Source of the DNA: Nordella sp. HKS 07
GTDB taxonomy: Bacteria > Pseudomonadota > Alphaproteobacteria > Rhizobiales > Aestuariivirgaceae
Direction of reading: 5' to 3'
Assembly (NCBI RefSeq): GCF_011046735.1
Contig: NZ_CP049258.1
Coordinates: 3,986,001 to 4,050,000, forward strand
DNA length: 64,000 nucleotides
Shown: positions 1-64,000 of the stretch, one piece after another
How the letters are laid out: each line of letters opens with the position of its first letter
How positions within the stretch are numbered: position 1 is the first letter of the stretch
Notes under the pieces: generated by a model
The model's input: only the letters and a program-made list of their open reading frames with translations
Told to the model about the DNA's origin: nothing
Databases searched by the model: none
Translations under genes and position numbers: made by a program

Positions 1-573
1 CTCGATATTTCGGCGGCGTCGATCGCAGCCTGCCGGCGGCGTTTTGGCGGATCGTCCTTGCGCTTCGAAATCGGTGACGCCCAGGCCATGCCCTTCGCCG
101 ATCAAAGCTTCGATATCGTGATCAACGTCGAATCCTCGCTCAACTACCCGAATTTCTCGGCCTTCCTGCGCGAAGTGGATCGCGTGCTCAAGCCGGGGGG
201 ATCGTTTCTGTTTGCCGACTATCGCCGCAGCGACAAGGTCGCGAAGCTCCGCCGGTCGTTGATCGAGATGGCCTACGACATCGAGGTCATCGAGGACATC
301 ACTCCCGGTATCGTGCGCGGTCTGGAGTTTGGTTTCGAGCGCAAGCGCAATTTGATCGATCGCCATGTTGCCTTGCCGCTGCGCGGCATTGTGCGCGGTT
401 TTGCCGGACTGTCGGACGGGCGCGATGAGGAGCGCGAGCAGTTCCAGACCGGCGTTAAGAGCTACCTGATGGCCGTCTTGTCCAAGCCTAAAGGCGCTGC
501 CCCGGTCGGTTCGGCGTTATCGCTGGGCGCTCGTTCGCCCGCGGAAATTCAGGTGGCTGCCGCTCCGACTTGA
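1..573 (+). CDS. Class I SAM-dependent methyltransferase, 5'-truncated by window edge
   Basis: The frame is open from base 1 to a TGA at 571-573, so the gene starts outside the window; a TTG at 58 is only an internal codon. The visible 190 residues are the second half of a Rossmann-type methyltransferase. After an acidic GDAQAMPFAD segment comes FDIVINVESSLNYPNF (motif II region), then VLKPGGSFLFADYR, the usual post-motif strand and turn. The SAM-binding glycine motif I lies upstream and cannot be seen. The closest pattern is the sterol/phthiotriol-type small-molecule methyltransferases, but the substrate cannot be read from sequence. It lies 34 bases upstream of a broken PPOX gene on the same strand. 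Confidence 0.8.
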   Translation, partial: LDISAASIAACRRRFGGSSLRFEIGDAQAMPFADQSFDIVINVESSLNYPNFSAFLREVDRVLKPGGSFLFADYRRSDKVAKLRRSLIEMAYDIEVIEDITPGIVRGLEFGFERKRNLIDRHVALPLRGIVRGFAGLSDGRDEEREQFQTGVKSYLMAVLSKPKGAAPVGSALSLGARSPAEIQVAAAPT

Positions 574-607
574 GAGGTAATATCAGCCCCCTTGTCATCG
601 GGGTACC

Positions 608-1049
608 ATGATCGAATTCGATCCGGTCGATATGCTTGCGAAACCGCTGCTGGCCTATCTTGCCACCGGCAGCCCGGAGGGGCCGCGTTCTTCTCCAGTC
701 TGGTTTCTATGGGAGAACGGTACTCTGTGGCTAATCGGAAACGAGGAGGACAGCTTCCCGAAGCGGCTTCGAGCCGAGCCGCGTTGCGCGGTCAGTGTCG
801 TCGACTTCGATGTGGCGCGCGGCATCCTTCGTCATGTTGGAATCAGAGGCCGTGCCGAAGTTCTCCCCATGGATCATGCCAGACTGTCGGCTGCTGGCGC
901 GCTATCTGGGGCCTGACCCTGACAAATGGAATCCCTGGTTCAAGATCAATGTCGTGGAACCACTCGATCTGATGATACGGATCGTACCCGAGAGCACGGT
1001 CGCGAGGGATATGTCCTATTTCAGGACGGGTCCTGATCTCGCCAGCTGA
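608..1049 (+). pseudogene. Pyridoxamine 5'-phosphate oxidase-family protein, frameshifted
   Basis: The first frame (608-916) reads as a PPOX split-barrel start: LLAYLATGSPEGPRSSPVWF, then LWLIGNEEDSFPKRL and AVSVVDFDVARGI, typical of F420/FMN-binding PPOX proteins. It runs out of frame after DHARL. The family pattern resumes in another frame as RLLARYLGPDPDKW and continues to a TGA at 1047-1049. One extra base near 884 explains the break: dropping it gives DHARCRLLARYLG. The N-terminal half alone would lack the C-terminal strands of the barrel, so the product is probably inactive. A sequencing error is the alternative. Confidence 0.7.
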
Positions 1050-1187
1050 GGGGCCTCACCGCATTTCTGGAAAATCGTGCTGGGGATCGCCTGTTAACTC
1101 CTGGTCAAAAATTGCGGAGGATAATGCCGTCAGGAACTGATGCGCGCCGCCTTGGCGTCCTTTGACCACTTGTCGCGGGGGTTGACG

Positions 1188-1979
1188 ATGGGGTTTCTGA
1201 AAACACTCTTCGGCACAAAAATGCCGTCACCCGTTCCGGCATCCGTAGTGAACGCCGGTGTGGCGGCTCCGCCATCGCCCGGCACAGCCATCATCGCACC
1301 GGGCTTCGTCGCCTGCAGAGATCGACGCTTTTTTGAGATACTCGAAAGCTATCAGGCCCGTTTGCGCCCACTTCACGACCACGTGACATGGGATGTTGAG
1401 GAAGAGAAGCGCCTGAAGGCATTGCGCGTGGAAGCCTACCAGCTGCGCAATGCCACCGGTTTCCAGCCGCATGACGTCTTTCATCTCTGGCCATATCGCG
1501 CCGTTGATCCTGATCACGTGATCAAGAGTGTGACGCTCAAGGTCGACCTGCCAGGACCATTGCCAGACTATTCGCAAATCCTCCATGTCACGGTCGTCTC
1601 CGACCGTGCGATGAAAGTGATTGCCGGCCTCGAGAAGGGGCGCCACGCATTTTACCCCCTGGATGTCGTTTCGGCTGATGGCGCGGTCTGCCATCGCTAC
1701 CACTTCATGCAGTTCCTGGAGCATACCGATTGCACGGTTCCCGAGCTTGGCGGCTTTCGCAAGGGCATGCGCCAGGACGGCTCGACCTATTGGGTGCGGT
1801 CCTCTGGAGACGACAAGGTGTTCCTTGACATGGAGCGGGTCGGAACGCGTCACTTCTTCCATGACAGACGGGCCAAGTCCGGCTGTTTCATATCGGCCGA
1901 GCTCATGATGAAGCTGGGCGAGTTCCTGCCGCGCGGACTCTATCTGGCTGAGGTAGGAGCGGTGCGCAAGCAAGTTTGA
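1188..1979 (+). CDS. Hypothetical protein
   Basis: A 263-residue product if translation begins at ATG 1188 (MGFLKTLFGT); the frame stays open to an in-frame ATG at 1140. Neither start has a convincing ribosome site, so the start is uncertain. I do not recognise the family. A short alanine/proline-rich N-terminus (to about residue 35) precedes a mixed, aromatic-rich domain with no membrane segment or signal peptide. Codon use is strongly GC3-biased like its neighbours, which argues that it is real. It ends 19 bases before the convergent MarR gene. Confidence 0.55.
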   Translation: MGFLKTLFGTKMPSPVPASVVNAGVAAPPSPGTAIIAPGFVACRDRRFFEILESYQARLRPLHDHVTWDVEEEKRLKALRVEAYQLRNATGFQPHDVFHLWPYRAVDPDHVIKSVTLKVDLPGPLPDYSQILHVTVVSDRAMKVIAGLEKGRHAFYPLDVVSADGAVCHRYHFMQFLEHTDCTVPELGGFRKGMRQDGSTYWVRSSGDDKVFLDMERVGTRHFFHDRRAKSGCFISAELMMKLGEFLPRGLYLAEVGAVRKQV

Positions 1980-1998
1980 GCGGCCCGTTTCTTGGCGG

Positions 1999-2454
1999 TC
2001 AAAGCGCGCTGGCCTTGTCGGCGAGCTCTTCGATCCGTTGTGGTGTGATGATCTCCGACAGCGTCTGGTCGGCCTCCCGCCAGGCCGGCATCGCTTCTTC
2101 CAGCCTGAGGGCACCTCGCTCCGTAAGCCACACGGCGCGGCGCCTGAGATCCGCCTCGACGGCGGCAATCTCGATCAGTCCGGCTTTCTCGAGTATGCGC
2201 AGATTGCGCGACAAGGTGGATTGATCGAGGCCCGAACGCTCGGCAAGTGCGCCGATCGTATCGTCCGCCGCACTGGCGATATGAGTGAGAAGGCCGAACT
2301 GCGCCAGGCTCAGGCCCGTCTCGGCCAGTTTCCTGTCGAGGAAGCGTGTGATCTGGCGCGCCGCCAGCCTGATATTCAGCCCGGCACAGTGTCTGGCGAC
2401 CCAGCGGGCATCGCTGATTAGTGTCTTCTTGGGGGCTTGTCTGTGCTTCCTCAT
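1999..2454 (-). CDS. MarR-family transcriptional regulator
   Basis: A 151-residue winged-helix repressor. The dimerisation helices flank a DNA-binding core: TIGALAERSGLDQSTLSRNL (about 66-85) is the helix-turn-helix, and EADLRRRAVWLTERG (about 100-114) is the beta wing. An N-terminal CAGLNIRLAARQ segment with Cys23 is common in this subfamily, some of whose members sense oxidants or ligands. I chose ATG 2454; the open frame runs further upstream across the divergent gene and is not credible. It is transcribed away from a cysteine-synthase-like gene, and the 31 bases between the two starts hold two identical 12-bp palindromes, so it probably controls both genes. Confidence 0.88.
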   Translation of the reverse strand: MRKHRQAPKKTLISDARWVARHCAGLNIRLAARQITRFLDRKLAETGLSLAQFGLLTHIASAADDTIGALAERSGLDQSTLSRNLRILEKAGLIEIAAVEADLRRRAVWLTERGALRLEEAMPAWREADQTLSEIITPQRIEELADKASAL

Positions 2455-2460
2455 AGTTAT

Positions 2461-2487
2461 ATGTATATACATTAAATGTATATACAT
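2461..2487. promoter_or_regulatory. Tandem palindromic operators, probable MarR binding sites
   Basis: ATGTATATACAT is a perfect 12-bp palindrome and occurs twice, at 2461-2472 and 2476-2487, separated by TAA. The centres are 15 bp apart. Both lie between the divergent MarR and cysteine-synthase-like genes, and the second contains the first two bases of the latter's ATG. Palindromes of this size are typical MarR operators; binding by this MarR protein is inferred. Confidence 0.75.
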
Positions 2488-3460
2488 GGAAAATGAAAAT
2501 TTGATCGCGAGCTCTATCCTCGACCGCATAGGCGACACGCCCATGCTGGAACTGCGGCGCATTGCGCCGCCCGGATGCGCGCGTTTGCTGATTAAGCTCG
2601 AAGGCCAGAATCCGACGTCCAGCATGAAGGATCGCATGGCCTTGGCGATGATCGAAGCAGGGGAACGTTCTGGGCGTCTGGGGCCGCAGGGACGCGTCGT
2701 CGAATATACCGGCGGCAGCACGGGAGTCTCCCTTGCCCTTGTTTGTGCCGCTAAAGGCTATGAACTCAGCATCGTGACTTCCGATGCCTTCAGTATCGAG
2801 AAGCGCCGCCACATGGCCGCCCTTGGTGCCGAATTGACTCTCGTTCCGAGCCATGGTGGCGGCATGGACGCGGCGTTGACCCGGAACATGATTGCGGCCG
2901 CCCGCCAGATTACTGAGCGGACCGGAGGCTTCTGGACGGATCAGCTCAACAATGAAGACCAACTGAAGGCCTACCACCTCATGGCCGATGAAATTCTCGA
3001 ACAGACCGGAGCCCGCATTGACGCATTCGTACAGGCGACCGGGACGGCGGCTTCGTTGCGCGGGATCGCCGAGGGATTTCGTCGCCGCCAGAAGAGCGTC
3101 CGGATCGTAGCGGTCGAACCGAAGGAGTCCGCCGTTCTCTCGGGAGGCAGGAGCGGTGTTCATAGAATAGAGGGAGTTGGCGCAGGCTTCGTCGTCCCCC
3201 TGTGGCGTCCGGATCTGGTGGACGAGATCTTTCAGGTCACGACTGAGGATGCCATGGCCATGTCGCGCCGCCTTGCGCACAGGGAAGCGCTATTCGCCGG
3301 CACGTCGACCGGCGCCAATCTTTTGGCGGCCATCGATATCGGTATGCGTTTGGGACGCAATGCGACAGTGGCGACCGTCATGTGCGATTCAGGCATCAAA
3401 TATCTGAGCACTGCGCTTTATGGCGAAAGCTCAAACTCAAATGTAAACGGGCCGGCATAA
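2486..3460 (+). CDS. PLP-dependent cysteine synthase / cystathionine beta-synthase-family enzyme
   Basis: A fold-type II PLP enzyme of 324 residues, normal for O-acetylserine sulfhydrylase-like proteins. The N-terminus ILDRIGDTPMLEL matches the family start and fixes ATG 2486. Lys48 in NPTSSMKDRM is the expected Schiff-base lysine, and TGGSTG (75-80) sits where substrate-carboxylate loops (TSGNTG type) occur. The phosphate loop reads ATGTAASL rather than the usual GTGGT, so it diverges from housekeeping CysK. There is no Shine-Dalgarno because the upstream DNA is the operator pair, so translation may be leaderless. The substrate is not determinable. The stop codon sits inside a hairpin. Confidence 0.85.
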   Translation: MENENLIASSILDRIGDTPMLELRRIAPPGCARLLIKLEGQNPTSSMKDRMALAMIEAGERSGRLGPQGRVVEYTGGSTGVSLALVCAAKGYELSIVTSDAFSIEKRRHMAALGAELTLVPSHGGGMDAALTRNMIAAARQITERTGGFWTDQLNNEDQLKAYHLMADEILEQTGARIDAFVQATGTAASLRGIAEGFRRRQKSVRIVAVEPKESAVLSGGRSGVHRIEGVGAGFVVPLWRPDLVDEIFQVTTEDAMAMSRRLAHREALFAGTSTGANLLAAIDIGMRLGRNATVATVMCDSGIKYLSTALYGESSNSNVNGPA

Positions 3461-3472
3461 GCCGGCCCGTCG
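3449..3472 (+). terminator. GC-rich hairpin at end of the cysteine-synthase-like gene
   Basis: ACGGGCCGGC - ATAA - GCCGGCCCGT is a perfect 10-bp stem whose loop contains the TAA stop. No T-run follows, so it may be a weak or Rho-assisted terminator or an mRNA 3' stabiliser. A second stem (GACCTTCGG / CCGAAGGTC, about 3480-3509) follows closely. Confidence 0.5.
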
Positions 3473-4010
3473 CTTGCAGGACCTTCGGTGAGGGCGCATA
3501 GGCCGAAGGTCTTGCGTGCCTGAAAGGTGTAATGCGTATGTCCTTGTCTGGAACTGCGGCGCCGAATATCACAGATTCGCGCGAGAGTCAGAGAAGCGCG
3601 CGGCTGCGATGGCGCTTTGTGGCGAGTTGTTGCAATTGTGTTACATTTCGACTCTGGCCTTGGGGCGGAATGAAATGACATATGGACCGATGCGAAATTG
3701 CTGTGCGCCGAGGCACGGATATTCAGAAGATATTGAGGCGCCCGGTTATGGATCGACAGCTAACATAGGCATTGTGGCCATGGGCGCGAGACTGTGCCGT
3801 AGCCGTCGTTGTTCTTGATCGCAGGCCAATAGCCAAAGACGCCGACATAATTGGCATAGACGCCGCTGAAAATCATGTGGTGGTCATAGCCGCCCTTTAG
3901 CGTTTCCACCGCGGCTTGCTGACTTCCTGGTTGCCCGTCGCGCCACCCACGATCCACTCCTTCCGTCCTCCCGACCCGTCGCCGGGGCATTCACATTGGC
4001 AATGATACAA
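3461..4010. other. Long intergenic stretch with a coding remnant
   Basis: About 550 bases with no convincing gene. It begins with the two hairpins after the PLP enzyme. The middle (about 3520-3760) looks non-coding. On the minus strand, about 3797-3925 reads as protein-like sequence (KGGYDHHMIFSGVYANYVGV, then FGYWPAIKNNDGYG) with GC3-rich codons, but has no good start and runs into unrelated sequence at both ends. I read this as a remnant of an unidentified gene. The last 15 bases lead into the tail-fibre gene. Confidence 0.4.
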
Positions 4011-4022
4011 CAGGAGTTACGC

Positions 4023-5267
4023 ATGCCGAGAAACGGTTCAGGCGTCTACGGCTCGCCGGCTGGCACCGCCGCTGTGCCCAATACGACCATCGAAAGCGCC
4101 GATTACAACGCCGTCGTGGCCGATATGGCCCAGGCATTGACCGATAGCGTCAATGTCCAGGGCACGGCGCCTTTCCAGGCCAACCAGCCGATGGGCGGGA
4201 ACAAGCTGACCGGCCTGGGCGCCGGCTCCGCCGCCAGCGACAGCGCAAATCTGGGGCAGGTGCAGTCCACCATCGTGGCACATGCGGCCTCTGTCGGCGG
4301 TACGGCCGATGCCATCACGGCGACATTCGCGCCGGCGTTCACGGCCTGGACGGCCAAGATCCGATTCCGCTTCACGGCAGCGGCGGCGAACACGGTAGGG
4401 GCGCCAACCATCAATATCGACGGCCTCGGCGCAAAGATAATCAAGAAGCAGACGGGCGCCACTTTGGCACCCGGAGAAATCTCCGGCGCCGGCCACATCT
4501 GCGACTGCGTCTACAGCGGGACAGACGTCATCTTGCTCAATCCTTGGGTAACGACTTTTGTCGACAAGGTGACTTTCTCAAAGCCCGTCATAACTTCGAT
4601 GACGACGCTGGCCGACGCCGCGACGATCGCCTGGGATATGAATTCGGCACCGAATGATGTCCGGATCGTCCTCAGCGCCTCGCGCAATCTAGGCCTGCCG
4701 ACCAATATCAATACCGGTCAGAGGGGCCAGTTGGTGATCCAACAGGATGGGACCGGGGGATGGGGCCTGACGCCCAATGCCGTCTTCGATTTCTCAGGCG
4801 GCCAAACAGTTCTTGATCTCGACAAGACCGCCAACGCGCAGACAGTCTTCGCCTATTCGGTGATTGAGGATGACGCAGGGGCGAAGAAGATCCAATTGGA
4901 GCGCGCATATGCGACTGGTTGGGACTCGATCGGGTTCTTCAAGGAGTTCGACGCCGGCCTGGCGGGCAGCACCCTTATCCGTACCGTCACCCATGGCCTC
5001 GGCCGCTATCCGTCACAGATCATGCCGGTGATGCAATGCTTGTCGGCCGAGGGAGGCTACTCGGTTGGCGATCGCATCTACACCCTGGGGAGCGGCGGCG
5101 TTGATACTAACGACGGTAACGGCAATGGATACGGCCATTGCTGCGGAGCCTCGACAACGGAAGCATGGATTCTTGTCGGCCTCGTGGTCGTCAAGTGGAA
5201 GACATCTCCGAGCAGCAATTTTAATCCGGGTGCGAACTGGCGGATGTTCCTGCGGGTGTACGCATGA
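4023..5267 (+). CDS. Phage tail-fibre-like protein
   Basis: A 414-residue protein starting MPRNGSGVYGSPAGTAAVPN at ATG 4023, with AGGAG six bases upstream (the frame is open from 3996 but lacks a site there). The pattern NTTIESADYNAVVADMAQAL followed by FQANQPMGGNKLTGLGAG and a DSANLGQVQ turn is characteristic of the N-terminal shaft of caudovirus tail fibres and receptor-binding proteins. The C-terminal 100 residues are Gly/Tyr-rich and cysteine-bearing, plausibly the tip. No other phage gene is nearby, so this is an orphan: a prophage relic or a captured tail module. The tRNA-Pro 285 bases downstream is a plausible old integration site, but I found no attachment repeat. Confidence 0.65.
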   Translation: MPRNGSGVYGSPAGTAAVPNTTIESADYNAVVADMAQALTDSVNVQGTAPFQANQPMGGNKLTGLGAGSAASDSANLGQVQSTIVAHAASVGGTADAITATFAPAFTAWTAKIRFRFTAAAANTVGAPTINIDGLGAKIIKKQTGATLAPGEISGAGHICDCVYSGTDVILLNPWVTTFVDKVTFSKPVITSMTTLADAATIAWDMNSAPNDVRIVLSASRNLGLPTNINTGQRGQLVIQQDGTGGWGLTPNAVFDFSGGQTVLDLDKTANAQTVFAYSVIEDDAGAKKIQLERAYATGWDSIGFFKEFDAGLAGSTLIRTVTHGLGRYPSQIMPVMQCLSAEGGYSVGDRIYTLGSGGVDTNDGNGNGYGHCCGASTTEAWILVGLVVVKWKTSPSSNFNPGANWRMFLRVYA

Positions 5268-5552
5268 CAACTGAGCAGCAATCCAGGGAGAAATGATCCG
5301 CTCAGCCCGGCTTGCGGGGTCGGATGGGCTTTGGATCGATCAGGTTTAGCCGGACCTAGGCCCTCTCCTTGGGAAACCAGGGGGCGGGCTTTGCGTGTTT
5401 TGGGCATCAGCGCGGCCTGGACCCTTCCTTGCGTCTCCGCCGGGTGCGGCTGGCACTGGCCCGTCAGCACGCGCGGGCAAATAAAGGGAATTTCCCCCTC
5501 TGTTCCCGCCAAGTCAGAACAAAGCCTAATGAAATCAATGGGATTTGAAAAT

Positions 5553-5629
5553 TGGTCGGAGTGAGAGGATTCGAACCTCCGACCCCCTGCTCCCGAAGCA
5601 GGTGCGCTACCAGACTGCGCTACACTCCG
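5553..5629 (-). tRNA. tRNA-Pro (anticodon CGG)
   Basis: Read on the minus strand, the acceptor arm CGGAGTG pairs with CACTCCG, followed by discriminator A and an encoded CCA (5553-5555). The D arm is AGCGCAGTCTGGTAGCGC. The anticodon stem CCTGC/GCAGG encloses TTCGGGA, giving CGG, and the T arm is GGAGGTTCGAATCCTCT. All cloverleaf elements are present. Confidence 0.97.
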
Positions 5630-5907
5630 ACATTTGAATTTCCAGGGCTTTTGCCGCTTTGAGGCCTCCCGGTCAAGCCCTCGAATGTAACCGGCATCCA
5701 CATTTTCCGAACATGCACCAATTCGCTTCCGGAAAATGGCAGTCTCAAGCCCTGCAACGTTTACGCCCATAGGCGGCACCTTCAGCGGTCGATCCGGAGG
5801 TCGCGCGGTCCTGGCCAAGGGTGGGTTTTCACAATCAAATTTGGAAAACTGAAATGCCGTCATTGCGGCGGGGCGGGCAAGTCAGTATATGGTCCCCCGC
5901 CAGCCGA

Positions 5908-5982
5908 TGGGGCGTAGCCAAGTGGTAAGGCAGCGGATTTTGATTCCGCCATTCCCAGGTTCGAATCCTGGCGCCCCAGCCA
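5908..5982 (+). tRNA. tRNA-Gln (anticodon TTG)
   Basis: Acceptor TGGGGCG pairs with CGCCCCA, followed by discriminator G and an encoded CCA at 5980-5982. The anticodon stem GCGGA/TCCGC encloses TTTTGAT, giving TTG at 5940-5942. The T loop is GGTTCGAATCC. The 278 bases between this and the tRNA-Pro gene hold no gene I can support. Confidence 0.97.
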
Positions 5983-6026
5983 ATCCTCGATGGTCTATTC
6001 CGGAGACATAGGTCCCAAGAAGGAAA

Positions 6027-7325
6027 TCACGGTCCAGCGGCGAGCTCTTCCTTAAGCGTTCTCAGGATGTCACCGATTTCACGTTTCAGACGATTATTCT
6101 TGGCAGCCCGAGCCGTGGCAGCGCGGATATCGTCCAGGGCAGCCGACTGTTTCCGGAACTGGGCCTCCAGCCCTGCCTCCGCGATAGATTGATCCTCCAC
6201 GTTTGTGGCGGTGGGGAGAGATGTCGGGACGAGCGGCTGAACAGGCGGCGTGAAGTTCTCCACGAGATTATCGATTCCCTGCGCCGACAGATTCTTGGGA
6301 TCCGCGAAATTGACAAACACCGCGAAGGAACTGCTCTGCGCCCTGGCGCGCTCCATTGCGATCTCGCCCATGTCGAGCCATTTAAAGCCGGCCTCCAGGA
6401 CAAGCTTCTTCAGCAGTTCTCTGTCCCCCTGCGGATTGGGCGCCCGCTCGCCGGCATACCCCCTGTAACGGGTGAGCTCAGGCACGATATTGTAGAGCGT
6501 CGGCAGATAGACCAGCGTGACTTTGGTGATCGACTCCTTCTGGACCAACTCGCGGATCGCAGCCACGGCTTCGTTCGCCGAGCCGAATCTCTCGGTGGGC
6601 GCGAAATCGTCTTCGGAAAAGAAATAGACGATCTCGTCGACCTGCCCCCGGTATCGCGACGTTGCCTCCGTCAGATTGCAGAGAATTTGCTGGGCTGATG
6701 CGTCTGGTATCCCCAGATTGACATATTGGCGCGCGAGGTCTCTGGCCTGCAGCCTGGAGGGGAGGGTGCGCGCATCATCCACCAAGGTGCCGAAGGCGGC
6801 CGAATCGCCGGTCACGAGCACCTTTCTGGGGCTGTCCAAGATCGGCAGTGTGGTGCGCTCGCCCCGCGCATTGGTGGTAAGACTGTGTGCCGCCCCGCCA
6901 TAGTCCTGAAAGAACGTCGCCAGCTCGGCGGGCAGCTTGGCGTCGCGCGGGTGATGGATGGCGATGGGAGCCAGGGGCTCGAACAGGTTGGCGCGCAGAA
7001 AGAAAACGGTCTCATTGAGATTGGCCCGCGGTGTCTCGCACTCCGCAACGCGCTCGGTCAGCCGTGAATGATCCGTCCGCGTTTCCGGGTAGGGAGAGTT
7101 GAGCAGCCCGATACTTGCATCGACGAGCTTGGGGATCAGCGGCGCGATCTGCGACTCGTCGGTGACGACACCGGGAACCACGACTGGTGTCTGATCATAA
7201 TAGGCCAACAACCTGTCCCAACCGGTCGACATCTGGCTGACGCCGGCCGACATGATCCTCTCCCACGAAAGTATGGTCACCAGGATCAAAGCCGCACCTA
7301 TCGCGATCAGCAGGCTGCGGAGCAT
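6027..7325 (-). CDS. Membrane-anchored SGNH-hydrolase-like protein
   Basis: A 432-residue protein with one N-terminal membrane segment (about 4-20), an extracytoplasmic body and a charged, probably coiled-coil C-terminus (about 390-432). KVLVTGDSAAFGTLVDD (GDS at 173-175) resembles block I of SGNH/AlgJ-like acyltransferases and esterases. A late FADPKNLSAQGI segment resembles the block V DxxH motif, but Asn stands where His is usual, so catalysis is doubtful. ATG 7325 was chosen because GGGAGG lies six bases upstream; the frame continues to 7388 without a ribosome site. No operon partner is seen, and a role in surface polysaccharide modification is a guess. Confidence 0.6.
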   Translation of the reverse strand: MLRSLLIAIGAALILVTILSWERIMSAGVSQMSTGWDRLLAYYDQTPVVVPGVVTDESQIAPLIPKLVDASIGLLNSPYPETRTDHSRLTERVAECETPRANLNETVFFLRANLFEPLAPIAIHHPRDAKLPAELATFFQDYGGAAHSLTTNARGERTTLPILDSPRKVLVTGDSAAFGTLVDDARTLPSRLQARDLARQYVNLGIPDASAQQILCNLTEATSRYRGQVDEIVYFFSEDDFAPTERFGSANEAVAAIRELVQKESITKVTLVYLPTLYNIVPELTRYRGYAGERAPNPQGDRELLKKLVLEAGFKWLDMGEIAMERARAQSSSFAVFVNFADPKNLSAQGIDNLVENFTPPVQPLVPTSLPTATNVEDQSIAEAGLEAQFRKQSAALDDIRAATARAAKNNRLKREIGDILRTLKEELAAGP

Positions 7326-7584
7326 CAGAAGCCTCCCATGCTTGTGGCGGTTCAACACTCTACGATAGTGAATGCGTCGCATTTCCAAAACCGATCATGG
7401 TCGCCGCCGTGACTTTTGCGGATATTGAACCCGGCTTTCAATGACTTTCTGCTGGGCCTGGAGTCGGCATCCAAGGCTATCCATATCCGGCGGAATGCTG
7501 CTATGAGGTCCGCTGGTGGTTTGCGCTCAACTGGAGGGTGGTGATGACCTCGCAAAGCGTTTCTAGGTTACCTCGGCCCCTTCC

Positions 7585-8826
7585 ATGACGCCTGGGATCT
7601 CCCATCGCATCATCGCCACGGCGCTCGCCCCCTTCGCCTTGGGCTATCTGCTCTCCTATCTCCTGCGCGCGGTGAATGCGGTCGTGGCGCCGGATCTCGT
7701 CGCCGACTTCACGCTGACGCCGGCCCAACTCGGCCTCCTGACCTCCGCTTATCTCCTCTCATTTGCATTGTTTCAGCTTCCGCTCGGCATTCTCTTTGAT
7801 CGCTATGGTCCACGACGCGTTCAGGCCGCTCTGCTGACGCTCGCCGCCGGGGGATGCGTGCTCTTCGCGCTGGCGCCGGGTTTCATCACGCTCTTTCTCG
7901 CCCGCGCCGTCATCGGTCTTGGCTTTGCAGGCGGTCTCATGTCAGGCTTCAAGGCGACCTCGCTGTGAGTTCCGCCGGAGCGGCAGGCGCTTGCCAATGC
8001 CTGCATCATGTCGACGGGTGCGGTGGGGATTCTCGCGGCGACCGAGCCCACCGAATATCTGTTACGGATGGTCGGCTGGCGCGGCGCGTTCCTCCTATTT
8101 GCGGGCCTTGTTCTCGCCGTCGCCTGCCTCATTTTCGCGGCCGTGCCGCGCCGCGACGGCGCGCGCGTGTCGGCAAGTTTCGCCGATCAGATCGGGCAAT
8201 TGCTGCGCCTGCTGAAGTTGCCGCTCTACTGGCGCATGGCGCCGCTTCTGGGGCTCACCGCCGGCGTGCAGATCGGCATACAGACATTGTGGGCGGGACC
8301 GTGGTTTCGCGATGTCCTCGGGCTTGGGCGCGACGAGGTGGCGCGACATCTTCTGTGGCTGGCGGTGGCGTTCATGGCCGGCATCCTGTCGAGCGGACTT
8401 GCCGTCGACCGGCTGGGGCGGCGTGGTGTCAGCCCCCTTGCCGTCATGCTCGTCTATCTTCTCCTCTATCTCGTCGCCCAGGCCGTCATTGTCCTGCGCC
8501 TGACCGATATCAGCTTCCTCGCGTGGCTGACTTTGGCGGCAACAGGACAGGCGGGCGTTGTCGCCTTTCCTTGGTTCGCCGCGCGTGTCGGCCACGAACT
8601 GGCCGGCCGGTCCAACGCCTCGCTCAATGTCGCCATGTTCGTGGCGGCTTTCCTTGCCCAGGGCATCATCGGCGTGATCATTGGCCTGTTTGCGCCGGTG
8701 GCGACCGGCTATGCGCCGGAAGCCTACAGCTGGGCCTTCGGTTTCTTCCTGGTTTTGCAGATACTGGCGCTTGCCTGGTATTTGAGACCCTTGCCATCCA
8801 CGGAGATTGCCTATGGCCAGCCCTAA
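7585..8826 (+). pseudogene. Major facilitator superfamily transporter with an in-frame nonsense codon
   Basis: Two open segments in one frame are separated by a single TGA at 7966-7968. The first (127 residues) has MFS helices 1-4 with the loop motif GILFDRYGPRR; the second continues with PPERQALANACIMSTGAVG and about eight more helices to 8826. MFS proteins of this nitrate/sugar-like group usually have Trp before the PxxRQ turn, so TGG to TGA at the third codon base explains the stop. The full frame would be 413 residues, a normal length. The 3' end overlaps the asparaginase start by 14 bp, implying a former transporter-asparaginase operon. Confidence 0.8.
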
Positions 8827-9823
8827 CCCCGTCATCGCTGAAGTGACCCGCGGCGGCATCGTTGAAAGCCGGCATACCGGCGCCTTTGTGGTGGTGGACA
8901 AGGACGGTCGACTCGTCGCATCGGCCGGCGATATCGATCGCGCAATCTTCCCGCGTTCGGCGATAAAGGCCTTTCAATGCCTGCCCGTGATCGAGAGCGG
9001 TGCTGCCGACCGTTTCGGCTTTACCGAAGAGGATATCGCGCTGGCCTGCTCGTCGCACAATGGCGAGGCCTCTCACGTCAGGGTGGCTGGCGGCATGCTG
9101 GCCAAGGCAGGCATGACCGAGGCGCAATATGAATGTGGCGCGCATTGGCCTTATGAACTGAGCACCCAGCACGACATGCTGCGCCGCGACGAGGAGCCCC
9201 GAGCTATCCATAACAACTGCTCCGGTAAGCATGCCGGCATGCTGGCGCTCGCCCGCCACCTGAATGCGCCGACAGAAGGCTACACTCGGATCGATCACCC
9301 GGTTCAACGTGCAGTCGCGAAGGTGATGAGCGAGTTCTGCGATATCACTGTCGACGCCCAGCCGCATGGCATCGACGGCTGTTCGGTGCCCACCTGGGCC
9401 GTACCTTTGCGTAATCTGGCGCTCGGCTTTGCGCGCTTCGGGTCGGCGACCGGCTTGGGAGAGGCGCGCGACGCCGCTTGCCGGCGCATCGTCGCGGCGG
9501 TTCGTGCTCATCCTTTCATGGTGGCGGGCTCGAACCGCTTCTGCACGAGGCTCATGGAAGAAGTGCCGCGTGCTTTCGTGAAGACAGGGGCGGAGGGCGT
9601 CTTCTGCGGCGCCGTCCCGCATGCCGGCCTGGGACTGGCGCTGAAGTGCGATGACGGTGCCCATCGCGCTTCGGAAACAGCAATGGCGGCGCTCATGGCA
9701 TCACTGCCGGTTTGGAACGAGGCGGAACGCCGGGCGCTCGCGAGCTTCGCTGCGACGGACCTCAGCAATTGGCGCAAGGTCCATGTGGGCGACGTTCATG
9801 CCGCGATCGGTGGCGCCAGCTAG
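8813..9823 (+). CDS. L-asparaginase, Rhizobium etli (class 3) type
   Basis: A 336-residue enzyme of the asparaginase II / ReAV family, which is unrelated to the E. coli type and hydrolyses L-asparagine to aspartate and ammonia. The residues known to matter in ReAV are all present: Ser49 and Lys52 in FPRSAIKAF, Ser80/Ser81 in ACSSHNGE, Cys136 and Lys139 in NNCSGKHAG, and Cys190 in DGCSVPTW. ATG 8813 follows GGAG at 8802-8805 and overlaps the end of the broken MFS gene. The partner transporter is dead, but this gene looks intact. No signal peptide is seen, so it should be cytoplasmic. Confidence 0.9.
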   Translation: MASPNPVIAEVTRGGIVESRHTGAFVVVDKDGRLVASAGDIDRAIFPRSAIKAFQCLPVIESGAADRFGFTEEDIALACSSHNGEASHVRVAGGMLAKAGMTEAQYECGAHWPYELSTQHDMLRRDEEPRAIHNNCSGKHAGMLALARHLNAPTEGYTRIDHPVQRAVAKVMSEFCDITVDAQPHGIDGCSVPTWAVPLRNLALGFARFGSATGLGEARDAACRRIVAAVRAHPFMVAGSNRFCTRLMEEVPRAFVKTGAEGVFCGAVPHAGLGLALKCDDGAHRASETAMAALMASLPVWNEAERRALASFAATDLSNWRKVHVGDVHAAIGGAS

Positions 9824-9837
9824 AGTATCCGTTTTGG

Positions 9838-10773
9838 TCAAGCAGGCTTAGAGGTCCATTTTCGGTTGGCTTTGAGCAGAGCGTTGGCGAGGACGATGAG
9901 TTTCCGCATGAGCGCGGTTAGGGCGACTTTTGGTGGTTTCCCGGCGGTTAGTAGTTGTTGGTATTTGGCGCTGAGATCGGGATTGAAGCGGCTTGCGACG
10001 AGGGCCGGCATGTAGAGGGCCTGACGGAGATTGGCGCGTCCGCCGCGAATGGAGGCGCGGCCGCGCCACGTGCCGGATTGGCGTGTGATGGGGGCGAGGC
10101 CTGCAAGGGCGGCAGCTTCTGTGGCTTCGAGCCGACCGAGTTCGGGCATGTCAATAATCAGGAGGAAGGCGGTGATATCCGAGACCCCCGGGATTGAGGT
10201 GAGAATGGCGAAGCTGCGCGCCAGATCAGGGTCGGCCTTGATGCGGTGCATGATTTCAGCTTCGATGGCCTCCATCTGCCGCTCGATCTGCGTGAGGCGC
10301 TCGCCATTGTGGCGCTTGAGCAAAGGCATGGAAAGGCTCTTGGCTCTATTCTTCGCGGCGGTCCTGTCCTTCACCAAGGCCGTTCGGGCCATGTGGAGAT
10401 CCTTAAGTTCGTGGAGCAGCGGGCTGCGCGCCAGGCGCGGTGCGATCGCCAGCAGCGATCCCATTGTGGCCAACATAGCGGCGTCCAGCCGGTCAGTTTT
10501 GGCGAGCTGGCCGGCGCCCTCGAAGAAGCGGCGCGCCTGGCGCGGATTGACCTTCACGAGCGGCAGATCAGCCGCCGCCAGAGCCTGTTCCAACTTGCGG
10601 TGATAGGGGCCGGTCGGCTCATAGACGATGCGCACGGCATCACAGCCGATCCAGGCGATGAGGGCTTTGTGACCGCTCCTGTCGTTGACGAAACGGCGGC
10701 TTTTGCCGTCGATCAACCGGTGAGCGTCGAGATGGTCTTTCGAGATGTCGATGCCGATGGTATGGTCTGTCAT
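9838..10773 (-). CDS. IS110-family transposase
   Basis: A 311-residue DEDD transposase. The N-terminal RuvC-like domain shows GIDISKDHLDAH (first Asp), VYEPTGPYHRKL (Glu) and KTDRLDAAMLA (two Asp). The C-terminal Tnp20 domain has SIPGVSDITAFLLI, then RQSGTWRGRASIRGGR, which contains the expected catalytic serine. Full length is normal for the family. ATG 10773 (MTDHTIGIDI) is preferred over the longer frame to 10854, which enters the non-coding end. The gene appears intact. It lies 14 bases from the asparaginase stop on one side and has a roughly 200-base structured non-coding end on the other. Confidence 0.95.
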   Translation of the reverse strand: MTDHTIGIDISKDHLDAHRLIDGKSRRFVNDRSGHKALIAWIGCDAVRIVYEPTGPYHRKLEQALAAADLPLVKVNPRQARRFFEGAGQLAKTDRLDAAMLATMGSLLAIAPRLARSPLLHELKDLHMARTALVKDRTAAKNRAKSLSMPLLKRHNGERLTQIERQMEAIEAEIMHRIKADPDLARSFAILTSIPGVSDITAFLLIIDMPELGRLEATEAAALAGLAPITRQSGTWRGRASIRGGRANLRQALYMPALVASRFNPDLSAKYQQLLTAGKPPKVALTALMRKLIVLANALLKANRKWTSKPA

Positions 10774-10978
10774 CTTTTCCGTGCCTCTGCTTGTCATGCG
10801 CAGCTTCACTGCGCGTATCCGTTCAGGCCAATGGAAAAGACGAGGGCCGATCAAACTTTAACTCGACCCGTCGAACGGTCTGCGTGATGACGATCCGACC
10901 CTCGCCGCTGAGGAGGGAGCGTTACCTCCCTCCCAGCGGTTCCTTTGTCGCCCATCGGGCACAGAAAGTCATAAGACA
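10774..10978 (-). ncRNA. Candidate IS110 bridge RNA region
   Basis: About 200 non-coding bases lie upstream of the transposase, the position that encodes the bridge RNA in IS621-like elements. A strong stem occurs at 10905-10939: CCGCTG pairs with CAGCGG and GGAGGGAG with CTCCCTCC, with a one-base bulge and a six-base loop. The donor and target loops cannot be assigned by eye. A terminator-like hairpin is the alternative. Confidence 0.35.
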
Positions 10979-11103
10979 AGCGTGATGGCTTTGGACGAGT
11001 CGCCATCACGCTTTATCTTCTTATTTGCGCATGATCTTTCCGGAAAATCGCTTCGCATGGTCGGGTCCAGCCCGACCACAAGCTTTCCGGATCATGCTCT
11101 AGC
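10979..11103. repeat. Palindromic intergenic repeat, family 1 copy A
   Basis: This contains a perfect 11-bp inverted repeat (AGCGTGATGGC / GCCATCACGCT), then TTATCTTCTTATTTGCGCATGA and a GATCTTTCCGG...CCGGATCATGC palindrome with an extra hairpin inserted in its loop. The reverse complement of 46057-46160 aligns along its whole length. It separates the IS110 element from the beta-helix gene, whose TAG stop falls inside it. Confidence 0.8.
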
Positions 11104-12436
11104 TTACACTGTTGCCGCTGACCGTCAGGTGTGCCGGCACCGTTGCCTTGGTGTCGGCGAGCTCACCCGTCGCTTCGTCGAGATAGTTCATGCCGATAAT
11201 GGCTTTGGCTGATTGCGCGATCATGTTCCCCGTGATGCTGATGGGGCCGGCGCCAGCGCTAACCGAAGGCGCGATTGCGATGGGGCATTGGCGCAGGAGA
11301 TTCCCGCTCACCATGATATTGCGGGCATAGGCGCCCCAGCCCGCGGAAATGCCGATATCGGCGGCGTTTTCTATGATGTTGCCGGTAACGATCGTGTCGG
11401 CCTCGGCGCCGATGGCCGTGCCCCTTTTCTGGGGGTTCGATCCGCCGCCGGTGATTTCGCGCACAATATTGTTGGCGCAGACCGCCAGCCTGCCGCCTTC
11501 GTTGAAATTGGTGATCGAGATCCCGGCCGCCGCGGTCTCGACGATATTGCCCGAGACTACGGCGCCGTCGAAGGCAAATTCCACATAGATCGCCGTTTCG
11601 CTGAGACGCGAGCAGGCGTTGTTGACGATCTGGGAGTTGCGTCCGGAATTGTTCCGGATGGCGCTATAGGCGCAGTCGCTCACGCGGTTATGGCTCACCA
11701 GAACATTGCCGGCGCGGAACACGACGATGCCATTTCCATTCTGGCCGGTGCCGCCATCGTCGACGCGAACCCGCTCAATCCGGTTGCCGGCAACGATCGT
11801 GCCGTCCGGCCGCTGCTCGCTGGTCCATACCTGAATGCCATTATTGCCGATGTCGAGGACATGATTGGCGCCGATCTCGAGCCCGACAGAATCGAGCGCG
11901 AAGACGCCTGTCTTGCCGATCTCCGCGATCCGGTTGCCTGTGACACGTCCGGCGCACTGGCCGAGTCTGATCGCGCTACCGGCAAAATCGCGGAAATCGC
12001 AATTGGATATCATCAAGCTTGCGCAGTTGTGAACTGTGACAAGAGCGCCGTCCTCACCGAGGGACTTGTCCGCTCCCGCGAAGCTCAATCCGTCGAGCGT
12101 CGCCATACCCGTCTCGAGAAGAAAAATGCCGGCGCTATTCGGTGTCACGAGCTGTGTCTGGCCGCGAATGCCCTGGAGGACGACAGGACGATCGATACGA
12201 ATGGCGGAGACCTCATACCGCCCGCCTGAAAGCAGCAATGCCATCCCACGCTCGCCCGCTTTGGTGATGGCCTTCTGCAGCGCAGCTGATTGATCGCCTT
12301 TGACATTGGGCTTGAGACCCAGATCTGTCGCCGAAATAAGGCCCGTGGCGGCGGCTGCCGATGCGGAACCGGCCGCGATCGTCCCCGCGGTTAGCGCCGG
12401 TGCTGCAGATATGAAGAAACGACGTGAGAAATCCAT
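11099..12436 (-). CDS. Tat-exported right-handed beta-helix repeat protein
   Basis: A 445-residue protein. MDFSRRFFIS followed by an alanine-rich hydrophobic stretch to about residue 33 is a twin-arginine signal. The mature part is a parallel beta-helix with many repeats of the GNxI / SGNxI kind, such as VTGNRIAEI, IVAGNRIERV, VSHNRVSDC, VSGNIVETA and ITGNMIAQS. It matches the family of twin-arginine-translocated repeat proteins of unknown function known from rhizobia (TIGR03808 type). Substrate and partner are unknown; such folds often bind or cleave polysaccharide. ATG 12436 is the only start that exposes the RR motif at the N-terminus. It is divergent from the TPR gene. Confidence 0.85.
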   Translation of the reverse strand: MDFSRRFFISAAPALTAGTIAAGSASAAAATGLISATDLGLKPNVKGDQSAALQKAITKAGERGMALLLSGGRYEVSAIRIDRPVVLQGIRGQTQLVTPNSAGIFLLETGMATLDGLSFAGADKSLGEDGALVTVHNCASLMISNCDFRDFAGSAIRLGQCAGRVTGNRIAEIGKTGVFALDSVGLEIGANHVLDIGNNGIQVWTSEQRPDGTIVAGNRIERVRVDDGGTGQNGNGIVVFRAGNVLVSHNRVSDCAYSAIRNNSGRNSQIVNNACSRLSETAIYVEFAFDGAVVSGNIVETAAAGISITNFNEGGRLAVCANNIVREITGGGSNPQKRGTAIGAEADTIVTGNIIENAADIGISAGWGAYARNIMVSGNLLRQCPIAIAPSVSAGAGPISITGNMIAQSAKAIIGMNYLDEATGELADTKATVPAHLTVSGNSVS

Positions 12437-12542
12437 TTTGGCACAAATCCCTGCCTGATTACGCAAGCTCCATACCATCTTCCGGGAATGCGGGTCGTTT
12501 CGAAAGCGTATTCGGTCCATGGCGCTATGCGGGAGGTTTCCC

Positions 12543-13157
12543 ATGAGAACGCGCATGGTTCTGACAGCGATATTGGCTTTGACGGTGGTCGCAGGACCGC
12601 TCTTCGCAATGGGCGGAGGCGGCAGCAGTAGCGGCGGCGGTGGCGGCAGCAATAGCGGCGGCGCGAGCAGCGGCGGCAGCAGCAGTAGTGGCGGAAGCAG
12701 CAAAGGCGGCGGCAAGGCCGAGCAGATTCTCAAAAAATGTAAGAAGGGCGAGGTCCGCGACAAGCGGAACAATAAATGCGTCAAACTATCTTACGGGATT
12801 CTTCCCGATGAGGAACTCTATCAGCAAGGCGCTGAGTTGGCGCAGGCAGGGGAGTATGAGTGGGCTCTGAGCGCATTGGGCGCGATCAGGAACCAGGATG
12901 ATCCGCATGTCCTGAACTACACCGGATACAGCCTGCGCAAATCAGGTCGGCTGGACGAGGCGATCAAGCATTACCGAAAGGCGTTGGCTATCAATCCCAA
13001 TTTCGTGCTTGCCCGCGAATATCTCGGCGAAGGCTACGTGGCCGCCGGCCGCATCGATCTGGCGATGGTCGAATTGAAAGAGATCGCCAATCGCTGCGGC
13101 ACGACTTGCGAGGAGTACCAGGAACTCTCCGAGCACATAGAGCAAGGCACGAGGTAA
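12543..13157 (+). CDS. Secreted TPR-repeat protein with Gly/Ser-rich linker
   Basis: A 204-residue protein with a signal peptide (MRTRMVLTAILALTVVAG, cleavage about residue 22), then a glycine/serine-rich low-complexity linker (about 24-54). A basic cysteine-containing segment (KKCKKGEVRDKRNNKCV) follows, and then TPR helices from about residue 80 (YEWALSALGAI; LNYTGYSLRKSGRLDEAIKHYRKALAINP; LGEGYVAAGRIDLAMVELKEI). GGGAGG six bases before ATG 12543 fixes the start. Likely periplasmic and protein-binding. It ends 15 bases from the convergent mutB gene. Confidence 0.8.
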   Translation: MRTRMVLTAILALTVVAGPLFAMGGGGSSSGGGGGSNSGGASSGGSSSSGGSSKGGGKAEQILKKCKKGEVRDKRNNKCVKLSYGILPDEELYQQGAELAQAGEYEWALSALGAIRNQDDPHVLNYTGYSLRKSGRLDEAIKHYRKALAINPNFVLAREYLGEGYVAAGRIDLAMVELKEIANRCGTTCEEYQELSEHIEQGTR

Positions 13158-13172
13158 ATCCGCGTCGCGGCG

Positions 13173-15320
13173 CTATTCCGCCGCTCTCTGCGCGTAGCCG
13201 AGCCGTTCATTGAGCCGATTGAGCAGCTTCTGCGCCGCCTCCGGGATAACTGTGCCGGGCGGGAATACGGCCGCGGCGCCGGCTTCCAGCAGAGCCGCTA
13301 CATCCTCTGGCGGGATAACGCCGCCGACGACAATCATGATGTCGGGACGCCCGAGAGCCTCGAGTGCCGCCTTGAGCAGGGGCACATGGGTGAGATGCCC
13401 GGCGGTGAGAGACGAGACGCCGACGACATGCACATCGCTCTTGACCGCGAGGTCGGCGATTTCTTCCGGTGTCGAGAACAGCGCGCCAACCTTGACGTCG
13501 AAGCCCATGTCGCCGAAGGCGGACGCGATCACCTTCTGGCCGCGGTCGTGGCCGTCCTGGCCGATCTTGGCAACGAGGATTCGTGGCGGCCGTCCATCAG
13601 CCTCGCGGAACGCCTCGACCGAACGGCGGGCGGATTCCAGTTTCTGATTGTTCTTGGCGGCCGCTCCATAAATACCCTTCACGGCACGGCTTTCGGCGGC
13701 GTGCCGGCTCCACGCCTTTTCGAGCGCGAACGAGATCTCGCCGACCGTCGCCTTGGCGCGCGCCGCATCGACCGCGGAGGCGAGAAGATTGCCTTCACCG
13801 CTCCTGGCGACGAGACTCAACTTATCGAGGGTGGCCTGGCAGGCGCGCTCGTCGCGCTCGGCCCTGAGGCGGGTGAGCTTCTCGATCTGCCGGGCCCTGA
13901 CCGCCGAATTGTCGACCTTGAGGATGTCGATCTCGGCGTCGGTGCCGTGAATATATTTGTTGACGCCGACGACCGTCTGCTCACCCGTGTCGATGCGCGC
14001 CTGGGTGCGGGTCGCCGCCTCTTCGATGCGCAATTTCGGGATGCCGGCTTCGATGGCCTTCGCCATGCCCCCCATGGCCTCGACTTCCTCGATATGGCGC
14101 CAAGCCTTGGCGGCGAGATCGCCGGTAAGACGTTCGACGAAGAAGCTGCCGCCCCACGGATCGATGACGCGGCAAGTTCCCGCTTCCTGTTGAAGGAAGA
14201 GCTGCGTGTTGCGCGCGATGCGGGCCGAAAAATCGGTGGGCAGCGCCAGCGCCTCGTCGAGCGAGTTGGTGTGCAGCGACTGCGTTCCGCCCTGGGTCGC
14301 AGCCATTGCTTCGATACCGGTGCGCACGACATTATTGAAGACGTCCTGGGCGGCAAGACTCCAGCCCGATGTCTGACAATGTGTGCGCAGCGACAGCGAG
14401 CGCTCGTCCTTTGGGTCGAATCGCTTGATGAGCTTGGCCCACAGCATGCGGGCGGCGCGCATCTTCGCCACTTCCATGAAGAAATTCATGCCGATCGCCC
14501 AGAAGAAGGACAGACGCGGCGCGAAGCGATCGATATCGAGGCCGGCGGCGATGCCGGCGCGTACATAGTCGAGCCCGTCGGCGAGCGTATAGGCGAGTTC
14601 CAGATCGGCCGTGGCACCCGCTTCCTGCATATGATAGCCGGAAATCGAGATGGAATTGAACTTCGGCATCTTTTCGCTGGTATAGGCGAAGATGTCGGAG
14701 ACGATGCGCATCGACTGCTTGGGCGGATAGATATAGGTGTTCCGCACCATGAATTCCTTGAGGATGTCGTTCTGGATCGTGCCTGAGAGCTTCTCGGGCG
14801 CAACGCCTTGCTCCTCGCCCGCCACGATATAGAGCGCCATCACCGGCAGCACCGCACCGTTCATCGTCATCGACACGCTCATCTTGTCGAGCGGGATGCC
14901 GTCGAAAAGAGTGCGCATGTCATAGATGGAATCGATGGCGACACCTGCCATGCCGACATCGCCCGCCACGCGGGGATGATCGGAATCGTAGCCGCGATGG
15001 GTCGCGAGATCGAAGGCGATCGACAATCCCATTTGACCGGCCGCCAGATTGCGCCGGTAGAACGCATTGGAATCCTCCGCCGTGGAGAAGCCGGCATACT
15101 GCCGGATGGTCCAGGGCTGCGCCACATACATGGTGGGATAGGGGCCGCGCAGATAGGGAGCAATGCCGGGCCAGGTGTGAAGGAAATCGAGGCCCGCGAC
15201 ATCGGCCGCATCATAGGCCGATTTGATCGTAAGCCCTTCCGGCGTCTGCCAGCTGGAGGGCTTCGTGGCAGAAGACGACGCGGCGAAATCGATGTTGCTG
15301 AAATCCGGGATGCGACTCAT
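13173..15320 (-). CDS. mutB: Methylmalonyl-CoA mutase, large (B12-binding) subunit
   Basis: A 715-residue catalytic subunit that interconverts methylmalonyl-CoA and succinyl-CoA. The N-terminal TIM barrel has the signature [20 protein letters not shown] and [21 protein letters not shown]. The C-terminal cobalamin domain carries GQDGHDRG starting near residue 587, with His591 as the lower axial ligand, then [11 protein letters not shown] and [12 protein letters not shown] 15320 overlaps the mutA stop (ATGA), so the two are translationally coupled. It completes propionyl-CoA, branched-chain and odd-chain catabolism. No MeaB chaperone or epimerase is in this window. Confidence 0.97.
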
Positions 15321-16735
15321 GGGGCAGCTCCAGCCGTCTCGAAGGCTTCGGCGAAACGGATGGCGGCGAAGGGGCCTTTTGCCGTTTCCCGGCGGGGCAA
15401 GTCTTCGATCGACGGCGCCGCCTCGTTCGATGGCGGGTAGGCGGTGACGCCGATGATGGTTTCCGCTTTGCTTTCGATGCGGGCGAGCTGCTCCGCGCGC
15501 TTTGCCGCGATGAGCGCCGCGACCCGGCCGCTGGCGATGGCGGGGACGATGCCGCCTTGCTTCTCGATCTCCTGGAACAGGGCCCAGGCCTTGCCGCACA
15601 GGCTCGCCGTCAGGTGCGCGACATAGCCCGAGCCCGCCGCCGGATCGCTGACGCGCCAGAGCTGCGATTCCTCCTGCAGAATGGTCTGCGTGTTCCGCGC
15701 GATGCGGCGTGCGAATTCATCCGGAAGACCTTGCGCCAGCGAGAAGGGCAGCACGGTGATCCGATCGGCACCGCCCAGCGCGGCGGCGAACACGGCCGCT
15801 GTCGTGCGCAGGATATTCGTATGCGGATCACGCGCCGCCATCATCCGCCAGGAGGTTTCGGCCTGGACCATGATCGCGTCTGTTGCCAGCCCCGAAACGG
15901 AGAGGACGCGCGACCACAGCAGACGCGCGGCGCGGAATTTCGCCAGCGTGAGGAACATGTTCTGGCCGGCGGCCAGGCTGAGGGCCACGGCGCGTTTCAG
16001 ATATCCATCTTCGAGGTGATCCAGCGCGCGCAGATAGGCTACTCCGCTCGCCAGCATGAAGGCAAGCTCCTGTGCGCTGCTGGCGCCCGCATCATGCCAG
16101 ACGACGCCCGAGGCCTCGGCGAAGGGGCCGATTAGATGCATTTGGCGTAGCGCCGTTACCGATTGCCGCAGGGTGCTGGAATAATCCGCGTCGACCTTGC
16201 CCTGAACGGCGCCGCCGCCGATCGGGTCGATGCCGAAGCTCAATTTCAGTCGCTCCGGGTCGACTGGCTGGCCGGCGATCCACTGCGCCAGCGCCATCGC
16301 CGCCCCATCGCCATGCGGCCCCGCTTCGAGGCGGAGGTCAATCGCATCGATCCTGATGCCGTTCATGAGCCGTGCGATGCTCTTGCGTTCCGGCGCGGCG
16401 AGTCCGAATCCACGAGCGCCCGGCGCGTCGGCGAAGACGAGGTGAAGCCCGCTCGCGCCATGATTGAGATCGTCGAGCGCCTGCGCATTGGCCTTGGCTG
16501 CATCCGGATGATCGGCCCGCTGCATCACCGTCCAGGGGGTCTGCTCCGGACGGCGGACCTCGACCGCCGCGCCGCCTGAATAAATAGGCGCGATGGCGAT
16601 GCCATCCAGGGTTCTGGAGAAGAGGCGCTTCTCGAAATCGGCGCCTTTCAGGACTGCATCGACGCGCCTGCGCCAGTCACCTTCGCTGGCCGCCGGAAAC
16701 TCGGAGGCGAGCGACAATGACCCGGCGCTAGACAT
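15317..16735 (-). CDS. mutA: Methylmalonyl-CoA mutase, small subunit (no B12 domain)
   Basis: A 472-residue barrel homologous to the MutB barrel: [39 protein letters not shown], and [29 protein letters not shown]. It ends soon after [11 protein letters not shown] and has no GxDGHxxG motif or C-terminal flavodoxin-like domain, so it cannot bind cobalamin. Classical small subunits of about 620 residues keep a degenerate version. Its role is structural, pairing with MutB. ATG 16735 overlaps the DUF2780 stop by eight bases and the 3' end overlaps mutB, forming a three-gene operon. Confidence 0.92.
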
Positions 16736-17117
16736 AACTGCCGAGACCCGGAATGGAGCCCGCCACCTGCTTGACCAGGTCTTCGCCCGCAATTTCCTTA
16801 GCGTAGCCGAGCGTCTCACTGCCGAGCTGCTTGATCTGCTCCATATTGAGGCCGGCGGCCTGCAATTTGGTGATCGCCGCCAATGGCCCGCCCATCAGAC
16901 CACCGCCCAGCATGCCGAGCAGTCCGCCGCCGCGCGCGCCATCGCTTCCATATTTGCGGGCAAGCTCCTCAGCGCCTGGCAGCTTGGCGAACAATTCGCC
17001 CACCTTTTGTTGATTGCCTTGCGATTTGACCAGCGAAAGCATGATCCCCAGCGCCTTCTCGGCGCGTTGGGGATCGAGCCCCGTCTTGGTCACAATTCGG
17101 GCGATCAGCTCCTGCAT
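16728..17117 (-). CDS. DUF2780-like small protein
   Basis: A 129-residue protein: MQELIARIVTKTGLDPQRAE, then GIMLSLVKSQG, a glycine/methionine-rich hinge (GGGLLGMLGGGLMGG, about 75-90), and a helical C-terminus. This matches the VcgC/VcgE-like DUF2780 family, whose function is unknown. Start ATG 17117 is preferred because CCGGAG lies six bases upstream; the frame is open to 17201. It is first in an operon with mutA and mutB, overlapping mutA by eight bases. No link to mutase function is established. Confidence 0.7.
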   Translation of the reverse strand: MQELIARIVTKTGLDPQRAEKALGIMLSLVKSQGNQQKVGELFAKLPGAEELARKYGSDGARGGGLLGMLGGGLMGGPLAAITKLQAAGLNMEQIKQLGSETLGYAKEIAGEDLVKQVAGSIPGLGSYV

Positions 17118-17257
17118 GAGCGGCTCCGGTGTTTGAACTCGCCCGCTTTTTATAGCAGATTGGCGCGCATGCAAGGCGCTTGCTAGGGCGCTTCCTGCCA
17201 AAGTTCCTCGGCTTTGGCGAGGAGGACGCGCTCGAGATTAGATGTTATCGAGCCCTT

Positions 17258-17300
17258 TGCGCCTTTTGATCGAATCGAGGAATTCGATCAAAAGGGGCAA
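17258..17300. promoter_or_regulatory. Long inverted repeat upstream of the HerA-like gene
   Basis: CCTTTTGATCGAAT (17262-17275) and ATTCGATCAAAAGG (17282-17295) are perfect 14-bp inverted repeats around a six-base spacer. With one mismatch the pairing extends to TTGC/GCAA on the outside. It ends 24 bases before the ATG at 17324. It could be an operator or a 5' UTR hairpin; there is no T-run. Confidence 0.6.
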
Positions 17301-17323
17301 GGCTTTAGGGGAACTGAGCGACG

Positions 17324-18796
17324 ATGGCTGACGATACGATCTTTCTGGGCAAGGCGGACAAGCGTGAGGAACTCTACCTCCCCATGGCCAATCGCCACGG
17401 CCTCGTGACCGGCGCCACCGGGACGGGCAAGACCGTCACGCTGCAGATCATGGCCGAGGGTTTTTGCAAGGCCGGTGTTCCGGTTTTTGCCGCCGACGTG
17501 AAAGGCGACCTGTCTGGCATCTCGCAAGAAGGCATGCCGCAGGATTTTCTCCTCGAGCGCGCCAAGAAGGTCGGTTTCGAGGACTATGGCTTTGCGGCGA
17601 CGCCGACCATCTTCTGGGATCTGTTCGGCGAACAGGGACATCCTATCCGCACCACGGTCTCGGAAATGGGACCGTTGCTCCTGTCGCGCCTGATGGGCCT
17701 CTCGGAAGCGCAGGAAGGCGCCCTCAACATCGCCTTTAAGATCGCCGATGAGGAGGGCCTTGCGCTGCTCGATCTGAAGGATCTGCGCGCCCTTCTCGTC
17801 GACCTCGCCGATCGCGGCAAGGATCTGCGCACCGAATACGGTAATCTCAGCGCCATGACCATCGGCTCGATCCAGCGCCGCCTGGTGGTGATCGAGGAGC
17901 AGGGTGGCGACAAGTTCTTCGGCGAGCCGGCGCTCGACATCAAGGACTTAATGCGCACGACGCGCGATGGTCGTGGCTATATGAACATCCTCGCTGCCGA
18001 CAGGCTGATGTCCTCGCCGCAGCTCTATGCCACTTTCCTGCTCTGGCTGCTTTCCGAGCTGTTGGAGGACCTTCCCGAAGTGGGCGATCCCGACCGTCCG
18101 AAGCTCGTCTTCTTCTTCGACGAGGCGCATCTGCTCTTCACCGACGCGCCTCCCGGTCTGTTGCAAAAGATCGAACAGACCGTGAAGCTCATTCGCTCGA
18201 AGGGGGTGGGCGTCTATTTCGTGACCCAGAATCCGCTGGACGTGCCGGAAAGCGTTCTGGCGCAGATGGGCAACCGCGTCCAGCATGCGCTGCGCGCTTA
18301 CACGCCGCGCGAGCAGAAGGCGGTGAAAACGGCGGCCGATACCTTCCGCGCCAATCCGAAATTCAAGACCGACCAGGCCATCACCGAGCTCGGCAAAGGC
18401 GAGGCGCTGGTCTCTGTTCTCGATCTCAAGGGCGTGCCGACCATGGTCGAGCGCACCATGATTCGTCCGCCCGAGAGCCGCATGGGACCGATCACGCCAC
18501 AGGAGCGCGACAAGCTCATCAAGTCATCGCCCGTGTATGGCCAGTATGATGAATCGATTGACCGTGAATCGGCCTATGAGAAGCTGACCCAGCGCGCCGG
18601 CGAGCGGGCCGAGGCGCAGAAGCAAGCGACGGCCGAGAAACAGGCGGCGCGCGAGGCGCGCGCGGCGCCACGGCCGCGCGAGAGCGCCACGGACCGTTTC
18701 GTCAAAAATGTCGCCGGCAGTGTCGGACGCCAGGTCGGAAACATGGTGGTGCGCTCACTGGTGCGTGGGATTCTCGGCAGCTTCTCGCGACGGTGA
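17324..18796 (+). CDS. HerA/FtsK-like ATPase (DUF853 family)
   Basis: A 490-residue P-loop ATPase. Walker A is GATGTGKT (30-37) and Walker B is KLVFFFDEAHLLF with Asp266-Glu267. YFVTQNPLDVPESVLAQMGN and the arginine-rich ALRAYTPREQKAV segment are characteristic of the HerA-like DUF853 helicase group (E. coli YjgR relatives). The C-terminal 90 residues are Ala/Arg/Lys-rich with a short amphipathic tail. HerA proteins translocate DNA with NurA nuclease; no NurA is present, and the cellular role of DUF853 proteins is unsettled. It is monocistronic and follows a striking inverted repeat. Confidence 0.85.
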   Translation: MADDTIFLGKADKREELYLPMANRHGLVTGATGTGKTVTLQIMAEGFCKAGVPVFAADVKGDLSGISQEGMPQDFLLERAKKVGFEDYGFAATPTIFWDLFGEQGHPIRTTVSEMGPLLLSRLMGLSEAQEGALNIAFKIADEEGLALLDLKDLRALLVDLADRGKDLRTEYGNLSAMTIGSIQRRLVVIEEQGGDKFFGEPALDIKDLMRTTRDGRGYMNILAADRLMSSPQLYATFLLWLLSELLEDLPEVGDPDRPKLVFFFDEAHLLFTDAPPGLLQKIEQTVKLIRSKGVGVYFVTQNPLDVPESVLAQMGNRVQHALRAYTPREQKAVKTAADTFRANPKFKTDQAITELGKGEALVSVLDLKGVPTMVERTMIRPPESRMGPITPQERDKLIKSSPVYGQYDESIDRESAYEKLTQRAGERAEAQKQATAEKQAAREARAAPRPRESATDRFVKNVAGSVGRQVGNMVVRSLVRGILGSFSRR

Positions 18797-18813
18797 AAGC
18801 GCCCCGTATCGTT

Positions 18814-20370
18814 TCACGCCTGAGCGGAAGCGATGGTTGCCAGGCGATGCTTGAGGATCTTGCCGGTCGGGCTGGCGGGTAAGGCTCCGCAGAAGACGTA
18901 GCGGCTCGGCCGCTTATATGGGGCGAGCCTTTCGGCGCAGAAGGCTGCAAGCTCGCCCTGCGTGAGCGACCTGTCTTTGACAGGCTGGATGAAGGCAACG
19001 ACCTCTTCATTGCCATGCGCGGCGGGCATACCGATGACCGCCACCTGTTGCACTTTGGGGTGGGTCATGAGAACGGCCTCCACATCGATGGGGTACACAT
19101 TAAAGCCTGACCGAATGATCAACTCCTTCGATCGCCCACAGAGATGCAGGGTGCCTTCTGTGTCGAGCTTGCCGAGGTCGCCGGTGCGCAGCCATCCGTC
19201 CGCCGTGATGGCTTTTGCGGTCATGTCGGATGCCTTGTAGTAGCCTTTCATTACATTGGGCCCACGGCACCATATTTCGCCGACTTCATCCGGACCGAGA
19301 GGCTGCTCGTCATTGCCGACGATACGGACCTCGACGAAGGGAATAGGCGGCCCCACGGCGCAGTCCGATCGTGGCTCCCCGAATCTCGTCGTCGCGATAG
19401 ATGGCGATGTCTCGCTCGTCCCATAGCCATTGTGAAGTGGGAGCCCGGTCAGTTTCTCAATGGCTTGCTTGACGCCCTGGGTGAGAGGAGAGCCGCCCGC
19501 CCAGGTGAAGCGCAGGCGATGGGGGCCAAGACTCGCTCCGGTTTCGTGGATGTGCGCGAGCAGCCGGCTGTACATCGCCGGAACGCCCTGCAGAACCGTT
19601 AGTCCACGAGTGATTTCGCGCATGCATTGATCCGGAGCAAAGCGCGGAAATGAAACAAAACAGGCGCCGGCATAAAGGGAGCTCAGGAATATCGAGGCCA
19701 ATGCCGAGACGTGCGAAATGGGCATGGCCCCATACACGACATCGTTGCAAACACAACCGCGGACACCTCCCGCGATAGCGGCATTGAACAGGAGATTGCG
19801 ATGCGTCAGCATGACTCCCTTGGGTGCGCCGGTTGTGCCGGATGTATACAGCAGGGCAGCAACTTGCTCTTCGGATGAAGCGTGCACGGGCTCGGGTTCT
19901 GCCACTTCATGAAGAGGTCCTGCCGCCAATTTGCCAAGCCAGGGAAGGTCGTGGAGCTTCGCACCGTAAATCTCAGCATGTGCGGCGGCTTCGGCGGAAA
20001 CTTCGACGGTGAAGATAATGCGGCGTGGTTGGCAGTGACCGGCAATCGCAGCGATTTCAGCGGCCGAGAGGCGGGCGTTCGCCAGAACGATCCACACATC
20101 GAGATTACAGGCGGCCAGGAACAGGGAAATTGTCGCCCGACCATTCTCGTTGACAACCATCAGGCGATCGCCGGCGCGGATAGAGAGGGTTATCAGGAAC
20201 GCTTCCGCACTCCTCACCGCTGTGGCAAGATCGCCGTAGGTCCAGAAGTGCTCGCTGTCGATGAGAGCGGGAGAGCGCGGTGTCCAGGCAGCCCAGTCCC
20301 AGAGGAGATCGCTGATGCGATTGGGGAGGCTGGCCATACGCTCGACGGACTGCCGTGGTTCTGGCCGCAT
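18814..20370 (-). CDS. AMP-dependent acyl-CoA synthetase/ligase
   Basis: A 518-residue ANL-superfamily enzyme that activates a carboxylic acid as acyl-AMP and then the CoA thioester. The P-loop-like motif YTSGTTGAPKG is near residue 175, and NGYGTSE gives the A5 core. GWLRTGDLGKLD and GRSKELIIRSGFNVYPIDVE mark the hinge, and Lys504 in SPTGKILKH is the adenylation lysine. ATG 20370 was chosen; ATG 20337 is possible. The substrate cannot be told. It is convergent with the HerA-like gene, 17 bases away. No pathway partner adjoins it. Confidence 0.9.
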   Translation of the reverse strand: MRPEPRQSVERMASLPNRISDLLWDWAAWTPRSPALIDSEHFWTYGDLATAVRSAEAFLITLSIRAGDRLMVVNENGRATISLFLAACNLDVWIVLANARLSAAEIAAIAGHCQPRRIIFTVEVSAEAAAHAEIYGAKLHDLPWLGKLAAGPLHEVAEPEPVHASSEEQVAALLYTSGTTGAPKGVMLTHRNLLFNAAIAGGVRGCVCNDVVYGAMPISHVSALASIFLSSLYAGACFVSFPRFAPDQCMREITRGLTVLQGVPAMYSRLLAHIHETGASLGPHRLRFTWAGGSPLTQGVKQAIEKLTGLPLHNGYGTSETSPSIATTRFGEPRSDCAVGPPIPFVEVRIVGNDEQPLGPDEVGEIWCRGPNVMKGYYKASDMTAKAITADGWLRTGDLGKLDTEGTLHLCGRSKELIIRSGFNVYPIDVEAVLMTHPKVQQVAVIGMPAAHGNEEVVAFIQPVKDRSLTQGELAAFCAERLAPYKRPSRYVFCGALPASPTGKILKHRLATIASAQA

Positions 20371-20504
20371 GGTGCCCGCTCTCGCCAAGATCTTTGCTTA
20401 GGCTACTCTCCAACTCTTCTGGGGTAAAGACGAGCCGGAGCTGGGTAAGAGGGGCGAGCCAAAGTGCTGTCCGCCTTGAGTCCCCTCTCTCCGCAAGCGA
20501 AGAG

Positions 20505-21203
20505 TCAGATCTCGCTCAGCGCCTGTTCCAGGCTGACATGGCCGGCAAAGCCGCCTGCGCCCTTCACATCTTCTCCGAGCTCGATCGCATGGGCGAAATT
20601 CACCGCCGGATCGTTCTCCAGCCGCTCGAACAAGGCCTGCACCGCCGGATAGTCCTTGCGGTCGACCACATCGTGATATTTCGTCCACCGCGCGATGCCG
20701 ATGAAATAGGCATCCGCCAGCGTGCGCTCATTGCCTAGGAGCCACGGGCTCTTGCCCAGCATCATTTCCAATTCGCGATGCACCTTGGCGACATCGGCCG
20801 CGCCGTAGGCTCTGAGCGCCTGCTTCTCTTCGGGCTTCAGCGTTTCATGCTCCAACGTGTACCAGAGCGGACTGAAGGCATTGAAGAAGCTGGTGTTGAG
20901 ATAAGCGAGCCGCTGATTGAGTCCATCGAACTCCATAGTGCCCTGCTTGAAGCCCAGGCCCTTCCCGATGCCGCGAGCGCCGAGATGATTCATGATCGCC
21001 AGGCTCTCGCTGATGATCCTCCCGTCGCCGGTCTTGAGCGACGGGGTCTCGCCGACCGGATTGATGCGGCGGAAGGCGTCGCTCTGCACCACTTCCGGCA
21101 TCTGGATGCGGCTCAGCCGGTAGGGCTCGCCCAGCCATTCGAGGGCCACGATCGAGCCGAAAGAGCAGCCGGAGGGAATGCCGTAGAAGAGGATCGGTGT
21201 CAT
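20505..21203 (-). CDS. Glutathione S-transferase family protein
   Basis: A 232-residue two-domain GST. The thioredoxin-like domain (1-80) has FYGIPSGCSFGSIVALEWLG at the active-site helix and INPVGETPSLKTGDGRIISESLAI, the glutathione-binding cis-Pro and ES pair. The helical domain (90-215) has ERTLADAYFIGIARW, matching the conserved N-capping box. ATG 21203 is preceded by a GGAG site. It is divergent from a LysR-type gene, which probably regulates it in response to an electrophile or oxidant. Confidence 0.88.
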   Translation of the reverse strand: MTPILFYGIPSGCSFGSIVALEWLGEPYRLSRIQMPEVVQSDAFRRINPVGETPSLKTGDGRIISESLAIMNHLGARGIGKGLGFKQGTMEFDGLNQRLAYLNTSFFNAFSPLWYTLEHETLKPEEKQALRAYGAADVAKVHRELEMMLGKSPWLLGNERTLADAYFIGIARWTKYHDVVDRKDYPAVQALFERLENDPAVNFAHAIELGEDVKGAGGFAGHVSLEQALSEI

Positions 21204-21280
21204 GTGGTGGTCTCCTGTGTTGACACCGAAGGTATAGATTCGTGGACTTGCGGCCTGTAGACACTCCAATTGCGTTTTAA

Positions 21281-21298
21281 AGTCTACATTCATAGACT
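21281..21298. promoter_or_regulatory. Candidate LysR-type operator
   Basis: AGTCTA-CATTCA-TAGACT is an inverted repeat containing a T-N11-A core. It lies between the divergent GST and LysR genes and ends one base before the LysR start. Related half-sites (TATAGATTCGTGGACT, TGTAGAC) occur in the 50 bases to its left. Binding by the adjacent LysR protein is inferred. Confidence 0.55.
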
Positions 21299-21299
21299 A

Positions 21300-22196
21300 A
21301 TGGCTATGTATAACCTCAACGACCTCATCTGCTTCGTGCACGCGGTGGAGACCGGCGGTTTCGCCGCTGCGGGTCGCAGGCTCGGGCAGCCCAAATCGAC
21401 GGTGAGCAAGCGGGTGGCTGAGCTCGAGGCCGCCTTGGGCGTGCGCCTCATTCACCGCACCTCCCGGCATTTCGCCCTGACCGAGCTCGGCCGCGATGTG
21501 TATGACCACGCCCGCGCCGCGGTGATCGAGGCGGAAGCCGCCGAAACCGTCGTCCGACGCCGCCAGGCCGAGCCCTCGGGCACGGTCAGGATCACCACCT
21601 CGGTGCCGACTGCCCAGTTCCACCTCGCCGACCGGCTGCATGAGCTGGCGCGCGCCTTCCCCAAGCTCAGCCTCGAGCTCCATGTCACCGACCGCTTCGT
21701 CGATCTGGCCCAGGAAGGCTATGACATTGCGCTGCGCAGCCATTTCGCACCCCTGCCGGATTCGGGCTTGATGCAGCGCCGCATCGCCACCGAGCCGATC
21801 ATCCTGGTGGCGGCCCCGGATTACCTCGACGCCCGTGGCGAGCCTGTCGAGCCGGCCGCGCTCAATGAGCATGACGGCCTCATCGTTTCATCCGCGGTGC
21901 GCAGCTGGCGCCTTAACAGTCAAAGCGGCGCCAAGATCGAGGTCGAGCCCAAGCCGCGCCTCACCGCTGATGAATCGGTCGTCCTCATGAAATCGGCGAT
22001 CGCCGGCCTGGGCATAGTCTGCCTGCCGGAGAGCATCGTCGCCGAAGCGCTGAAGCAAGGGACGCTCAAGCGCATATTGCCGGACTGGACAGCCGGCGGC
22101 GTCACCACGACGTTGCTCACGCCGCATCGTCGCGGTCAACTTCCCTCCGTCCGAGCCGTAATCGACTTTCTCTCGCAAGCCGAACAGATCAGATGA
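21300..22196 (+). CDS. LysR-family transcriptional regulator
   Basis: A 298-residue regulator. The N-terminal winged helix is NDLICFVHAVETGGFAAAGR followed by PKSTVSKRVAELEAALGVRL (to about residue 60). The effector domain from about 92 (GTVRITTSVPTAQFHL) resembles the CrgA-like group. ATG 21300 immediately follows a palindrome, and ATG 21306 is equally possible; neither has a strong ribosome site, consistent with autoregulation. It is divergent from the GST, and its 3' end overlaps the convergent aspartoacylase-like gene by eight bases. Confidence 0.88.
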   Translation: MAMYNLNDLICFVHAVETGGFAAAGRRLGQPKSTVSKRVAELEAALGVRLIHRTSRHFALTELGRDVYDHARAAVIEAEAAETVVRRRQAEPSGTVRITTSVPTAQFHLADRLHELARAFPKLSLELHVTDRFVDLAQEGYDIALRSHFAPLPDSGLMQRRIATEPIILVAAPDYLDARGEPVEPAALNEHDGLIVSSAVRSWRLNSQSGAKIEVEPKPRLTADESVVLMKSAIAGLGIVCLPESIVAEALKQGTLKRILPDWTAGGVTTTLLTPHRRGQLPSVRAVIDFLSQAEQIR

Positions 22197-23229
22197 TCTC
22201 GTCTTCATCGAAGAGCGGCGCTTGCGCCAGTTCTCCGCCGATGCGGCCGATGCGAGCACGCGATGTTTCGGGATCTTTCATCCGGGCGATGTGGAAGAGG
22301 GCGTCGCCGCGATTGACGATCGGCAGATTGGTGCGACCAATAATGATGCCGTTCTCGGGCGAGATGACCTGCACTGGGCGTTCGCCGAAGGGATCCGAGA
22401 TCTCGCCGATCACAGCGCCCTTGACCACCTGATCGCCGGTGATGGGCACCGCGCGCAGCAGGCCGCCTTCCGGGGCCCTGAGCCAGGCGCTCGACGTCGA
22501 GATCGCCGGCGGCACCTTGCTGCGCGCGATATTGGTGGGCGCGATCATGTTGAGCCATTTCATTACCCGCAATATGCCGATGACGCCGGCGCGGATGGCG
22601 ATCTCGTCGAAGCGCAGCGCCTCGCCGCCTTCGTAGAGCAGCATCTTCACGCCATTGTCGCGCGCGCATTGCCTGAGCGTCCCCTCACGCAATTTGGAGA
22701 TGAGGATCACCGGCGGTCCGAACGCTTCCGCCATCTGCAGCAGATCGGGCTCGTCGGGCGCGATCCGGATCTGCGGCAGGTTGGTGCGATGCTGCGCGGC
22801 GGTATGGAGGTCGATGCCGTAGTCGCTTCGCAGCACCACTTCGCGCATGAACAGATCGGCGACGATGGAGGCGAGTGAGCCGTGGTCCGAGCCGGGGAAG
22901 GAGCGGTTGAGGTCGCGCCGGTCAGGCATATAGCGCGAATGGCTGATGAGACCGAAGGCATTGACCACCGGCACCGCCAGCAGCGTGCCGGCGAGATTAT
23001 GCACCGTGCGGTGGCGGATCACCCGCCGTACGATCTCCGCCCCCAGAATCTCGTCGCCATGGACGACGGCGGAGAGAAACAGAGCCGGCCCGGCTTTCTC
23101 GCCGTGAACGACATGGACCGGGAGCGTCAGTGGTGTGTGGTTGGAAAGCGCGCTCACCGGCAGGTCGACGGTCTTGCGCTCGCCCGGAGCGAGTGTCGTG
23201 GAGCCGAGACGAAACGGCTTGGCGCTCAT
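22189..23229 (-). CDS. Succinylglutamate desuccinylase/aspartoacylase-family metallohydrolase
   Basis: A 346-residue M14-like zinc hydrolase. The metal site is His58 and Glu60 in VVHGDE, with His142 in [17 protein letters not shown] binds substrate carboxylate in the AstE/AspA family. The C-terminal region holds the beta-strand domain typical of AstE-like proteins. It ought to cleave an N-acyl or isopeptide-like amide bond. Its ATG overlaps the rimK-like stop (ATGA), so it is the last gene of a tightly coupled three-gene operon (protease, ligase, hydrolase). That context suggests it acts on the product of the ligase. Confidence 0.85.
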
Positions 23230-24131
23230 CCCTTGCCCTTGGTCTTGGTGCGCCCCGGCCGCGCTTCCGCCTCGAGGAACTGGATGATCGCGGTGGCGAC
23301 ATCGACGCCGGTGGCTTTCTCGATGCCTTCGAGCCCCGGCGAGGAATTGACCTCCATAACCAGAGGGCCGCGGCTCGATTGCAGCATATCGACGCCGCAG
23401 ACATTCAGGCCCATTGAGCGCGCCGCCTTCACCGCCGCCGCTCTCTCCTGGCGGGAGATGGCGATCTTCTCGGCCTGGCCGCCACGATGCAGATTGGAGC
23501 GGAAGTCGCCCTTGGCACCGGAACGCCGTATGGCGGCGACCGGCTTGCCGTCGATGACGAAGACGCGAATGTCGCGGCCCTCCGCCTCTTTGATGAACTC
23601 CTGCACGAGAATGGCGATATCGGCGCCGTGAAACGCCTCGATGACCGACTTCGCCGACTTATGTGTCTCGCTCAAGACCACCCCGATACCTTGTGTGCCT
23701 TCGAGGAGTTTTATGACGGTCGGCGCTCCGCCGACGATCTCGATGACGTCGTCGGTGCGCGTCGTGTCATTGGCGAAGGCGGTGATCGGCAGGCCGACCC
23801 CGTCGCGCGCCAGGATCTGCAGCGAGCGCAATTTGTCGCGCGAGCGGCCGATGGCGACGGATTCGTTCAGCGGGAACACGCCCATCATCTCGAACTGGCG
23901 CAGCACCGCCAGGCCGTAGAAAGTATGGGATGCGGCGATGCGCGGAATGACGGCGTCGAAGCCTTCCAGCTTTTCGCCCATGTAGCGCAGTTCCGGCTTG
24001 CGCGAGGTGATGTTCATATAGCAGCGCAGATAGTCGACGGGCACGATCTCATGACCGCGCTCTTGCGCCGCCTCAGCAATGCGCTGATGCGAGTAGAGTT
24101 TTGGATTTCGGGTGAGAAGCGCGATCTTCAT
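23226..24131 (-). CDS. rimK: RimK-family ATP-grasp glutamate ligase
   Basis: A 301-residue ATP-grasp ligase. [20 protein letters not shown] opens the pre-ATP domain. [13 protein letters not shown] and [21 protein letters not shown] are RimK signatures; [18 protein letters not shown] is the ATP-binding loop, and Glu260/Asn262 in [14 protein letters not shown] bind metal. E. coli RimK adds glutamates to the C-terminus of ribosomal protein S6. The C-terminal tail here is basic (TKTKGKG). ATGA overlaps on both sides bind it to the retropepsin-like and aspartoacylase-like genes. The true acceptor in this organism is not known. Confidence 0.9.
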
Positions 24132-24607
24132 TGGGTCTTGGACTTCGTCTTTTTTGGGCGCTTGCTTTTGAGGAAGGTGCGGCTCGGATCGACCAGAAAA
24201 GTGCCCTTGATGGAGCTGCGGCCGATCAGCATCGCGGCTCCCATATCGGCACGCTGGGTAAGGGTGATTTCGGCGTCGAGCAGATGTTTGCCGATCTCGA
24301 TCGGTGTGGCGATCACGGCGCGCAGCTCGATATGACCGTTCGAGCTCTTGATCCGGCGCAGATCATGCAGCGGCATCTCGCACTCGATCCGCCTCAGCGA
24401 GCCGCCGCGGCGCTGCAGCTTGAAGCGCACTTTCATGCGCTTGCCGCGTCCGGAAATACGTATGTCGTCGGCATGCAGCGCCGCCGAGCGGGCGCCGGTG
24501 TCGATCTTGGCGACGATCGGTCCGGCGCCGAGTTCGGGAAGGCGGACCGATTCCTGCCAGCCGACCACGGCCGGGCCATCCTGCTCGTCTATGTCATCAT
24601 CCGCCAT
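24128..24607 (-). CDS. RimK-associated retropepsin-like protease (ATP-dependent zinc protease family)
   Basis: A 159-residue protein of the Zn_protease/DUF785 family. Despite the family name, it carries the retropepsin signature: Asp36-Thr37-Gly38 in [14 protein letters not shown], followed by the hydrophobic-Gly pair in [11 protein letters not shown]. It has a lysine-rich C-terminus and no signal peptide. Pseudomonas RimB, a relative encoded next to RimK, degrades glutamylated protein. It is first in the operon, with ATGA coupling to rimK. The start ATG 24607 has no strong site. Confidence 0.82.
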
Positions 24608-24713
24608 GGCCTCACCGGTCTAACCATAAAGTACGATCCGGAAAAGGGGAAATCGGCCTTTGGCCATTGGTGAATTGCGGTACCATCGGCCGGGGCCGGG
24701 AATGGAGGATATC

Positions 24714-25190
24714 ATGAGGGATGGAGAGCTGATGCAGGTGGCCTATCTCGTGCGCGATATCGAGGTAGCCATGCGGCGCCACTGGGATCATTGCGGCATC
24801 GGCCCGTGGCATGTCTATCGCTTCTCGGCGCCGGAGGTACGCGACTATCTTTACCGCGGCAAGCCAGCCACCCATGAAGTGCTGATCGCCGTCACCAAGA
24901 GCCCCGGCATCCAGCATGAGCTGATCCAGCCGGTCAGCGGCTACTCGATCTATGACGAGTTCCTCGAAAGCCGGGGCGAGGGCCTGCACCATACCAAGCT
25001 CTATTATGCTGATTGCGCCAAGGCAGTCGCCGATTATGCGCGCCGCGGCTATCCGGTCATCCAGAGCGGCAAGTTCGACGCGGACGAACACTACTATCTC
25101 GATACCGAGAAGGACTTCGGCTACATCATCGAGCTCGGCAATGGAGGCCGTATCCGTGAGACCGAATGGCGCTATCCGTCAGCGGGATGA
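24714..25190 (+). CDS. VOC-superfamily protein (glyoxalase-like)
   Basis: A 158-residue protein. MQVAYLVRDIEVAMRRHWDH resembles the first beta-alpha-beta module of VOC enzymes. HHTKLYYADCAKAVADYARRGYP and DTEKDFGYIIELGN give the second, with His and terminal Glu as possible metal ligands. GGAGG five bases before ATG 24714 sets the start. Methylmalonyl-CoA epimerase-like or lactoylglutathione lyase-like roles are possible, but the residues do not decide. The 3' end overlaps the convergent ATC-hydrolase gene by 12 bases. Confidence 0.75.
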   Translation: MRDGELMQVAYLVRDIEVAMRRHWDHCGIGPWHVYRFSAPEVRDYLYRGKPATHEVLIAVTKSPGIQHELIQPVSGYSIYDEFLESRGEGLHHTKLYYADCAKAVADYARRGYPVIQSGKFDADEHYYLDTEKDFGYIIELGNGGRIRETEWRYPSAG

Positions 25191-25664
25191 GTCCTCTGCC
25201 TTGCGATACGTATAGCGGAAGGTGCAGCAGGGCGCTCCCTGCATGATCGTCTGCTTGCGCTCCAGCGTGATATTCGGGTCGTAGCCTTCGCAGAAGGTAC
25301 CGTCGCGATTGCAGGACAAGAGATGGCCGATCTTGCCGAGACCCATCTCCTTGTAGGTCTCGGCATAGCGGCAGCGCGTGATGTCGAAATCGAAGCGTTC
25401 GTCGCTGGCTTCCAGCACCTTCATTTCGAGAGCGCCGTCGGCGGTCCAGAAGTCATAGAGCTTGATGAAGTCGGCCATCGAGGTTTGGCCGTCTGGCGCC
25501 TTCTTGGCGAATTCCCGGCCTTCTGCGATGGCCGCTTTGCGGATGGCGCGGTCAAGGATTTCGGCGGCCTTCTCTTCGCCGAGTTCGGCGGCCATTTCGG
25601 CGAAGATCGGACCGATGACCTGCGCCTGCAGGCGGCGCTTGGTGAGGGTGGGCAATTCGCTCAT
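25179..25664 (-). CDS. L-2-amino-thiazoline-4-carboxylate hydrolase-family protein
   Basis: A 161-residue protein with the ATC hydrolase pattern: FIKLYDFWTADGALEM, DFDITRCRYAETYKEMG, LLSCNRDGTFCEGYDPNITL, and ending GAPCCTFRYTY. Conserved cysteines in these motifs are typical. Named members convert aminothiazoline carboxylate to N- or S-carbamoyl-cysteine, but most of this family is untested. A VOC gene follows upstream on the same strand, 13 bases away, so the two are probably cotranscribed. Confidence 0.82.
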   Translation of the reverse strand: MSELPTLTKRRLQAQVIGPIFAEMAAELGEEKAAEILDRAIRKAAIAEGREFAKKAPDGQTSMADFIKLYDFWTADGALEMKVLEASDERFDFDITRCRYAETYKEMGLGKIGHLLSCNRDGTFCEGYDPNITLERKQTIMQGAPCCTFRYTYRKAEDSSR

Positions 25665-25677
25665 GGGAGAAGCTCCG

Positions 25678-26049
25678 TTACTGCGCGCGCGGCTCGAACA
25701 GCTCGATCACATTGCCGGACGGGTCTTCGGCGAGGATCTGCCGACCGCCCGGTCCCTCGACGACATCATTGCGGAAATTGGCGCCGTTCTCGCGCAGCCG
25801 CGCGACGACATCGGAGAGATTCTTGACCTCGATCACGAAGCGGTTCCAGCCGCCGGGCCCGGGAACGCGCCCGTCCGGCATCGGCCTCGCGGCCGAGGCA
25901 TTGGGCCCAGCCAGCCAGAGCGTCAAGCCGTCTTTGTCGAGAATAGCCATGTTCGGGCCGAATTGCTGCTTCAGCGCGAAGCCCAGATGATGCGTGTAGA
26001 AGGCGATGGACGTTTCGACGTCCTTGACCATGTAGCGGACCGTCGCCAT
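25678..26049 (-). CDS. VOC-family (glyoxalase/bleomycin resistance-like) protein
   Basis: A 123-residue single VOC unit. VRYMVKDVETSIAFYTHHLG forms the first module. NRFVIEVKNLSDVVARLREN and GRQILAEDPSGNVIELFEP form the second, ending in the metal-binding Glu. It lacks features identifying a substrate. It lies four bases upstream of the ribB stop region and 13 bases before the ATC-hydrolase start, all on the minus strand, so ribB, this gene and the hydrolase may be one transcript. Confidence 0.85.
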   Translation of the reverse strand: MATVRYMVKDVETSIAFYTHHLGFALKQQFGPNMAILDKDGLTLWLAGPNASAARPMPDGRVPGPGGWNRFVIEVKNLSDVVARLRENGANFRNDVVEGPGGRQILAEDPSGNVIELFEPRAQ

Positions 26050-26053
26050 GGCG

Positions 26054-27364
26054 TCACCCTTCGATCTTGATGGTCTCCGCGATATCTATACCAAAGCCGG
26101 ACAGGCCCACATAGTGACGCGTGCTCGAGGTGATGAGGCGTATCGAATGTACGTTGAGATCGCGCAGGATCTGCGCGCCGAGGCCGACATCGCGCCAGAC
26201 CTGCTCGCGGATGGCCGCGCTGCCCGTCTTCTCAGAGCCCATTTTCTGGCCCGCGGGCACGCCTGCGGTGCCCTCGCGCAGATAGACCAGCACGCCGCGA
26301 CCCTCGCGCTTGAAAATGTCATAGACCGAGTTGAGCACATGCGGGGCGCCGAAGATGTCGGCGACGATATCCTCGCGGTGCAACCTGACCGGGACGCTTT
26401 TGCCGCCGCTGATGTCACCGTAGACGAGAGCCAGATGCTGCACACTGTCGAAGGGCGTCGAATAGGCGAAGCCGCGCAGCTTGCCGATCGGGGTCGCGAT
26501 GTCGAACTGGCTTTCCTGATTGACGAGACGTTCGCGCGCCTGACGATAGGCGATGAGATCGGCGACCGAAATGATCTTGAGATTGTGCTCGCGCGCAAAG
26601 GCGCTGACCTGGGGCCCGCGCTTCACCGTGCCGTCGTCATTGACGAGCTCGCAGATGACGCCCGCCGGATGGAGTCCGGCCAGCCGCACGAGATCGACGG
26701 ACGCTTCGGTGTGGCCGGAGCGCATGAGCACGCCGCCCGACTTGGCGACGAGCGGGAAGATATGGCCGGGGCGCACGAAGTCGTTCGCCTGCACATTGCC
26801 ATTGGCGAGCGCATGCACGGTGGCGGCGCGTTCCTTGGCCGAGATGCCGGTGGTGAGGCCTTCCCGATAGTCGATCGAGACGGTGAAGGCGGTGCCGAGC
26901 GGGGCGTCGTTGAGCGCCACCATCGGGTCGAGCTTGAGGCGGCGGGCATCCTCGGGCGTGATCGGCGCGCAGACAATGCCGCAGCAATAGCGGATCATGA
27001 ATGCCATCTGCTCCGTCGTGATCTTGCAGGCGGCGGCGACGAGATCGCCTTCGTTTTCGCGATCATCATCGTCAACGACAACGACCATCTCACCGCGGGC
27101 GATGGCCGCGATGGCGTCCTCGACGCGGTCGAGTTCGGAGGCGGAGGCAGGGGCTGATGGGGTGGCGGTATCCATGGCGGCGGGTCCGGAGAAATCTTCT
27201 GGGCGAACGGCGTTATTGGTGAAGCTCGCGATCTTGAGGGCGAGGTCGAGGGAGGGCGACGCCCCGGCGATAAGTTGCGAGACGCGGCCCTGCGAAACGC
27301 CAAGGGCCTTGGCGAGGGCGGATTGCGAGGTGCCGGTCTTGTCCAGCCAATCAGGGAGCTTCAT
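26054..27364 (-). CDS. ribB: HTH domain fused to 3,4-dihydroxy-2-butanone-4-phosphate synthase and a degenerate RibA domain
   Basis: A 436-residue protein in three parts. Residues 1-57 are a Cro/C1-type helix-turn-helix (SQSALAKALGVSQGRVSQLI). Residues about 77-275 are the riboflavin enzyme RibB, with the acidic DDDDRENEGDLV loop (98-109) and GHTEASVDLVRLAG. Residues about 285-430 resemble GTP cyclohydrolase II, but the zinc cysteines are absent: the VRLHREDIVADIFG segment has none of the Cys expected there. So RibB should be active and RibA dead. An internal Met64 (MDTATPSAP) could give an HTH-less form but lacks a ribosome site. Confidence 0.9.
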   Translation of the reverse strand: MKLPDWLDKTGTSQSALAKALGVSQGRVSQLIAGASPSLDLALKIASFTNNAVRPEDFSGPAAMDTATPSAPASASELDRVEDAIAAIARGEMVVVVDDDDRENEGDLVAAACKITTEQMAFMIRYCCGIVCAPITPEDARRLKLDPMVALNDAPLGTAFTVSIDYREGLTTGISAKERAATVHALANGNVQANDFVRPGHIFPLVAKSGGVLMRSGHTEASVDLVRLAGLHPAGVICELVNDDGTVKRGPQVSAFAREHNLKIISVADLIAYRQARERLVNQESQFDIATPIGKLRGFAYSTPFDSVQHLALVYGDISGGKSVPVRLHREDIVADIFGAPHVLNSVYDIFKREGRGVLVYLREGTAGVPAGQKMGSEKTGSAAIREQVWRDVGLGAQILRDLNVHSIRLITSSTRHYVGLSGFGIDIAETIKIEG

Positions 27365-27380
27365 AGCGAATATTTAACAG

Positions 27381-27413
27381 TGCTAATATAGTAAGAAAAG
27401 AAAATTATTAGCA
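27381..27413. promoter_or_regulatory. Inverted repeat in the ribB promoter region
   Basis: TGCTAATA (27381-27388) and TATTAGCA (27406-27413) are inverted 8-bp arms separated by an A-rich 17-base spacer. They lie 17 bases upstream of the ribB start in an unusually AT-rich patch. Autoregulation by the HTH domain of this RibB is an attractive guess; I see no FMN riboswitch here. Confidence 0.5.
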
Positions 27414-27502
27414 TACCTAAATATTCCCATCGCGTCATGCCGCAGGCGCGCCAGCCGTTCAGGGCGCGCGACGGCTCGGTGGTCGCTGTTGCGGGCTCGC
27501 TG

Positions 27503-28222
27503 TCAGCGATCAGATGGAAATGGGCGCGCCTTGAGCCATAGGAACAAGGGAATTCGGGTCCAGCGAGACGGGTCCTGCGGAGCGGGCTCCTTGAGCGCGG
27601 TGATGGCGAAGCCCGCCTGTGTAAACGCTGCCATATAGTCCTGGAGCGGTTGCGACCAGCCGGCAAAGTGCATCTTGAGTCCGTTCTTTTCCTCGGCGCC
27701 TTCGAAGCGCTCGCGCCGGAAATAGCTGCCGGGCACGACGAAAGGGGCGTCAGGCTCCGGGCCGGAGAAATGCCCGCGATCGGCGAAGGGATGCACGATC
27801 GACACGATGAGAGATCCGGAGGGCTTCAGGACGCGCCGCATCTCCTTGACCGCCGCCGGCACGTCTTCGATATCCATGAGCACATTGAAGGCCAGGACGA
27901 TATCGAAACTTTCATCCTCGAAAGGCAGGGCCGCTGCTGCGGCCACTTCATAGTGATGGGCCGAATCCATCTCCTGTGCGGCTTCGACAAATCGCGCGAC
28001 CGGATCGGCGGCGGTGACGTGATAACCCAGCTCTTTGAGCAAGCGCGAGACCCGGCCCTCGCCGCAGCCGACATCGAGTGCCTCACCCTTGCCATTGCCG
28101 ACGAAATCCCGAAACGCGCTGCCATACTTCCAGAACGCGTCATGGTCGGGCGCACGCGCCCAGGCGATCCATTCCTCGGCGACCTCGGCCCAATGCGCCT
28201 GATCGGTTTTCTCAACTGTCAT
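27503..28222 (-). CDS. Class I SAM-dependent methyltransferase
   Basis: A 239-residue methyltransferase. Motif I is ALDVGCGEGRVSRLL (Asp50 to Gly56). VTAADPVARFVEAA carries the ribose-binding acid, FEDESFDIVLAFNVLMDIED is motif II, and VLKPSGSLIVSIVHPF follows. This is the UbiE/COQ5-like Methyltransf_11 group; the substrate is unknown. ATG 28222 (MTVEKTDQAH) is chosen over the open extension to 28408, which runs into the sodB terminator. It is monocistronic. Confidence 0.88.
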   Translation of the reverse strand: MTVEKTDQAHWAEVAEEWIAWARAPDHDAFWKYGSAFRDFVGNGKGEALDVGCGEGRVSRLLKELGYHVTAADPVARFVEAAQEMDSAHHYEVAAAAALPFEDESFDIVLAFNVLMDIEDVPAAVKEMRRVLKPSGSLIVSIVHPFADRGHFSGPEPDAPFVVPGSYFRRERFEGAEEKNGLKMHFAGWSQPLQDYMAAFTQAGFAITALKEPAPQDPSRWTRIPLFLWLKARPFPSDR

Positions 28223-28240
28223 CGCATGCCCCTTGGGACG

Positions 28241-28267
28241 AAAAAGCCCTCTCCTTGCGGAGAGGGC
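28241..28267 (-). terminator. Rho-independent terminator of sodB
   Basis: On the minus strand, GCCCTCTCC-GCAA-GGAGAGGGC forms a perfect 9-bp stem followed by TTTTTCG. It starts 26 bases after the sodB stop codon. Confidence 0.88.
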
Positions 28268-28293
28268 GTGACATTTCGTGTAACTTGGGAAGC

Positions 28294-29025
28294 TCAGGCT
28301 TCCGAGAACATCTGCTCGACATGCTCCCAATTGACGAGATTGTCGATGAAGGCTTCGAGGTACTTCGGCCGCGCGTTGCGATAGTCGATGTAGTAGCTGT
28401 GTTCCCACACATCGACGCCGAGGATCGGCTGGGCGCCATGCATCAGCGGGTTCTCGCCATTCGGCGTCTTCTGGATTTCGAGCTTGCCGTTTTTCACCGC
28501 GATCCAGGCCCAGCCGGAGCCGAACTGCGTGGTGCCGGCATTGATGAAATCGGCGCGCATCTTGTCATACCCGCCGAGATCCGAATCGATCGCCTTCTGC
28601 AGCTTGGCAGGCAGCTTCTTGCCGCCGCCGTCTTTCTTCATCCACTGCCAGAAATGCAGGTGATTGTAGTGCTGGCCGACATTGTTGATGAGGCCCTGGT
28701 TCTTCTCCTTATAGGCGGCCTTGACGATCTTGGTCAGCGACTGGCCGGCGAGGGGAGAGTCCTTGAGCAGGTTGTTGCCGTTCGTCACATAAGCCTGATG
28801 ATGCTTGTCGTGATGATATTCCAGCGTTTCCTTCGACATGTAGGGCTGAAGCGCGTCATAGGCATAAGGCAGAGCGGGAAGTTCAAGGGCCATGGTGTCA
28901 TCTCCTTTTTTGTGAGACGTTTCCGCAGAATTTGCGAAAACTGTCCCGGCTCCTGGCAACGAAGAAGCGCCTGCCGCGATGAGAAACGGGGCGGCAAGCG
29001 TTTGAAACTGGCGACGGGTAATCAA
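28294..29025 (-). CDS. sodB: Superoxide dismutase (Fe/Mn family) with an in-frame Tat signal extension
   Basis: The core from ATG 28893 is a full 199-residue SOD. Metal ligands are His27 (EYHHDKHHQAYV), His78 (NHLHFW), Asp161 and His165 (VDVWEHSYYIDY). Gln74 aligns with the iron-type glutamine. AGGAG precedes this ATG. In the same frame, a TTG at 29025 adds 44 residues: ITRRQFQTLAAPFLIAAG and a VFA-like cleavage site, a twin-arginine signal. GAGGAG lies exactly six bases before that TTG. Both starts look usable, so one gene may make cytoplasmic and exported enzyme. A 9-bp-stem terminator follows. Confidence 0.88.
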   Translation of the reverse strand: MITRRQFQTLAAPFLIAAGASSLPGAGTVFANSAETSHKKGDDTMALELPALPYAYDALQPYMSKETLEYHHDKHHQAYVTNGNNLLKDSPLAGQSLTKIVKAAYKEKNQGLINNVGQHYNHLHFWQWMKKDGGGKKLPAKLQKAIDSDLGGYDKMRADFINAGTTQFGSGWAWIAVKNGKLEIQKTPNGENPLMHGAQPILGVDVWEHSYYIDYRNARPKYLEAFIDNLVNWEHVEQMFSEA

Positions 29026-29091
29026 GCAGATCTCCTCGACCTCATCAAAACCCAACACTGAAATAGGCGTTTGGGTTCCGTCTGTCAAAGA

Positions 29092-30192
29092 TCAAGCCTC
29101 GGCTCTCAGCCACCGCAAAAGCGACGAGTCATCGCCGGATTCGACCGCTTCCGCCAGCCGGCGCCCGACCGCGGCGCCGAATTTGTAGCCATGACCGGAA
29201 CAGGCCGAGACGATCAAAGCCTTGCCTCTGCGATACGACAGGAATTTGTCATCGGCGGTGAAGGTGTAGGCACAGGTCCGTACACGCGCCACTGCATATT
29301 CGCGAATGCGCGCCAGAGGCGGAGAGAGCAGGTCGCGCAAGCGTTCGCCTTCGCCGTGGCTCTCCACCCGGTCGGCATCGGGATCGCACGCCGGACGCTT
29401 GACCAGGCTCGCTCCGGCCTTGAGCCCGGTGCCGGCGACAGGTGGCAGCATATAGGCACCGGTCTCACCGCCGATATCCAGGATGGCCGGCGCGTCCGCC
29501 CACGCACTTGCGAGATCATCGGGAGGCGTCAGATAGGCGACGAACGTCCGGTATAGCGTGAGATGCCGGCTGAGCTCCGGCACCAGTTGCAGGACCCAGG
29601 CGCCGGCCGTGACGACGATCTGGTCGGCCGCAATCAGGTCGCCATCGCCCAAGCCGACCGTCCCTTTGTCGGCGTCGATCGCGTCGACACGGCTGTTAAG
29701 CCGCAGCGTCGCGCCATTATCCGTCAGCCAGCGGGCCAGATCGGACGCGATGCGCTGACAGAGAAGCGCACCGCCGGCTCTGGTGAAATAGGCGTAGCGG
29801 ATGGTGGCCGGATCGAGAAAGGGATAGCGCCGGGCCGCTTCCTTCGGCTCGTAGAGCTCATAGGCCTCGCCCATCCGGTCATAACCCAGACGGAAATTCT
29901 CGCCGTCATCGCCTTCGAATTGCGACATGGCCAGCACGCCGCGATGCGACAAATGCGAGCGGCCGAGATCGCGCCACAACTCGTCCCAGGCGGTGAAGGC
30001 TTCCGAGATGGTGCGCGCATAGCCGTCGGCCGAGCCAAAGCCGCGTCTGATCATGCGGTGTTCATCGCCCGAGGCGGCCAGCGGATTGGGGATGCTGCCT
30101 TGTTCGACGAGCGTCACCTGGTGGCCGCGCTTGGTCAGCGCCCACGCGGCGGCAAGACCGGCTATGCCGCCGCCCGCAATGCAGACCTTCAT
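29092..30192 (-). CDS. FAD-dependent amine/amino-acid oxidase (DAO family, SolA-like)
   Basis: A 366-residue flavoprotein. The N-terminal dinucleotide site is [18 protein letters not shown] (Gly7-Gly12) with the ribose acid in VTLVEQG. The second FAD-contacting strand IVVTAGAW and the C-terminal SACSGHGYKFGAAVGRRLAE fit the monomeric sarcosine oxidase / N-methyltryptophan oxidase group, where a cysteine near this position often anchors the flavin. The substrate is probably a secondary amine or N-methyl amino acid, but this is untested. ATGA overlap with the GNAT gene makes it the last gene of an operon. Confidence 0.82.
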   Translation of the reverse strand: MKVCIAGGGIAGLAAAWALTKRGHQVTLVEQGSIPNPLAASGDEHRMIRRGFGSADGYARTISEAFTAWDELWRDLGRSHLSHRGVLAMSQFEGDDGENFRLGYDRMGEAYELYEPKEAARRYPFLDPATIRYAYFTRAGGALLCQRIASDLARWLTDNGATLRLNSRVDAIDADKGTVGLGDGDLIAADQIVVTAGAWVLQLVPELSRHLTLYRTFVAYLTPPDDLASAWADAPAILDIGGETGAYMLPPVAGTGLKAGASLVKRPACDPDADRVESHGEGERLRDLLSPPLARIREYAVARVRTCAYTFTADDKFLSYRRGKALIVSACSGHGYKFGAAVGRRLAEAVESGDDSSLLRWLRAEA

Positions 30193-30653
30193 ACCACCTG
30201 CTTTTCCATGAAGACGGAAAAGGGGTCGTCAGTGGGATAGTCGGCATAGGGTCCGCAAAGCGTGAATCCGCACTTGGCGAAAAGACCGAGTGCTTCCGGC
30301 TGCAGCGTGCCGGTTTCAAGTTTCATCGCCTTGAGCCCGTGCTCGCGCGCATTCTCCTCGAGCCTGGCGAGGATCAGCTTCGACAATTTGAGCCCGCGCG
30401 CCTCGGGCCTTACATAGATGCGCTTGATCTCGCCATAAGCGTGGTCGCGATGCCAGAGCGCGCCGCAGCCCAGCGCTTCGCCGTTGCGCCGGGCCACGAA
30501 AAAATGGATATCCGGCGCGGCAAGCGTCTCGATATCGACGAGATGATTGCTTTCGGCCGGATAGAGCCGGTGGAACATGTCATCGAGATCGCGGATGAGT
30601 TGCGTCACATCCGCTATGCGCGGGTCCTCACGCCGGATCTCGATCTCGCTCAT
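30189..30653 (-). CDS. GNAT-family N-acetyltransferase
   Basis: A 154-residue acetyltransferase. [18 protein letters not shown] is strand 2-4, [21 protein letters not shown] is the acetyl-CoA pyrophosphate loop (consensus RxxGxG is altered to EARGLKLS), and [14 protein letters not shown] closes the fold. The acceptor is unknown. ATGA overlaps tie it to the glutaryl-CoA dehydrogenase upstream and the FAD oxidase downstream, so all three are cotranscribed. Confidence 0.85.
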
Positions 30654-31864
30654 GGCTGGAAGGCCTGCAGTCCCGTCTGCGCGCGTCCGAGGATCAGCGC
30701 ATGCACATCATGCGTGCCTTCATAGGTGTTGACGGTCTCGAGATTGACCATGTGACGGATGACGTGGAATTCGTCCGATATGCCGTTGCCGCCATGCATG
30801 TCGCGGGCGTCACGCGCGATGGCGAGCGCCTTGCCGCAGTTGTTGCGCTTCATGAGCGAGATGGCGGGCGGCGCCGCGTTGCCGCGCTCGAGTGCGCGAC
30901 CCAGAGCAAGCGCCCCCTGCAGCCCGAGCGCGATCTCGGTCTGCATGTCGGCGAGCTTCTTCTGCACCAGCTGATTGGCGGCGAGCGGCCGGCCGAACTG
31001 CTTGCGGTCCAGCGTATACTGGCGTGCCCGGTGCCAGCAGTCTTCCGCCGCACCCATGGCGCCCCAGGCGATGCCGTAGCGCGCCTTGTTGAGACAGCCG
31101 AACGGGCCGGACAGGCCGCGCGCATTCGGGAAGATGTTCTCTTCGGGGATTTCGACATTGTCGAGAACGATCTCGCCGGTCACGGAGGCGCGCAACGACA
31201 CCTTGCCTTCGATCGTGGGCGTGGAGAAGCCTTTCGTGCCGCGCTCGACGAGGAAGCCGTGAATGCCTTCATCCTCGAGCTTGCCCCACACAACCGCCAC
31301 ATCGGCGATCGGCGAATTGGTGATCCACATTTTCGTGCCGTTGAGCACGAAACCGCCATTGACGCGCTTGGCCCTGGTCTTCATGCCGCCGGGATCCGAG
31401 CCCGCATCGGGCTCGGTCAGGCCGAAGCAGCCGACCCATTCGCCGGTGGCAAGCTTGGGCAGGTACTTCTTGCGCTGGGCTTCCGATCCGTAAGTTTCGA
31501 TCGGGTGCATGACGAGCGAATTCTGCACGCTCATCGCCGAGCGGTAGCCCGAATCGACGCGCTCCACTTCGCGTGCCACGAGGCCGTAGGCGACATAGCC
31601 GAGGCCCGATCCGCCATAGGCTTCCGAATTCATCATGCCGAGGAAGCCGACTTCGCCGAGCTCATTCATGATTTCGCGATCGAAGCGTTCCTCGCGGAAA
31701 GCCTTCTGGACGCGCGGCAGGAGCTTGTCGGCGCAAAAGGCGCGCGCAGTGTCGCGGATCATGCGCTCGTCTTCGTTCAGCTGGCTTTCGAGATCGAGTG
31801 GATCTTCCCAGTTGAACTCGGCAAGCGAGGTAGGGCCATGGGCTTTGCGGGCGGCTTGGGTCAT
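30650..31864 (-). CDS. gcdH: Glutaryl-CoA dehydrogenase
   Basis: A 404-residue acyl-CoA dehydrogenase that oxidises and decarboxylates glutaryl-CoA to crotonyl-CoA in lysine/tryptophan catabolism. [20 protein letters not shown] and [16 protein letters not shown] bind FAD and substrate. [18 protein letters not shown] near the C-terminus contains the catalytic glutamate (about Glu382) in the context specific to glutaryl-CoA dehydrogenases. ATG 31864 ([10 protein letters not shown]) is chosen. It leads an operon with a GNAT and an amine oxidase. Confidence 0.93.
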
Positions 31865-31944
31865 GTGGAACTTTTCATCGCTTCGAAAGTTGCTACCGAG
31901 CACGTTAACAACGCCAATCGCCCCAAAATGTCAAATCCTGCCCA

Positions 31945-32709
31945 ATGGTGACCCAATCTCCAGCCGATCAACCATCCCAGACGCTTCTCAAACCGCCTCG
32001 TCTGACGTTACGCCATGCGCTTTTCCTGGATCTCGACGGGACGCTTATCGATATCGCTGAGCGGCCCTCCGCCATCGTCGTCCCGCGCGACCTGCCGGCG
32101 CTGCTCATGCGGCTGCAAATATTCCTGGGCGGCGCCGTGGCGATCGTCAGCGGCCGGCCGCTCGGCGATCTCCTCGTCTATCTTGCGCCCGCCGACCTGG
32201 ATATCATCGCCGAGCATGGTGCCGTGGTGAAACGACGCGGCAAGCCGGCGCCGGCGCCTGAGGCCATCTGGCCCGAATCCTGGCAGAGCCGGCTGCAGAG
32301 CTTCCTTGACGATCACCCCGCCGCCGAGATCGAATACAAGACATCCAGCATCGCCCTGCATTTTCGCCGGGAGCCGGACGCCGCCGATGCAGCCTCGCGC
32401 CTCTTGAAAGATTTGGTGAGCGAGGCCCCCGCGGGCGCCGAGATATTGCCGGCCAAGATGGCCTTCGAGCTCAAGCTCAGTCCCGTCAACAAGGGCCAGG
32501 CGATCATCGACCTGATGAAAGTGGAGCCTTATCGCCGCCGCATCCCTGTATTCGCAGGCGACGATGTGACGGATGAGCCGGGGTTTGCCGCGGTCCGGGC
32601 CATGAATGGCGTGGCGCTTCCCGTCGACAGGGCATTCGGCGGCGAGCCGCGTCTCGTTCGCGCCTGGCTCGCCCGGGAGATCGGAATTAAAGGAGAAGCG
32701 GCCGCATGA
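31945..32709 (+). CDS. otsB: Trehalose-6-phosphate phosphatase
   Basis: A 254-residue HAD phosphatase removing phosphate from trehalose-6-phosphate. The nucleophile motif FLDLDGTLID places Asp29 and Asp31; VAIVSGRPLGDL is motif II; NKGQAIIDLM holds the Lys; FAGDDVTDEPGF near residue 210 is motif IV. It is the first gene of an otsB-GH15-otsA operon, with ATGA overlap to the next gene. Trehalose made here should protect against osmotic or desiccation stress. Confidence 0.93.
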   Translation: MVTQSPADQPSQTLLKPPRLTLRHALFLDLDGTLIDIAERPSAIVVPRDLPALLMRLQIFLGGAVAIVSGRPLGDLLVYLAPADLDIIAEHGAVVKRRGKPAPAPEAIWPESWQSRLQSFLDDHPAAEIEYKTSSIALHFRREPDAADAASRLLKDLVSEAPAGAEILPAKMAFELKLSPVNKGQAIIDLMKVEPYRRRIPVFAGDDVTDEPGFAAVRAMNGVALPVDRAFGGEPRLVRAWLAREIGIKGEAAA

Positions 32710-34496
32710 AGCAGATGGAAATGGGCGTGATCGGCAACTGCACGGTCGCGAGTCTCGTCGATTCGCACGCGCGTCACGTGTGGTTCTGCTTCCCGCGCCT
32801 CGACGGAGATCCGCTGTTCAATGCGCTGGTGAATGGTACCGATCCCCAGAACGGATTCATGGACATCGTGCTGCGCGACCAGCAGAAGACCCGGCAGATT
32901 TATTTGCGCAACACCGCCATTCTCGAAACCATCCTGACCTGCGAGAGCGGGTCGCTCCGTGTGCTCGACTGGGCGCCGCGCTATAAGCAGCAGGGCGAGC
33001 TCTTCCGCCCGCCCATCATCATCCGCCGCATCGAACCGCTCGAGGGGCGCTGCCATGTAAAGATACGTGCCCGGCCGACATTCGAATACGGCGCGACACA
33101 GCCGGTGATCTCGGTCGGCAGCAACTATCTGCGCTATGCCGGAGGCAATTCGGTCATCCGTCTTACCACCGACATGCCGGTCGCTTATTTGCGCGACGAG
33201 GCCTTTTTCCTTCTCGACCGCCCGGTGCATATCTTCATCGGCAGCGACGAGGCGCTCCCGTCCCGTGTCGACCGCATTGCGCGCGATTATCTCGAGGAGA
33301 CGACGGGCTATTGGAATGACTGGGTCCGCGATCTGGCCGTGCCCTTCGATTGGCAGGAAGTCGTCATACGTTCCGCCATCACCTTGAAGCTGTGCAGCTT
33401 CGAGGACACGGGCGCCATCCTCGCCGCCTTGACCACCTCGATCCCGGAGGCCGCCAATAGCGGTCGCAACTGGGACTACCGCTATTGCTGGCCGCGCGAC
33501 GCCTACTTCACGGTGATGTCGCTGAATCGCCTCGGCGCCACGACGACGATGGAGAATTTCATCACCTATCTGATCAATTCGGTGATCTCTTCGAATGTGC
33601 AGTTCCTGGCGCCGCTCTATCCGATCGTGCCGGGTTCGCCGCTTGAGGAATATGAGGCTGAGGCGTTGAAAGGCTTTCGCGGCATGGGACCGGTGCGCGT
33701 CGGCAATGGCGCTTCGATCCAGCGCCAGAACGACATCTATGGCTCGGTCATTCTCGCCGCCTCCCAGATGTTCTGGGACATGCGCCTGCCGCGCCCGGGT
33801 GATCGGGCACTTTATCATCAATTGAAACCCATCGGACTTATGGCAAAGGCCACTTCGCTTGAGGCCGATGCCGGCATATGGGAATATCGCGGCCGCACCC
33901 GCGCCCACACATTCTCGGCGGCCATGTGCTGGGCGGCGCTCGAAACCCTGGGCCGCATCGCCCGTCATGTCGGGGAGAGCGCCGACGCCGGCGAGTGGTA
34001 TCAGGCCGCCGCCGATCTCAAGCAAAAGTTGCTTGAAGGCGCCTGGAATGAGACGGCCGGACATTTCGGCGGCAGCCTGGGCGGCAGCGAGCTCGACGCG
34101 GCGCTGCTTCTGATGCCGGAGATAGGCATCATCGGCTATGACGATCCGCGCTTCCAGAAGACGCTGGCGGCGATCGAGCAGCGTCTGCTCGTCGACGGGC
34201 TGATGATGCGCTATGCCGAGGAGGACGATTTCGGCAAGCCCGAGACCGCCTTTCTCGTTTGCACCTTCTGGTACATCGAGGCACTCGCCAATTGCGGCCG
34301 GCGCGACGAGGCCTTGGCACTGTTCGAGCGCGTCCTCGCGCTGCGCAACCATGTCGGCATCCTGTCCGAGGATGCCGTCCCCACGACGGGAGAGCTGTGG
34401 GGAAATTTCCCGCAGACCTATTCGATGGTGGGCATCATCCATTGCGCCCGCAAGCTAAGCCGCACCTGGGAGGAGGGCCTATGGCTCGTCTCGTGA
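32706..34496 (+). CDS. Glycoside hydrolase family 15 protein
   Basis: A 596-residue glucoamylase-like protein. An N-terminal beta-sandwich (to about residue 220) precedes the (alpha/alpha)6 barrel. NWDYRYCWPRDAYFTVMSL is the GH15 substrate-binding motif, DAGIWEYRG carries the acid Glu393, and TTGELWGNFPQTYSMVGII near the C-terminus carries the second glutamate. Bacterial GH15 enzymes include trehalases and glucoamylases; its position between otsB and otsA favours a role in trehalose turnover. It overlaps otsB by four bases and otsA by 16. Confidence 0.92.
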   Translation: MKQMEMGVIGNCTVASLVDSHARHVWFCFPRLDGDPLFNALVNGTDPQNGFMDIVLRDQQKTRQIYLRNTAILETILTCESGSLRVLDWAPRYKQQGELFRPPIIIRRIEPLEGRCHVKIRARPTFEYGATQPVISVGSNYLRYAGGNSVIRLTTDMPVAYLRDEAFFLLDRPVHIFIGSDEALPSRVDRIARDYLEETTGYWNDWVRDLAVPFDWQEVVIRSAITLKLCSFEDTGAILAALTTSIPEAANSGRNWDYRYCWPRDAYFTVMSLNRLGATTTMENFITYLINSVISSNVQFLAPLYPIVPGSPLEEYEAEALKGFRGMGPVRVGNGASIQRQNDIYGSVILAASQMFWDMRLPRPGDRALYHQLKPIGLMAKATSLEADAGIWEYRGRTRAHTFSAAMCWAALETLGRIARHVGESADAGEWYQAAADLKQKLLEGAWNETAGHFGGSLGGSELDAALLLMPEIGIIGYDDPRFQKTLAAIEQRLLVDGLMMRYAEEDDFGKPETAFLVCTFWYIEALANCGRRDEALALFERVLALRNHVGILSEDAVPTTGELWGNFPQTYSMVGIIHCARKLSRTWEEGLWLVS

Positions 34497-35845
34497 TCGT
34501 CTCCAACCGCGTGCCGGCGCCCGCCAGACGCGACCAGACGGCGGGAGGTCTTGCTGTCGTGCTCGAGGAAGCGCTGAAGGGCGACGTGCTGTGGTTCGGC
34601 TGGTCGGGCCGCCGCGTACCGGAGGCCTCGTCAAAGCCATCCTCAGCCACCCGCGGCACGATCACATTCGCCACCATCGATCTGAGCGAAAGCGACTATC
34701 AAAGCTACTATGCCGGCTTCGCCAATCGCAGCCTGTGGCCGCTGCTGCATTATCGCACCGGTCTCGTCGCATTCTCGCGCGAGGAATATAAGGGCTATCG
34801 CGCCACCAACCGGAAATTCGCCGAAGCGCTCATGCCGCTCCTGCGGCCGGATGACATTGTCTGGATCCACGACTATCACCTGATCCCGCTTGGCCATTCT
34901 TTGCGCGAACAGGGCTGCCGCCAGAGGATCGGCTTCTTCCTGCATATACCGTTTCCTCCGCTCTCGGTCTTCGACATTCTGCCGCCGGCCAGGGAACTCA
35001 TCGTCGACCTTGCCACCTACGATGTCGTGGGCTTCCAGACCAATGAGGACCGCGACAATTTCCAGGGCTGTGCCAGGAGTCTCCTGGACGGCAATCAGCG
35101 AGCCCAGGCGCTGACCGCATCCGTGGCCATCCCTGTCGGCATTGACGGCAAGGCCTTTGCCCGGATGGCGGAGACATCGCGCATGAACGCGGAATCTCAC
35201 CGGCTGAAGCACAGCCTCGTTGGCCGCAGGCTCATCATAGGCGCCGACCGGCTTGATTATTCCAAGGGACTGCCGCAGCGCTTCGAGGCCTACTCCGAAC
35301 TGCTCGAAACCCATGCCGATTATCGCGAGAAGATCAGCTTCCTGCAGATCGCGCCGCGCTCGCGCGAGGAGGTGACCGAATATCGCGATCTGAAGCGCGG
35401 TCTCGACCGGCTCACCGGCAGGATAAACGGCAAATATGCGGAATTCGACTGGGTGCCGCTGCGCTATATGACCCACGGCCTGTCGCGCAAGCTGCTGGCC
35501 GGATTCTTCCGCATGGCCGCGATCGGCCTCGTTACGCCATTGCGCGATGGGATGAACCTGGTGGCGATGGAATATGTCGCCGCCCAGGATGAAGACGACC
35601 CGGGCGTATTGGTCCTGTCGCGCTTTGCCGGTGCGGCGGCGAGCCTTGATGCCGCGCTGATCGTCAATCCGTTCGATACCAGTGCTGTCGCCGAGGCGAT
35701 CCATCAAGGCCTCATGATGCCAAGGGAGGAGCGCCGCACTCGCTGGCTGAACTTGATGGACAGGATCGAACAGGACAGCGCCGCCTCTTGGTGCCGGCGC
35801 TTCCTGGCGCGCCTCACCGATACGAAGCTGCGCGCCGCGTCTTGA
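34481..35845 (+). CDS. otsA: Trehalose-6-phosphate synthase
   Basis: A 454-residue GT20 glycosyltransferase joining UDP-glucose and glucose-6-phosphate. The N-terminus IVSNRVPAP and GGLAVVLEEAL bind substrates; WIHDYHLIPLG (about 129), FFLHIPFPP, GADRLDYSKGLPQRFEAY and TPLRDGMNLVAMEYVAAQ are all OtsA signatures. ATG 34481 follows an AGGAGGG site inside the end of the GH15 gene. The stop is followed at once by palindromic repeats that may end the transcript. Confidence 0.95.
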   Translation: MARLVIVSNRVPAPARRDQTAGGLAVVLEEALKGDVLWFGWSGRRVPEASSKPSSATRGTITFATIDLSESDYQSYYAGFANRSLWPLLHYRTGLVAFSREEYKGYRATNRKFAEALMPLLRPDDIVWIHDYHLIPLGHSLREQGCRQRIGFFLHIPFPPLSVFDILPPARELIVDLATYDVVGFQTNEDRDNFQGCARSLLDGNQRAQALTASVAIPVGIDGKAFARMAETSRMNAESHRLKHSLVGRRLIIGADRLDYSKGLPQRFEAYSELLETHADYREKISFLQIAPRSREEVTEYRDLKRGLDRLTGRINGKYAEFDWVPLRYMTHGLSRKLLAGFFRMAAIGLVTPLRDGMNLVAMEYVAAQDEDDPGVLVLSRFAGAAASLDAALIVNPFDTSAVAEAIHQGLMMPREERRTRWLNLMDRIEQDSAASWCRRFLARLTDTKLRAAS

Positions 35846-35847
35846 CC

Positions 35848-35950
35848 AGCGCATCGGACCGAAAAGTGCGAAGCGGTTTTCGGATAATCCGATGCGCAAA
35901 TCAAAGAGTTAGAGAGCCGGACCGATCCTATGTGAGCATCCGGCGCTCTG
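35848..35950. repeat. Palindromic intergenic repeat, family 2 copy A
   Basis: About 103 bases beginning AGCGCATCGGACCGAAAAGT and ending CCGGCGCTCT, made of two imperfect palindromes around TCAAAGAGTTAGAG. It is about 90 percent identical by eye to 41834-41935. It starts three bases after the otsA stop. Its first half resembles the family 1 core (CCGAAAACCGCTTCGC type). Confidence 0.85.
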
Positions 35951-35972
35951 AAAGGCTCTGAGCCCCGCTGAC

Positions 35973-36023
35973 GATCACGTTGATGAGTTTGGATTGACTC
36001 AATCCAAACTCATCGTGGTCTAA
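35973..36023. repeat. Palindromic repeat, family 3 core copy C (convergent-gene terminator candidate)
   Basis: A perfect 16-bp inverted repeat with a one-base centre at 35982-36014 (GATGAGTTTGGATTGA and its complement), flanked by GATCACG and CGTGGTC. It lies between convergent otsA and ptrB, where such a hairpin could stop transcription from both sides. The same core occurs at 45119-45165 and, diverged, at 38538-38587. Confidence 0.8.
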
Positions 36024-36027
36024 CTAG

Positions 36028-38121
36028 TCAGGCTTTTCCGCTCATCATCAATCTGAAGGCATAGACGAGCGCCACTTCCTTGAGCCGGTCGAAGCGTCCG
36101 GGCGCGCCGCCGTGCCCTGCCTCCATCTGCGTCTTGAGCAGCAGCAGATTCTGGTCGGTCTTGCGGTCGCGCAGGCGCGCCACCCATTTCGCCGGCTCCC
36201 AGTAAGTGACGCGCGGATCGGTGAGCCCGCCCACCGCCAAGATATTGGGATAGTCCTTCGCCGCAACATTGTCATAGGGCGAATAGGCGGCGATGATATC
36301 GTAGAATTCCTTGCTGGCGATGGGATTGCCCCATTCGGTCCATTCGGGCGGCGTCAGCGGCAGCGTGTCGTCGAGCATGGTAGTGAGCACGTCGACGAAG
36401 GGCACCTCGGCGACGACCGCCTTGAAGAGCTCGGGCGCCATATTAGCGACGGCGCCCATCAGCATGCCGCCGGCCGAGCCGCCTTGCGCCACGATCTGCC
36501 TCTCACGGGTGAAGCCCGCCGCGATCAGATGCCGCGCCGCCGAGATGAAGTCGTGGAAAGTGTTCTGCTTCTTCTCGCGCTTGCCTTGCGTGTACCAGCG
36601 ATAGCCCTTCTCCTGTCCGCCGCGAATATGCGCAATGGCATAGACAAAGCCGCGATCGACGAGGGAGAGGATATTGGTGTTGAAGCTGGCCGGGATGGTG
36701 ATGCCGTAGGAGCCATAGCCATAGAGCCAGAGCGGGGCTGATCCATCGAGCGGCGTGTCCTTGCGATAGAGAAGCGTGACCGGCACGGTCTCGCCGTCAT
36801 GCGCCGGGGCCTGGATACGGCGGGTGACATACTGCGCCGGATCATGGCCGGACGGCACTTCCTGGCGCTTGCGCATCACGCGCGTGCGGTTCCGCATGTC
36901 ATAATCATAGATCTCGGCCGGCGTCGTCATCGACGAATAGCTGAAGCGCAATATGTCGGTGTCATATTCGAGCATCTGGCCGAAACCCAGCGAGTAGGCT
37001 TCTTCGGCAAAAGCGATCTCGTGCTCGGCGCCGCTTTTCATGTCGCGCACAACGATGCGCGGCAGGCCGTTCACGCGTTCGAGACGGATGAGCCAGGATT
37101 TGAGCGCGATGATGCCGAGAACCAGTGTGCCGGGGCGATGCGTGATAAGATCGTGCCAGTTCTCGCGGCCCGGTGCGGTGACCGGCGCGGTGACGATCTT
37201 GAAGTCTTCCGCGCCATCGGCATTGGTGCGGATGATGAGCTGATCCTCCCAATGCTCGACGTCATACTCGACGCCGCTCTGGCGCGCGGCGATGAGCCGT
37301 GGTGGCGCGTCGGGCGTCGTCGTGTCGATCAGATAGACTTCCGATGTCTCATGGTCATGCGTGTCGACGAGGAAGAAACGGTCGGACTGCGTCTTACCGG
37401 CGCCCACGAAGAAGCCGGTATCTTTTTCCTCATAGATGAGGCTGTCGGCATCGGCTTTGGTGCCCAGCACATGACGGAAAACCTTGAGCGGGCGATGATT
37501 CTCGTCCTGCTGCGTGTAGAGGAAGCTTCGGCCGTCGGCGGCCCAGCTCATTCCGCCTGCGGTGTTGTCGATCTCATCCGCGAGGTCCTTGCCGGTGACG
37601 AGATCGCGGATGCGGATGCGGAAGAACTCCGAGCCCTTGTCATCGGCCGACCACGCCAGAAGCCGGTGGCCGGGAGAGATGGCAAAGCCGCCGAAATCGA
37701 AGAAGGGCTTCGAGCCTGCCTCGATCGTACCGTCGATCAGAATCTGCTCCGTTCCGCTGAGGTCGCGGGTCTTGCGACAATAGCGCGGATGCTCGGCGCC
37801 GATCACGTAGCTGGAATAATAAGCGAAAGGCCCGTCGGGCGCGGGAACACTCGAATCGTCCTCCTTGATGCGGCCCTTCATTTCGGCAAAGAGCAGATCC
37901 TGCAGCGCCTTGGTGCCGGCCATGGCGCGTTCGGTGTAGGCGTTCTCGGCGTCGAGATAGGCACGGATATCCGCCGACAGCGCGGAAGGGTCCTGCATGA
38001 CCGTCTGCCAGTTCTCGGCCTTGAGCCAGGCATAGTCGTCATGCCGGGTGACGCCATGATGCGTATCGGCATGTGGGCGCTTTTCCGCACGCGGCGGATT
38101 TATCAGTTCGTGCTTCGTCAT
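36028..38121 (-). CDS. ptrB: Oligopeptidase B (S9 family serine peptidase)
   Basis: A 697-residue cytosolic prolyl-oligopeptidase-like enzyme cutting small peptides after basic residues. The N-terminal beta-propeller (about 75-410) precedes the hydrolase domain. The nucleophile Ser is in IVAQGGSAGGMLMGA (about 549), Asp in VGGLTDPRVTYWEP (about 635) and His in MEAGHGGAPGRF (about 670). The tryptic-type GSYG and RGGQEKGYRWY motifs are present. ATG 38121 (MTKHELINPP) is chosen. Remains of msrB lie directly upstream on the same strand. Confidence 0.93.
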   Translation of the reverse strand: MTKHELINPPRAEKRPHADTHHGVTRHDDYAWLKAENWQTVMQDPSALSADIRAYLDAENAYTERAMAGTKALQDLLFAEMKGRIKEDDSSVPAPDGPFAYYSSYVIGAEHPRYCRKTRDLSGTEQILIDGTIEAGSKPFFDFGGFAISPGHRLLAWSADDKGSEFFRIRIRDLVTGKDLADEIDNTAGGMSWAADGRSFLYTQQDENHRPLKVFRHVLGTKADADSLIYEEKDTGFFVGAGKTQSDRFFLVDTHDHETSEVYLIDTTTPDAPPRLIAARQSGVEYDVEHWEDQLIIRTNADGAEDFKIVTAPVTAPGRENWHDLITHRPGTLVLGIIALKSWLIRLERVNGLPRIVVRDMKSGAEHEIAFAEEAYSLGFGQMLEYDTDILRFSYSSMTTPAEIYDYDMRNRTRVMRKRQEVPSGHDPAQYVTRRIQAPAHDGETVPVTLLYRKDTPLDGSAPLWLYGYGSYGITIPASFNTNILSLVDRGFVYAIAHIRGGQEKGYRWYTQGKREKKQNTFHDFISAARHLIAAGFTRERQIVAQGGSAGGMLMGAVANMAPELFKAVVAEVPFVDVLTTMLDDTLPLTPPEWTEWGNPIASKEFYDIIAAYSPYDNVAAKDYPNILAVGGLTDPRVTYWEPAKWVARLRDRKTDQNLLLLKTQMEAGHGGAPGRFDRLKEVALVYAFRLMMSGKA

Positions 38122-38122
38122 T

Positions 38123-38270
38123 TTACTTCGTCTTCTGTGGGTCGAGATGGAGCGCCGTTCCATTCATGCGATAGCGCAGGCCCGGGGAACACATCGCCGA
38201 GATGGGCCTCGCATTTGGCGTAGCGCATCCCATGCGAGACATCGTGATGCTCGCGGCGTCGGATTTGATG
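38123..38270 (-). pseudogene. Remnant of peptide-methionine (R)-S-oxide reductase MsrB
   Basis: Two minus-strand frames together match the C-terminal third of MsrB. One reads HDVSHGMRYAKCEAHLGDVF and the other GLRYRMNGTALHLDPQKTK to a stop at 38123. Family members read SHGM....RCxxCxAHLGHVFPDGPxPTGLRYCxN, so several residues and the reading frame are lost around FPG, and the catalytic Cys of RYC is Arg. The N-terminal two thirds is gone. It abuts the ptrB start. Confidence 0.7.
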
Positions 38271-38587
38271 GCTTTCGGGGTGTCGGGCACGTTCATACTT
38301 TCGATGGGCTGTCTGGGAGAGGATAGACGGACAAGCATGCAGCCGCAAATCGGCCGCTCCTGGCCGGCCGTTAACCGTCCCTTAAGCATAATACCAATGG
38401 TAAATGGTTTCTGTATCGGCTTTGACAAGGGTTTAAGCAGTTTTAGAGGCTTGTGGGTGTTTAATGAAATTTAGCTAGCGCGGAATGCGAAGTGAGCACC
38501 GGTTTTTCGCGAGAATCCCGCGCTAACATATAAGAATCGATCACGTTTGTGAGTATGGATCGTCTAAATCCTAACTCATCGTGATCT
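38271..38587. other. Intergenic region with CtrA-like site and palindromic repeat
   Basis: About 315 bases without a gene. It holds a TTAA-N7-TTAA motif at 38371-38385 (TTAACCGTCCCTTAA), the consensus for the alphaproteobacterial cell-cycle regulator CtrA, and then the family 3 repeat copy at 38475-38587. A minus-strand frame across the repeat (38461-38688) is not a gene. Confidence 0.5.
38475..38587. repeat. Palindromic intergenic repeat, family 3 copy A
   Basis: About 113 bases matching the reverse complement of 45119-45230: GCGCGGAATGCGAAGTG, then CGCGAGAATCCCGCGCTAAC, AGAATCGATCACGTTTGTGAG and a diverged copy of the 16-bp palindrome ending CATCGTGATCT. It ends just before the first possible start of the DUF2336 gene. 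Confidence 0.8.
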
Positions 38588-40093
38588 ATGAGGAGAGTTG
38601 GGCCGGACATGTCGAGCGCGCAGCCTGAAGATGGACTGCCTGTGCGCCGCGTCATTACTGCGGATTCCTTCCGCGCGCTCAAATTCAAGCTTTCCGGTGC
38701 CCGGCCGGCCGCCGCGCCGGCCGATCCGGTGTCATTGCCTCAGCCTCCAGCACCCCAAGTCCTGCCGCAAGAGAGGCCTGTTCTGGCGGTTCCGGTTGAA
38801 CCACCTGCGGAACCTGAGACTGTCGCCCATGAGCCGCCGGCCCCGCTGGATGTGCCTGAAGAAGAGCCGCCGGCCGAGTTGATCGTGGAGAATGCGGTTG
38901 CGGCCATGCCTGAGGCGGCGGAGCCCGCCGAGGCTGAGCCGCCTGCCGAAGCCGCTCGGCCCGAGCCCGCTCCTGAGCCTGTGCCCGAAACCGCGCCGGT
39001 CGTCGCGCCCGAACCGCCGCGTGTCGAGGCGCAGAGCAGCGTGCCGAATGCTGGTACCACTGCGGCAAGTTCCCCTTCTGCCGGTTTCATCGAGCGCCGT
39101 GTCGTGGAGCGGCCGCAGCCCGAAGATCCGGAAGCTGGCAAGCGCGCCCACGCGCTGCTCGACATCATGGCCATGCCGACAGTAGGCTCGTTGCCGCAAG
39201 AGCGCGCGCTGGCCAACGATACGCTGCTTCGCCTCATACCGCGTATGCCACTCAAAAGCCTGCGTCATCTGGCTGAGCGCGTATGTGTGATGGAATCGCC
39301 CTCTCAGTTGCTGGTCCGCCGGCTCATCAATGACTCTCGCATCGAGGTGTCGGGTCCTCTCCTCGAGCAGGCCATGACGGTCGATGACAGCGATTTGATC
39401 GCCGTCGCCGCCAGCAACAACCCCGCCAAGCTCAAGCTCATGGCGCGCCGGCGGATCATTTCGCCGGCTTTGTCGGAGGCGCTGATCCGCTCGAACCATG
39501 TTGAGACGCTGCTCAATCTCCTCCGCAATCCGGGGGCGGCTTTCTCGATTGAATCCATGTGGCGGCTGACCCGCATCGCCGCCGGTCATCCGGTGCTGCA
39601 GGCGCCTTTGGTGACGCGCCACGACACGCCGTCGCCCATCGCCTTCCAGCTGTTCTGGCAGCTGCCTTCGGAGTTGCGCCGCTACGTGCTGTCGCGCTTC
39701 CTCACCGATTCGGAGACAATCTCCAAGATACTCACCATGAATGCCGAAAGCGACGGCGCGCCGCGCAAACATGCCGACCATTCGCTGCTTTCCGAGCTCG
39801 AGGTGACCGCTCCCGGCGAGGCCGGCGCGATCTATGCCGAGCTCGCCCATGTCGGCCGGGAGACCGGTGACCGGATCGCCGAGGACCAGGGCGGCGAGGC
39901 CCTCACTGTGGCGCTGAAGGCCGCCGGACTGACCCGCGCGCAGTTCGGCGCCATCGCCGACAAGCGCGCCGACGCCGAGGCGCTGAAGGCGATTTTCGAT
40001 ACGCTTTCCTTCAACAAGGCGCGCGTGCTCCTCACCTACTGGGACTGGGCCGCGCGGCGCACCGGTCCCTATGCGCGCATCGCCGCCGCGTGA
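38588..40093 (+). CDS. DUF2336 domain protein with Pro/Ala/Glu-rich N-terminus
   Basis: A 501-residue protein of the alphaproteobacterial DUF2336 family, function unknown. Residues about 35-165 are a low-complexity Pro-Ala-Glu linker. From about 185 (AGKRAHALLDIMAMPTVGSL) it is all-helical, HEAT-like, with repeated ISPALSEALIRSNHVETLLNLLRNPGA-type units. No membrane segment. ATG 38588 and ATG 38609 (MSSAQPEDGL) are both possible; AGGAG at 38590 sits rather far from the latter. A CtrA-like site about 200 bases upstream hints at cell-cycle control. Confidence 0.82.
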   Translation: MRRVGPDMSSAQPEDGLPVRRVITADSFRALKFKLSGARPAAAPADPVSLPQPPAPQVLPQERPVLAVPVEPPAEPETVAHEPPAPLDVPEEEPPAELIVENAVAAMPEAAEPAEAEPPAEAARPEPAPEPVPETAPVVAPEPPRVEAQSSVPNAGTTAASSPSAGFIERRVVERPQPEDPEAGKRAHALLDIMAMPTVGSLPQERALANDTLLRLIPRMPLKSLRHLAERVCVMESPSQLLVRRLINDSRIEVSGPLLEQAMTVDDSDLIAVAASNNPAKLKLMARRRIISPALSEALIRSNHVETLLNLLRNPGAAFSIESMWRLTRIAAGHPVLQAPLVTRHDTPSPIAFQLFWQLPSELRRYVLSRFLTDSETISKILTMNAESDGAPRKHADHSLLSELEVTAPGEAGAIYAELAHVGRETGDRIAEDQGGEALTVALKAAGLTRAQFGAIADKRADAEALKAIFDTLSFNKARVLLTYWDWAARRTGPYARIAAA

Positions 40094-40258
40094 ACGAGAA
40101 TGCGGCGCCGATGGAACTGGTCAGCGCCGAAGAATCAGGCACGGCGCAGGGGATCAAATCACCGAGAGGCGTGAAAAACTCACGCTGCCGGTCTATTGAT
40201 TCGCCCTATGATAGATGAAATAAAGCCCGGTCCTTAACCAAGGGGGCATCGGCCATCC

Positions 40259-40675
40259 ATGCAGGAAAATGCCAATCTTGTTGAACTGACGGCCGACATC
40301 GTGGCGGCTTACGTCGGCAACAACACTGTGGCCCTGGACGATCTGCCGAAGCTCATTTCGAGCGTCTATCAATCCCTCGCCGCTGCCACGAATGGGGCAG
40401 CGGAGCCGAAGCCCGCCCAGGCGGCCGAATTGAAGCCCGCCGTTCCCGTGCGCAAGTCGATCACGCCGGACTACGTCATTTGCCTTGAGGACGGAAAGAA
40501 ATTCAAGTCGCTCAAACGACATTTGCGGACGCACTACGATCTGTCTCCCGAGCAATACCGCGAGAAATGGGGGCTGCCGGCCGACTATCCGATGGTGGCG
40601 CCGAACTATGCCGAAGCGCGTTCGAGCCTCGCCAAGAAGATCGGACTTGGACAGAACCGCACCGATCGGCGCTGA
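40259..40675 (+). CDS. mucR: MucR/Ros-family zinc-finger transcriptional regulator
   Basis: A 138-residue regulator. ELTADIVAAYVGNNTVALDD and LPKLISSVYQSL form the N-terminal oligomerisation helices. The prokaryotic C2H2 finger is CLEDGKKFKSLKRHLRTHYD, followed by LSPEQYREKWGLPADYPMVAPNYA, the conserved DNA-binding tail. Ros/MucR proteins act as global H-NS-like silencers of exopolysaccharide, motility and virulence genes in rhizobia and Brucella. ATG 40259 follows a G-rich site. Monocistronic. Confidence 0.93.
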   Translation: MQENANLVELTADIVAAYVGNNTVALDDLPKLISSVYQSLAAATNGAAEPKPAQAAELKPAVPVRKSITPDYVICLEDGKKFKSLKRHLRTHYDLSPEQYREKWGLPADYPMVAPNYAEARSSLAKKIGLGQNRTDRR

Positions 40676-40815
40676 CCGAGGGGATTGAGCCTTAGGGGCG
40701 TTTCACACGGCACATTTGGGTCGGGTTCCGCATTTGGACTCTTGCGGCGCAACCCCTGTGGATTCATAAGTCAAGGGGCGCCGCGAGGGCGATTCGGGGC
40801 AATGGATTCGAGGAT

Positions 40816-41328
40816 ATGGTGAAGGGACAGGGAAATGCGGCCTTCAAGGCGCAGTTGATCATCCCCGAACATCGCCAGCTCTATGAATATTGGCTCTTGA
40901 AGGCGGCAGGCCGCCCGATGCCCGACAAGCGCGATATCAGTCCCGCTCACATTCCGCGGCTTTTGCCCAATATCAGCCTGATCGAGGTGGAGATGCCGGG
41001 CGAGCGCTACCGTGTCCGCCTCGCCGGAACCAGGCTGCGCGACGTGCATGATTGCGAAACCACCGGTCTCTATCTCGACGAACTCGATTGGGGCGACAAG
41101 CGGGATTATTGGCTCGCCGCCTATCATCGCATCGCCGAGGAAGGAAAGCCGGCGCAGGGCGTCGTCCGTGGGCCACGGACCCAGAAGGAGCATCTCGTCC
41201 AGTTCTGGCTCAAATTGCCCTTGACGCATGGGGGCGATCGGGTCGGCATGATCCTGTGCTACGACGCTTTCCTGCCGGGATCGGAAGTCATCGAGACGAT
41301 AGAAGAGAAGCTGGCCGCGGCGCGCTGA
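40816..41328 (+). CDS. PAS-domain protein (PAS_5 family)
   Basis: A 170-residue stand-alone sensor domain: LYEYWLLKAAGRPMPDKRDI, then PHIPRLLPNISLIEVE-like strands, YRVRLAGTRLRDVHDCETTG, and LPLTHGGDRVGMILCYDAFLP. This is the alphaproteobacterial PAS_5 family, which occurs without an output domain. The ligand is unknown. ATG 40816 follows an AGGA site. Ten bases separate it from the next gene, so the two may be cotranscribed. Confidence 0.78.
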   Translation: MVKGQGNAAFKAQLIIPEHRQLYEYWLLKAAGRPMPDKRDISPAHIPRLLPNISLIEVEMPGERYRVRLAGTRLRDVHDCETTGLYLDELDWGDKRDYWLAAYHRIAEEGKPAQGVVRGPRTQKEHLVQFWLKLPLTHGGDRVGMILCYDAFLPGSEVIETIEEKLAAAR

Positions 41329-41338
41329 TCTCCTCAAT

Positions 41339-41818
41339 ATGAACAAGATCACGGCGCTGGATCGGACCATGCGATATGCCCCGTCATTCCTGGCTCTGCC
41401 GCTGCTTGTCGCCGGTTTCTTAGTCGGTTTCTTCGCCGGCACAGCGGCTGCGCAAGCCGATTCCTGCCGTTTTACCACTTGTGGCGCGCAAGAGCGCATG
41501 TTTGGCACTAGGCCACTCTATAACAACGACCCCGGCAATCGTGGCGGTCGCAGCTGGAACGACATCTACAATCAGCGCAACCAGCCGCGCTTCAAGCCGG
41601 GCGTGAAGGCCGAGCCTTTCGACATGGGCTCGCCGATCGATCCGACGAGGCCGCTGGCGAAGGGCAACAAGACCGACCCTTTCAGGACCAACGATCCGCA
41701 GGCCCGCAACGAACATATGCGCTGGTGTCGGCAGCATTACCGCTCTTATGTCGGCGCCTCGGACACCTACACGACCTTTGACGGGCGCACCCTCTTTTGC
41801 AACAGTCCTTACGACTGA
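41339..41818 (+). CDS. BA14K-family secreted/membrane protein
   Basis: A 159-residue protein with an N-terminal hydrophobic signal (LALPLLVAGFLVGFFAG, cleavage near AAAQA, about residue 40). An Asn/Arg/Pro-rich middle follows, and the C-terminus reads HMRWCRQHYRSYVGASDTYT, then GRTLFCNSPYD. The WC..(R/H)YRSY...T(Y/F)...G.R..C motif is that of BA14K proteins, the Brucella immunoreactive 14-kDa lectin-like family. An alternative start is ATG 41369. The stop is 15 bases before a repeat. Confidence 0.75.
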   Translation: MNKITALDRTMRYAPSFLALPLLVAGFLVGFFAGTAAAQADSCRFTTCGAQERMFGTRPLYNNDPGNRGGRSWNDIYNQRNQPRFKPGVKAEPFDMGSPIDPTRPLAKGNKTDPFRTNDPQARNEHMRWCRQHYRSYVGASDTYTTFDGRTLFCNSPYD

Positions 41819-41833
41819 TCAGCGCGCGCGCTG

Positions 41834-41935
41834 GAGCATCGAACCGAAAAGTGCGAAGCGGTTTTCGGATACTCCGATGCGCAAATCAAAGAGTTAGAGC
41901 GCCGGACCGATTCGATGTGAGCGTCTGGCGCTCTA
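41834..41935. repeat. Palindromic intergenic repeat, family 2 copy B
   Basis: About 102 bases closely matching 35848-35950 (GAGCATCGAACCGAAAAGTG to GGCGCTCT). Its right half encodes, on the minus strand, the last 16 codons of sufE. Confidence 0.85.
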
Positions 41936-42350
41936 ATGCCGCCTGGGCGTCCGACTTGATGCGCGCCACCATCGAAGCCACCCCATTCGAGCGCTGCGGC
42001 GTCAGATGCTCGCGCAGATCGAGTTCGTCGAGGAGGGTGCCCGCGTCATTGGCGAGGATCTCGGAGGCGGGCCGATCCGAGAACAGGCGGAAGATGATGG
42101 CGATGAGGCCCTTGACGATCAGGGCGTCGCTGTCGCCGGTGAAGGACAGGCGCGGCTCGCTGCCGTTCGTCTCTTCATGTGCCGCGATCCATACCTGACT
42201 GGCGCAGCCCTGCACCTTGTTGGCCGGGATGCGATCCGTCTCGGCGAGCGTCGGCAGCGCGCGGCCGAGTTCGATTACATAACGATAGCGGTCTTCCCAC
42301 TCATCGATGAGAGAAAAATCTTCCTTTAGGGCTTCTATCGTTTCCTGCAT
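41886..42350 (-). CDS. sufE: SufE cysteine-desulfurase sulfur acceptor
   Basis: A 154-residue SufE, which takes persulfide sulfur from SufS for Fe-S cluster assembly. LKEDFSLIDEWEDRYRYVIELG, IPANKVQGCASQVWIA with acceptor Cys49, and FTGDSDALIVKGLIAIIFRLFSD are standard. The family normally ends shortly after MVARIKSDAQAAL; here it continues LERQTLTSNRSGALTL, which is encoded wholly by palindromic repeat copy 2B. The core enzyme should be functional. No suf operon is adjacent. Confidence 0.93.
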   Translation of the reverse strand: MQETIEALKEDFSLIDEWEDRYRYVIELGRALPTLAETDRIPANKVQGCASQVWIAAHEETNGSEPRLSFTGDSDALIVKGLIAIIFRLFSDRPASEILANDAGTLLDELDLREHLTPQRSNGVASMVARIKSDAQAALERQTLTSNRSGALTL

Positions 42351-42471
42351 GAATCTCTGCCTTGACCCCGCTTCAGATAGGCGTTTGGCGGAGCGATCTC
42401 AAGCGGTGGTGACAAAGTCGCCGGCAGGTCGACCTGGCTACGGCGACCGGGACCGCTCGCCCGTCGGAGCG

Positions 42472-43098
42472 TCAAGCTCGGAACTGATCGTTCTTGCCGG
42501 CCTGAGCGGGCCTCTCTGAGAAGGCGGCCCTTCGCGCTTTGTCGCGATACGCCTGGGCGATACGGTCCTCGTACGCTGTGAACAGATCCCTGTGGGATCG
42601 GTGAGCCATGGCAAGCAGCAACTGCTCGATATCGTCCTGTCCGATAGTCTCACCCGAACCCAGTATGTGCCTGACGCTGACGCCTTTTTCCTTCAGCGCA
42701 CGCCCGATCAACAGGCAGCGATGGCAATCGAGCGGATCGCGCTCGGCGCACATCAGGGCAATTCGATGGGTGCGGGAGCCCTCGATGACACGATCGAGGC
42801 CATGGGTGAAGCTTTCGATCTGCGCCATCTTCTCGTAGTCGGCCACACCATCGCTGAAGAGCTCGGGCGTTTTAGGGCGGCCGCCAAGCTCGTCACCGAG
42901 ATAGACATAGGCGATTTTCTCGGCGGCGAGCGCCTGCTTCAGCGCCTCACGGTTGAATTGGGGAACATGTCTGGAGAAGGGAACGCTGCGCACATCGGCC
43001 ATAGCCGTAACGCCCGCCTGGCGCAGAAGCTGAATGAAGCTCTCGACCGATTGCGTGGAGTGGCCGATCGTCAGCACTTCCACCGTCTTGTCCATCAT
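42472..43098 (-). CDS. DUF488-family protein
   Basis: A 208-residue protein with the DUF488 pattern: VLTIGHSTQSVESFIQLLRQ, ADVRSVPFSRHVPQFNREAL, YVYLGDELGGRP and ALMCAERDPLDCHRCLLIGRAL. The conserved cysteines are in the last motif. Function is unknown, although some members sit in stress or thiol contexts. MMDK offers two adjacent ATGs. It is 42 bases downstream of the DUF5330 gene on the same strand. Confidence 0.85.
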   Translation of the reverse strand: MMDKTVEVLTIGHSTQSVESFIQLLRQAGVTAMADVRSVPFSRHVPQFNREALKQALAAEKIAYVYLGDELGGRPKTPELFSDGVADYEKMAQIESFTHGLDRVIEGSRTHRIALMCAERDPLDCHRCLLIGRALKEKGVSVRHILGSGETIGQDDIEQLLLAMAHRSHRDLFTAYEDRIAQAYRDKARRAAFSERPAQAGKNDQFRA

Positions 43099-43140
43099 GG
43101 CCCCAGCATAGGGAGTGGCGGAGTGGGCCGCCAGCGCCGA

Positions 43141-43548
43141 TCAACCTTGCGTGGCAGGGGGCCGCCATTCAGGGATCAGATCCTCGAGCTCGAGCGTATT
43201 CTGGCCGGGCCTCGCGCGGTCGCCTGACGCGGTGGTGACGCCGCTTTCGCCCGGCTCGGCCGCAAGCGACGGCGAGGTGCCGTTCGGCTCGCTCGCCCAT
43301 TCATAGAGGAGCTCGACGCCGTATTTAGCCTTGCCCTCGAGCTTTACGGCAACGTAATGCGCGGTGTCGCAGACAGTAGCCTGGCGGCTGCAGAAGTCGC
43401 GCATGTCGGCGACCGCCGACATGGCGGCAGCAATAAAGTGCGTCGCCGGCGGGTCGACGTCGGCCGCGGCGTTCATGCGCTCTTCGGGCGGTGAGGGCAG
43501 GAAGACCACCGCCGCGGTGAGCAAGACGAGTGTCCTGATGATGCGCAT
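43141..43548 (-). CDS. DUF5330-type secreted protein
   Basis: A 135-residue protein with a signal sequence (MRIIRTLVLLTAAVVFLPSP). The core AMSAVADMRDFCSRQATVCDTAHYVAVKLEGKAKYGVELLYEWA has two conserved cysteines and fits DUF5330, a small rhizobial exported family of unknown function. A disordered C-terminus follows (about 85-135). The 245 bases upstream to the divergent peptidoglycan-binding gene hold no gene. Confidence 0.75.
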   Translation of the reverse strand: MRIIRTLVLLTAAVVFLPSPPEERMNAAADVDPPATHFIAAAMSAVADMRDFCSRQATVCDTAHYVAVKLEGKAKYGVELLYEWASEPNGTSPSLAAEPGESGVTTASGDRARPGQNTLELEDLIPEWRPPATQG

Positions 43549-43793
43549 ATCTATTCCCCTTGTCCGGCTTCAGTCATAGCGCCCGGGGATTTCGTGCGGT
43601 TGAATGACGGCGTGGCAATTCGAGTCAAAGTTTTGGCAAGTTTTAAGTATTTCATTAACCATTCGGAAATCATGACACCTTACCCCTGGGGCCCCGCGAC
43701 AACCCGGCATTAAGCATCGCGGATGCATGATGGGGATCAAGGGGACTGGCGTCAGAGCCGGTATGAGCAAGTTTGAGTTGGGTCCGGCGTCGA

Positions 43794-44477
43794 ATGAGTG
43801 ACTATGAAGAGGATGACGCGCCGCGTTTGGGCGTTTCGACCATTGTCGTCGCACTGACGGTGGCGGTGCTCTCCGTTGCCATAGCCTACAACACGCTGAC
43901 TCAATCGGCGCCGTCTGCGACGGTCGCGCAATCCGGCGTTTCCGATTCCGATCCGATCACCGGCTCGACCCGGGTGACCGTCGATGCCGACGGCGATAGC
44001 GGGACCGGCACGGTGACCTTGCGCTATGACGCCACGGTCGAAAGCGCCCAGCGCGAGCTCGCGGCCTCCGGACTCTATAGTGGCCAGGTCGACGGCGTGT
44101 TCGGCCGGCGCACCAAGCTCGCCATCGTTGCCTATCAGCGTGCCAATGGTCTTGACGAAACGGGGCAGGCGACCGCCGACCTCATCGAGCACATCCGCTA
44201 TACCCGCCAGATCAACGAGGCGGTGAATATGACGGACATGGGCGCGGTCGTGCCGCGCACTGCGGCGCCGGCGAAGCCTGTCGACACCGTGACCCGCGTC
44301 CAAGTCGGCCTCGCCGAACTCGGCTACGAGCCGGGCGCCATCAACGGCCAGCTTGGCCAGCAGACCCGCAACGCCATTCTCAAATTCGAGCGTGACCGCG
44401 GAATTGCGCCAACCGGCGATATCAGTGCCACGCTGATCGCCGAACTGGATAAGATGAGCGCCCGCAGCGCCAACTGA
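43794..44477 (+). CDS. Membrane-anchored protein with two peptidoglycan-binding domains
   Basis: A 227-residue protein: a short cytoplasmic start, a membrane segment (about 13-33, VSTIVVALTVAVLSVAIAY), a linker, and two PG_binding_1 repeats. The first (about 78-125) reads AQRELAASGLYSGQVDGVFGRRTKLAIVAYQ; the second (about 167-215) reads VQVGLAELGYEPGAINGQLG and TRNAILKFERDRGIAPTG. It probably tethers the inner membrane to the cell wall. ATG 43794 is used. DUF1491 follows 16 bases later. Confidence 0.88.
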   Translation: MSDYEEDDAPRLGVSTIVVALTVAVLSVAIAYNTLTQSAPSATVAQSGVSDSDPITGSTRVTVDADGDSGTGTVTLRYDATVESAQRELAASGLYSGQVDGVFGRRTKLAIVAYQRANGLDETGQATADLIEHIRYTRQINEAVNMTDMGAVVPRTAAPAKPVDTVTRVQVGLAELGYEPGAINGQLGQQTRNAILKFERDRGIAPTGDISATLIAELDKMSARSAN

Positions 44478-44493
44478 GATCGGGCTACATTCC

Positions 44494-44835
44494 ATGCGGC
44501 TTAAATCCGAGATCTGGGTACATGCGCTCTTGCGCCGCTGTTTCGCGCAAGGCCTTTTCGGTGCCGTCCTGCGCAAGGGCGCGGAGGAGGCGGGTTCCAT
44601 CTATGTTGTCATCAACCGCCTCGATGGCACCGTGAAGCTATTGGGTCCGCCGCCCGGATCGTCGATCGACGAAATGGGCGACAGGATATGGAGCGAGGTG
44701 ATTCCGCCGGTGACATCGGCCGCGGAAGTTCAGCCCTTCATCGACAGGCTTGTGCGGTTCGATCCCGACATCTGGGTGGTCGAGATCGAGGACCGGACCG
44801 GGACCGCCGGCCTGACCGTTCTGCCCGGCACGTGA
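44494..44835 (+). CDS. DUF1491 family protein
   Basis: A 113-residue alphaproteobacterial protein of unknown function. RLKSEIWVHALLRRC, AGSIYVVINRLDGTVKLLGPPP, and the C-terminal FDPDIWVVEIEDRTG match the family. It lies directly behind the peptidoglycan-binding gene, 16 bases away and on the same strand, so they are probably cotranscribed. Confidence 0.85.
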   Translation: MRLKSEIWVHALLRRCFAQGLFGAVLRKGAEEAGSIYVVINRLDGTVKLLGPPPGSSIDEMGDRIWSEVIPPVTSAAEVQPFIDRLVRFDPDIWVVEIEDRTGTAGLTVLPGT

Positions 44836-44939
44836 CGGCCAACCGTTGCAATCGGTTAGAGCTTTATTAACCACACTGAGGCGTTAATGTCGGCATAGCC
44901 GGTTTGCGCCTGGCGCACCGGATCTCGATGGTGAGGGTG

Positions 44940-45182
44940 ATGGGGACGATACTGACTTTTCCGCGCGATCGTGTGCCGCAACCGGCACGCGCGGCGCATG
45001 AGGGGCCGGCGGAGATCTTGATCTTCCCGGGCGTGCGGATCGAACGCTATGACTTCAGCCTGGCCGACCGTCTTCCGCCGCCGCGCCGGCGTGGCCGGCC
45101 GTCGCGCATGCAGGCGCTAGATCACGATGAGTTTGGATTGAAACAATCCAAACTCATAAACGTGATCGATTCCAATGTTTAG
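44940..45182 (+). CDS. Small conserved-type protein with repeat-derived C-terminus
   Basis: An 80-residue protein from ATG 44940 (MGTILTFPRDRVPQPARAAH). The front 60 residues are basic and Pro/Arg-rich (RLPPPRRRGRPSRMQ) with no known domain. The last 20 residues, ALDHDEFGLKQSKLINVIDS plus NV, are encoded by palindromic repeat copy 3B, so the original stop has been overrun. Upstream in-frame TTG/ATG codons exist but lack ribosome sites. Whether it is expressed is uncertain. Confidence 0.5.
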   Translation: MGTILTFPRDRVPQPARAAHEGPAEILIFPGVRIERYDFSLADRLPPPRRRGRPSRMQALDHDEFGLKQSKLINVIDSNV

Positions 45183-45230
45183 CGCGGGATACTCGCGACA
45201 AGTGATGCCCGCTTCTTCGCCTCTCGCGCT
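45119..45230. repeat. Palindromic intergenic repeat, family 3 copy B
   Basis: AGATCACGATGAGTTTGGAT begins a perfect stem (ATGAGTTTGGATTG / CAATCCAAACTCAT around AAA), then CGTGATCGATTCCAATGTTTAGCGCGGGATACTCGCG-type sequence to 45230. It aligns with the reverse complement of 38475-38587. Its first part is translated as the end of the preceding small gene. Confidence 0.82.
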
Positions 45231-45256
45231 ATAGTCGACCATCCTGTTTCCTGAGT

Positions 45257-45979
45257 TCAATATTCCTGTCTTGTCGGCGTGATCGTCAGTTCCTGCAGGA
45301 TCACATTCTGTGGCATCTGATAGGCAAACAGGATCGTTCTTGCCACATCCTCCGGCGTGATCGGCCCCACCTGATCCCTTCCCTTCGTCCAGAACTCCTT
45401 GGCCGCCTGATTCCGCATCGAATTCGGGATATCCGTGTCGGTAAGGCCAGGCGAAACGACAATCACTCGCACGTCATAAGACGCCATATTGCGCCTCGCC
45501 CCCTCGCTCACCGCATGGACGAAGAACTTGGTGCCGCAATAGACGTCGTGGCTGGGATAGGACTTGCGCCCGGCGATCGAGGAAATGTTGATGATCGTTC
45601 CATGCCGGCGCGCCTTCATCGCCGGCATGACGGCATGCATGCAATTGAGCACGCCTGTGCAATTGATGTCGATCAGGTCGCGCCACTCCGATGGATCCTG
45701 GTCTTCGAGTTTGGCGAGAGGCGCGATGCCGGCATTGTTGACGAGGCAGTCCACCGGCCCATATTGCGCCTCAGCTTCGGCGATGGCGGCGATGATGCCG
45801 TCGCGGTCGCGCACATCGGCGGCGACACAGACGGTATTGGCGAGTCCTAGATCACGCAGCGGCCCAATGCGCCGCCCCGTTAGCAGAAGCGGATAGCCGG
45901 CCTGCGCAAAGGCCTGCGCCGTTGCCCGGCCGATACCGGAGCCCGCGCCTGTTATCATGACCAGCGGCTTGTCGTTCAT
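45257..45979 (-). CDS. Short-chain dehydrogenase/reductase
   Basis: A 240-residue classical SDR. The cofactor loop is TGAGSGIGRA (10-19), with LVNNAGIAPLAKLEDQDP and INISSIAGRKSYPSHDVYCGTK, the latter holding the catalytic Ser, Tyr and Lys. It resembles the YdfG-like NADP-dependent serine/3-hydroxy-acid dehydrogenases, including the C-terminal ARTILFAYQMPQNVILQELTITPT, but the substrate is not proven. Monocistronic. Confidence 0.9.
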   Translation of the reverse strand: MNDKPLVMITGAGSGIGRATAQAFAQAGYPLLLTGRRIGPLRDLGLANTVCVAADVRDRDGIIAAIAEAEAQYGPVDCLVNNAGIAPLAKLEDQDPSEWRDLIDINCTGVLNCMHAVMPAMKARRHGTIINISSIAGRKSYPSHDVYCGTKFFVHAVSEGARRNMASYDVRVIVVSPGLTDTDIPNSMRNQAAKEFWTKGRDQVGPITPEDVARTILFAYQMPQNVILQELTITPTRQEY

Positions 45980-46056
45980 CGTTTCCCCCGTCGCATTCGT
46001 TGCTGCTGGAGTCGTTAGAACGTGAAGCGCGCAGGCCTGTCAATTGCGATCAAAGT

Positions 46057-46160
46057 GCTAGAACATGATCCGGAGAAGCGCGAAGCGGCTTTCCAAAAAG
46101 ATCATGCGCAAACAAGAAGATAAAGCGTGATAGCGACTCGTCCTAAAGCCATTACGCGTT
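46057..46160. repeat. Palindromic intergenic repeat, family 1 copy B
   Basis: The reverse complement matches 10979-11103 (ATGGCTTTAGGACGAGTCGC, TTTATCTTCTTGTTTGCGCA, ending CCGGATCATG), without the extra inner hairpin of copy A. It lies between the SDR gene and the DUF1254 gene. Confidence 0.8.
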
Positions 46161-46175
46161 AGATCGGAGTCGGCT

Positions 46176-46736
46176 CTACGCCGCCGGTTCGAGCGCGCAG
46201 GACGAGCGCGACAGGATATCGGTGAAGAGCTTGCGCTGCTCGGGATAGTCGAGCGCCACCCAGAACACGGCAATCCCGTAGGTCTCGGGAACCTCGACTG
46301 ACCAGCCGTCACCGAGCGCGCGCGTCTTCTCCGCCTGGTCGCTCGTCAGAAGTTCCATGACGCTGGGCGCCCGCTTCACGGTGAGCTTGAACTTGTCTAT
46401 GCCAGCTTGGCGATCGTTGATCGTATAAAGATCGGCGCCCTTGTCGGAATAGATGGTCAGCGACCAGAAGGCGTCGGGCATCTCGGCCGCGACCGACAAT
46501 TCGCCCTTGCTGATGTCGAAGAGGCATTTGCCGGCGACCGCTTCGCTTTCAGTCTCGCCCAGCAGCCGCATCTGTTCCGTCGCATCGAGAAGCGTGAAGC
46601 GATTGGCCTCTCCGCTTTGGGGATTGCCGCCCATGAGCCGTTGCATGGCGAAGCTCGGTGCGATCAGCACATAGCTCAGATGCGCTACGGCGCCGATGAC
46701 GAGCGCGACGGCGATCCAGAACAGGGCGGCTCTCAT
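46176..46736 (-). CDS. DUF1254-domain membrane protein
   Basis: A 186-residue protein with one N-terminal membrane helix (about 3-26) and a periplasmic beta-rich DUF1254-like domain (NRFTLLDATEQMRLLGETES, then AFWSLTIYSDKGADLYTIND). Function unknown. ATGA coupling to the DUF1214 gene upstream shows the pair acts together; elsewhere these domains often occur in one polypeptide. Two cysteines (KCLF, SSCAL) could pair in the periplasm. Confidence 0.8.
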   Translation of the reverse strand: MRAALFWIAVALVIGAVAHLSYVLIAPSFAMQRLMGGNPQSGEANRFTLLDATEQMRLLGETESEAVAGKCLFDISKGELSVAAEMPDAFWSLTIYSDKGADLYTINDRQAGIDKFKLTVKRAPSVMELLTSDQAEKTRALGDGWSVEVPETYGIAVFWVALDYPEQRKLFTDILSRSSCALEPAA

Positions 46737-47299
46737 GAGCAGGCCTCGCGCTTGATGCGCGGCAGCATCACCACCGACGCGGGATTGTTGAGGCCCGAAC
46801 CGGGCCTGAGCTTCAGCACCAGCGCGAAGCTCGACAAATCACCGGGATTGATCCAGTTTCCCGCCTTGGGCGTGCGCGATATCGTGATGCGCAACGAGCC
46901 GTCCGTCTCGGAGATGAGGCGCTGCGAGGTGAAGGTGATTGCGGAGGGCTGTGTGGCGTCGTCGTCGGCCAGCGCCAATTGCCACCAGCGCGCCGACAGA
47001 CGCGGTCCCTGGATGACATAGTCGCAATCCGCATCGAGCGCCGAGCCGTCGTCGTCGCGCCTGGCTTCGAACAGCAGTTCCTGGCCAAGCGCCGGCGGTA
47101 GCCGGCCGAACATCAGATAGTGCGCGTTGACATAGGGATTGCGGATAGAGGCGGTGCCGGAGAACCAGGATTTCCACGGGCCGCCGCCGCCCGTCATGGC
47201 AGTCGCCGATCTTTCGATCGACCACTGCGCGGTTACGATCCCGATGACGCCGCCGAAGAACAGGATGCTGACGGCTTTGACCAGCGAGCCCAGCCTCAT
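46733..47299 (-). CDS. DUF1214-domain membrane protein
   Basis: A 188-residue protein with an N-terminal membrane helix (about 8-26) and the DUF1214 pattern: NPYVNAHYLMFGRLPPALGQ, ARWWQLALADDDATQPSAIT, FTSQRLISETDGSLRITISR and PKAGNWINPGDLSSFALVLKL. Function unknown. It starts 36 bases after the PBP1A stop on the same strand and overlaps the DUF1254 gene, giving a likely PBP-DUF1214-DUF1254 transcript at the cell envelope. Confidence 0.85.
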   Translation of the reverse strand: MRLGSLVKAVSILFFGGVIGIVTAQWSIERSATAMTGGGGPWKSWFSGTASIRNPYVNAHYLMFGRLPPALGQELLFEARRDDDGSALDADCDYVIQGPRLSARWWQLALADDDATQPSAITFTSQRLISETDGSLRITISRTPKAGNWINPGDLSSFALVLKLRPGSGLNNPASVVMLPRIKREACS

Positions 47300-47335
47300 G
47301 GAGTGGAAAGCCCTGCCGTCATGTTCGCGTCCCTC

Positions 47336-49687
47336 TCAGCGGTCACGCGGCTTGATGCGCATATATTTGACATTCGAATTGCGTTTCTTGTTGGTATTGG
47401 CGTCGGGCAGCACCAGGACGGAGTCCTTCCGCTTGCGCTTTGTCTTCTGGTTGTCGTTGCCCCCGAAGATACTGAATACATCGCGCAGCACATTGAGTAC
47501 GGGGTCATCGGATTCGCGTGGCCTGACGATGGCGACGTCCTCTTCGGGCACCGACGCTACTCTTGGCCGCCTGGGTTTTGATACCTTCGCCGTCGGATCG
47601 CCGACGGCCGTCTTGGCCGTGGCTGACTTGGCGGCGTCGGGCGTGTTCGCCGAGGGCGTCTGGTCGGCTTGTGCCTCCGTGCCGGCATCGGCCAGCACGT
47701 CGTCTGCGCTCATGTCGGGCACGTCTTCGAGGATCGGCGCCGGGTTCTCCATGGCATATTGGATGTAGCGCTCTTCCATCGGCACGCCCGGCAGCGCGGT
47801 ACCGATCTGAGGCTGTTCGGCCCACAGCATGACTTCCTTCCAGGCCGCGGCCGGCAGCAGGCCGCCGGTCACGTTGTTCATCGGCGTGAAATCGTCATTA
47901 CCGAACCACACGCCGGTCACGTAATGCGCGGTGTAGCCGATGAACCAGGCGTCGCGATAGCTCTGATTGGTGCCGGTCTTGCCGGCCTGCGGCGTGAAGC
48001 CGAGGAAGGCACGCCTGCCGGTGCCACTTTCGACGACGGCGTTCATCATATGGTTGAGTTCGGCGATCGTCTCTTCCGGCACCCCTTGGACGTGCTCCTG
48101 CGGGTCCTTGGCACGGCTGTAGATCACATCGCCATTGGGGCGCCGGATCTCCAGCACCGTATAGGGCTCAGTCACCACGCCGCCTTGCGCGAAGGTACCG
48201 TAGGCGGTGGTGATGTCGAACAGGGTCATGGCGCTGGTGCCGAGCACCATCGGCGGCCAGGTTTCGAGCTCGGCCTTGAGGCCGACCCGGTGCGCCGCCT
48301 CGATGATGGCCGGGCGGCCGAAATCGATCGACAGCCGGACCGGAACCGAATTGTAGGATTTCGCCAGCGCCGTGGTCAGGGAGACGCGCCCGCCATATTT
48401 GTTCGTGTAATTGCGCGGTGACCAGCCGCCGACGGAGACGGGGCCGTCGACGACGGCGGATTCCGGCGTGTAGCCGTTGAGCAGGGCCGCCAGATAGACG
48501 AAAGGCTTGAAGGCCGAGCCCGGTTGGCGCATCGCGTCGGTGGCACGGTTGAACTGGCTGTTCTCGTAATCGCGCCCGCCGACGATCGCCTTGACGGCGC
48601 CCTCCGGCGTCATGGTCACCACCGCCGCCTGGGTCGCGTGATATTGCGGACCTTCGGTGTCGAGCGACTTGTTGATGATCCGCTGGGCCGCTTCCTGCAG
48701 CTTGGCGTTGATCGTCGTCTTCACCTCGATCACATAGTCGCCGGTGATCTGCTTGGCATCGATTAGGGCGAGCGTGTCGGCATAGGCCTTGTCGAGGAAC
48801 CAGTCGGGGCTGGCGACGGCAGGCGAATTGACGAGATCGGCGGGTTCGCGCCTCGCCTGCACCAGTTGGCCCTGGGTGATGAACCCGGAATCGAGCATTC
48901 GGTAGAGCACGACATTGGCGCGGGCACGCGCCTGCTGCATGCTCACATGCGGCGCATATTTGGACGGCGCCTTGAACAGGCCGGCGAGCATCGCCGCCTC
49001 GGACAGGTTCACATCGCGGATCGACTTGCCGAAATAATACTGTGCCGCGGCCTCGACGCCGTAATTGCCGCCGCCCAGATACGAGCGGTCGAGATAAAGC
49101 TTGAGAATCTCGTCCTTCGACAGCCGCGCCTCGATCCATACGCTCAGGAACGCTTCATGGATCTTGCGTCTGATGGTACGCTCGGGGCTCAGAAAGAGGT
49201 TCTTCGCCACCTGCTGCGTGATCGACGAGCCGCCCTGCACCACGTCATTGGCGCGGGCATTCTGGATGATGGCGCGGAAAGTGCCGAACACGTCGACGCC
49301 GAAATGCTGGTAGAAGCGGGCGTCTTCGGTGGCGAGCACCGCCTTGATCACATGCGGCGGGATGTCCTCGAGTGGAATGGCGTCGTCCTGGCGGATGCCG
49401 CGTCGCCCTATGATTTCGCCAGTATCGTCGGTGAAGGTGATCGCATAATCGCGTCCCTTGTTCCACACATCGCCGGTGCCGGAGAAAGGCGGCAGCGCGA
49501 ACGCCAGAAGCCCGAAGGCCGCGACGGTGCCGAAGGTCGCCATGTCGTCCAGGAGGTCGACAATGACGCGTTTCAACCCCGACAGGCGGAAGCGATGGAC
49601 GAAAGAGGAATAGGCTGAGGCTCCGCGCCGGAACGCGTCGAAAAACTCATAGACGCCCGCACTCACATAGGAGTCGAGCCACATCAT
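47336..49687 (-). CDS. Class A penicillin-binding protein (PBP1A-type)
   Basis: A 783-residue bifunctional peptidoglycan synthase. After a membrane segment (about 50-70) comes the GT51 glycosyltransferase domain: AVLATEDARFYQHFGVD with the catalytic Glu, VVQGGSSITQQVAKNLFL and SEAAMLAGLFKAPSKYAP. The transpeptidase domain has GSAFKPFVY (Ser-x-x-Lys), AKSYNSVP and QAGKTGTNQSYRDAWFIGY. A basic, disordered tail (RRPRVAS; KTKRKRKD) ends the protein. ATG 49687 (MMWLDS) suits the family; the frame opens at TTG 49723. It is divergent from the CofD-like gene. Confidence 0.92.
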   Translation of the reverse strand: MMWLDSYVSAGVYEFFDAFRRGASAYSSFVHRFRLSGLKRVIVDLLDDMATFGTVAAFGLLAFALPPFSGTGDVWNKGRDYAITFTDDTGEIIGRRGIRQDDAIPLEDIPPHVIKAVLATEDARFYQHFGVDVFGTFRAIIQNARANDVVQGGSSITQQVAKNLFLSPERTIRRKIHEAFLSVWIEARLSKDEILKLYLDRSYLGGGNYGVEAAAQYYFGKSIRDVNLSEAAMLAGLFKAPSKYAPHVSMQQARARANVVLYRMLDSGFITQGQLVQARREPADLVNSPAVASPDWFLDKAYADTLALIDAKQITGDYVIEVKTTINAKLQEAAQRIINKSLDTEGPQYHATQAAVVTMTPEGAVKAIVGGRDYENSQFNRATDAMRQPGSAFKPFVYLAALLNGYTPESAVVDGPVSVGGWSPRNYTNKYGGRVSLTTALAKSYNSVPVRLSIDFGRPAIIEAAHRVGLKAELETWPPMVLGTSAMTLFDITTAYGTFAQGGVVTEPYTVLEIRRPNGDVIYSRAKDPQEHVQGVPEETIAELNHMMNAVVESGTGRRAFLGFTPQAGKTGTNQSYRDAWFIGYTAHYVTGVWFGNDDFTPMNNVTGGLLPAAAWKEVMLWAEQPQIGTALPGVPMEERYIQYAMENPAPILEDVPDMSADDVLADAGTEAQADQTPSANTPDAAKSATAKTAVGDPTAKVSKPRRPRVASVPEEDVAIVRPRESDDPVLNVLRDVFSIFGGNDNQKTKRKRKDSVLVLPDANTNKKRNSNVKYMRIKPRDR

Positions 49688-49857
49688 CGTCTGGTAGCTT
49701 GAGTTTTTTGGCAATTTGGCCAAGAGCGGCGTCCGTTATCATGTGCCGAGCCTTTTACCACTGGTTGGCGGGCGGTTTCCACTTACTTGAAGATTATGAC
49801 GGAAAGGGGCCGCAAATAGGCGTGACCCTGGGCCAGGATTTTGGCAAAAGCGCCATA

Positions 49858-50991
49858 ATGCACGAGATTCCACAAAGGGCCGAGCCCGCGCGGCCTCACA
49901 TCGTCATCCTGGCTGGCGGTACCGCGTCGCGCAACCTGACCATCACGCTGATCCGGCAAGGCGTCCGGGTTACGCGGTTGGTCCCGGCCTGGGATTCAGG
50001 CGGCTCCTCCAAAGCCATCCGTGAGGCCCTGCATATTCTTCCCGTCGGCGACATTCGCCAGGCCCTGATGACCATGGCCTATGCCGAAGGCCATGCCGGC
50101 GATGTGGTGCGCGTCTTCAACGCCCGGCTGTCGGAAGTCGGCAACGCGGCGGCCCTCGCCCGCGAGCTTGCTTATTACGCGCAGGGCGCCCACCCGGTGC
50201 TCAAGACCATGAAACCGGAGATCGCCCAGGCGATCCTGCGTTATCTCGGAATATTCATCGCCGCTGTCGGGCCGGCCTTCGACTGGCGGCGCGGCAGCGT
50301 CGGGAACTTCATCTTGACGGGCGCGCTGCTTGCCGAAGAGGGCGACATCAACGCCGCCATTCTTGCCTTCAAGTCGTTGTGCTCGATTGCCGGCAATGTC
50401 TGGCCGATATCACAGGCGCGTGATCTCACGCTCGTGGCAAGGCTCAAGGACGGCCGGCGCGTTGAAGGCCAGCATCGGATCACCGCGTTGAGTGAAGCGG
50501 ATGCGGCGGTCGGCATCGCGGCCGTCTCTCTGGAGATGGCGAGCGCCAATCCGCCGGCGCTTGCCGCGATCGGCACCGCCGACGCCATCGTTTACGGGCC
50601 GGGAAGCTTTTATACCAGCGTCTTGCCGCATCTCCTGGTCGCCGGCGTCGCCGAAGCCATTGCCGGCGCCAGGGCGAACAAGATCCTTATCGGCAATATG
50701 CTGGAAGACCGCGAGACCCGGGCCGTGAGCCTGGACGAGATGGCCGAGGGCTTGCGCCAGGCCGGGGCGGGGCAATCCGTTCTGACCCACGTCCTCGCGC
50801 ATGAAGGCGCGGTTCCGGTAGAGCGCGTCATCGGCGCGTCGCGTTTCGTGGCGCGCGCCGCCCGCCCGATGACCGGCCCGGTGGTCATCGAGCGCGATTT
50901 CGAGGATCCCTGGCATCGCGGCCAGCATGATGCCGGTCTGGTCGCGTCGCTGATTTTGCAACTGGCCGCGGAAGGCGTAAGACAGCTTTGA
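49858..50991 (+). CDS. CofD/YvcK-family protein
   Basis: A 377-residue protein. [20 protein letters not shown] and [17 protein letters not shown] are the nucleotide/phospho-ligand motifs of the CofD-YvcK family, followed by [34 protein letters not shown] and [20 protein letters not shown]. CofD makes F420 precursors, while YvcK relatives influence cell-wall growth and carbon flux; which applies here is open, although no other F420 gene is present. ATG 49858 is preferred. The stop TGA overlaps the next ATG by one base. Confidence 0.82.
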
Positions 50992-51452
50992 TGAGCGAGC
51001 CTTTTTGGAAGACCAAGACTTTAGCCGAAATGACTCCAGAGGAGTGGGAGAGCCTGTGCGACGGCTGCGGCCGCTGCTGCCTGGTCAAGCTAGAAGACGA
51101 GGACACCGGCAAGATCCACTTCACCAACCTTGCCTGCAAATTGCTCGACCGCAAGAGCTGTCGCTGCAGCGACTACACCAATCGCAGCGCGCGGGTGCCG
51201 GACTGCGTGCGGCTCACCCCGGAGAATGTCGGCACGCTCAACTGGCTACCCGATAGCTGCGCCTATCGGCGCCTGGCGAAAGGCCAGCCGCTCGCTTGGT
51301 GGCATCCCCTGGTTTCGGGCCGCAAGGCGACCGTAATGGAGGCCGGGATATCGGTCAGCGGCCGGATACGCTCGGAAGAAGGTGTCGCCGAGGAGGACCT
51401 CGAAGACCATCTCTGGAAATTGCCGCGCGCCAAACGCCCTGTCGCCTCTTGA
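50991..51452 (+). CDS. YcgN-family cysteine-cluster protein
   Basis: A 153-residue UPF0260-type protein. [18 protein letters not shown], then [19 protein letters not shown] and VPDCVRLT provide about nine cysteines, probably coordinating an Fe-S cluster or zinc. [14 protein letters not shown] and [25 protein letters not shown] are strongly conserved in the family, whose function is unknown. It overlaps the CofD-like stop by one base and is translationally coupled to it. Confidence 0.9.
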
Positions 51453-51487
51453 CCTCGCCCAAGGGGCAGGCTCCAGAGAGCTGTCCC

Positions 51488-52294
51488 ATGACCAACCTTC
51501 ACCTTCTCGCCGGGCGCTTCGGCGCCGCGGTCAGGCTTTCACCCAAGGCCTTGCGGCTTTATGCGCGGCAGGGTCTGCTCGTGCCGGCCTTTGTCGATAA
51601 AGCCACCGGCTATCGCTATTACGCGGCGGGCCAGATACCGCGCGCCCGGCTCATCGCGAGGCTGCGTCAGCTCGGCCTGCCGCTCGCGCGCATCGCCACG
51701 CTGGTCGATCTCGACCCCGAGGCGCGTCTCATCGAGTTGCGCGCTTGGCTCAGGGACGAGTCCGCGTGCCTTGCCGACCGGACGGAACTCGTCGAGGCCC
51801 TGGCGCGCCAGGCTAAAGGCGGCGAGCCTGAACTCATGGCAGAAATTCGCCTGCGCACCGTCTCTGCGAGCAAGATCGTCTATCGCCAGCAGGCGGTCAC
51901 CGTCGATGGTCTCGACGAATTTCTGGTGCGCGCCGACGCCGACATCCGCGCGCATATGCGTGATGGCGGCCGTCGCACCGCGTCGCCCTTGCGCCTCTAT
52001 TTCCACGAAGAAGTGAGCCGTGACGGGGAGGGGCTTGTCGAAGCCGCCATCTGCTATGAGGGCATCCTGGAGCCAAAAGGCGACCTGCGCCTGCGCCACG
52101 CCGAGGCGCATCGCGAAGCCTATCTGTCGGTGCCGGCGGCCAATGCGGAGTTCCCGCTGGTGATCCGCATCTATGACGCGCTCGAAGCCTGGTTGGCGCA
52201 ACGAGCCGATCTCGCGATCCTCGGCAGCCCCTGCGAGGTCTATCCCGGTTCCAGTGGTGCGCGCTTCGACGTCGCCTATCCCATCAATCTCTAA
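51488..52294 (+). CDS. MerR-type regulator with GyrI-like effector domain
   Basis: A 268-residue regulator. Residues about 5-75 are a MerR winged helix: AAVRLSPKALRLYARQGLLVPAFVDKATGYRYY and ARLIARLRQLGLPLARIATL. The C-terminal half (from about 125) is a GyrI/BltR-like small-molecule-binding domain, ending EVYPGSSGARFDVAYPI. BmrR-like proteins of this layout sense hydrophobic drugs. ATG 51488 is followed, 12 bases after the stop, by the BtrH-like gene, its probable partner. Confidence 0.85.
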   Translation: MTNLHLLAGRFGAAVRLSPKALRLYARQGLLVPAFVDKATGYRYYAAGQIPRARLIARLRQLGLPLARIATLVDLDPEARLIELRAWLRDESACLADRTELVEALARQAKGGEPELMAEIRLRTVSASKIVYRQQAVTVDGLDEFLVRADADIRAHMRDGGRRTASPLRLYFHEEVSRDGEGLVEAAICYEGILEPKGDLRLRHAEAHREAYLSVPAANAEFPLVIRIYDALEAWLAQRADLAILGSPCEVYPGSSGARFDVAYPINL

Positions 52295-52306
52295 GGGTCT
52301 TTCTCC

Positions 52307-53248
52307 ATGTCGCATGTCGCCTATATCGGCTCCGGCCCCTATTGCTATGCCAATTCCTTCGCCATGATGTTCGGCGCCGGCGCGCCTTCGCCCGCCGTGA
52401 TCGAATTCGCCACCGACAGTCCGTTCGGCGTGCACCTGATCGGCGGCACGCTGCCCTTCTTCGATCCCTATGGCTGGACGCCCGAAGCGGGTTTCGATGA
52501 GGCACTCGCTGCTATGGGCTGGCGCTCACAAGTGAGCAGCGGCGGCACGGAAGCGGAGGCGCTGGCGCGCCTGCGGTGCGCGTTGGCGCAAGGACCGGTC
52601 TGGATCGGCCCTGTGGAAATGGGCCATCTTCGTCATCAGCCGAAGATGACCGGGCCTATTGGTGCCGATCACTATGTCGTGGTGCTGGAGGCCGACGACA
52701 GGCAGGTTGTGATGCACGACCCGCAAGGATATCCCTATGCGTCGTTGCCGCTCGCCGACTTCATGACCGCTTGGCGTGCCGAGACGGTCTCTTACGGCTC
52801 ACCTTACACGCTGCGCTCTGGTTTCGTGCGGGAGCGGCGAGTTTCCGAGGAAGAGGTCATCCAGGCATCCATTCCCGCCAATTTGGAATGGCTGGCGATG
52901 CAGCGAGGCGACGGCATGCCGCCCGGCAGTCTCGGCAATGGCGAGGCCGCGCTCGCTTTGGCGGCCATGGTCGATGCAGGTCCCGATGAGGAACTGCGCA
53001 GTCATCTGATCCATTTCGCCATTCGCGTCGGTGCGCGCCGCGCCGCCGATGCCGCCACTTGCCTCGCGCGCATCGGCTTGACTGAAGCCTCCCGCATCGC
53101 TGACCGGCAGGCGCGGCTCATAGGATCCATGCAGCACCCGTTGGCGGCCGGAGATCGCCGTGACGCTGCGGCAGCCTTGCGGGGGCTGGCGTCGACCTAT
53201 GTGGAATTACTCACCGCGCTTGCGAGTTTTTCCGCCGCTGTGTCATGA
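52307..53248 (+). CDS. BtrH/C39-like papain-fold protein
   Basis: A 313-residue protein. The N-terminal domain has a papain-like triad layout: Cys13 in GPYCYANSFAMMFG, His in IGADHYVVVLEADD (about 125) and Asp in VMHDPQGYPYASLP. It resembles the butirosin-biosynthesis acyltransferase BtrH N-terminal domain and C39-type peptidases. The C-terminal 120 residues are helical and unrecognised. It may transfer or cleave an acyl-amide. Twelve bases after the MerR/GyrI gene, it is probably under that regulator's control. Confidence 0.68.
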   Translation: MSHVAYIGSGPYCYANSFAMMFGAGAPSPAVIEFATDSPFGVHLIGGTLPFFDPYGWTPEAGFDEALAAMGWRSQVSSGGTEAEALARLRCALAQGPVWIGPVEMGHLRHQPKMTGPIGADHYVVVLEADDRQVVMHDPQGYPYASLPLADFMTAWRAETVSYGSPYTLRSGFVRERRVSEEEVIQASIPANLEWLAMQRGDGMPPGSLGNGEAALALAAMVDAGPDEELRSHLIHFAIRVGARRAADAATCLARIGLTEASRIADRQARLIGSMQHPLAAGDRRDAAAALRGLASTYVELLTALASFSAAVS

Positions 53249-53376
53249 ATGTCACAGTACACTCTTTGGACTGAGTTGAAAAAGTTATTAAAAATCAAAA
53301 GATTGAGCGAAAATGTATCGTCATGAAGCAAGATGCCGTTCTTGTCAGGACTTCTGGCCGGACGCGATTTTATGAC

Positions 53377-53889
53377 TTAACCTTCATCTCGACTCGCTTT
53401 TCGAGGGAATAAAGCAGGGGACTGAAGGCGACCGGAAACGGTCGCCTTTTTCTTGAGAGTGAGATGATGGGTGACAGTCTGTCGCCCCTCGATGCGCTCG
53501 AATCCCAGACGTTCGTAGAAGCCGAAAACAGCCGATTGTGCGCGGAGATTAAGGCGGGTGAAATGGCATGCGGTATCGCGAGTGATGTTCTCGACCAGCA
53601 GCCGGCCGATTCCTGAACCGCGCAGATCTTCCGTCACATAGACATGGCGCACCCGGCCGATCCGGGGATCATTCTCATAGGGATCGATGCTGCGTCCGCC
53701 GATGCCGACTAAGCGTCCGTCGGCGAAGGCGCCGGCGAGCATCTCGCCAGGCTGATCGAAGCGATGCTTGCCGCTGTTCCAGTCGCGCGCGAGCCTCTCC
53801 AGCATTTTGAAGCCGTGGCGCAAGCTTTCAGCTTCCAGGACGGCGAATCCTGAGGCCTCAGGCGTGATCGGCCGCAGTCGAATAGTCAT
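53377..53889 (-). CDS. GNAT-family N-acetyltransferase
   Basis: A 170-residue acetyltransferase. GAFADGRLVGIGGRSI, RIGRVRHVYVTEDLRGSGIG with acetyl-CoA loop RGSGIGRLL, and LRAQSAVFGFYERLGFERIE are canonical. The last 25 residues (LKKKATVSGRLQSPALFPRK...) cross a plus-strand terminator and lie beyond the normal domain end. ATG 53889 is used; ATG 53901 is possible. The acceptor is unknown. A stop-proximal 128-base gap separates it from the convergent BtrH-like gene. Confidence 0.85.
   Translation of the reverse strand: MTIRLRPITPEASGFAVLEAESLRHGFKMLERLARDWNSGKHRFDQPGEMLAGAFADGRLVGIGGRSIDPYENDPRIGRVRHVYVTEDLRGSGIGRLLVENITRDTACHFTRLNLRAQSAVFGFYERLGFERIEGRQTVTHHLTLKKKATVSGRLQSPALFPRKASRDEG
53427..53451 (+). 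terminator. Rho-independent terminator reading plus strand
   Basis: GGCGACCG-GAAA-CGGTCGCC is a perfect 8-bp stem with a GAAA tetraloop followed by TTTTTC. It lies 178 bases after the BtrH-like stop and inside the 3' end of the convergent GNAT gene. It should end the CofD-YcgN-MerR-BtrH run of transcripts. Confidence 0.85.
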
Positions 53890-53986
53890 CGGAAACCCCA
53901 TATCCGCGACGCTTTGGCAAGGATCGTGCCAAGCTCCGCACTATTCATGCGAGGTTCATCTAACGAAGCTTAGCTTGGCCTGTGAA

Positions 53987-54289
53987 ATGCGTCGGATACT
54001 CACCATAGCTGCGCTTGCAGCATCGCTGTTGACTGCCGGAGGGCCTGCTTATGCGCAGTCGCCCACTATGCAACCGCAGCCGAAGCTGCAGATTCAGCCG
54101 AAGGCGCCGGCCCGGCCGCCGATGATTACTTTGTCGCAGGCAACGAAGAATATTCAGACCGTCATGCCGACCGCCAGGGTGCTGAAGATCGGCCCCTTGC
54201 CTAGCGGGGACATTGTTGCCACCATCAAGATTGAGAACCAAGTCAAAAAGGTTCGGGTCAATGGCCAGACGGGCGCGGTGCAGAACTGA
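53987..54289 (+). CDS. PepSY-like secreted protein
   Basis: A 100-residue protein with a signal peptide (MRRILTIAALAASLLTAGGP, cleavage after AYA, about 23). A Pro/Gln/Lys-rich linker follows, then a PepSY-like unit (ITLSQATKNIQTVMPTARVLKI, then IENQVKKVRVNGQTGAVQ). Small PepSY proteins beside FeuP/FeuQ (such as FeuN, an essential inhibitor of FeuQ in Sinorhizobium) can modulate the kinase from the periplasm; this one may do so, by analogy. feuP starts 32 bases downstream. Confidence 0.75.
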   Translation: MRRILTIAALAASLLTAGGPAYAQSPTMQPQPKLQIQPKAPARPPMITLSQATKNIQTVMPTARVLKIGPLPSGDIVATIKIENQVKKVRVNGQTGAVQN

Positions 54290-54321
54290 GCCCGCTTCAT
54301 TGGCCGAACCAGGGGAGATTC

Positions 54322-54993
54322 ATGAGACTACTCGTCGTTGAGGACGATCCAGATCTGAACCGTCAGCTTGTGTCGGCACTTACCGATGCGGGCTATGCCG
54401 TCGATACCGCCAAGGACGGCGAGGAGGGGCACTATCTGGGCGAGACCGAGCCCTATGACGCCGTCATCCTCGACCTTGGCCTGCCCATCCTCGACGGCGT
54501 CAGTGTGCTCGAGAAATGGCGGCGCGCCGACAAGAAGATGCCGGTGCTCATCCTGACCGCGCGCGACCGCTGGAGCGACAAGGTTCAGGGCTTCGATGCC
54601 GGCGCCGACGATTATGTCGCCAAGCCCTTCCATATGGAGGAGGTGCTGGCCCGCGTGCGCGCGCTGTTGCGGCGCTCGGCCGGTCATGCGACGAGCGAGC
54701 TCGACTGCGGCCCCTTGCAGCTCGACACCAAGAGCGCCCGGGTCACGGTCGATGGCCATGCGATCAAGCTCACCTCGCTCGAATTTCGCCTGCTTGCCTA
54801 TCTCATGCATCACAAGGGCAAGGTGGTCTCGCGCACCGAACTGGTCGAGCACCTATATGATCAGGATTTCGATCGCGATTCGAACACCATCGAGGTCTTC
54901 GTCGGCCGCTTGCGCAAGAAGCTCGGCGTGGATGTTCTGAAAACCATTCGTGGCATGGGCTATTGCGTGTCCGAGCCGGATGATGCGGCGTAG
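54322..54993 (+). CDS. feuP: OmpR/PhoP-type response regulator, FeuP-like
   Basis: A 223-residue response regulator. The receiver has VVEDDPDLNRQL, phospho-acceptor Asp51 in YDAVILDLGLP, and ADDYVAKPFHMEEVLARV. The winged-helix output has LTSLEFRLLAYLMHHKGKVV and SNTIEVFVGRLRKKLGVDVL. The SRTELVEHLYDQDFDRDSNT wording is that of rhizobial FeuP, which controls cyclic-glucan export and osmotic adaptation. GGGAG precedes ATG 54322. Its end overlaps the kinase start by 14 bases. Confidence 0.9.
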   Translation: MRLLVVEDDPDLNRQLVSALTDAGYAVDTAKDGEEGHYLGETEPYDAVILDLGLPILDGVSVLEKWRRADKKMPVLILTARDRWSDKVQGFDAGADDYVAKPFHMEEVLARVRALLRRSAGHATSELDCGPLQLDTKSARVTVDGHAIKLTSLEFRLLAYLMHHKGKVVSRTELVEHLYDQDFDRDSNTIEVFVGRLRKKLGVDVLKTIRGMGYCVSEPDDAA

Positions 54994-56359
54994 ATCACTC
55001 GCTCTCCGGCTCGTCGTCTCTTCCGCCATCGTCGCCATCGTCCTGCTCTTCAGCGCCGCGGTGTTACTGACGAGCCTGTTTCAAGCGGCGCTCGAGCGCA
55101 ATTTCGATGCGCGCTTGCGCGCCGTCATGGATGGCCTTCTCGCCAATGTCGAGGTGAATGCCGATGGCTCGCCCGGTATCGAGAGCGAGCTCGCCGACAC
55201 GCGCTTCACGCTGCCTTTGTCCGGGTGGTACTGGCAGGTGACACCCCCTCGACAGGGAGTGGCCGACCTCGCTTCGCCGTCGCTTCTCGAAAAGCGGCTC
55301 CTGCCTCCGGCGGCCGATCTTGCCGACCGTGACGAGGAGGGGTTGGCGCATTTCTATCTTAATGACACCAATGGAACGCGGCTGCGCGCCATTGAGCAGC
55401 GCTACAAGCTCTATGACAAGGCCGACGAATACTCCTTCCTGGTGGCGGGAAATTTCGACGAGCTGAAAGCGGAGGCCACCGGCTTCCGTCAGACGCTCGT
55501 TTTCATGCTGACGCTTCTGGGGCTGGGCCTTCTATTCGCCATTCTCGTTCAGGTTCGCTTCGGCCTCAGGCCCTTGCGCGCATTGCAGGCCAGGCTGACG
55601 GCGATCCGCGAGGGCAAGGCGGAGCGGCTCGAAGGCGCTTATCCTGACGAAATCCAGCCCGTCGCCGACGAGCTCAATCTCCTCATCCAGTCGAATTCCG
55701 AGATCGTCGAGCGTGCCCGCACCCAGGTGGGCAACCTCGCCCACGCGCTGAAGACGCCGCTGAGCGTCCTCAATAATGAAGCGAAGCTGCAGCCCGGTCC
55801 CCTGGCCGACAAGGTGGCGGAGCAGATGCATGTGATGCGCGACCAGGTCAATCTCTATCTCGACCGGGCGCGCCGCGCCGCCCGCGCGCAGACGGTAGGC
55901 TCCATAACAGAAATCGAGCCGGCGCTTGCCGCACTCGCCCGCACCCTCGAGCGCATCCACCTCGATAAGGGTGTGGAGATCGGCATCGATTGTCCGCGCG
56001 GCAGTAAGTTCCGCGGTGAAAAGCAGGATCTCGAGGAGATGGCCGGCAACCTGCTCGACAATGCGTGCAAATGGGCGGCGCGCAAAGTGAACGTTACCGT
56101 CAGCTCGAGCGCCGGCGCGGCGGCGGATGGGCGCCTGTGGATCGACCTTGTGGTGAGCGACGATGGGCCGGGCTTGCCGCCGGACAAGCTCAAGGAACCG
56201 CCGAAGCGCGGCCGCCGCCTCGATGAGACGAAACCAGGTTCGGGTCTTGGTCTTTCGATCGTAACGGAAACGGCTGCAATGTATGGCGGCAGCCTAAGTC
56301 TTGAGCAATCCAAACTGGGTGGTCTCGCCGTCAGGCTGCGACTTCCGGCTGTGGCCTAG
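54980..56359 (+). CDS. feuQ: Sensor histidine kinase, FeuQ-like
   Basis: A 459-residue membrane kinase. Membrane segments at about 10-32 and 177-197 flank a periplasmic sensor. A HAMP-like linker (RFGLRPLRALQARLTAIREG) leads to the H-box NLAHALKTPLSVLNNE with His255. N-box NLLDNACKWA, G1 DDGPGLPPDKL and G2 GSGLGLSIVTETA complete the ATPase. PhoQ-type kinases have this shortened HALKTPL H-box. ATG 54980 and 54983 are adjacent. It forms an operon with feuP and probably senses osmotic or envelope stress with the PepSY protein. Confidence 0.9.
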   Translation: MMRRRSLALRLVVSSAIVAIVLLFSAAVLLTSLFQAALERNFDARLRAVMDGLLANVEVNADGSPGIESELADTRFTLPLSGWYWQVTPPRQGVADLASPSLLEKRLLPPAADLADRDEEGLAHFYLNDTNGTRLRAIEQRYKLYDKADEYSFLVAGNFDELKAEATGFRQTLVFMLTLLGLGLLFAILVQVRFGLRPLRALQARLTAIREGKAERLEGAYPDEIQPVADELNLLIQSNSEIVERARTQVGNLAHALKTPLSVLNNEAKLQPGPLADKVAEQMHVMRDQVNLYLDRARRAARAQTVGSITEIEPALAALARTLERIHLDKGVEIGIDCPRGSKFRGEKQDLEEMAGNLLDNACKWAARKVNVTVSSSAGAAADGRLWIDLVVSDDGPGLPPDKLKEPPKRGRRLDETKPGSGLGLSIVTETAAMYGGSLSLEQSKLGGLAVRLRLPAVA

Positions 56360-56534
56360 CTTGCGACCAAAGTCCACACATCTCCTCGCGTCACGGTAAG
56401 TATTTGAATTGCTGGGACGAAATTTCTGAGTGCTGCTCGTCTCGATTGTCAAGGTCTGGCCAACGGACCGAAAGTTATTTGATTTTCGGCACATGTATTC
56501 TATTTTCATCGGGCCCCGATCCAAGAGCAGCGCC

Positions 56535-56674
56535 TGCATGAAATTGTGGAGGGGGAAGCCGTTTCAACTTTTTGGTGATACGTGGCGAGTTCGGTAGGGT
56601 GCTGTCTGCAAATTGCCCCCGGTCGCGGGCGCACTCCTATCGGGGGAGCGGGTCTTCTGGGCCCGCTCCCTTTT
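56535..56674 (+). ncRNA. Candidate small RNA ending at an orphan terminator
   Basis: A structured stretch ends at the 56644-56674 terminator. CCCCCG (56616-56621) can pair with CGGGGG (56641-56646), which overlaps the terminator's left arm by three bases, so two exclusive folds exist. No plus-strand gene follows for about 790 bases, which argues against an attenuator. The 5' end is a guess. Confidence 0.35.
56644..56674 (+). terminator. Strong Rho-independent terminator
   Basis: GGGAGCGGG (56644-56652) and CCCGCTCCC (56662-56670) form a perfect 9-bp stem with a nine-base loop, followed by TTTT. It is 285 bases downstream of feuQ and convergent with the XRE-cupin gene. Confidence 0.85.
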
Positions 56675-56724
56675 CAGTTTGGCATGACCGGTCATAATTT
56701 GACGGCGCCGGCAGAGTGACGTCG

Positions 56725-57327
56725 TCATTTGCCGGCCAATCTGGTCTTATGTGAGTTCATCCAAACGACGCGGGCTTCGGCCGTGCCCACATTCCTATAG
56801 CTGTGCGGCAGACTTGAATTGAAGAAGAACGAGCCGCCCGGGCCTAAGAGATGCACGCGGCCATCGACGGTGAGTTCGACATAGCCTGACACAACGTAGC
56901 CCACTTCCTCTCCCGAATGCGAATAGCTCCCCGACGAGCCGCCACCCGGCGGGATGACATGCACATTGGCATCGATCGTACGGCTTTCCGAGGCGGGCAC
57001 CATGCGTTCCAGCATCACATCCGGCGTTTTGCCGGCGCCGGCGCCAAGTGACAGCACCGGTCGCTCGCCGATGTTATAGAGGGTGACCGGCTCGAGGCTC
57101 TTGCCGCCGAACAGGCCGGCGTAATTCGTTCCCAACGCATCCGCAATGCCGAGCAGAACCGAAAGCGATGGGGTGATGTGATTGCGCTCGATCTTCGAGA
57201 GCAGGCTTTCCGAACAGCCGACCTTATCGCCGAGCTGCTTGAGCGTCAGCTTCTTGAGCTTGCGTGCATGCCGGATGCGTGCGCCAAGCTCTTCGATGCG
57301 GTCTCTTTTGTTGTCGCTGGCCAGCAT
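56725..57327 (-). CDS. XRE-family regulator with cupin domain
   Basis: A 200-residue regulator. Residues about 12-68 are a helix-turn-helix (LGARIRHARKLKKLTLKQLG, CSESLLSKIERNHITPSLSVLLGI). A C-terminal cupin (about 120-190) has SHSGEEVGYVVSGYVELTVDG, GGSFFFNSSLPHSYRNVG. Such proteins (PuuR-like) bind a small ligand and repress adjacent catabolic or transport genes. ATG 57327 is used; upstream in-frame codons enter the promoter. It is divergent from the peptide ABC operon and its probable regulator. Confidence 0.88.
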   Translation of the reverse strand: MLASDNKRDRIEELGARIRHARKLKKLTLKQLGDKVGCSESLLSKIERNHITPSLSVLLGIADALGTNYAGLFGGKSLEPVTLYNIGERPVLSLGAGAGKTPDVMLERMVPASESRTIDANVHVIPPGGGSSGSYSHSGEEVGYVVSGYVELTVDGRVHLLGPGGSFFFNSSLPHSYRNVGTAEARVVWMNSHKTRLAGK

Positions 57328-57466
57328 TCCTTCCCCGGATAGGACGACGCGGATAATGCCGGGCAGGATGGCCGAATGCCACGCTGGCTGCAATCGCCTT
57401 TTTGATTGACAGCCCTACGAATTTTCCGTTCATTCAAGTCTGTTCAAGATTTGGGGAGGCTTCGGA

Positions 57467-59035
57467 ATGACACGTGAAATGAAGATTGGCCGTCGTGGAT
57501 TCTTGAAATCGGGCGCGGCCACATTGGCGCTCGCGGCTTTGGCGCCGAGCCTGATTCTGCCGGCCCACGCCGAAGAGCCGGTGCGGGGTGGCACCCTGAA
57601 GCTCGGCTTTTCCGCCGATCCGGCCGGCTTCGATCCGGCGCGTGGCCCTTCCGGAATGTCGCATGTGGTGATCGAGCAGGTCTATTCGACCCTTATGTCG
57701 CTCGATCCGGACGCTGCGCCCTATCCCGATCTCGCCGAGAAATACGACCAGTCCGCCGACGGCCTCGAATATACGTTCGTTCTGCGCAAGGGCGTGAAAT
57801 TCCACGACGGATCGGACCTCACCGCCGAAGACGTGAAATTCACTTTCGACCGCTTGCGCGCCAAGGACACGGGCTATTCCTACGGATCACAGGTCGAGAC
57901 GATCAAGGAAGTGGTGGTCGTCGACCCGCACACCGTCACCTTCAAGTTGACCGAAACCACCGGTCCCTTCCTCGTCTATATGGCCTTCCCCGGCTCCTCG
58001 ATCGTGCCGAAGAAGCTCGTCGAAGGTGGTCACGACCTCAACTCCAAACCGGTCGGAAGCGGACCTTTCAAATTCGTCTCCTACGAGCCACGCTCGATGG
58101 TGAAGTTCGCCCGCAACGAGAACTTCTATGAAGCGGGCAAGCCCTATGTGGACGCGCTCGAGTTCCATCTCATCGCCGACATCACTGCCCTCACCAATGC
58201 GGTGATCTCCGGGAACATCAATTTCTCCAACGAAATTCCACCCAAGGACTGGCAGACGGTGACCGCGACGCCGGGGCTTGTCGGCGCGACGTTGGAGGGC
58301 AGCCGCTATTACTGGCTCTTGATGAACAACACCGTGGCGCCGCTCGACAATCCCAAAGTCCGCCAGGCCATCGCCCATGCGATCGACCGCAGCGCCATCG
58401 TGGCTGGCGTGTTTTTCGGCCAGGCGATTCCGTTCAAGGGCGGCGTTATCCCCGAATGGAGCTGGGGTTATGCCGACATCGACTATTTCACGCCGGGCGC
58501 CAATCCGGAGAAGGCCAAGGCGCTGCTGGCAGAAGCGGGCCATGCCGACGGCTTTGCGACCTCGCTCACCATGGCCTCTTCCTTCCCAGCCATGGTCGCG
58601 ATGGCGCCGATCATCCAGGCCAATCTGGCGGCAGTCGGCATAAAGGCCGAGATCAAGACCATGGAGATCCCACGCTACTGGGACGAGGTCTGGGGCCCCT
58701 CGAAATTCGACATGACGGCGATGTACTGGGTGTCGCCTTTGGCCGATCCGGATGATTTCGTCACCAACAACTATGCCTGCGGCATGGCCATCAATGTCCA
58801 GAAGAGCTGCAGCAAGGCGATGGACGAAGCGCTCGCCAAGGCCAAATCGGGCGCCAGCCAGGACGAACGCAAGGCCGCCTATGCCGCGCAGCAGAAGCTG
58901 TCGCTCGAGGAGATGCCGATCGTGCCGCTGGTCAATTCGCTCATACTCACCGCCCATACGGATAAGCTCAAGAACTACAAGCCGATGCGCACCGGCTTCC
59001 TCAAGACGATCAAGGACGCCTGGCTCGAGCCGTGA
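57467..59035 (+). CDS. Peptide ABC transporter substrate-binding protein (SBP_bac_5)
   Basis: A 522-residue periplasmic binding protein. IGRRGFLKSGAATLALAALA is a Tat signal with cleavage after AHA (about residue 35). The mature protein follows the DppA/OppA fold: GGTLKLGFSADPAGFDP, FVLRKGVKFHDGSDLTAEDV, SKPVGSGPFKFVSYEP and NPKVRQAIAHAIDRSAIV. GGGGAGG lies eight bases before ATG 57467. It is the first gene of a seven-gene run including two permeases and two ATPases. A stable hairpin follows and may favour its expression over the permeases. Confidence 0.93.
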   Translation: MTREMKIGRRGFLKSGAATLALAALAPSLILPAHAEEPVRGGTLKLGFSADPAGFDPARGPSGMSHVVIEQVYSTLMSLDPDAAPYPDLAEKYDQSADGLEYTFVLRKGVKFHDGSDLTAEDVKFTFDRLRAKDTGYSYGSQVETIKEVVVVDPHTVTFKLTETTGPFLVYMAFPGSSIVPKKLVEGGHDLNSKPVGSGPFKFVSYEPRSMVKFARNENFYEAGKPYVDALEFHLIADITALTNAVISGNINFSNEIPPKDWQTVTATPGLVGATLEGSRYYWLLMNNTVAPLDNPKVRQAIAHAIDRSAIVAGVFFGQAIPFKGGVIPEWSWGYADIDYFTPGANPEKAKALLAEAGHADGFATSLTMASSFPAMVAMAPIIQANLAAVGIKAEIKTMEIPRYWDEVWGPSKFDMTAMYWVSPLADPDDFVTNNYACGMAINVQKSCSKAMDEALAKAKSGASQDERKAAYAAQQKLSLEEMPIVPLVNSLILTAHTDKLKNYKPMRTGFLKTIKDAWLEP

Positions 59036-59057
59036 TTTGCGGGGAGCTGTCTCGAAA

Positions 59058-59094
59058 TTTACCCTCTCCCGTCCAAAGGACGGGAGAGGGTAAA
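59058..59094 (+). other. Stable hairpin between binding protein and permease genes
   Basis: TTTACCCTCTCCCGTCC and its exact reverse complement flank AAA: a 17-bp perfect stem at 59058-59094. It starts 22 bases after the binding-protein stop. No T-run follows. It may protect the upstream mRNA 3' end or partly terminate transcription, giving excess binding protein; it is also a possible dispersed repeat. Confidence 0.7.
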
Positions 59095-59156
59095 TGCGCA
59101 GAGAAATCTGATGTACCGGCACTGCTCATGCGACATTCCGAGTTCGGGGCTCTAGT

Positions 59157-60107
59157 TTGCGTAGCTTGATACTCTCGCGCCTAGCCGCTTTCGCGCTGAC
59201 GCTCATCGTCGCGTCGAGTATCCTGTTCGTTGCCGTCAATGTGGTGCCGGGTTCGGCCGCCCGCTCGGCGCTCGGCATCGACGCGACGCCACAGGCTCTC
59301 GCTCGCTTCGAGGCCCAGCATGGACTCGACCGGCCGCTCGTCGTTCAATATGTCGACTGGCTGGGCAAGACCTTCTCCGGCGATTTCGGCAAGAGCTTCC
59401 AGAACGGCGTCGATGTCGGGCCTGAACTCCTGCGCCGTATTCCGATTACGCTGGAACTCGCCGTACTCGCCTTCATCATCGCCAATCTGATCGCCTTGCC
59501 GCTCGGCGCCTTGGCCGCAATGCGTCATCAGCGCGCCGCCGACAAGAGCATCTCGCTGCTGGCGAGCCTTCTCGGTGCCGTGCCCAATTTCTGGCTGGCG
59601 ACACTTCTCGTCATGGTGCTGACGCTCAATCTCAGGCTGCTGCCGCCTGGCGGCTACACGCCGTTTTCCGTCGACCCCGTGATGAACCTGAAGCAGATGA
59701 TCATGCCGGCTCTGTCGCTCGGAATCGTATCATCGGCGCTGCTCATCCGTATCATGCGGACCGCCATGATCGAGGTTCTGTCCTCCGATTATATCCGCAC
59801 GGCGCGCGCCAAGGGCGCGAAGGAAGGCGTCGTCGTGATGCGCCACGCCATCCGCAACGCGATGACCCCCTATGTCAACGTCGCCGCAGTTGAATTCGGC
59901 TTTCTCTTCGGCTCGGTGGTGGTGATCGAGGACATCTTCCTCCTGCCGGGAGTCGGCTCCTTCGTCCTCGTCGGCATCATCAACCGCGACTATCCGGTGC
60001 TGCTGGCGAGCGCCCTCACCATCACGCTCGTCGTGCTCATCATCAATCTCATCGTCGATATCGTGGTCGGCCTGCTCGATCCGCGCCGCGTGACGAGGCA
60101 CAAATGA
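59157..60107 (+). CDS. Peptide ABC transporter permease (DppB-like)
   Basis: A 316-residue inner-membrane protein with six helices. The N-terminal helix LAAFALTLIVASSILFVAVN and the following PGSAARSALG loop are typical of DppB/OppB. The EAA loop contacting the ATPase reads YIRTARAKGAKEGVVVMRHAIRNAM (about 215-239). LLPGVGSFVLVGIINRDYPVL and C-terminal NLIVDIVVGLLDPR are family hallmarks. Start TTG 59157 has a GGGG seven bases before it. The end overlaps the next gene by four bases. Confidence 0.9.
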   Translation: MRSLILSRLAAFALTLIVASSILFVAVNVVPGSAARSALGIDATPQALARFEAQHGLDRPLVVQYVDWLGKTFSGDFGKSFQNGVDVGPELLRRIPITLELAVLAFIIANLIALPLGALAAMRHQRAADKSISLLASLLGAVPNFWLATLLVMVLTLNLRLLPPGGYTPFSVDPVMNLKQMIMPALSLGIVSSALLIRIMRTAMIEVLSSDYIRTARAKGAKEGVVVMRHAIRNAMTPYVNVAAVEFGFLFGSVVVIEDIFLLPGVGSFVLVGIINRDYPVLLASALTITLVVLIINLIVDIVVGLLDPRRVTRHK

Positions 60108-60946
60108 CCGCCGCAATCCGTAAACCCTTCAACTGGCGGCGCTGGCGTCTCGTCGTCACCGGCGGCGGCATTGTCGGCACCTTGCTGCTTGTGGCGATCT
60201 TCGCGCCCTGGATCGCGCCCTATTCGCCTTTCGATCTCGACGTCGCCCAGATGCTGAAGGGGCCTTCCGCCGCGCATCTCCTGGGCACCGACGAGCTTGG
60301 CCGCGACGTGCTTTCGCGCGTCATCCACGCCGCGCGGCTCTCGATGATGGTCGCCGTCCTGGCCTCGCTGGTCGGCCTCGTCTTCGGTACCATCATCGGC
60401 ACCCTTGCTGCCTATTTCGGCGGTGTGGTCGATCTGGTTCTGATGCGGCTGATGGAGATCCTGTTCTCCTTCCCGGCGATCCTGCTCGCCATCGTGCTGA
60501 TGGCGAGCCTGGGCACCAGCATCTTCAACGCCATGATCGCCATCGGAATCATCTTCATCCCGGGCTTCGCCCGCCTGGCGCGGGCGACGGCGGAAGGCGT
60601 TCTGCGCCAGCAATATGTCGAGCAGGCCCGCGCCATCGGCATGAGCCATGCGCGCATCCTGACCCGCGAGATCCTGCCCAATATCGTGGCGCCGCTCCTT
60701 GTCGAGGCCGCGGTCGCTTTTTCGTACGCGGTGCTGCTCGAAAGCGCTTTGTCTTTCCTGGGATTGGGGGCTCAGCCGCCCGATCCCTCCTGGGGCAATA
60801 TGCTCAATACCGGTCGCGGCTTCATGGCCGCGGCGCCGTGGCTCAGCATCGTGCCGGGGGCCGCGATCTTCCTCACCGTGCTCGGCTTCAACATGCTGGG
60901 TGACGGCCTGCGCGATGCCTTCGACCCGCAGCTGAGGGACGAATGA
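60104..60946 (+). CDS. Peptide ABC transporter permease (DppC-like)
   Basis: A 280-residue permease. IFAPWIAPYSPFD, HLLGTDELGRDVLSRVIHAARLS and the EAA loop YVEQARAIGMSHARILTREILPN are DppC/OppC signatures, as is ALSFLGLGAQPPDPSWGNML near the end. It pairs with the preceding permease to form the channel. ATGA overlaps at both ends couple it to its neighbours. Confidence 0.93.
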   Translation: MTAAIRKPFNWRRWRLVVTGGGIVGTLLLVAIFAPWIAPYSPFDLDVAQMLKGPSAAHLLGTDELGRDVLSRVIHAARLSMMVAVLASLVGLVFGTIIGTLAAYFGGVVDLVLMRLMEILFSFPAILLAIVLMASLGTSIFNAMIAIGIIFIPGFARLARATAEGVLRQQYVEQARAIGMSHARILTREILPNIVAPLLVEAAVAFSYAVLLESALSFLGLGAQPPDPSWGNMLNTGRGFMAAAPWLSIVPGAAIFLTVLGFNMLGDGLRDAFDPQLRDE

Positions 60947-61782
60947 GCGAGCTTCGCCCCCATGCACAAGGAGCGCCGCGTCCGGCTCTGGCGATCCGCG
61001 ATCTGACCGTCGACTTCAAGCGCCGCAGCGGACTCCTGCGCACCGTCGACAATGTCAGCCTGGACGTGTGGCCGAAGGAGATCGTTGGCGTCATTGGCGA
61101 ATCGGGTTCGGGCAAGACCATGACGGCTTTGTCCGCCATGCGGCTACTGCCCTATGGCGCCCAGATCGGTGGATCGATCGAGCTGGGCGGACGCGACATC
61201 GTCAATCTCAGCGAACCCGAAATGCGCGCCTTGCGCGGCGACCGCATCGCTCTCATCCCGCAGGATGCGATGCAGGCCTTGAACCCGACAATGCGGATAG
61301 GCCGTCAGGTGGGCGAGCCCTATGAGTTCCACCGCAAGCAACCTTATCGCGCCATCTGGGCCAAGGTTGTCGAATTGTTGCGCGCGGTGAAGATCCCCGA
61401 TCCTGAAGTCAGGGTGCGCGAATATCCGCATCAATTCTCGGGCGGCATGCAGCAGCGCGCCATGATCGCCACCGGTCTGGCGCTCGATCCCGAACTGATT
61501 ATCGCGGATGAACCGACGACGGCGCTCGACGTCACGGTGCAGGCGCGAATTCTCAAGCTGCTTCGCGATATCCGCGACGATCGCGGCTCCGCCATCCTCT
61601 TCATCACCCACGAACTCGGCATCGTCGCCGAGCTGTGTGATTGGGTCTATGTGATGAAGGACGGAAAGGTCGTCGAGGACGGTCCGGTCGCCCGCATCTT
61701 CACCGCGCCCCGTGCCGACTACACCCGCATGCTTCTCGAGGCGACGCCCAGCATTCACCGCCGCAAGGAGGCGAGACGATGA
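60943..61782 (+). CDS. Peptide ABC transporter ATPase (DppD-like)
   Basis: A 279-residue ABC ATPase. Walker A is GESGSGKT (52-59), the Q-loop is [14 protein letters not shown], the signature is [19 protein letters not shown], and Walker B is [17 protein letters not shown] with [13 protein letters not shown] as switch. It is shorter than many DppD proteins, lacking most of the C-terminal cysteine-containing extension. It overlaps its neighbours by four and four bases. Confidence 0.93.
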
Positions 61783-62579
61783 GTGAGCCGGTAGTGCGCG
61801 TCGAGAATGTATCGAAAGTGTTCAGGCCAGGCGGCCTGTTCAATCGCGCGCCCGGTTTCAAGGCCGTATCGAATGTCTCCCTGTCGGTGGCGAGAAACCG
61901 CACGCTTGGCATCGTAGGCGAATCGGGCTCCGGCAAGTCCACGCTTCTGCGCATGGTGCTGCGCCTCATCGAACCCAGCGAAGGGCGCATTCTCGTCAAC
62001 GGCTCCGAAATCTGGGCCCTGCGCGGCGCCGAGCTCAAGTCGATGCGCCGTCAGCTGCAGCCGATCTTTCAGAATCCGGCCTCGTCCTTCAATCCTCGCC
62101 AGACTATCCGTGCCATCCTGTCGGCGCCCCTCGAAGTGCATGGCATCGGCACGCCTGCGGAGCGGCGCGAGCGCATAAGCACTCTGCTCCGCCGTGTCGG
62201 TCTCGACCCGTCGATCGAGACCCGCCTGCCGCATCAATTGTCGGGCGGCCAGAAGCAGCGCATCGCCATTGCCCGCGCCGTGATACTGGGGCCCAGCGTC
62301 GTGCTGGCGGATGAGCCCACATCGGCGCTCGATGTCTCCGTCCAGGCCCAGGTGCTGAAGCTCTTCTCCGACATCAAGTATGATTTCGGCCTCACCACGA
62401 TCTTCGTCAGCCATAATCTGGCGGTCATCCGCGAGGTCAGCGACGAAGTCGCCGTCATGCGCCGCGGCGAGATTGTCGAGCAGGGCGAAGTCGATCGCAT
62501 CTTCGAAGATCCGCAACATGACTATACGCGCGAGCTCCTGGCCGCCGTGCCGACATCCGCTTTCATGCGGCAAGCCTGA
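61779..62579 (+). CDS. Peptide ABC transporter ATPase (DppF-like)
   Basis: A 266-residue ABC ATPase. Walker A is GESGSGKST (48-56), the Q-loop is PIFQNPASSFNPRQTI, the signature is LSGGQKQRIAIARAVI, Walker B is VVLADEPTSALDVSVQAQVL. The VFRPGGLFNRAPGFKAV insert before the first strand is typical of DppF. It is also shorter than usual at the C-terminus. AAGGAGG precedes ATG 61779, which overlaps the DppD-like stop. Confidence 0.93.
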   Translation: MSEPVVRVENVSKVFRPGGLFNRAPGFKAVSNVSLSVARNRTLGIVGESGSGKSTLLRMVLRLIEPSEGRILVNGSEIWALRGAELKSMRRQLQPIFQNPASSFNPRQTIRAILSAPLEVHGIGTPAERRERISTLLRRVGLDPSIETRLPHQLSGGQKQRIAIARAVILGPSVVLADEPTSALDVSVQAQVLKLFSDIKYDFGLTTIFVSHNLAVIREVSDEVAVMRRGEIVEQGEVDRIFEDPQHDYTRELLAAVPTSAFMRQA

Positions 62580-62597
62580 ACCGAAAGGAGATACCTC

Positions 62598-63335
62598 ATG
62601 ATCCAGCTGGCCACTTTCTCCATCGCCGCGCGCTGCCCGCGCACCGGCATGCTGGGCGTCGCCGTCTCGACCGCGGTGCCGGCCATCGGTGGGCTGTGTG
62701 CGTTCGTAGGCCCGCGCATCGGCGCCGTTGCGACGCAATCCTGGGTCAATCCCTATCTCGGCATTGACGGGCTTTCCTTGCTGAAGGGCGGCATGTCGGC
62801 CAAGGCGGCGCTCGACAAGCTCATTGCCGAGGATCCGGGCCGTGAGGTCCGTCAGCTCGGCATCGTCGATGCGCAGGGCAATGTCGCCGCCTTCACCGGC
62901 AAGGAGTGCACGGCCTGGTGCGGGCATGAAGTGGGTGAGGGCTTCACCGTTCAGGGCAATATGCTGGTGAGCGGCGAGACCGTGTCGGCGATGGCCAAGG
63001 CCGCCAGCGACGGCGCGGCGCTTGCCTTGCCCGAGCGCCTGATGCGCGTGCTGGAAGCCGGCCAGAAGGCCGGCGGCGACAAGCGCGGCAAGCAGTCGGC
63101 TTATATGAAGGTGCATGATGCCGAGGAGTATCCTTATCTCATGATCGGCGTTGATGATCACTCAACTCCGGTGACGGAGCTGCGCCGCGTCTATGAAGTG
63201 GCGCGCGCCCAATGCCTGCCTTTCGTCACCGGCCTGTCGACGCGCCAGAATAGCGTCGGCCATCTTTCGGCGGAGACCACTTCCATGTTGATGACGCCGC
63301 CCCAGGACCGGCCGCAGCGCGTGGATGGCGAATGA
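62598..63335 (+). CDS. DUF1028 family (Ntn-hydrolase-like) protein
   Basis: A 245-residue protein with the DUF1028 pattern: TFSIAARCPRTGMLGVAVST, VGARIGAVATQ-like strand, NPYLGIDGLSLLKGGMSAKA, AFTGKECTAWCGHEVGEGFTVQGNML and YPYLMIGVDDHSTPVTELRRVY. The fold is predicted to be Ntn-hydrolase-like; biochemical function is poorly known. AAGGAG precedes ATG 62598, 18 bases after the transporter ATPase. ATGA overlap with the M20 gene places it in a hydrolytic module of the transport operon. Confidence 0.88.
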   Translation: MIQLATFSIAARCPRTGMLGVAVSTAVPAIGGLCAFVGPRIGAVATQSWVNPYLGIDGLSLLKGGMSAKAALDKLIAEDPGREVRQLGIVDAQGNVAAFTGKECTAWCGHEVGEGFTVQGNMLVSGETVSAMAKAASDGAALALPERLMRVLEAGQKAGGDKRGKQSAYMKVHDAEEYPYLMIGVDDHSTPVTELRRVYEVARAQCLPFVTGLSTRQNSVGHLSAETTSMLMTPPQDRPQRVDGE

Positions 63336-64000
63336 TCATGTCGACCTCCGTGCCTCCGCAGAGCCGTGCCATCCTCGAGCGCCTCGTTTCATTCGACACG
63401 ACCAGCCGCAATTCCAATCTCCCGCTCATCGAATATGTCGAGAGCTATCTTGCGCGTCATGGCGTGCGATCGCGCCGCGTCGGTTCGGCGGACGAGCGCA
63501 AGACCAATCTCTTCGCCACCATCGGGCCCGATGCGCCGGGTGGCCTCATTCTCTCCGGCCACACCGACTGCGTGCCGGTCGACGATCAGGACTGGTCGAG
63601 CGATCCCTTCGTGCTGACCGAGCGCGAGGGCCGGCTTTTCGGCCGCGGCAGTGCCGACATGAAGGGCTTTCTTGCCTGCGTGCTCGCGGTTGTGCCGGAG
63701 CTGGTCGCGAATCCCCGGGCGAAGCCCATCCATATCGCGTTCTCCTATGACGAGGAGGTCGGCTGCACCGGCGTGCTTGAGCTCGTGGACGATTTGAACG
63801 CACGCGGATTTCAGGCTGACATGTGTCTGGTCGGCGAGCCGACCGGCATGGAACTCGTCATCGGGCATAAGAGCGGACGGGCCTATCGCTGCCTGGTCAC
63901 CGGACTCGAGGCGCATTCGAGCCTGGCGCCGCGCGCCGTCAATGCGATCGAGATCGCCGCGCGTCTCATCGCCGGCATCAGCGAGATCGCCAGGGAGTTC
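63332..64000 (+). CDS. M20-family deacylase, ArgE-like (3'-truncated by window end)
   Basis: The first 223 residues of a zinc-dependent M20 amidohydrolase such as acetylornithine deacetylase. Metal ligands and catalytic residues are visible: His77 and Asp79 in SGHTDCVPV, Asp109 in GRGSADMKGF, and Glu141-Glu142 in SYDEEVGCTG. GEPTGMELVIGHKSGRAY and LEAHSSLAPRAVNAIEIAA are ArgE-like. ATG 63332 overlaps the DUF1028 stop. Being in a peptide-uptake operon suggests it deacylates or cleaves an imported compound and need not serve arginine synthesis. The rest lies beyond the window. Confidence 0.88.
   Translation, partial: MIMSTSVPPQSRAILERLVSFDTTSRNSNLPLIEYVESYLARHGVRSRRVGSADERKTNLFATIGPDAPGGLILSGHTDCVPVDDQDWSSDPFVLTEREGRLFGRGSADMKGFLACVLAVVPELVANPRAKPIHIAFSYDEEVGCTGVLELVDDLNARGFQADMCLVGEPTGMELVIGHKSGRAYRCLVTGLEAHSSLAPRAVNAIEIAARLIAGISEIAREF

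Follow-up and report, generated by a model that had tools for sequence, protein, structure and literature searches.

Can one superoxide dismutase (SOD) gene serve two cell compartments through the choice of its translation start? The question is raised by a SOD gene on the minus strand of the window (the whole 64,000-nucleotide stretch of DNA that was analysed), which has two possible starts, ATG 28893 (199 aa) and TTG 29025 (243 aa), lying in the same frame (ATG at 28893-28891 and TTG at 29025-29023) with 132 bases, i.e., 44 codons, and no stop between them. Weighing the results presented below, we consider it fairly probable that this single gene gives two proteins via its two starts, namely a cytosolic SOD and a Tat-exported SOD. 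Among the explanations compared, we favour this two-product reading, which for the proteins themselves is a prediction from sequence.

The added stretch (LITRRQFQTLAAPFLIAAGASSLPGAGTVFANSAETSHKKGDDT, 44 codons) lies directly before the MALELP of the short form, and the KKG within the long form is the coding reading of the inner ribosome site AAGGAG. Both Fe/Mn SOD domains were found above their cut-offs, with 92.5 bits for PF00081 (Sod_Fe_N, cut-off 27 bits) and 120.1 bits for PF02777 (Sod_Fe_C, cut-off 20.9 bits). The original prediction had given ATG 28893 a ribosome site of its own, and AAGGAG is indeed seen eight bases upstream; the other start that it described, a TTG placed 44 codons upstream in the same frame with GAGGAG at six bases, was correct in every coordinate (Table 1). 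The frame of the window remains open 5′ of TTG 29025 as far as another TTG at 29088. In two relatives of the same genus (G001 and G003, loci L003 and L004), a TGA touches the TTG start directly upstream, so that this TTG is the first possible ATG/GTG/TTG start there. Note that the abutting TGA is an arrangement that could allow re-initiation. A scan of positions 28150-30400 for sigma-70-like promoters returned no site (0.7 expected from shuffles), and the possible terminator past the SOD stop is not above chance, since 2 overlapping sites were found against 1.6 from shuffles.

Table 1. Features of the SOD locus and its flanking genes, in window positions.
Feature	Position	Strand	Basis or placement
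Acyl-CoA dehydrogenase	30650-31903	-	upstream of SOD
GNAT acetyltransferase	30189-30653	-	upstream of SOD
DAO-family oxidase	29092-30192	-	upstream of SOD
Outer ribosome site GAGGAG	29032-29037	-	six-base spacer to TTG; pairing energy -8.7 kcal/mol
Upstream start codon TTG	29023-29025	-	sequence read; TTG in 5/5 genus genomes
SOD long form, TTG start, 243 aa	28294-29025	-	open frame; conserved over its length in 5/5 genus genomes
Twin arginine codons, RR of TRRQF	29011-29016	-	translation; RR in 5/5 genus genomes
Hydrophobic region TLAAPFLIAAGASSL	28957-29001	-	best 15-residue mean hydropathy 1.56
VFA, possible signal peptidase site	28933-28941	-	read from translation; differs between two clades
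Inner ribosome site AAGGAG	28902-28907	-	eight bases before ATG; 22 bases identical in 5/5 genus genomes; pairing -9.4 kcal/mol
SOD short (cytosolic) form, ATG start, 199 aa, Fe/Mn superoxide dismutase	28294-28893	-	PF00081 + PF02777; start common to family relatives
Stem-loop with T tail past SOD stop, possible terminator	28246-28267	-	2 overlapping sites vs 1.6 expected from shuffles
Methyltransferase	27503-28222		downstream of SOD
DHBP synthase/GTP cyclohydrolase II	26054-27364	-	downstream of SOD

The 44 extra codons can be read as a plausible Tat signal. The comparison used five genomes of the genus, including that of the window, which fall into two clades (the window, G001 and G003 in one; G002 and G004 in the other). 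The twin-arginine motif TRRQF, which had been claimed to follow the TTG, is read in the translation, and all five genomes carry RR within an S/T-R-R-x-F motif (TRRQF or TRRRF) close to the N-terminus, the Tat consensus used for comparison being that of PMC8193680. The best 15-residue core has a mean hydropathy of 1.56 in the window and of 1.75, 1.80, 1.38 and 1.04 in the relatives (range 1.04-1.80), the least hydrophobic core being that of G004. The VFA-type cleavage site that had also been described is there in the window's extension, but it is present in one clade only and the site differs in the other, so that this part of the prediction stands for the window and not for both clades. No Tat-signal profile of Pfam or NCBIfam was matched by the full protein, nor by the extension alone in the four genomes for which it was searched; short Tat-signal profiles are often missed by profile searches. 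In addition, the genome has tatC next to tatA- and tatB-like genes. Taken from these features, the long form is predicted to depend on Tat, to be cleaved and to be exported.

The extension is maintained throughout the genus. Indeed, each of the five genomes has one SOD match, either full-length or from residue 2, and none of them lacks the TTG, T-R-R, F, the hydrophobic stretch or the frame, the sole length change in the extension being exactly one whole codon between the two clades. The inner site and its ATG are found in 5/5 genomes, and in 4/5 a good ribosome site precedes the TTG. This alignment of upstream regions had been set as a test by the original prediction, for which loss of RR or of the frame in close relatives was to count as refutation, and no such loss was found in these five genomes. 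The Ka/Ks ratios of the extension, calculated without its first codon and KKGDDT, range from 0.29 to 0.80 over ten pairs, and those of the core from 0.04 to 0.12. The pN/pS of the extension is 0.49 against a shuffle mean of 0.95, with 45 of 2000 column shuffles at or below this value (stop-free shuffles only, ~12% of all, using three pairs and leaving out gap columns). These values, from a small set of five genomes, suggest a moderate amino-acid constraint on the extension, and a loose one is to be expected since signal peptides usually evolve fast. Judged from the genus-wide conservation, the whole-codon change and the pN/pS relative to shuffles, the two-start arrangement exceeds chance. A run of 22 bases spanning the inner site and ATG does not vary among the five genomes, but this invariance alone is only suggestive because 10 of the 194 six-codon windows of the SOD core are likewise invariant.

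The two initiation sites differ in their predicted strength. Pairing with the 16S end reaches -9.4 kcal/mol at the inner site in all five genomes, and at the outer site -8.7 (window), -7.4 (G001), -7.4 (G003), -8.7 (G002) and -3.0 kcal/mol (G004), the last being a poor ribosome site before the TTG. The outer start region also folds tighter in all five genomes (-16.3 to -21.0 vs -8.9 to -13.3 for the inner one). Since the inner site pairs better and the outer region folds tighter, the cytosolic form is predicted to predominate over an exported one of lesser amount; translation would start at TTG 29025 as well, with more short than long product. The same pairing and folding, together with the poor outer site in G004, the lack of a Tat profile match and the fact that TTG is a weak start codon, would also fit a gene that makes the short form alone in useful amount, its upstream part being an untranslated or barely translated leader that resembles a Tat signal by chance. 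We find this explanation unlikely, as the frame, the TTG and RR are kept in 5/5 genomes, the indel is exactly one codon and pN/pS lies below most shuffles (only 45/2000 as low).

If both forms are made, the long one might still not be released by Tat, and could instead stay attached to the inner membrane, on its cytoplasmic or its periplasmic side, be routed through Sec or be degraded. The cleavage site that is not common to both clades fits such a fate, as do the membrane-anchored forms among cyanobacterial MnSODs (in the available part of PMC8193680) and the export of a related SodA through SecA without any signal (in that of PMC5963308). However, the T-R-R-x-F kept in all five genomes fits Tat better than Sec (according to the consensus in PMC8193680) and tatABC is present, which makes this outcome distinctly improbable in our view. 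It would be more surprising by far if the long form alone were made and exported, the inner start being a relic: conservation of the long frame would agree with this, but all five genomes have the same inner ribosome site and ATG, and with a sole Fe/Mn SOD found, the cytosol would have none of that kind. Under the two-product reading, which we retain, the ancestral inner ATG would give an ordinary 199-residue cytosolic Fe/Mn-family SOD, and the upstream TTG, gained in the ancestor of the genus, would add a twin-arginine signal of 44-45 residues; the long form would acquire both its fold and its metal before leaving the cytoplasm through TatABC, and cleavage would then yield a periplasmic SOD, which would thereby be supplied in an organism where no SodC was found.

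Outside the genus, this arrangement appears rare. We compared 105 SOD loci (25 from sampled genomes and the best 80 of 580 from a contig search), of which a pattern placed 96 (94 distinct), the 9 that it missed (7 distinct) being judged by eye. An in-frame upstream start followed within 15 residues by RR occurs in 7 of the 94 distinct placed loci, and in none of these seven do a strong ribosome site and a hydrophobic core occur together (the best 80 of 580 included in both counts). Only L014 among the seven has a strong site, and what follows it is hydrophilic, while only L068 exceeds a mean hydropathy of 1, without a strong site. The 9 loci read by eye contain no Tat-like upstream stretch. 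N-terminal matches reaching into the extension at several loci (e.g., Hoeflea, Devosia and Rhizobium) were also read out, and they are not Tat signals. Within the family, the short-form ATG with GGAG upstream starts the SOD in 13 of the 13 loci printed (of 15 outside the genus), the protein reads of the remaining two (L010 and L021) contain no Tat signal, and the extension is found in none of the 15. This distribution indicates that the inner ATG is the older start and that the upstream TTG is newer and was probably gained in the genus.

No donor for the signal was found, as the extension searched in its own genome gave, besides itself, one match that is not meaningful (E 2.5), and a search with it alone in 397 genomes of the order yielded matches in 2, which belong to the same genus; the remaining three members of the genus do not appear among these matches and are thus presumably absent from this sample. 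The gene neighborhood also differs between the genus and the family. The same dehydrogenase lies upstream of the SOD in 8 of the 15 family loci outside the genus (in 2 of the 8 with the acetyltransferase), whereas the oxidase is near the SOD in none of the 15, within about 1.5 kb of flank. In the four genus relatives the oxidase is upstream of the SOD, whole in three and partial in G004. As the oxidase stands beside the SOD in the genus and not at the family loci, the putative signal sits in an oxidase-SOD stretch that was re-made in the genus. On the other side of the SOD, the DHBP synthase/GTP cyclohydrolase II carries an N-terminal helix-turn-helix domain (HTH_3, E 8.8e-9).

It should be noted that the assembly of G004 is 87% complete and consists of about 600 contigs. 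Its partial oxidase (locus L006, about 930-1630, in the SOD orientation) matches the window's oxidase at residues 219-366, and no stop separates its frame from that of the SOD, with 235 open codons before the ATG; it may be either a decaying gene or an assembly fault. Altogether, we tentatively propose, at a little below even chances, that in a single genus the 5′ leader of a gene for a cytosolic SOD has recently given rise to a Tat signal, the old ribosome site still working inside the new coding sequence and one gene serving two compartments by start choice.

A shared enzyme would be sensible in this organism, since one Fe/Mn SOD was found in the genome (a single contig of 7.18 Mb, of which the window covers positions 3986001-4050000) and no SodC, which is found in none of the five genus genomes. 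Ni-SOD gave no match in these five genomes either, the controls being equally without any match. However, SodC was detected in only 4 of the 60 sampled family genomes, so the genus does not stand out in needing a periplasmic SOD. As a side observation, eight family genomes (G005, G011, G013, G016, G022, G024, G029 and G034), some of them incomplete, have no match to this SOD, and only two of these eight, G005 and G034, have SodC. Concerning the metal, the Gln in GQHYNH, which we take to mark Fe-type SODs, aligns with a Gln in the best solved match (no metal is named in its entry), and enzymes of both metals (Fe and Mn) are among the matches. The iron of the original prediction relies on this one residue and is a tentative assignment.

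If our reading is true, an Fe/Mn SOD would be split between cytosol and periplasm by an alternative translation start, offering a simple example from bacteria, open to dissection codon by codon, of start choice placing the same enzyme in two compartments. It would also show clearly that a signal peptide can arise with no duplication of the gene, for which living relatives display the state before the signal arose, and would point to a way in which the envelope is protected in a bacterium that has one SOD and lacks SodC. In addition, it would warn that annotation with one start per gene hides such cases.

The export of SodA in Rhizobium leguminosarum was reportedly the work of Krehenbrink, Edwards and Downie in 2011. 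In the parts of PMC5963308 and PMC8226930 at hand, this SodA reaches the periplasm via the Sec machinery without a signal sequence. Both are SODs of the same order, reaching the periplasm there and predicted to do so here, but in our case it is an alternative start that supplies a Tat-like signal. If the SOD of the window can be exported as SodA is, its Tat form would be a second route. According to the available part of PMC6679007, a signal-less SodB was likewise found in periplasmic fractions of Acinetobacter. In PMC2654757, considered as a source for a Tat-exported SodB, the available part contains no such precedent, and among the titles and abstract beginnings listed from the open-licence literature we found no paper announcing an Fe/Mn SOD that owes a Tat signal to an alternative start.

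Closer parallels come from cyanobacteria and from genes with alternative starts, as far as the accessible parts of the sources describe them. A Tat signal is predicted on the MnSOD SodA2.1 of Chroococcidiopsis sp. CCMEE 029, and processing of one MnSOD in Anabaena sp. PCC 7120 was reported to give a soluble enzyme in the cytosol and in the periplasm/lumen (PMC8193680). Our candidate resembles the former as an Fe/Mn-family SOD with a predicted Tat signal, and the latter as one SOD on both sides of the membrane (reported there, proposed here). In contrast, the Chroococcidiopsis strain has three SOD genes where one Fe/Mn SOD was found here, and Anabaena reaches two locations by protein processing, a second translation start being mentioned for neither. 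In SpeA of E. coli (PMC13245402) and in PagC/OmpX and others of Salmonella (PMC11005335), a second in-frame start drops the N-terminal targeting sequence, and different locations were proposed. These starts have ribosome-profiling or N-terminal peptide evidence, whereas those of our SOD are predicted from the sequence. As in our case, an in-frame second start leads there to forms with and without an N-terminal targeting sequence, but these proteins are neither SODs nor Tat substrates. Such alternative-start targeting pairs are therefore already known, and what would set the present case apart from them is the combination of an Fe/Mn SOD, a Tat-like signal and two starts in one gene.
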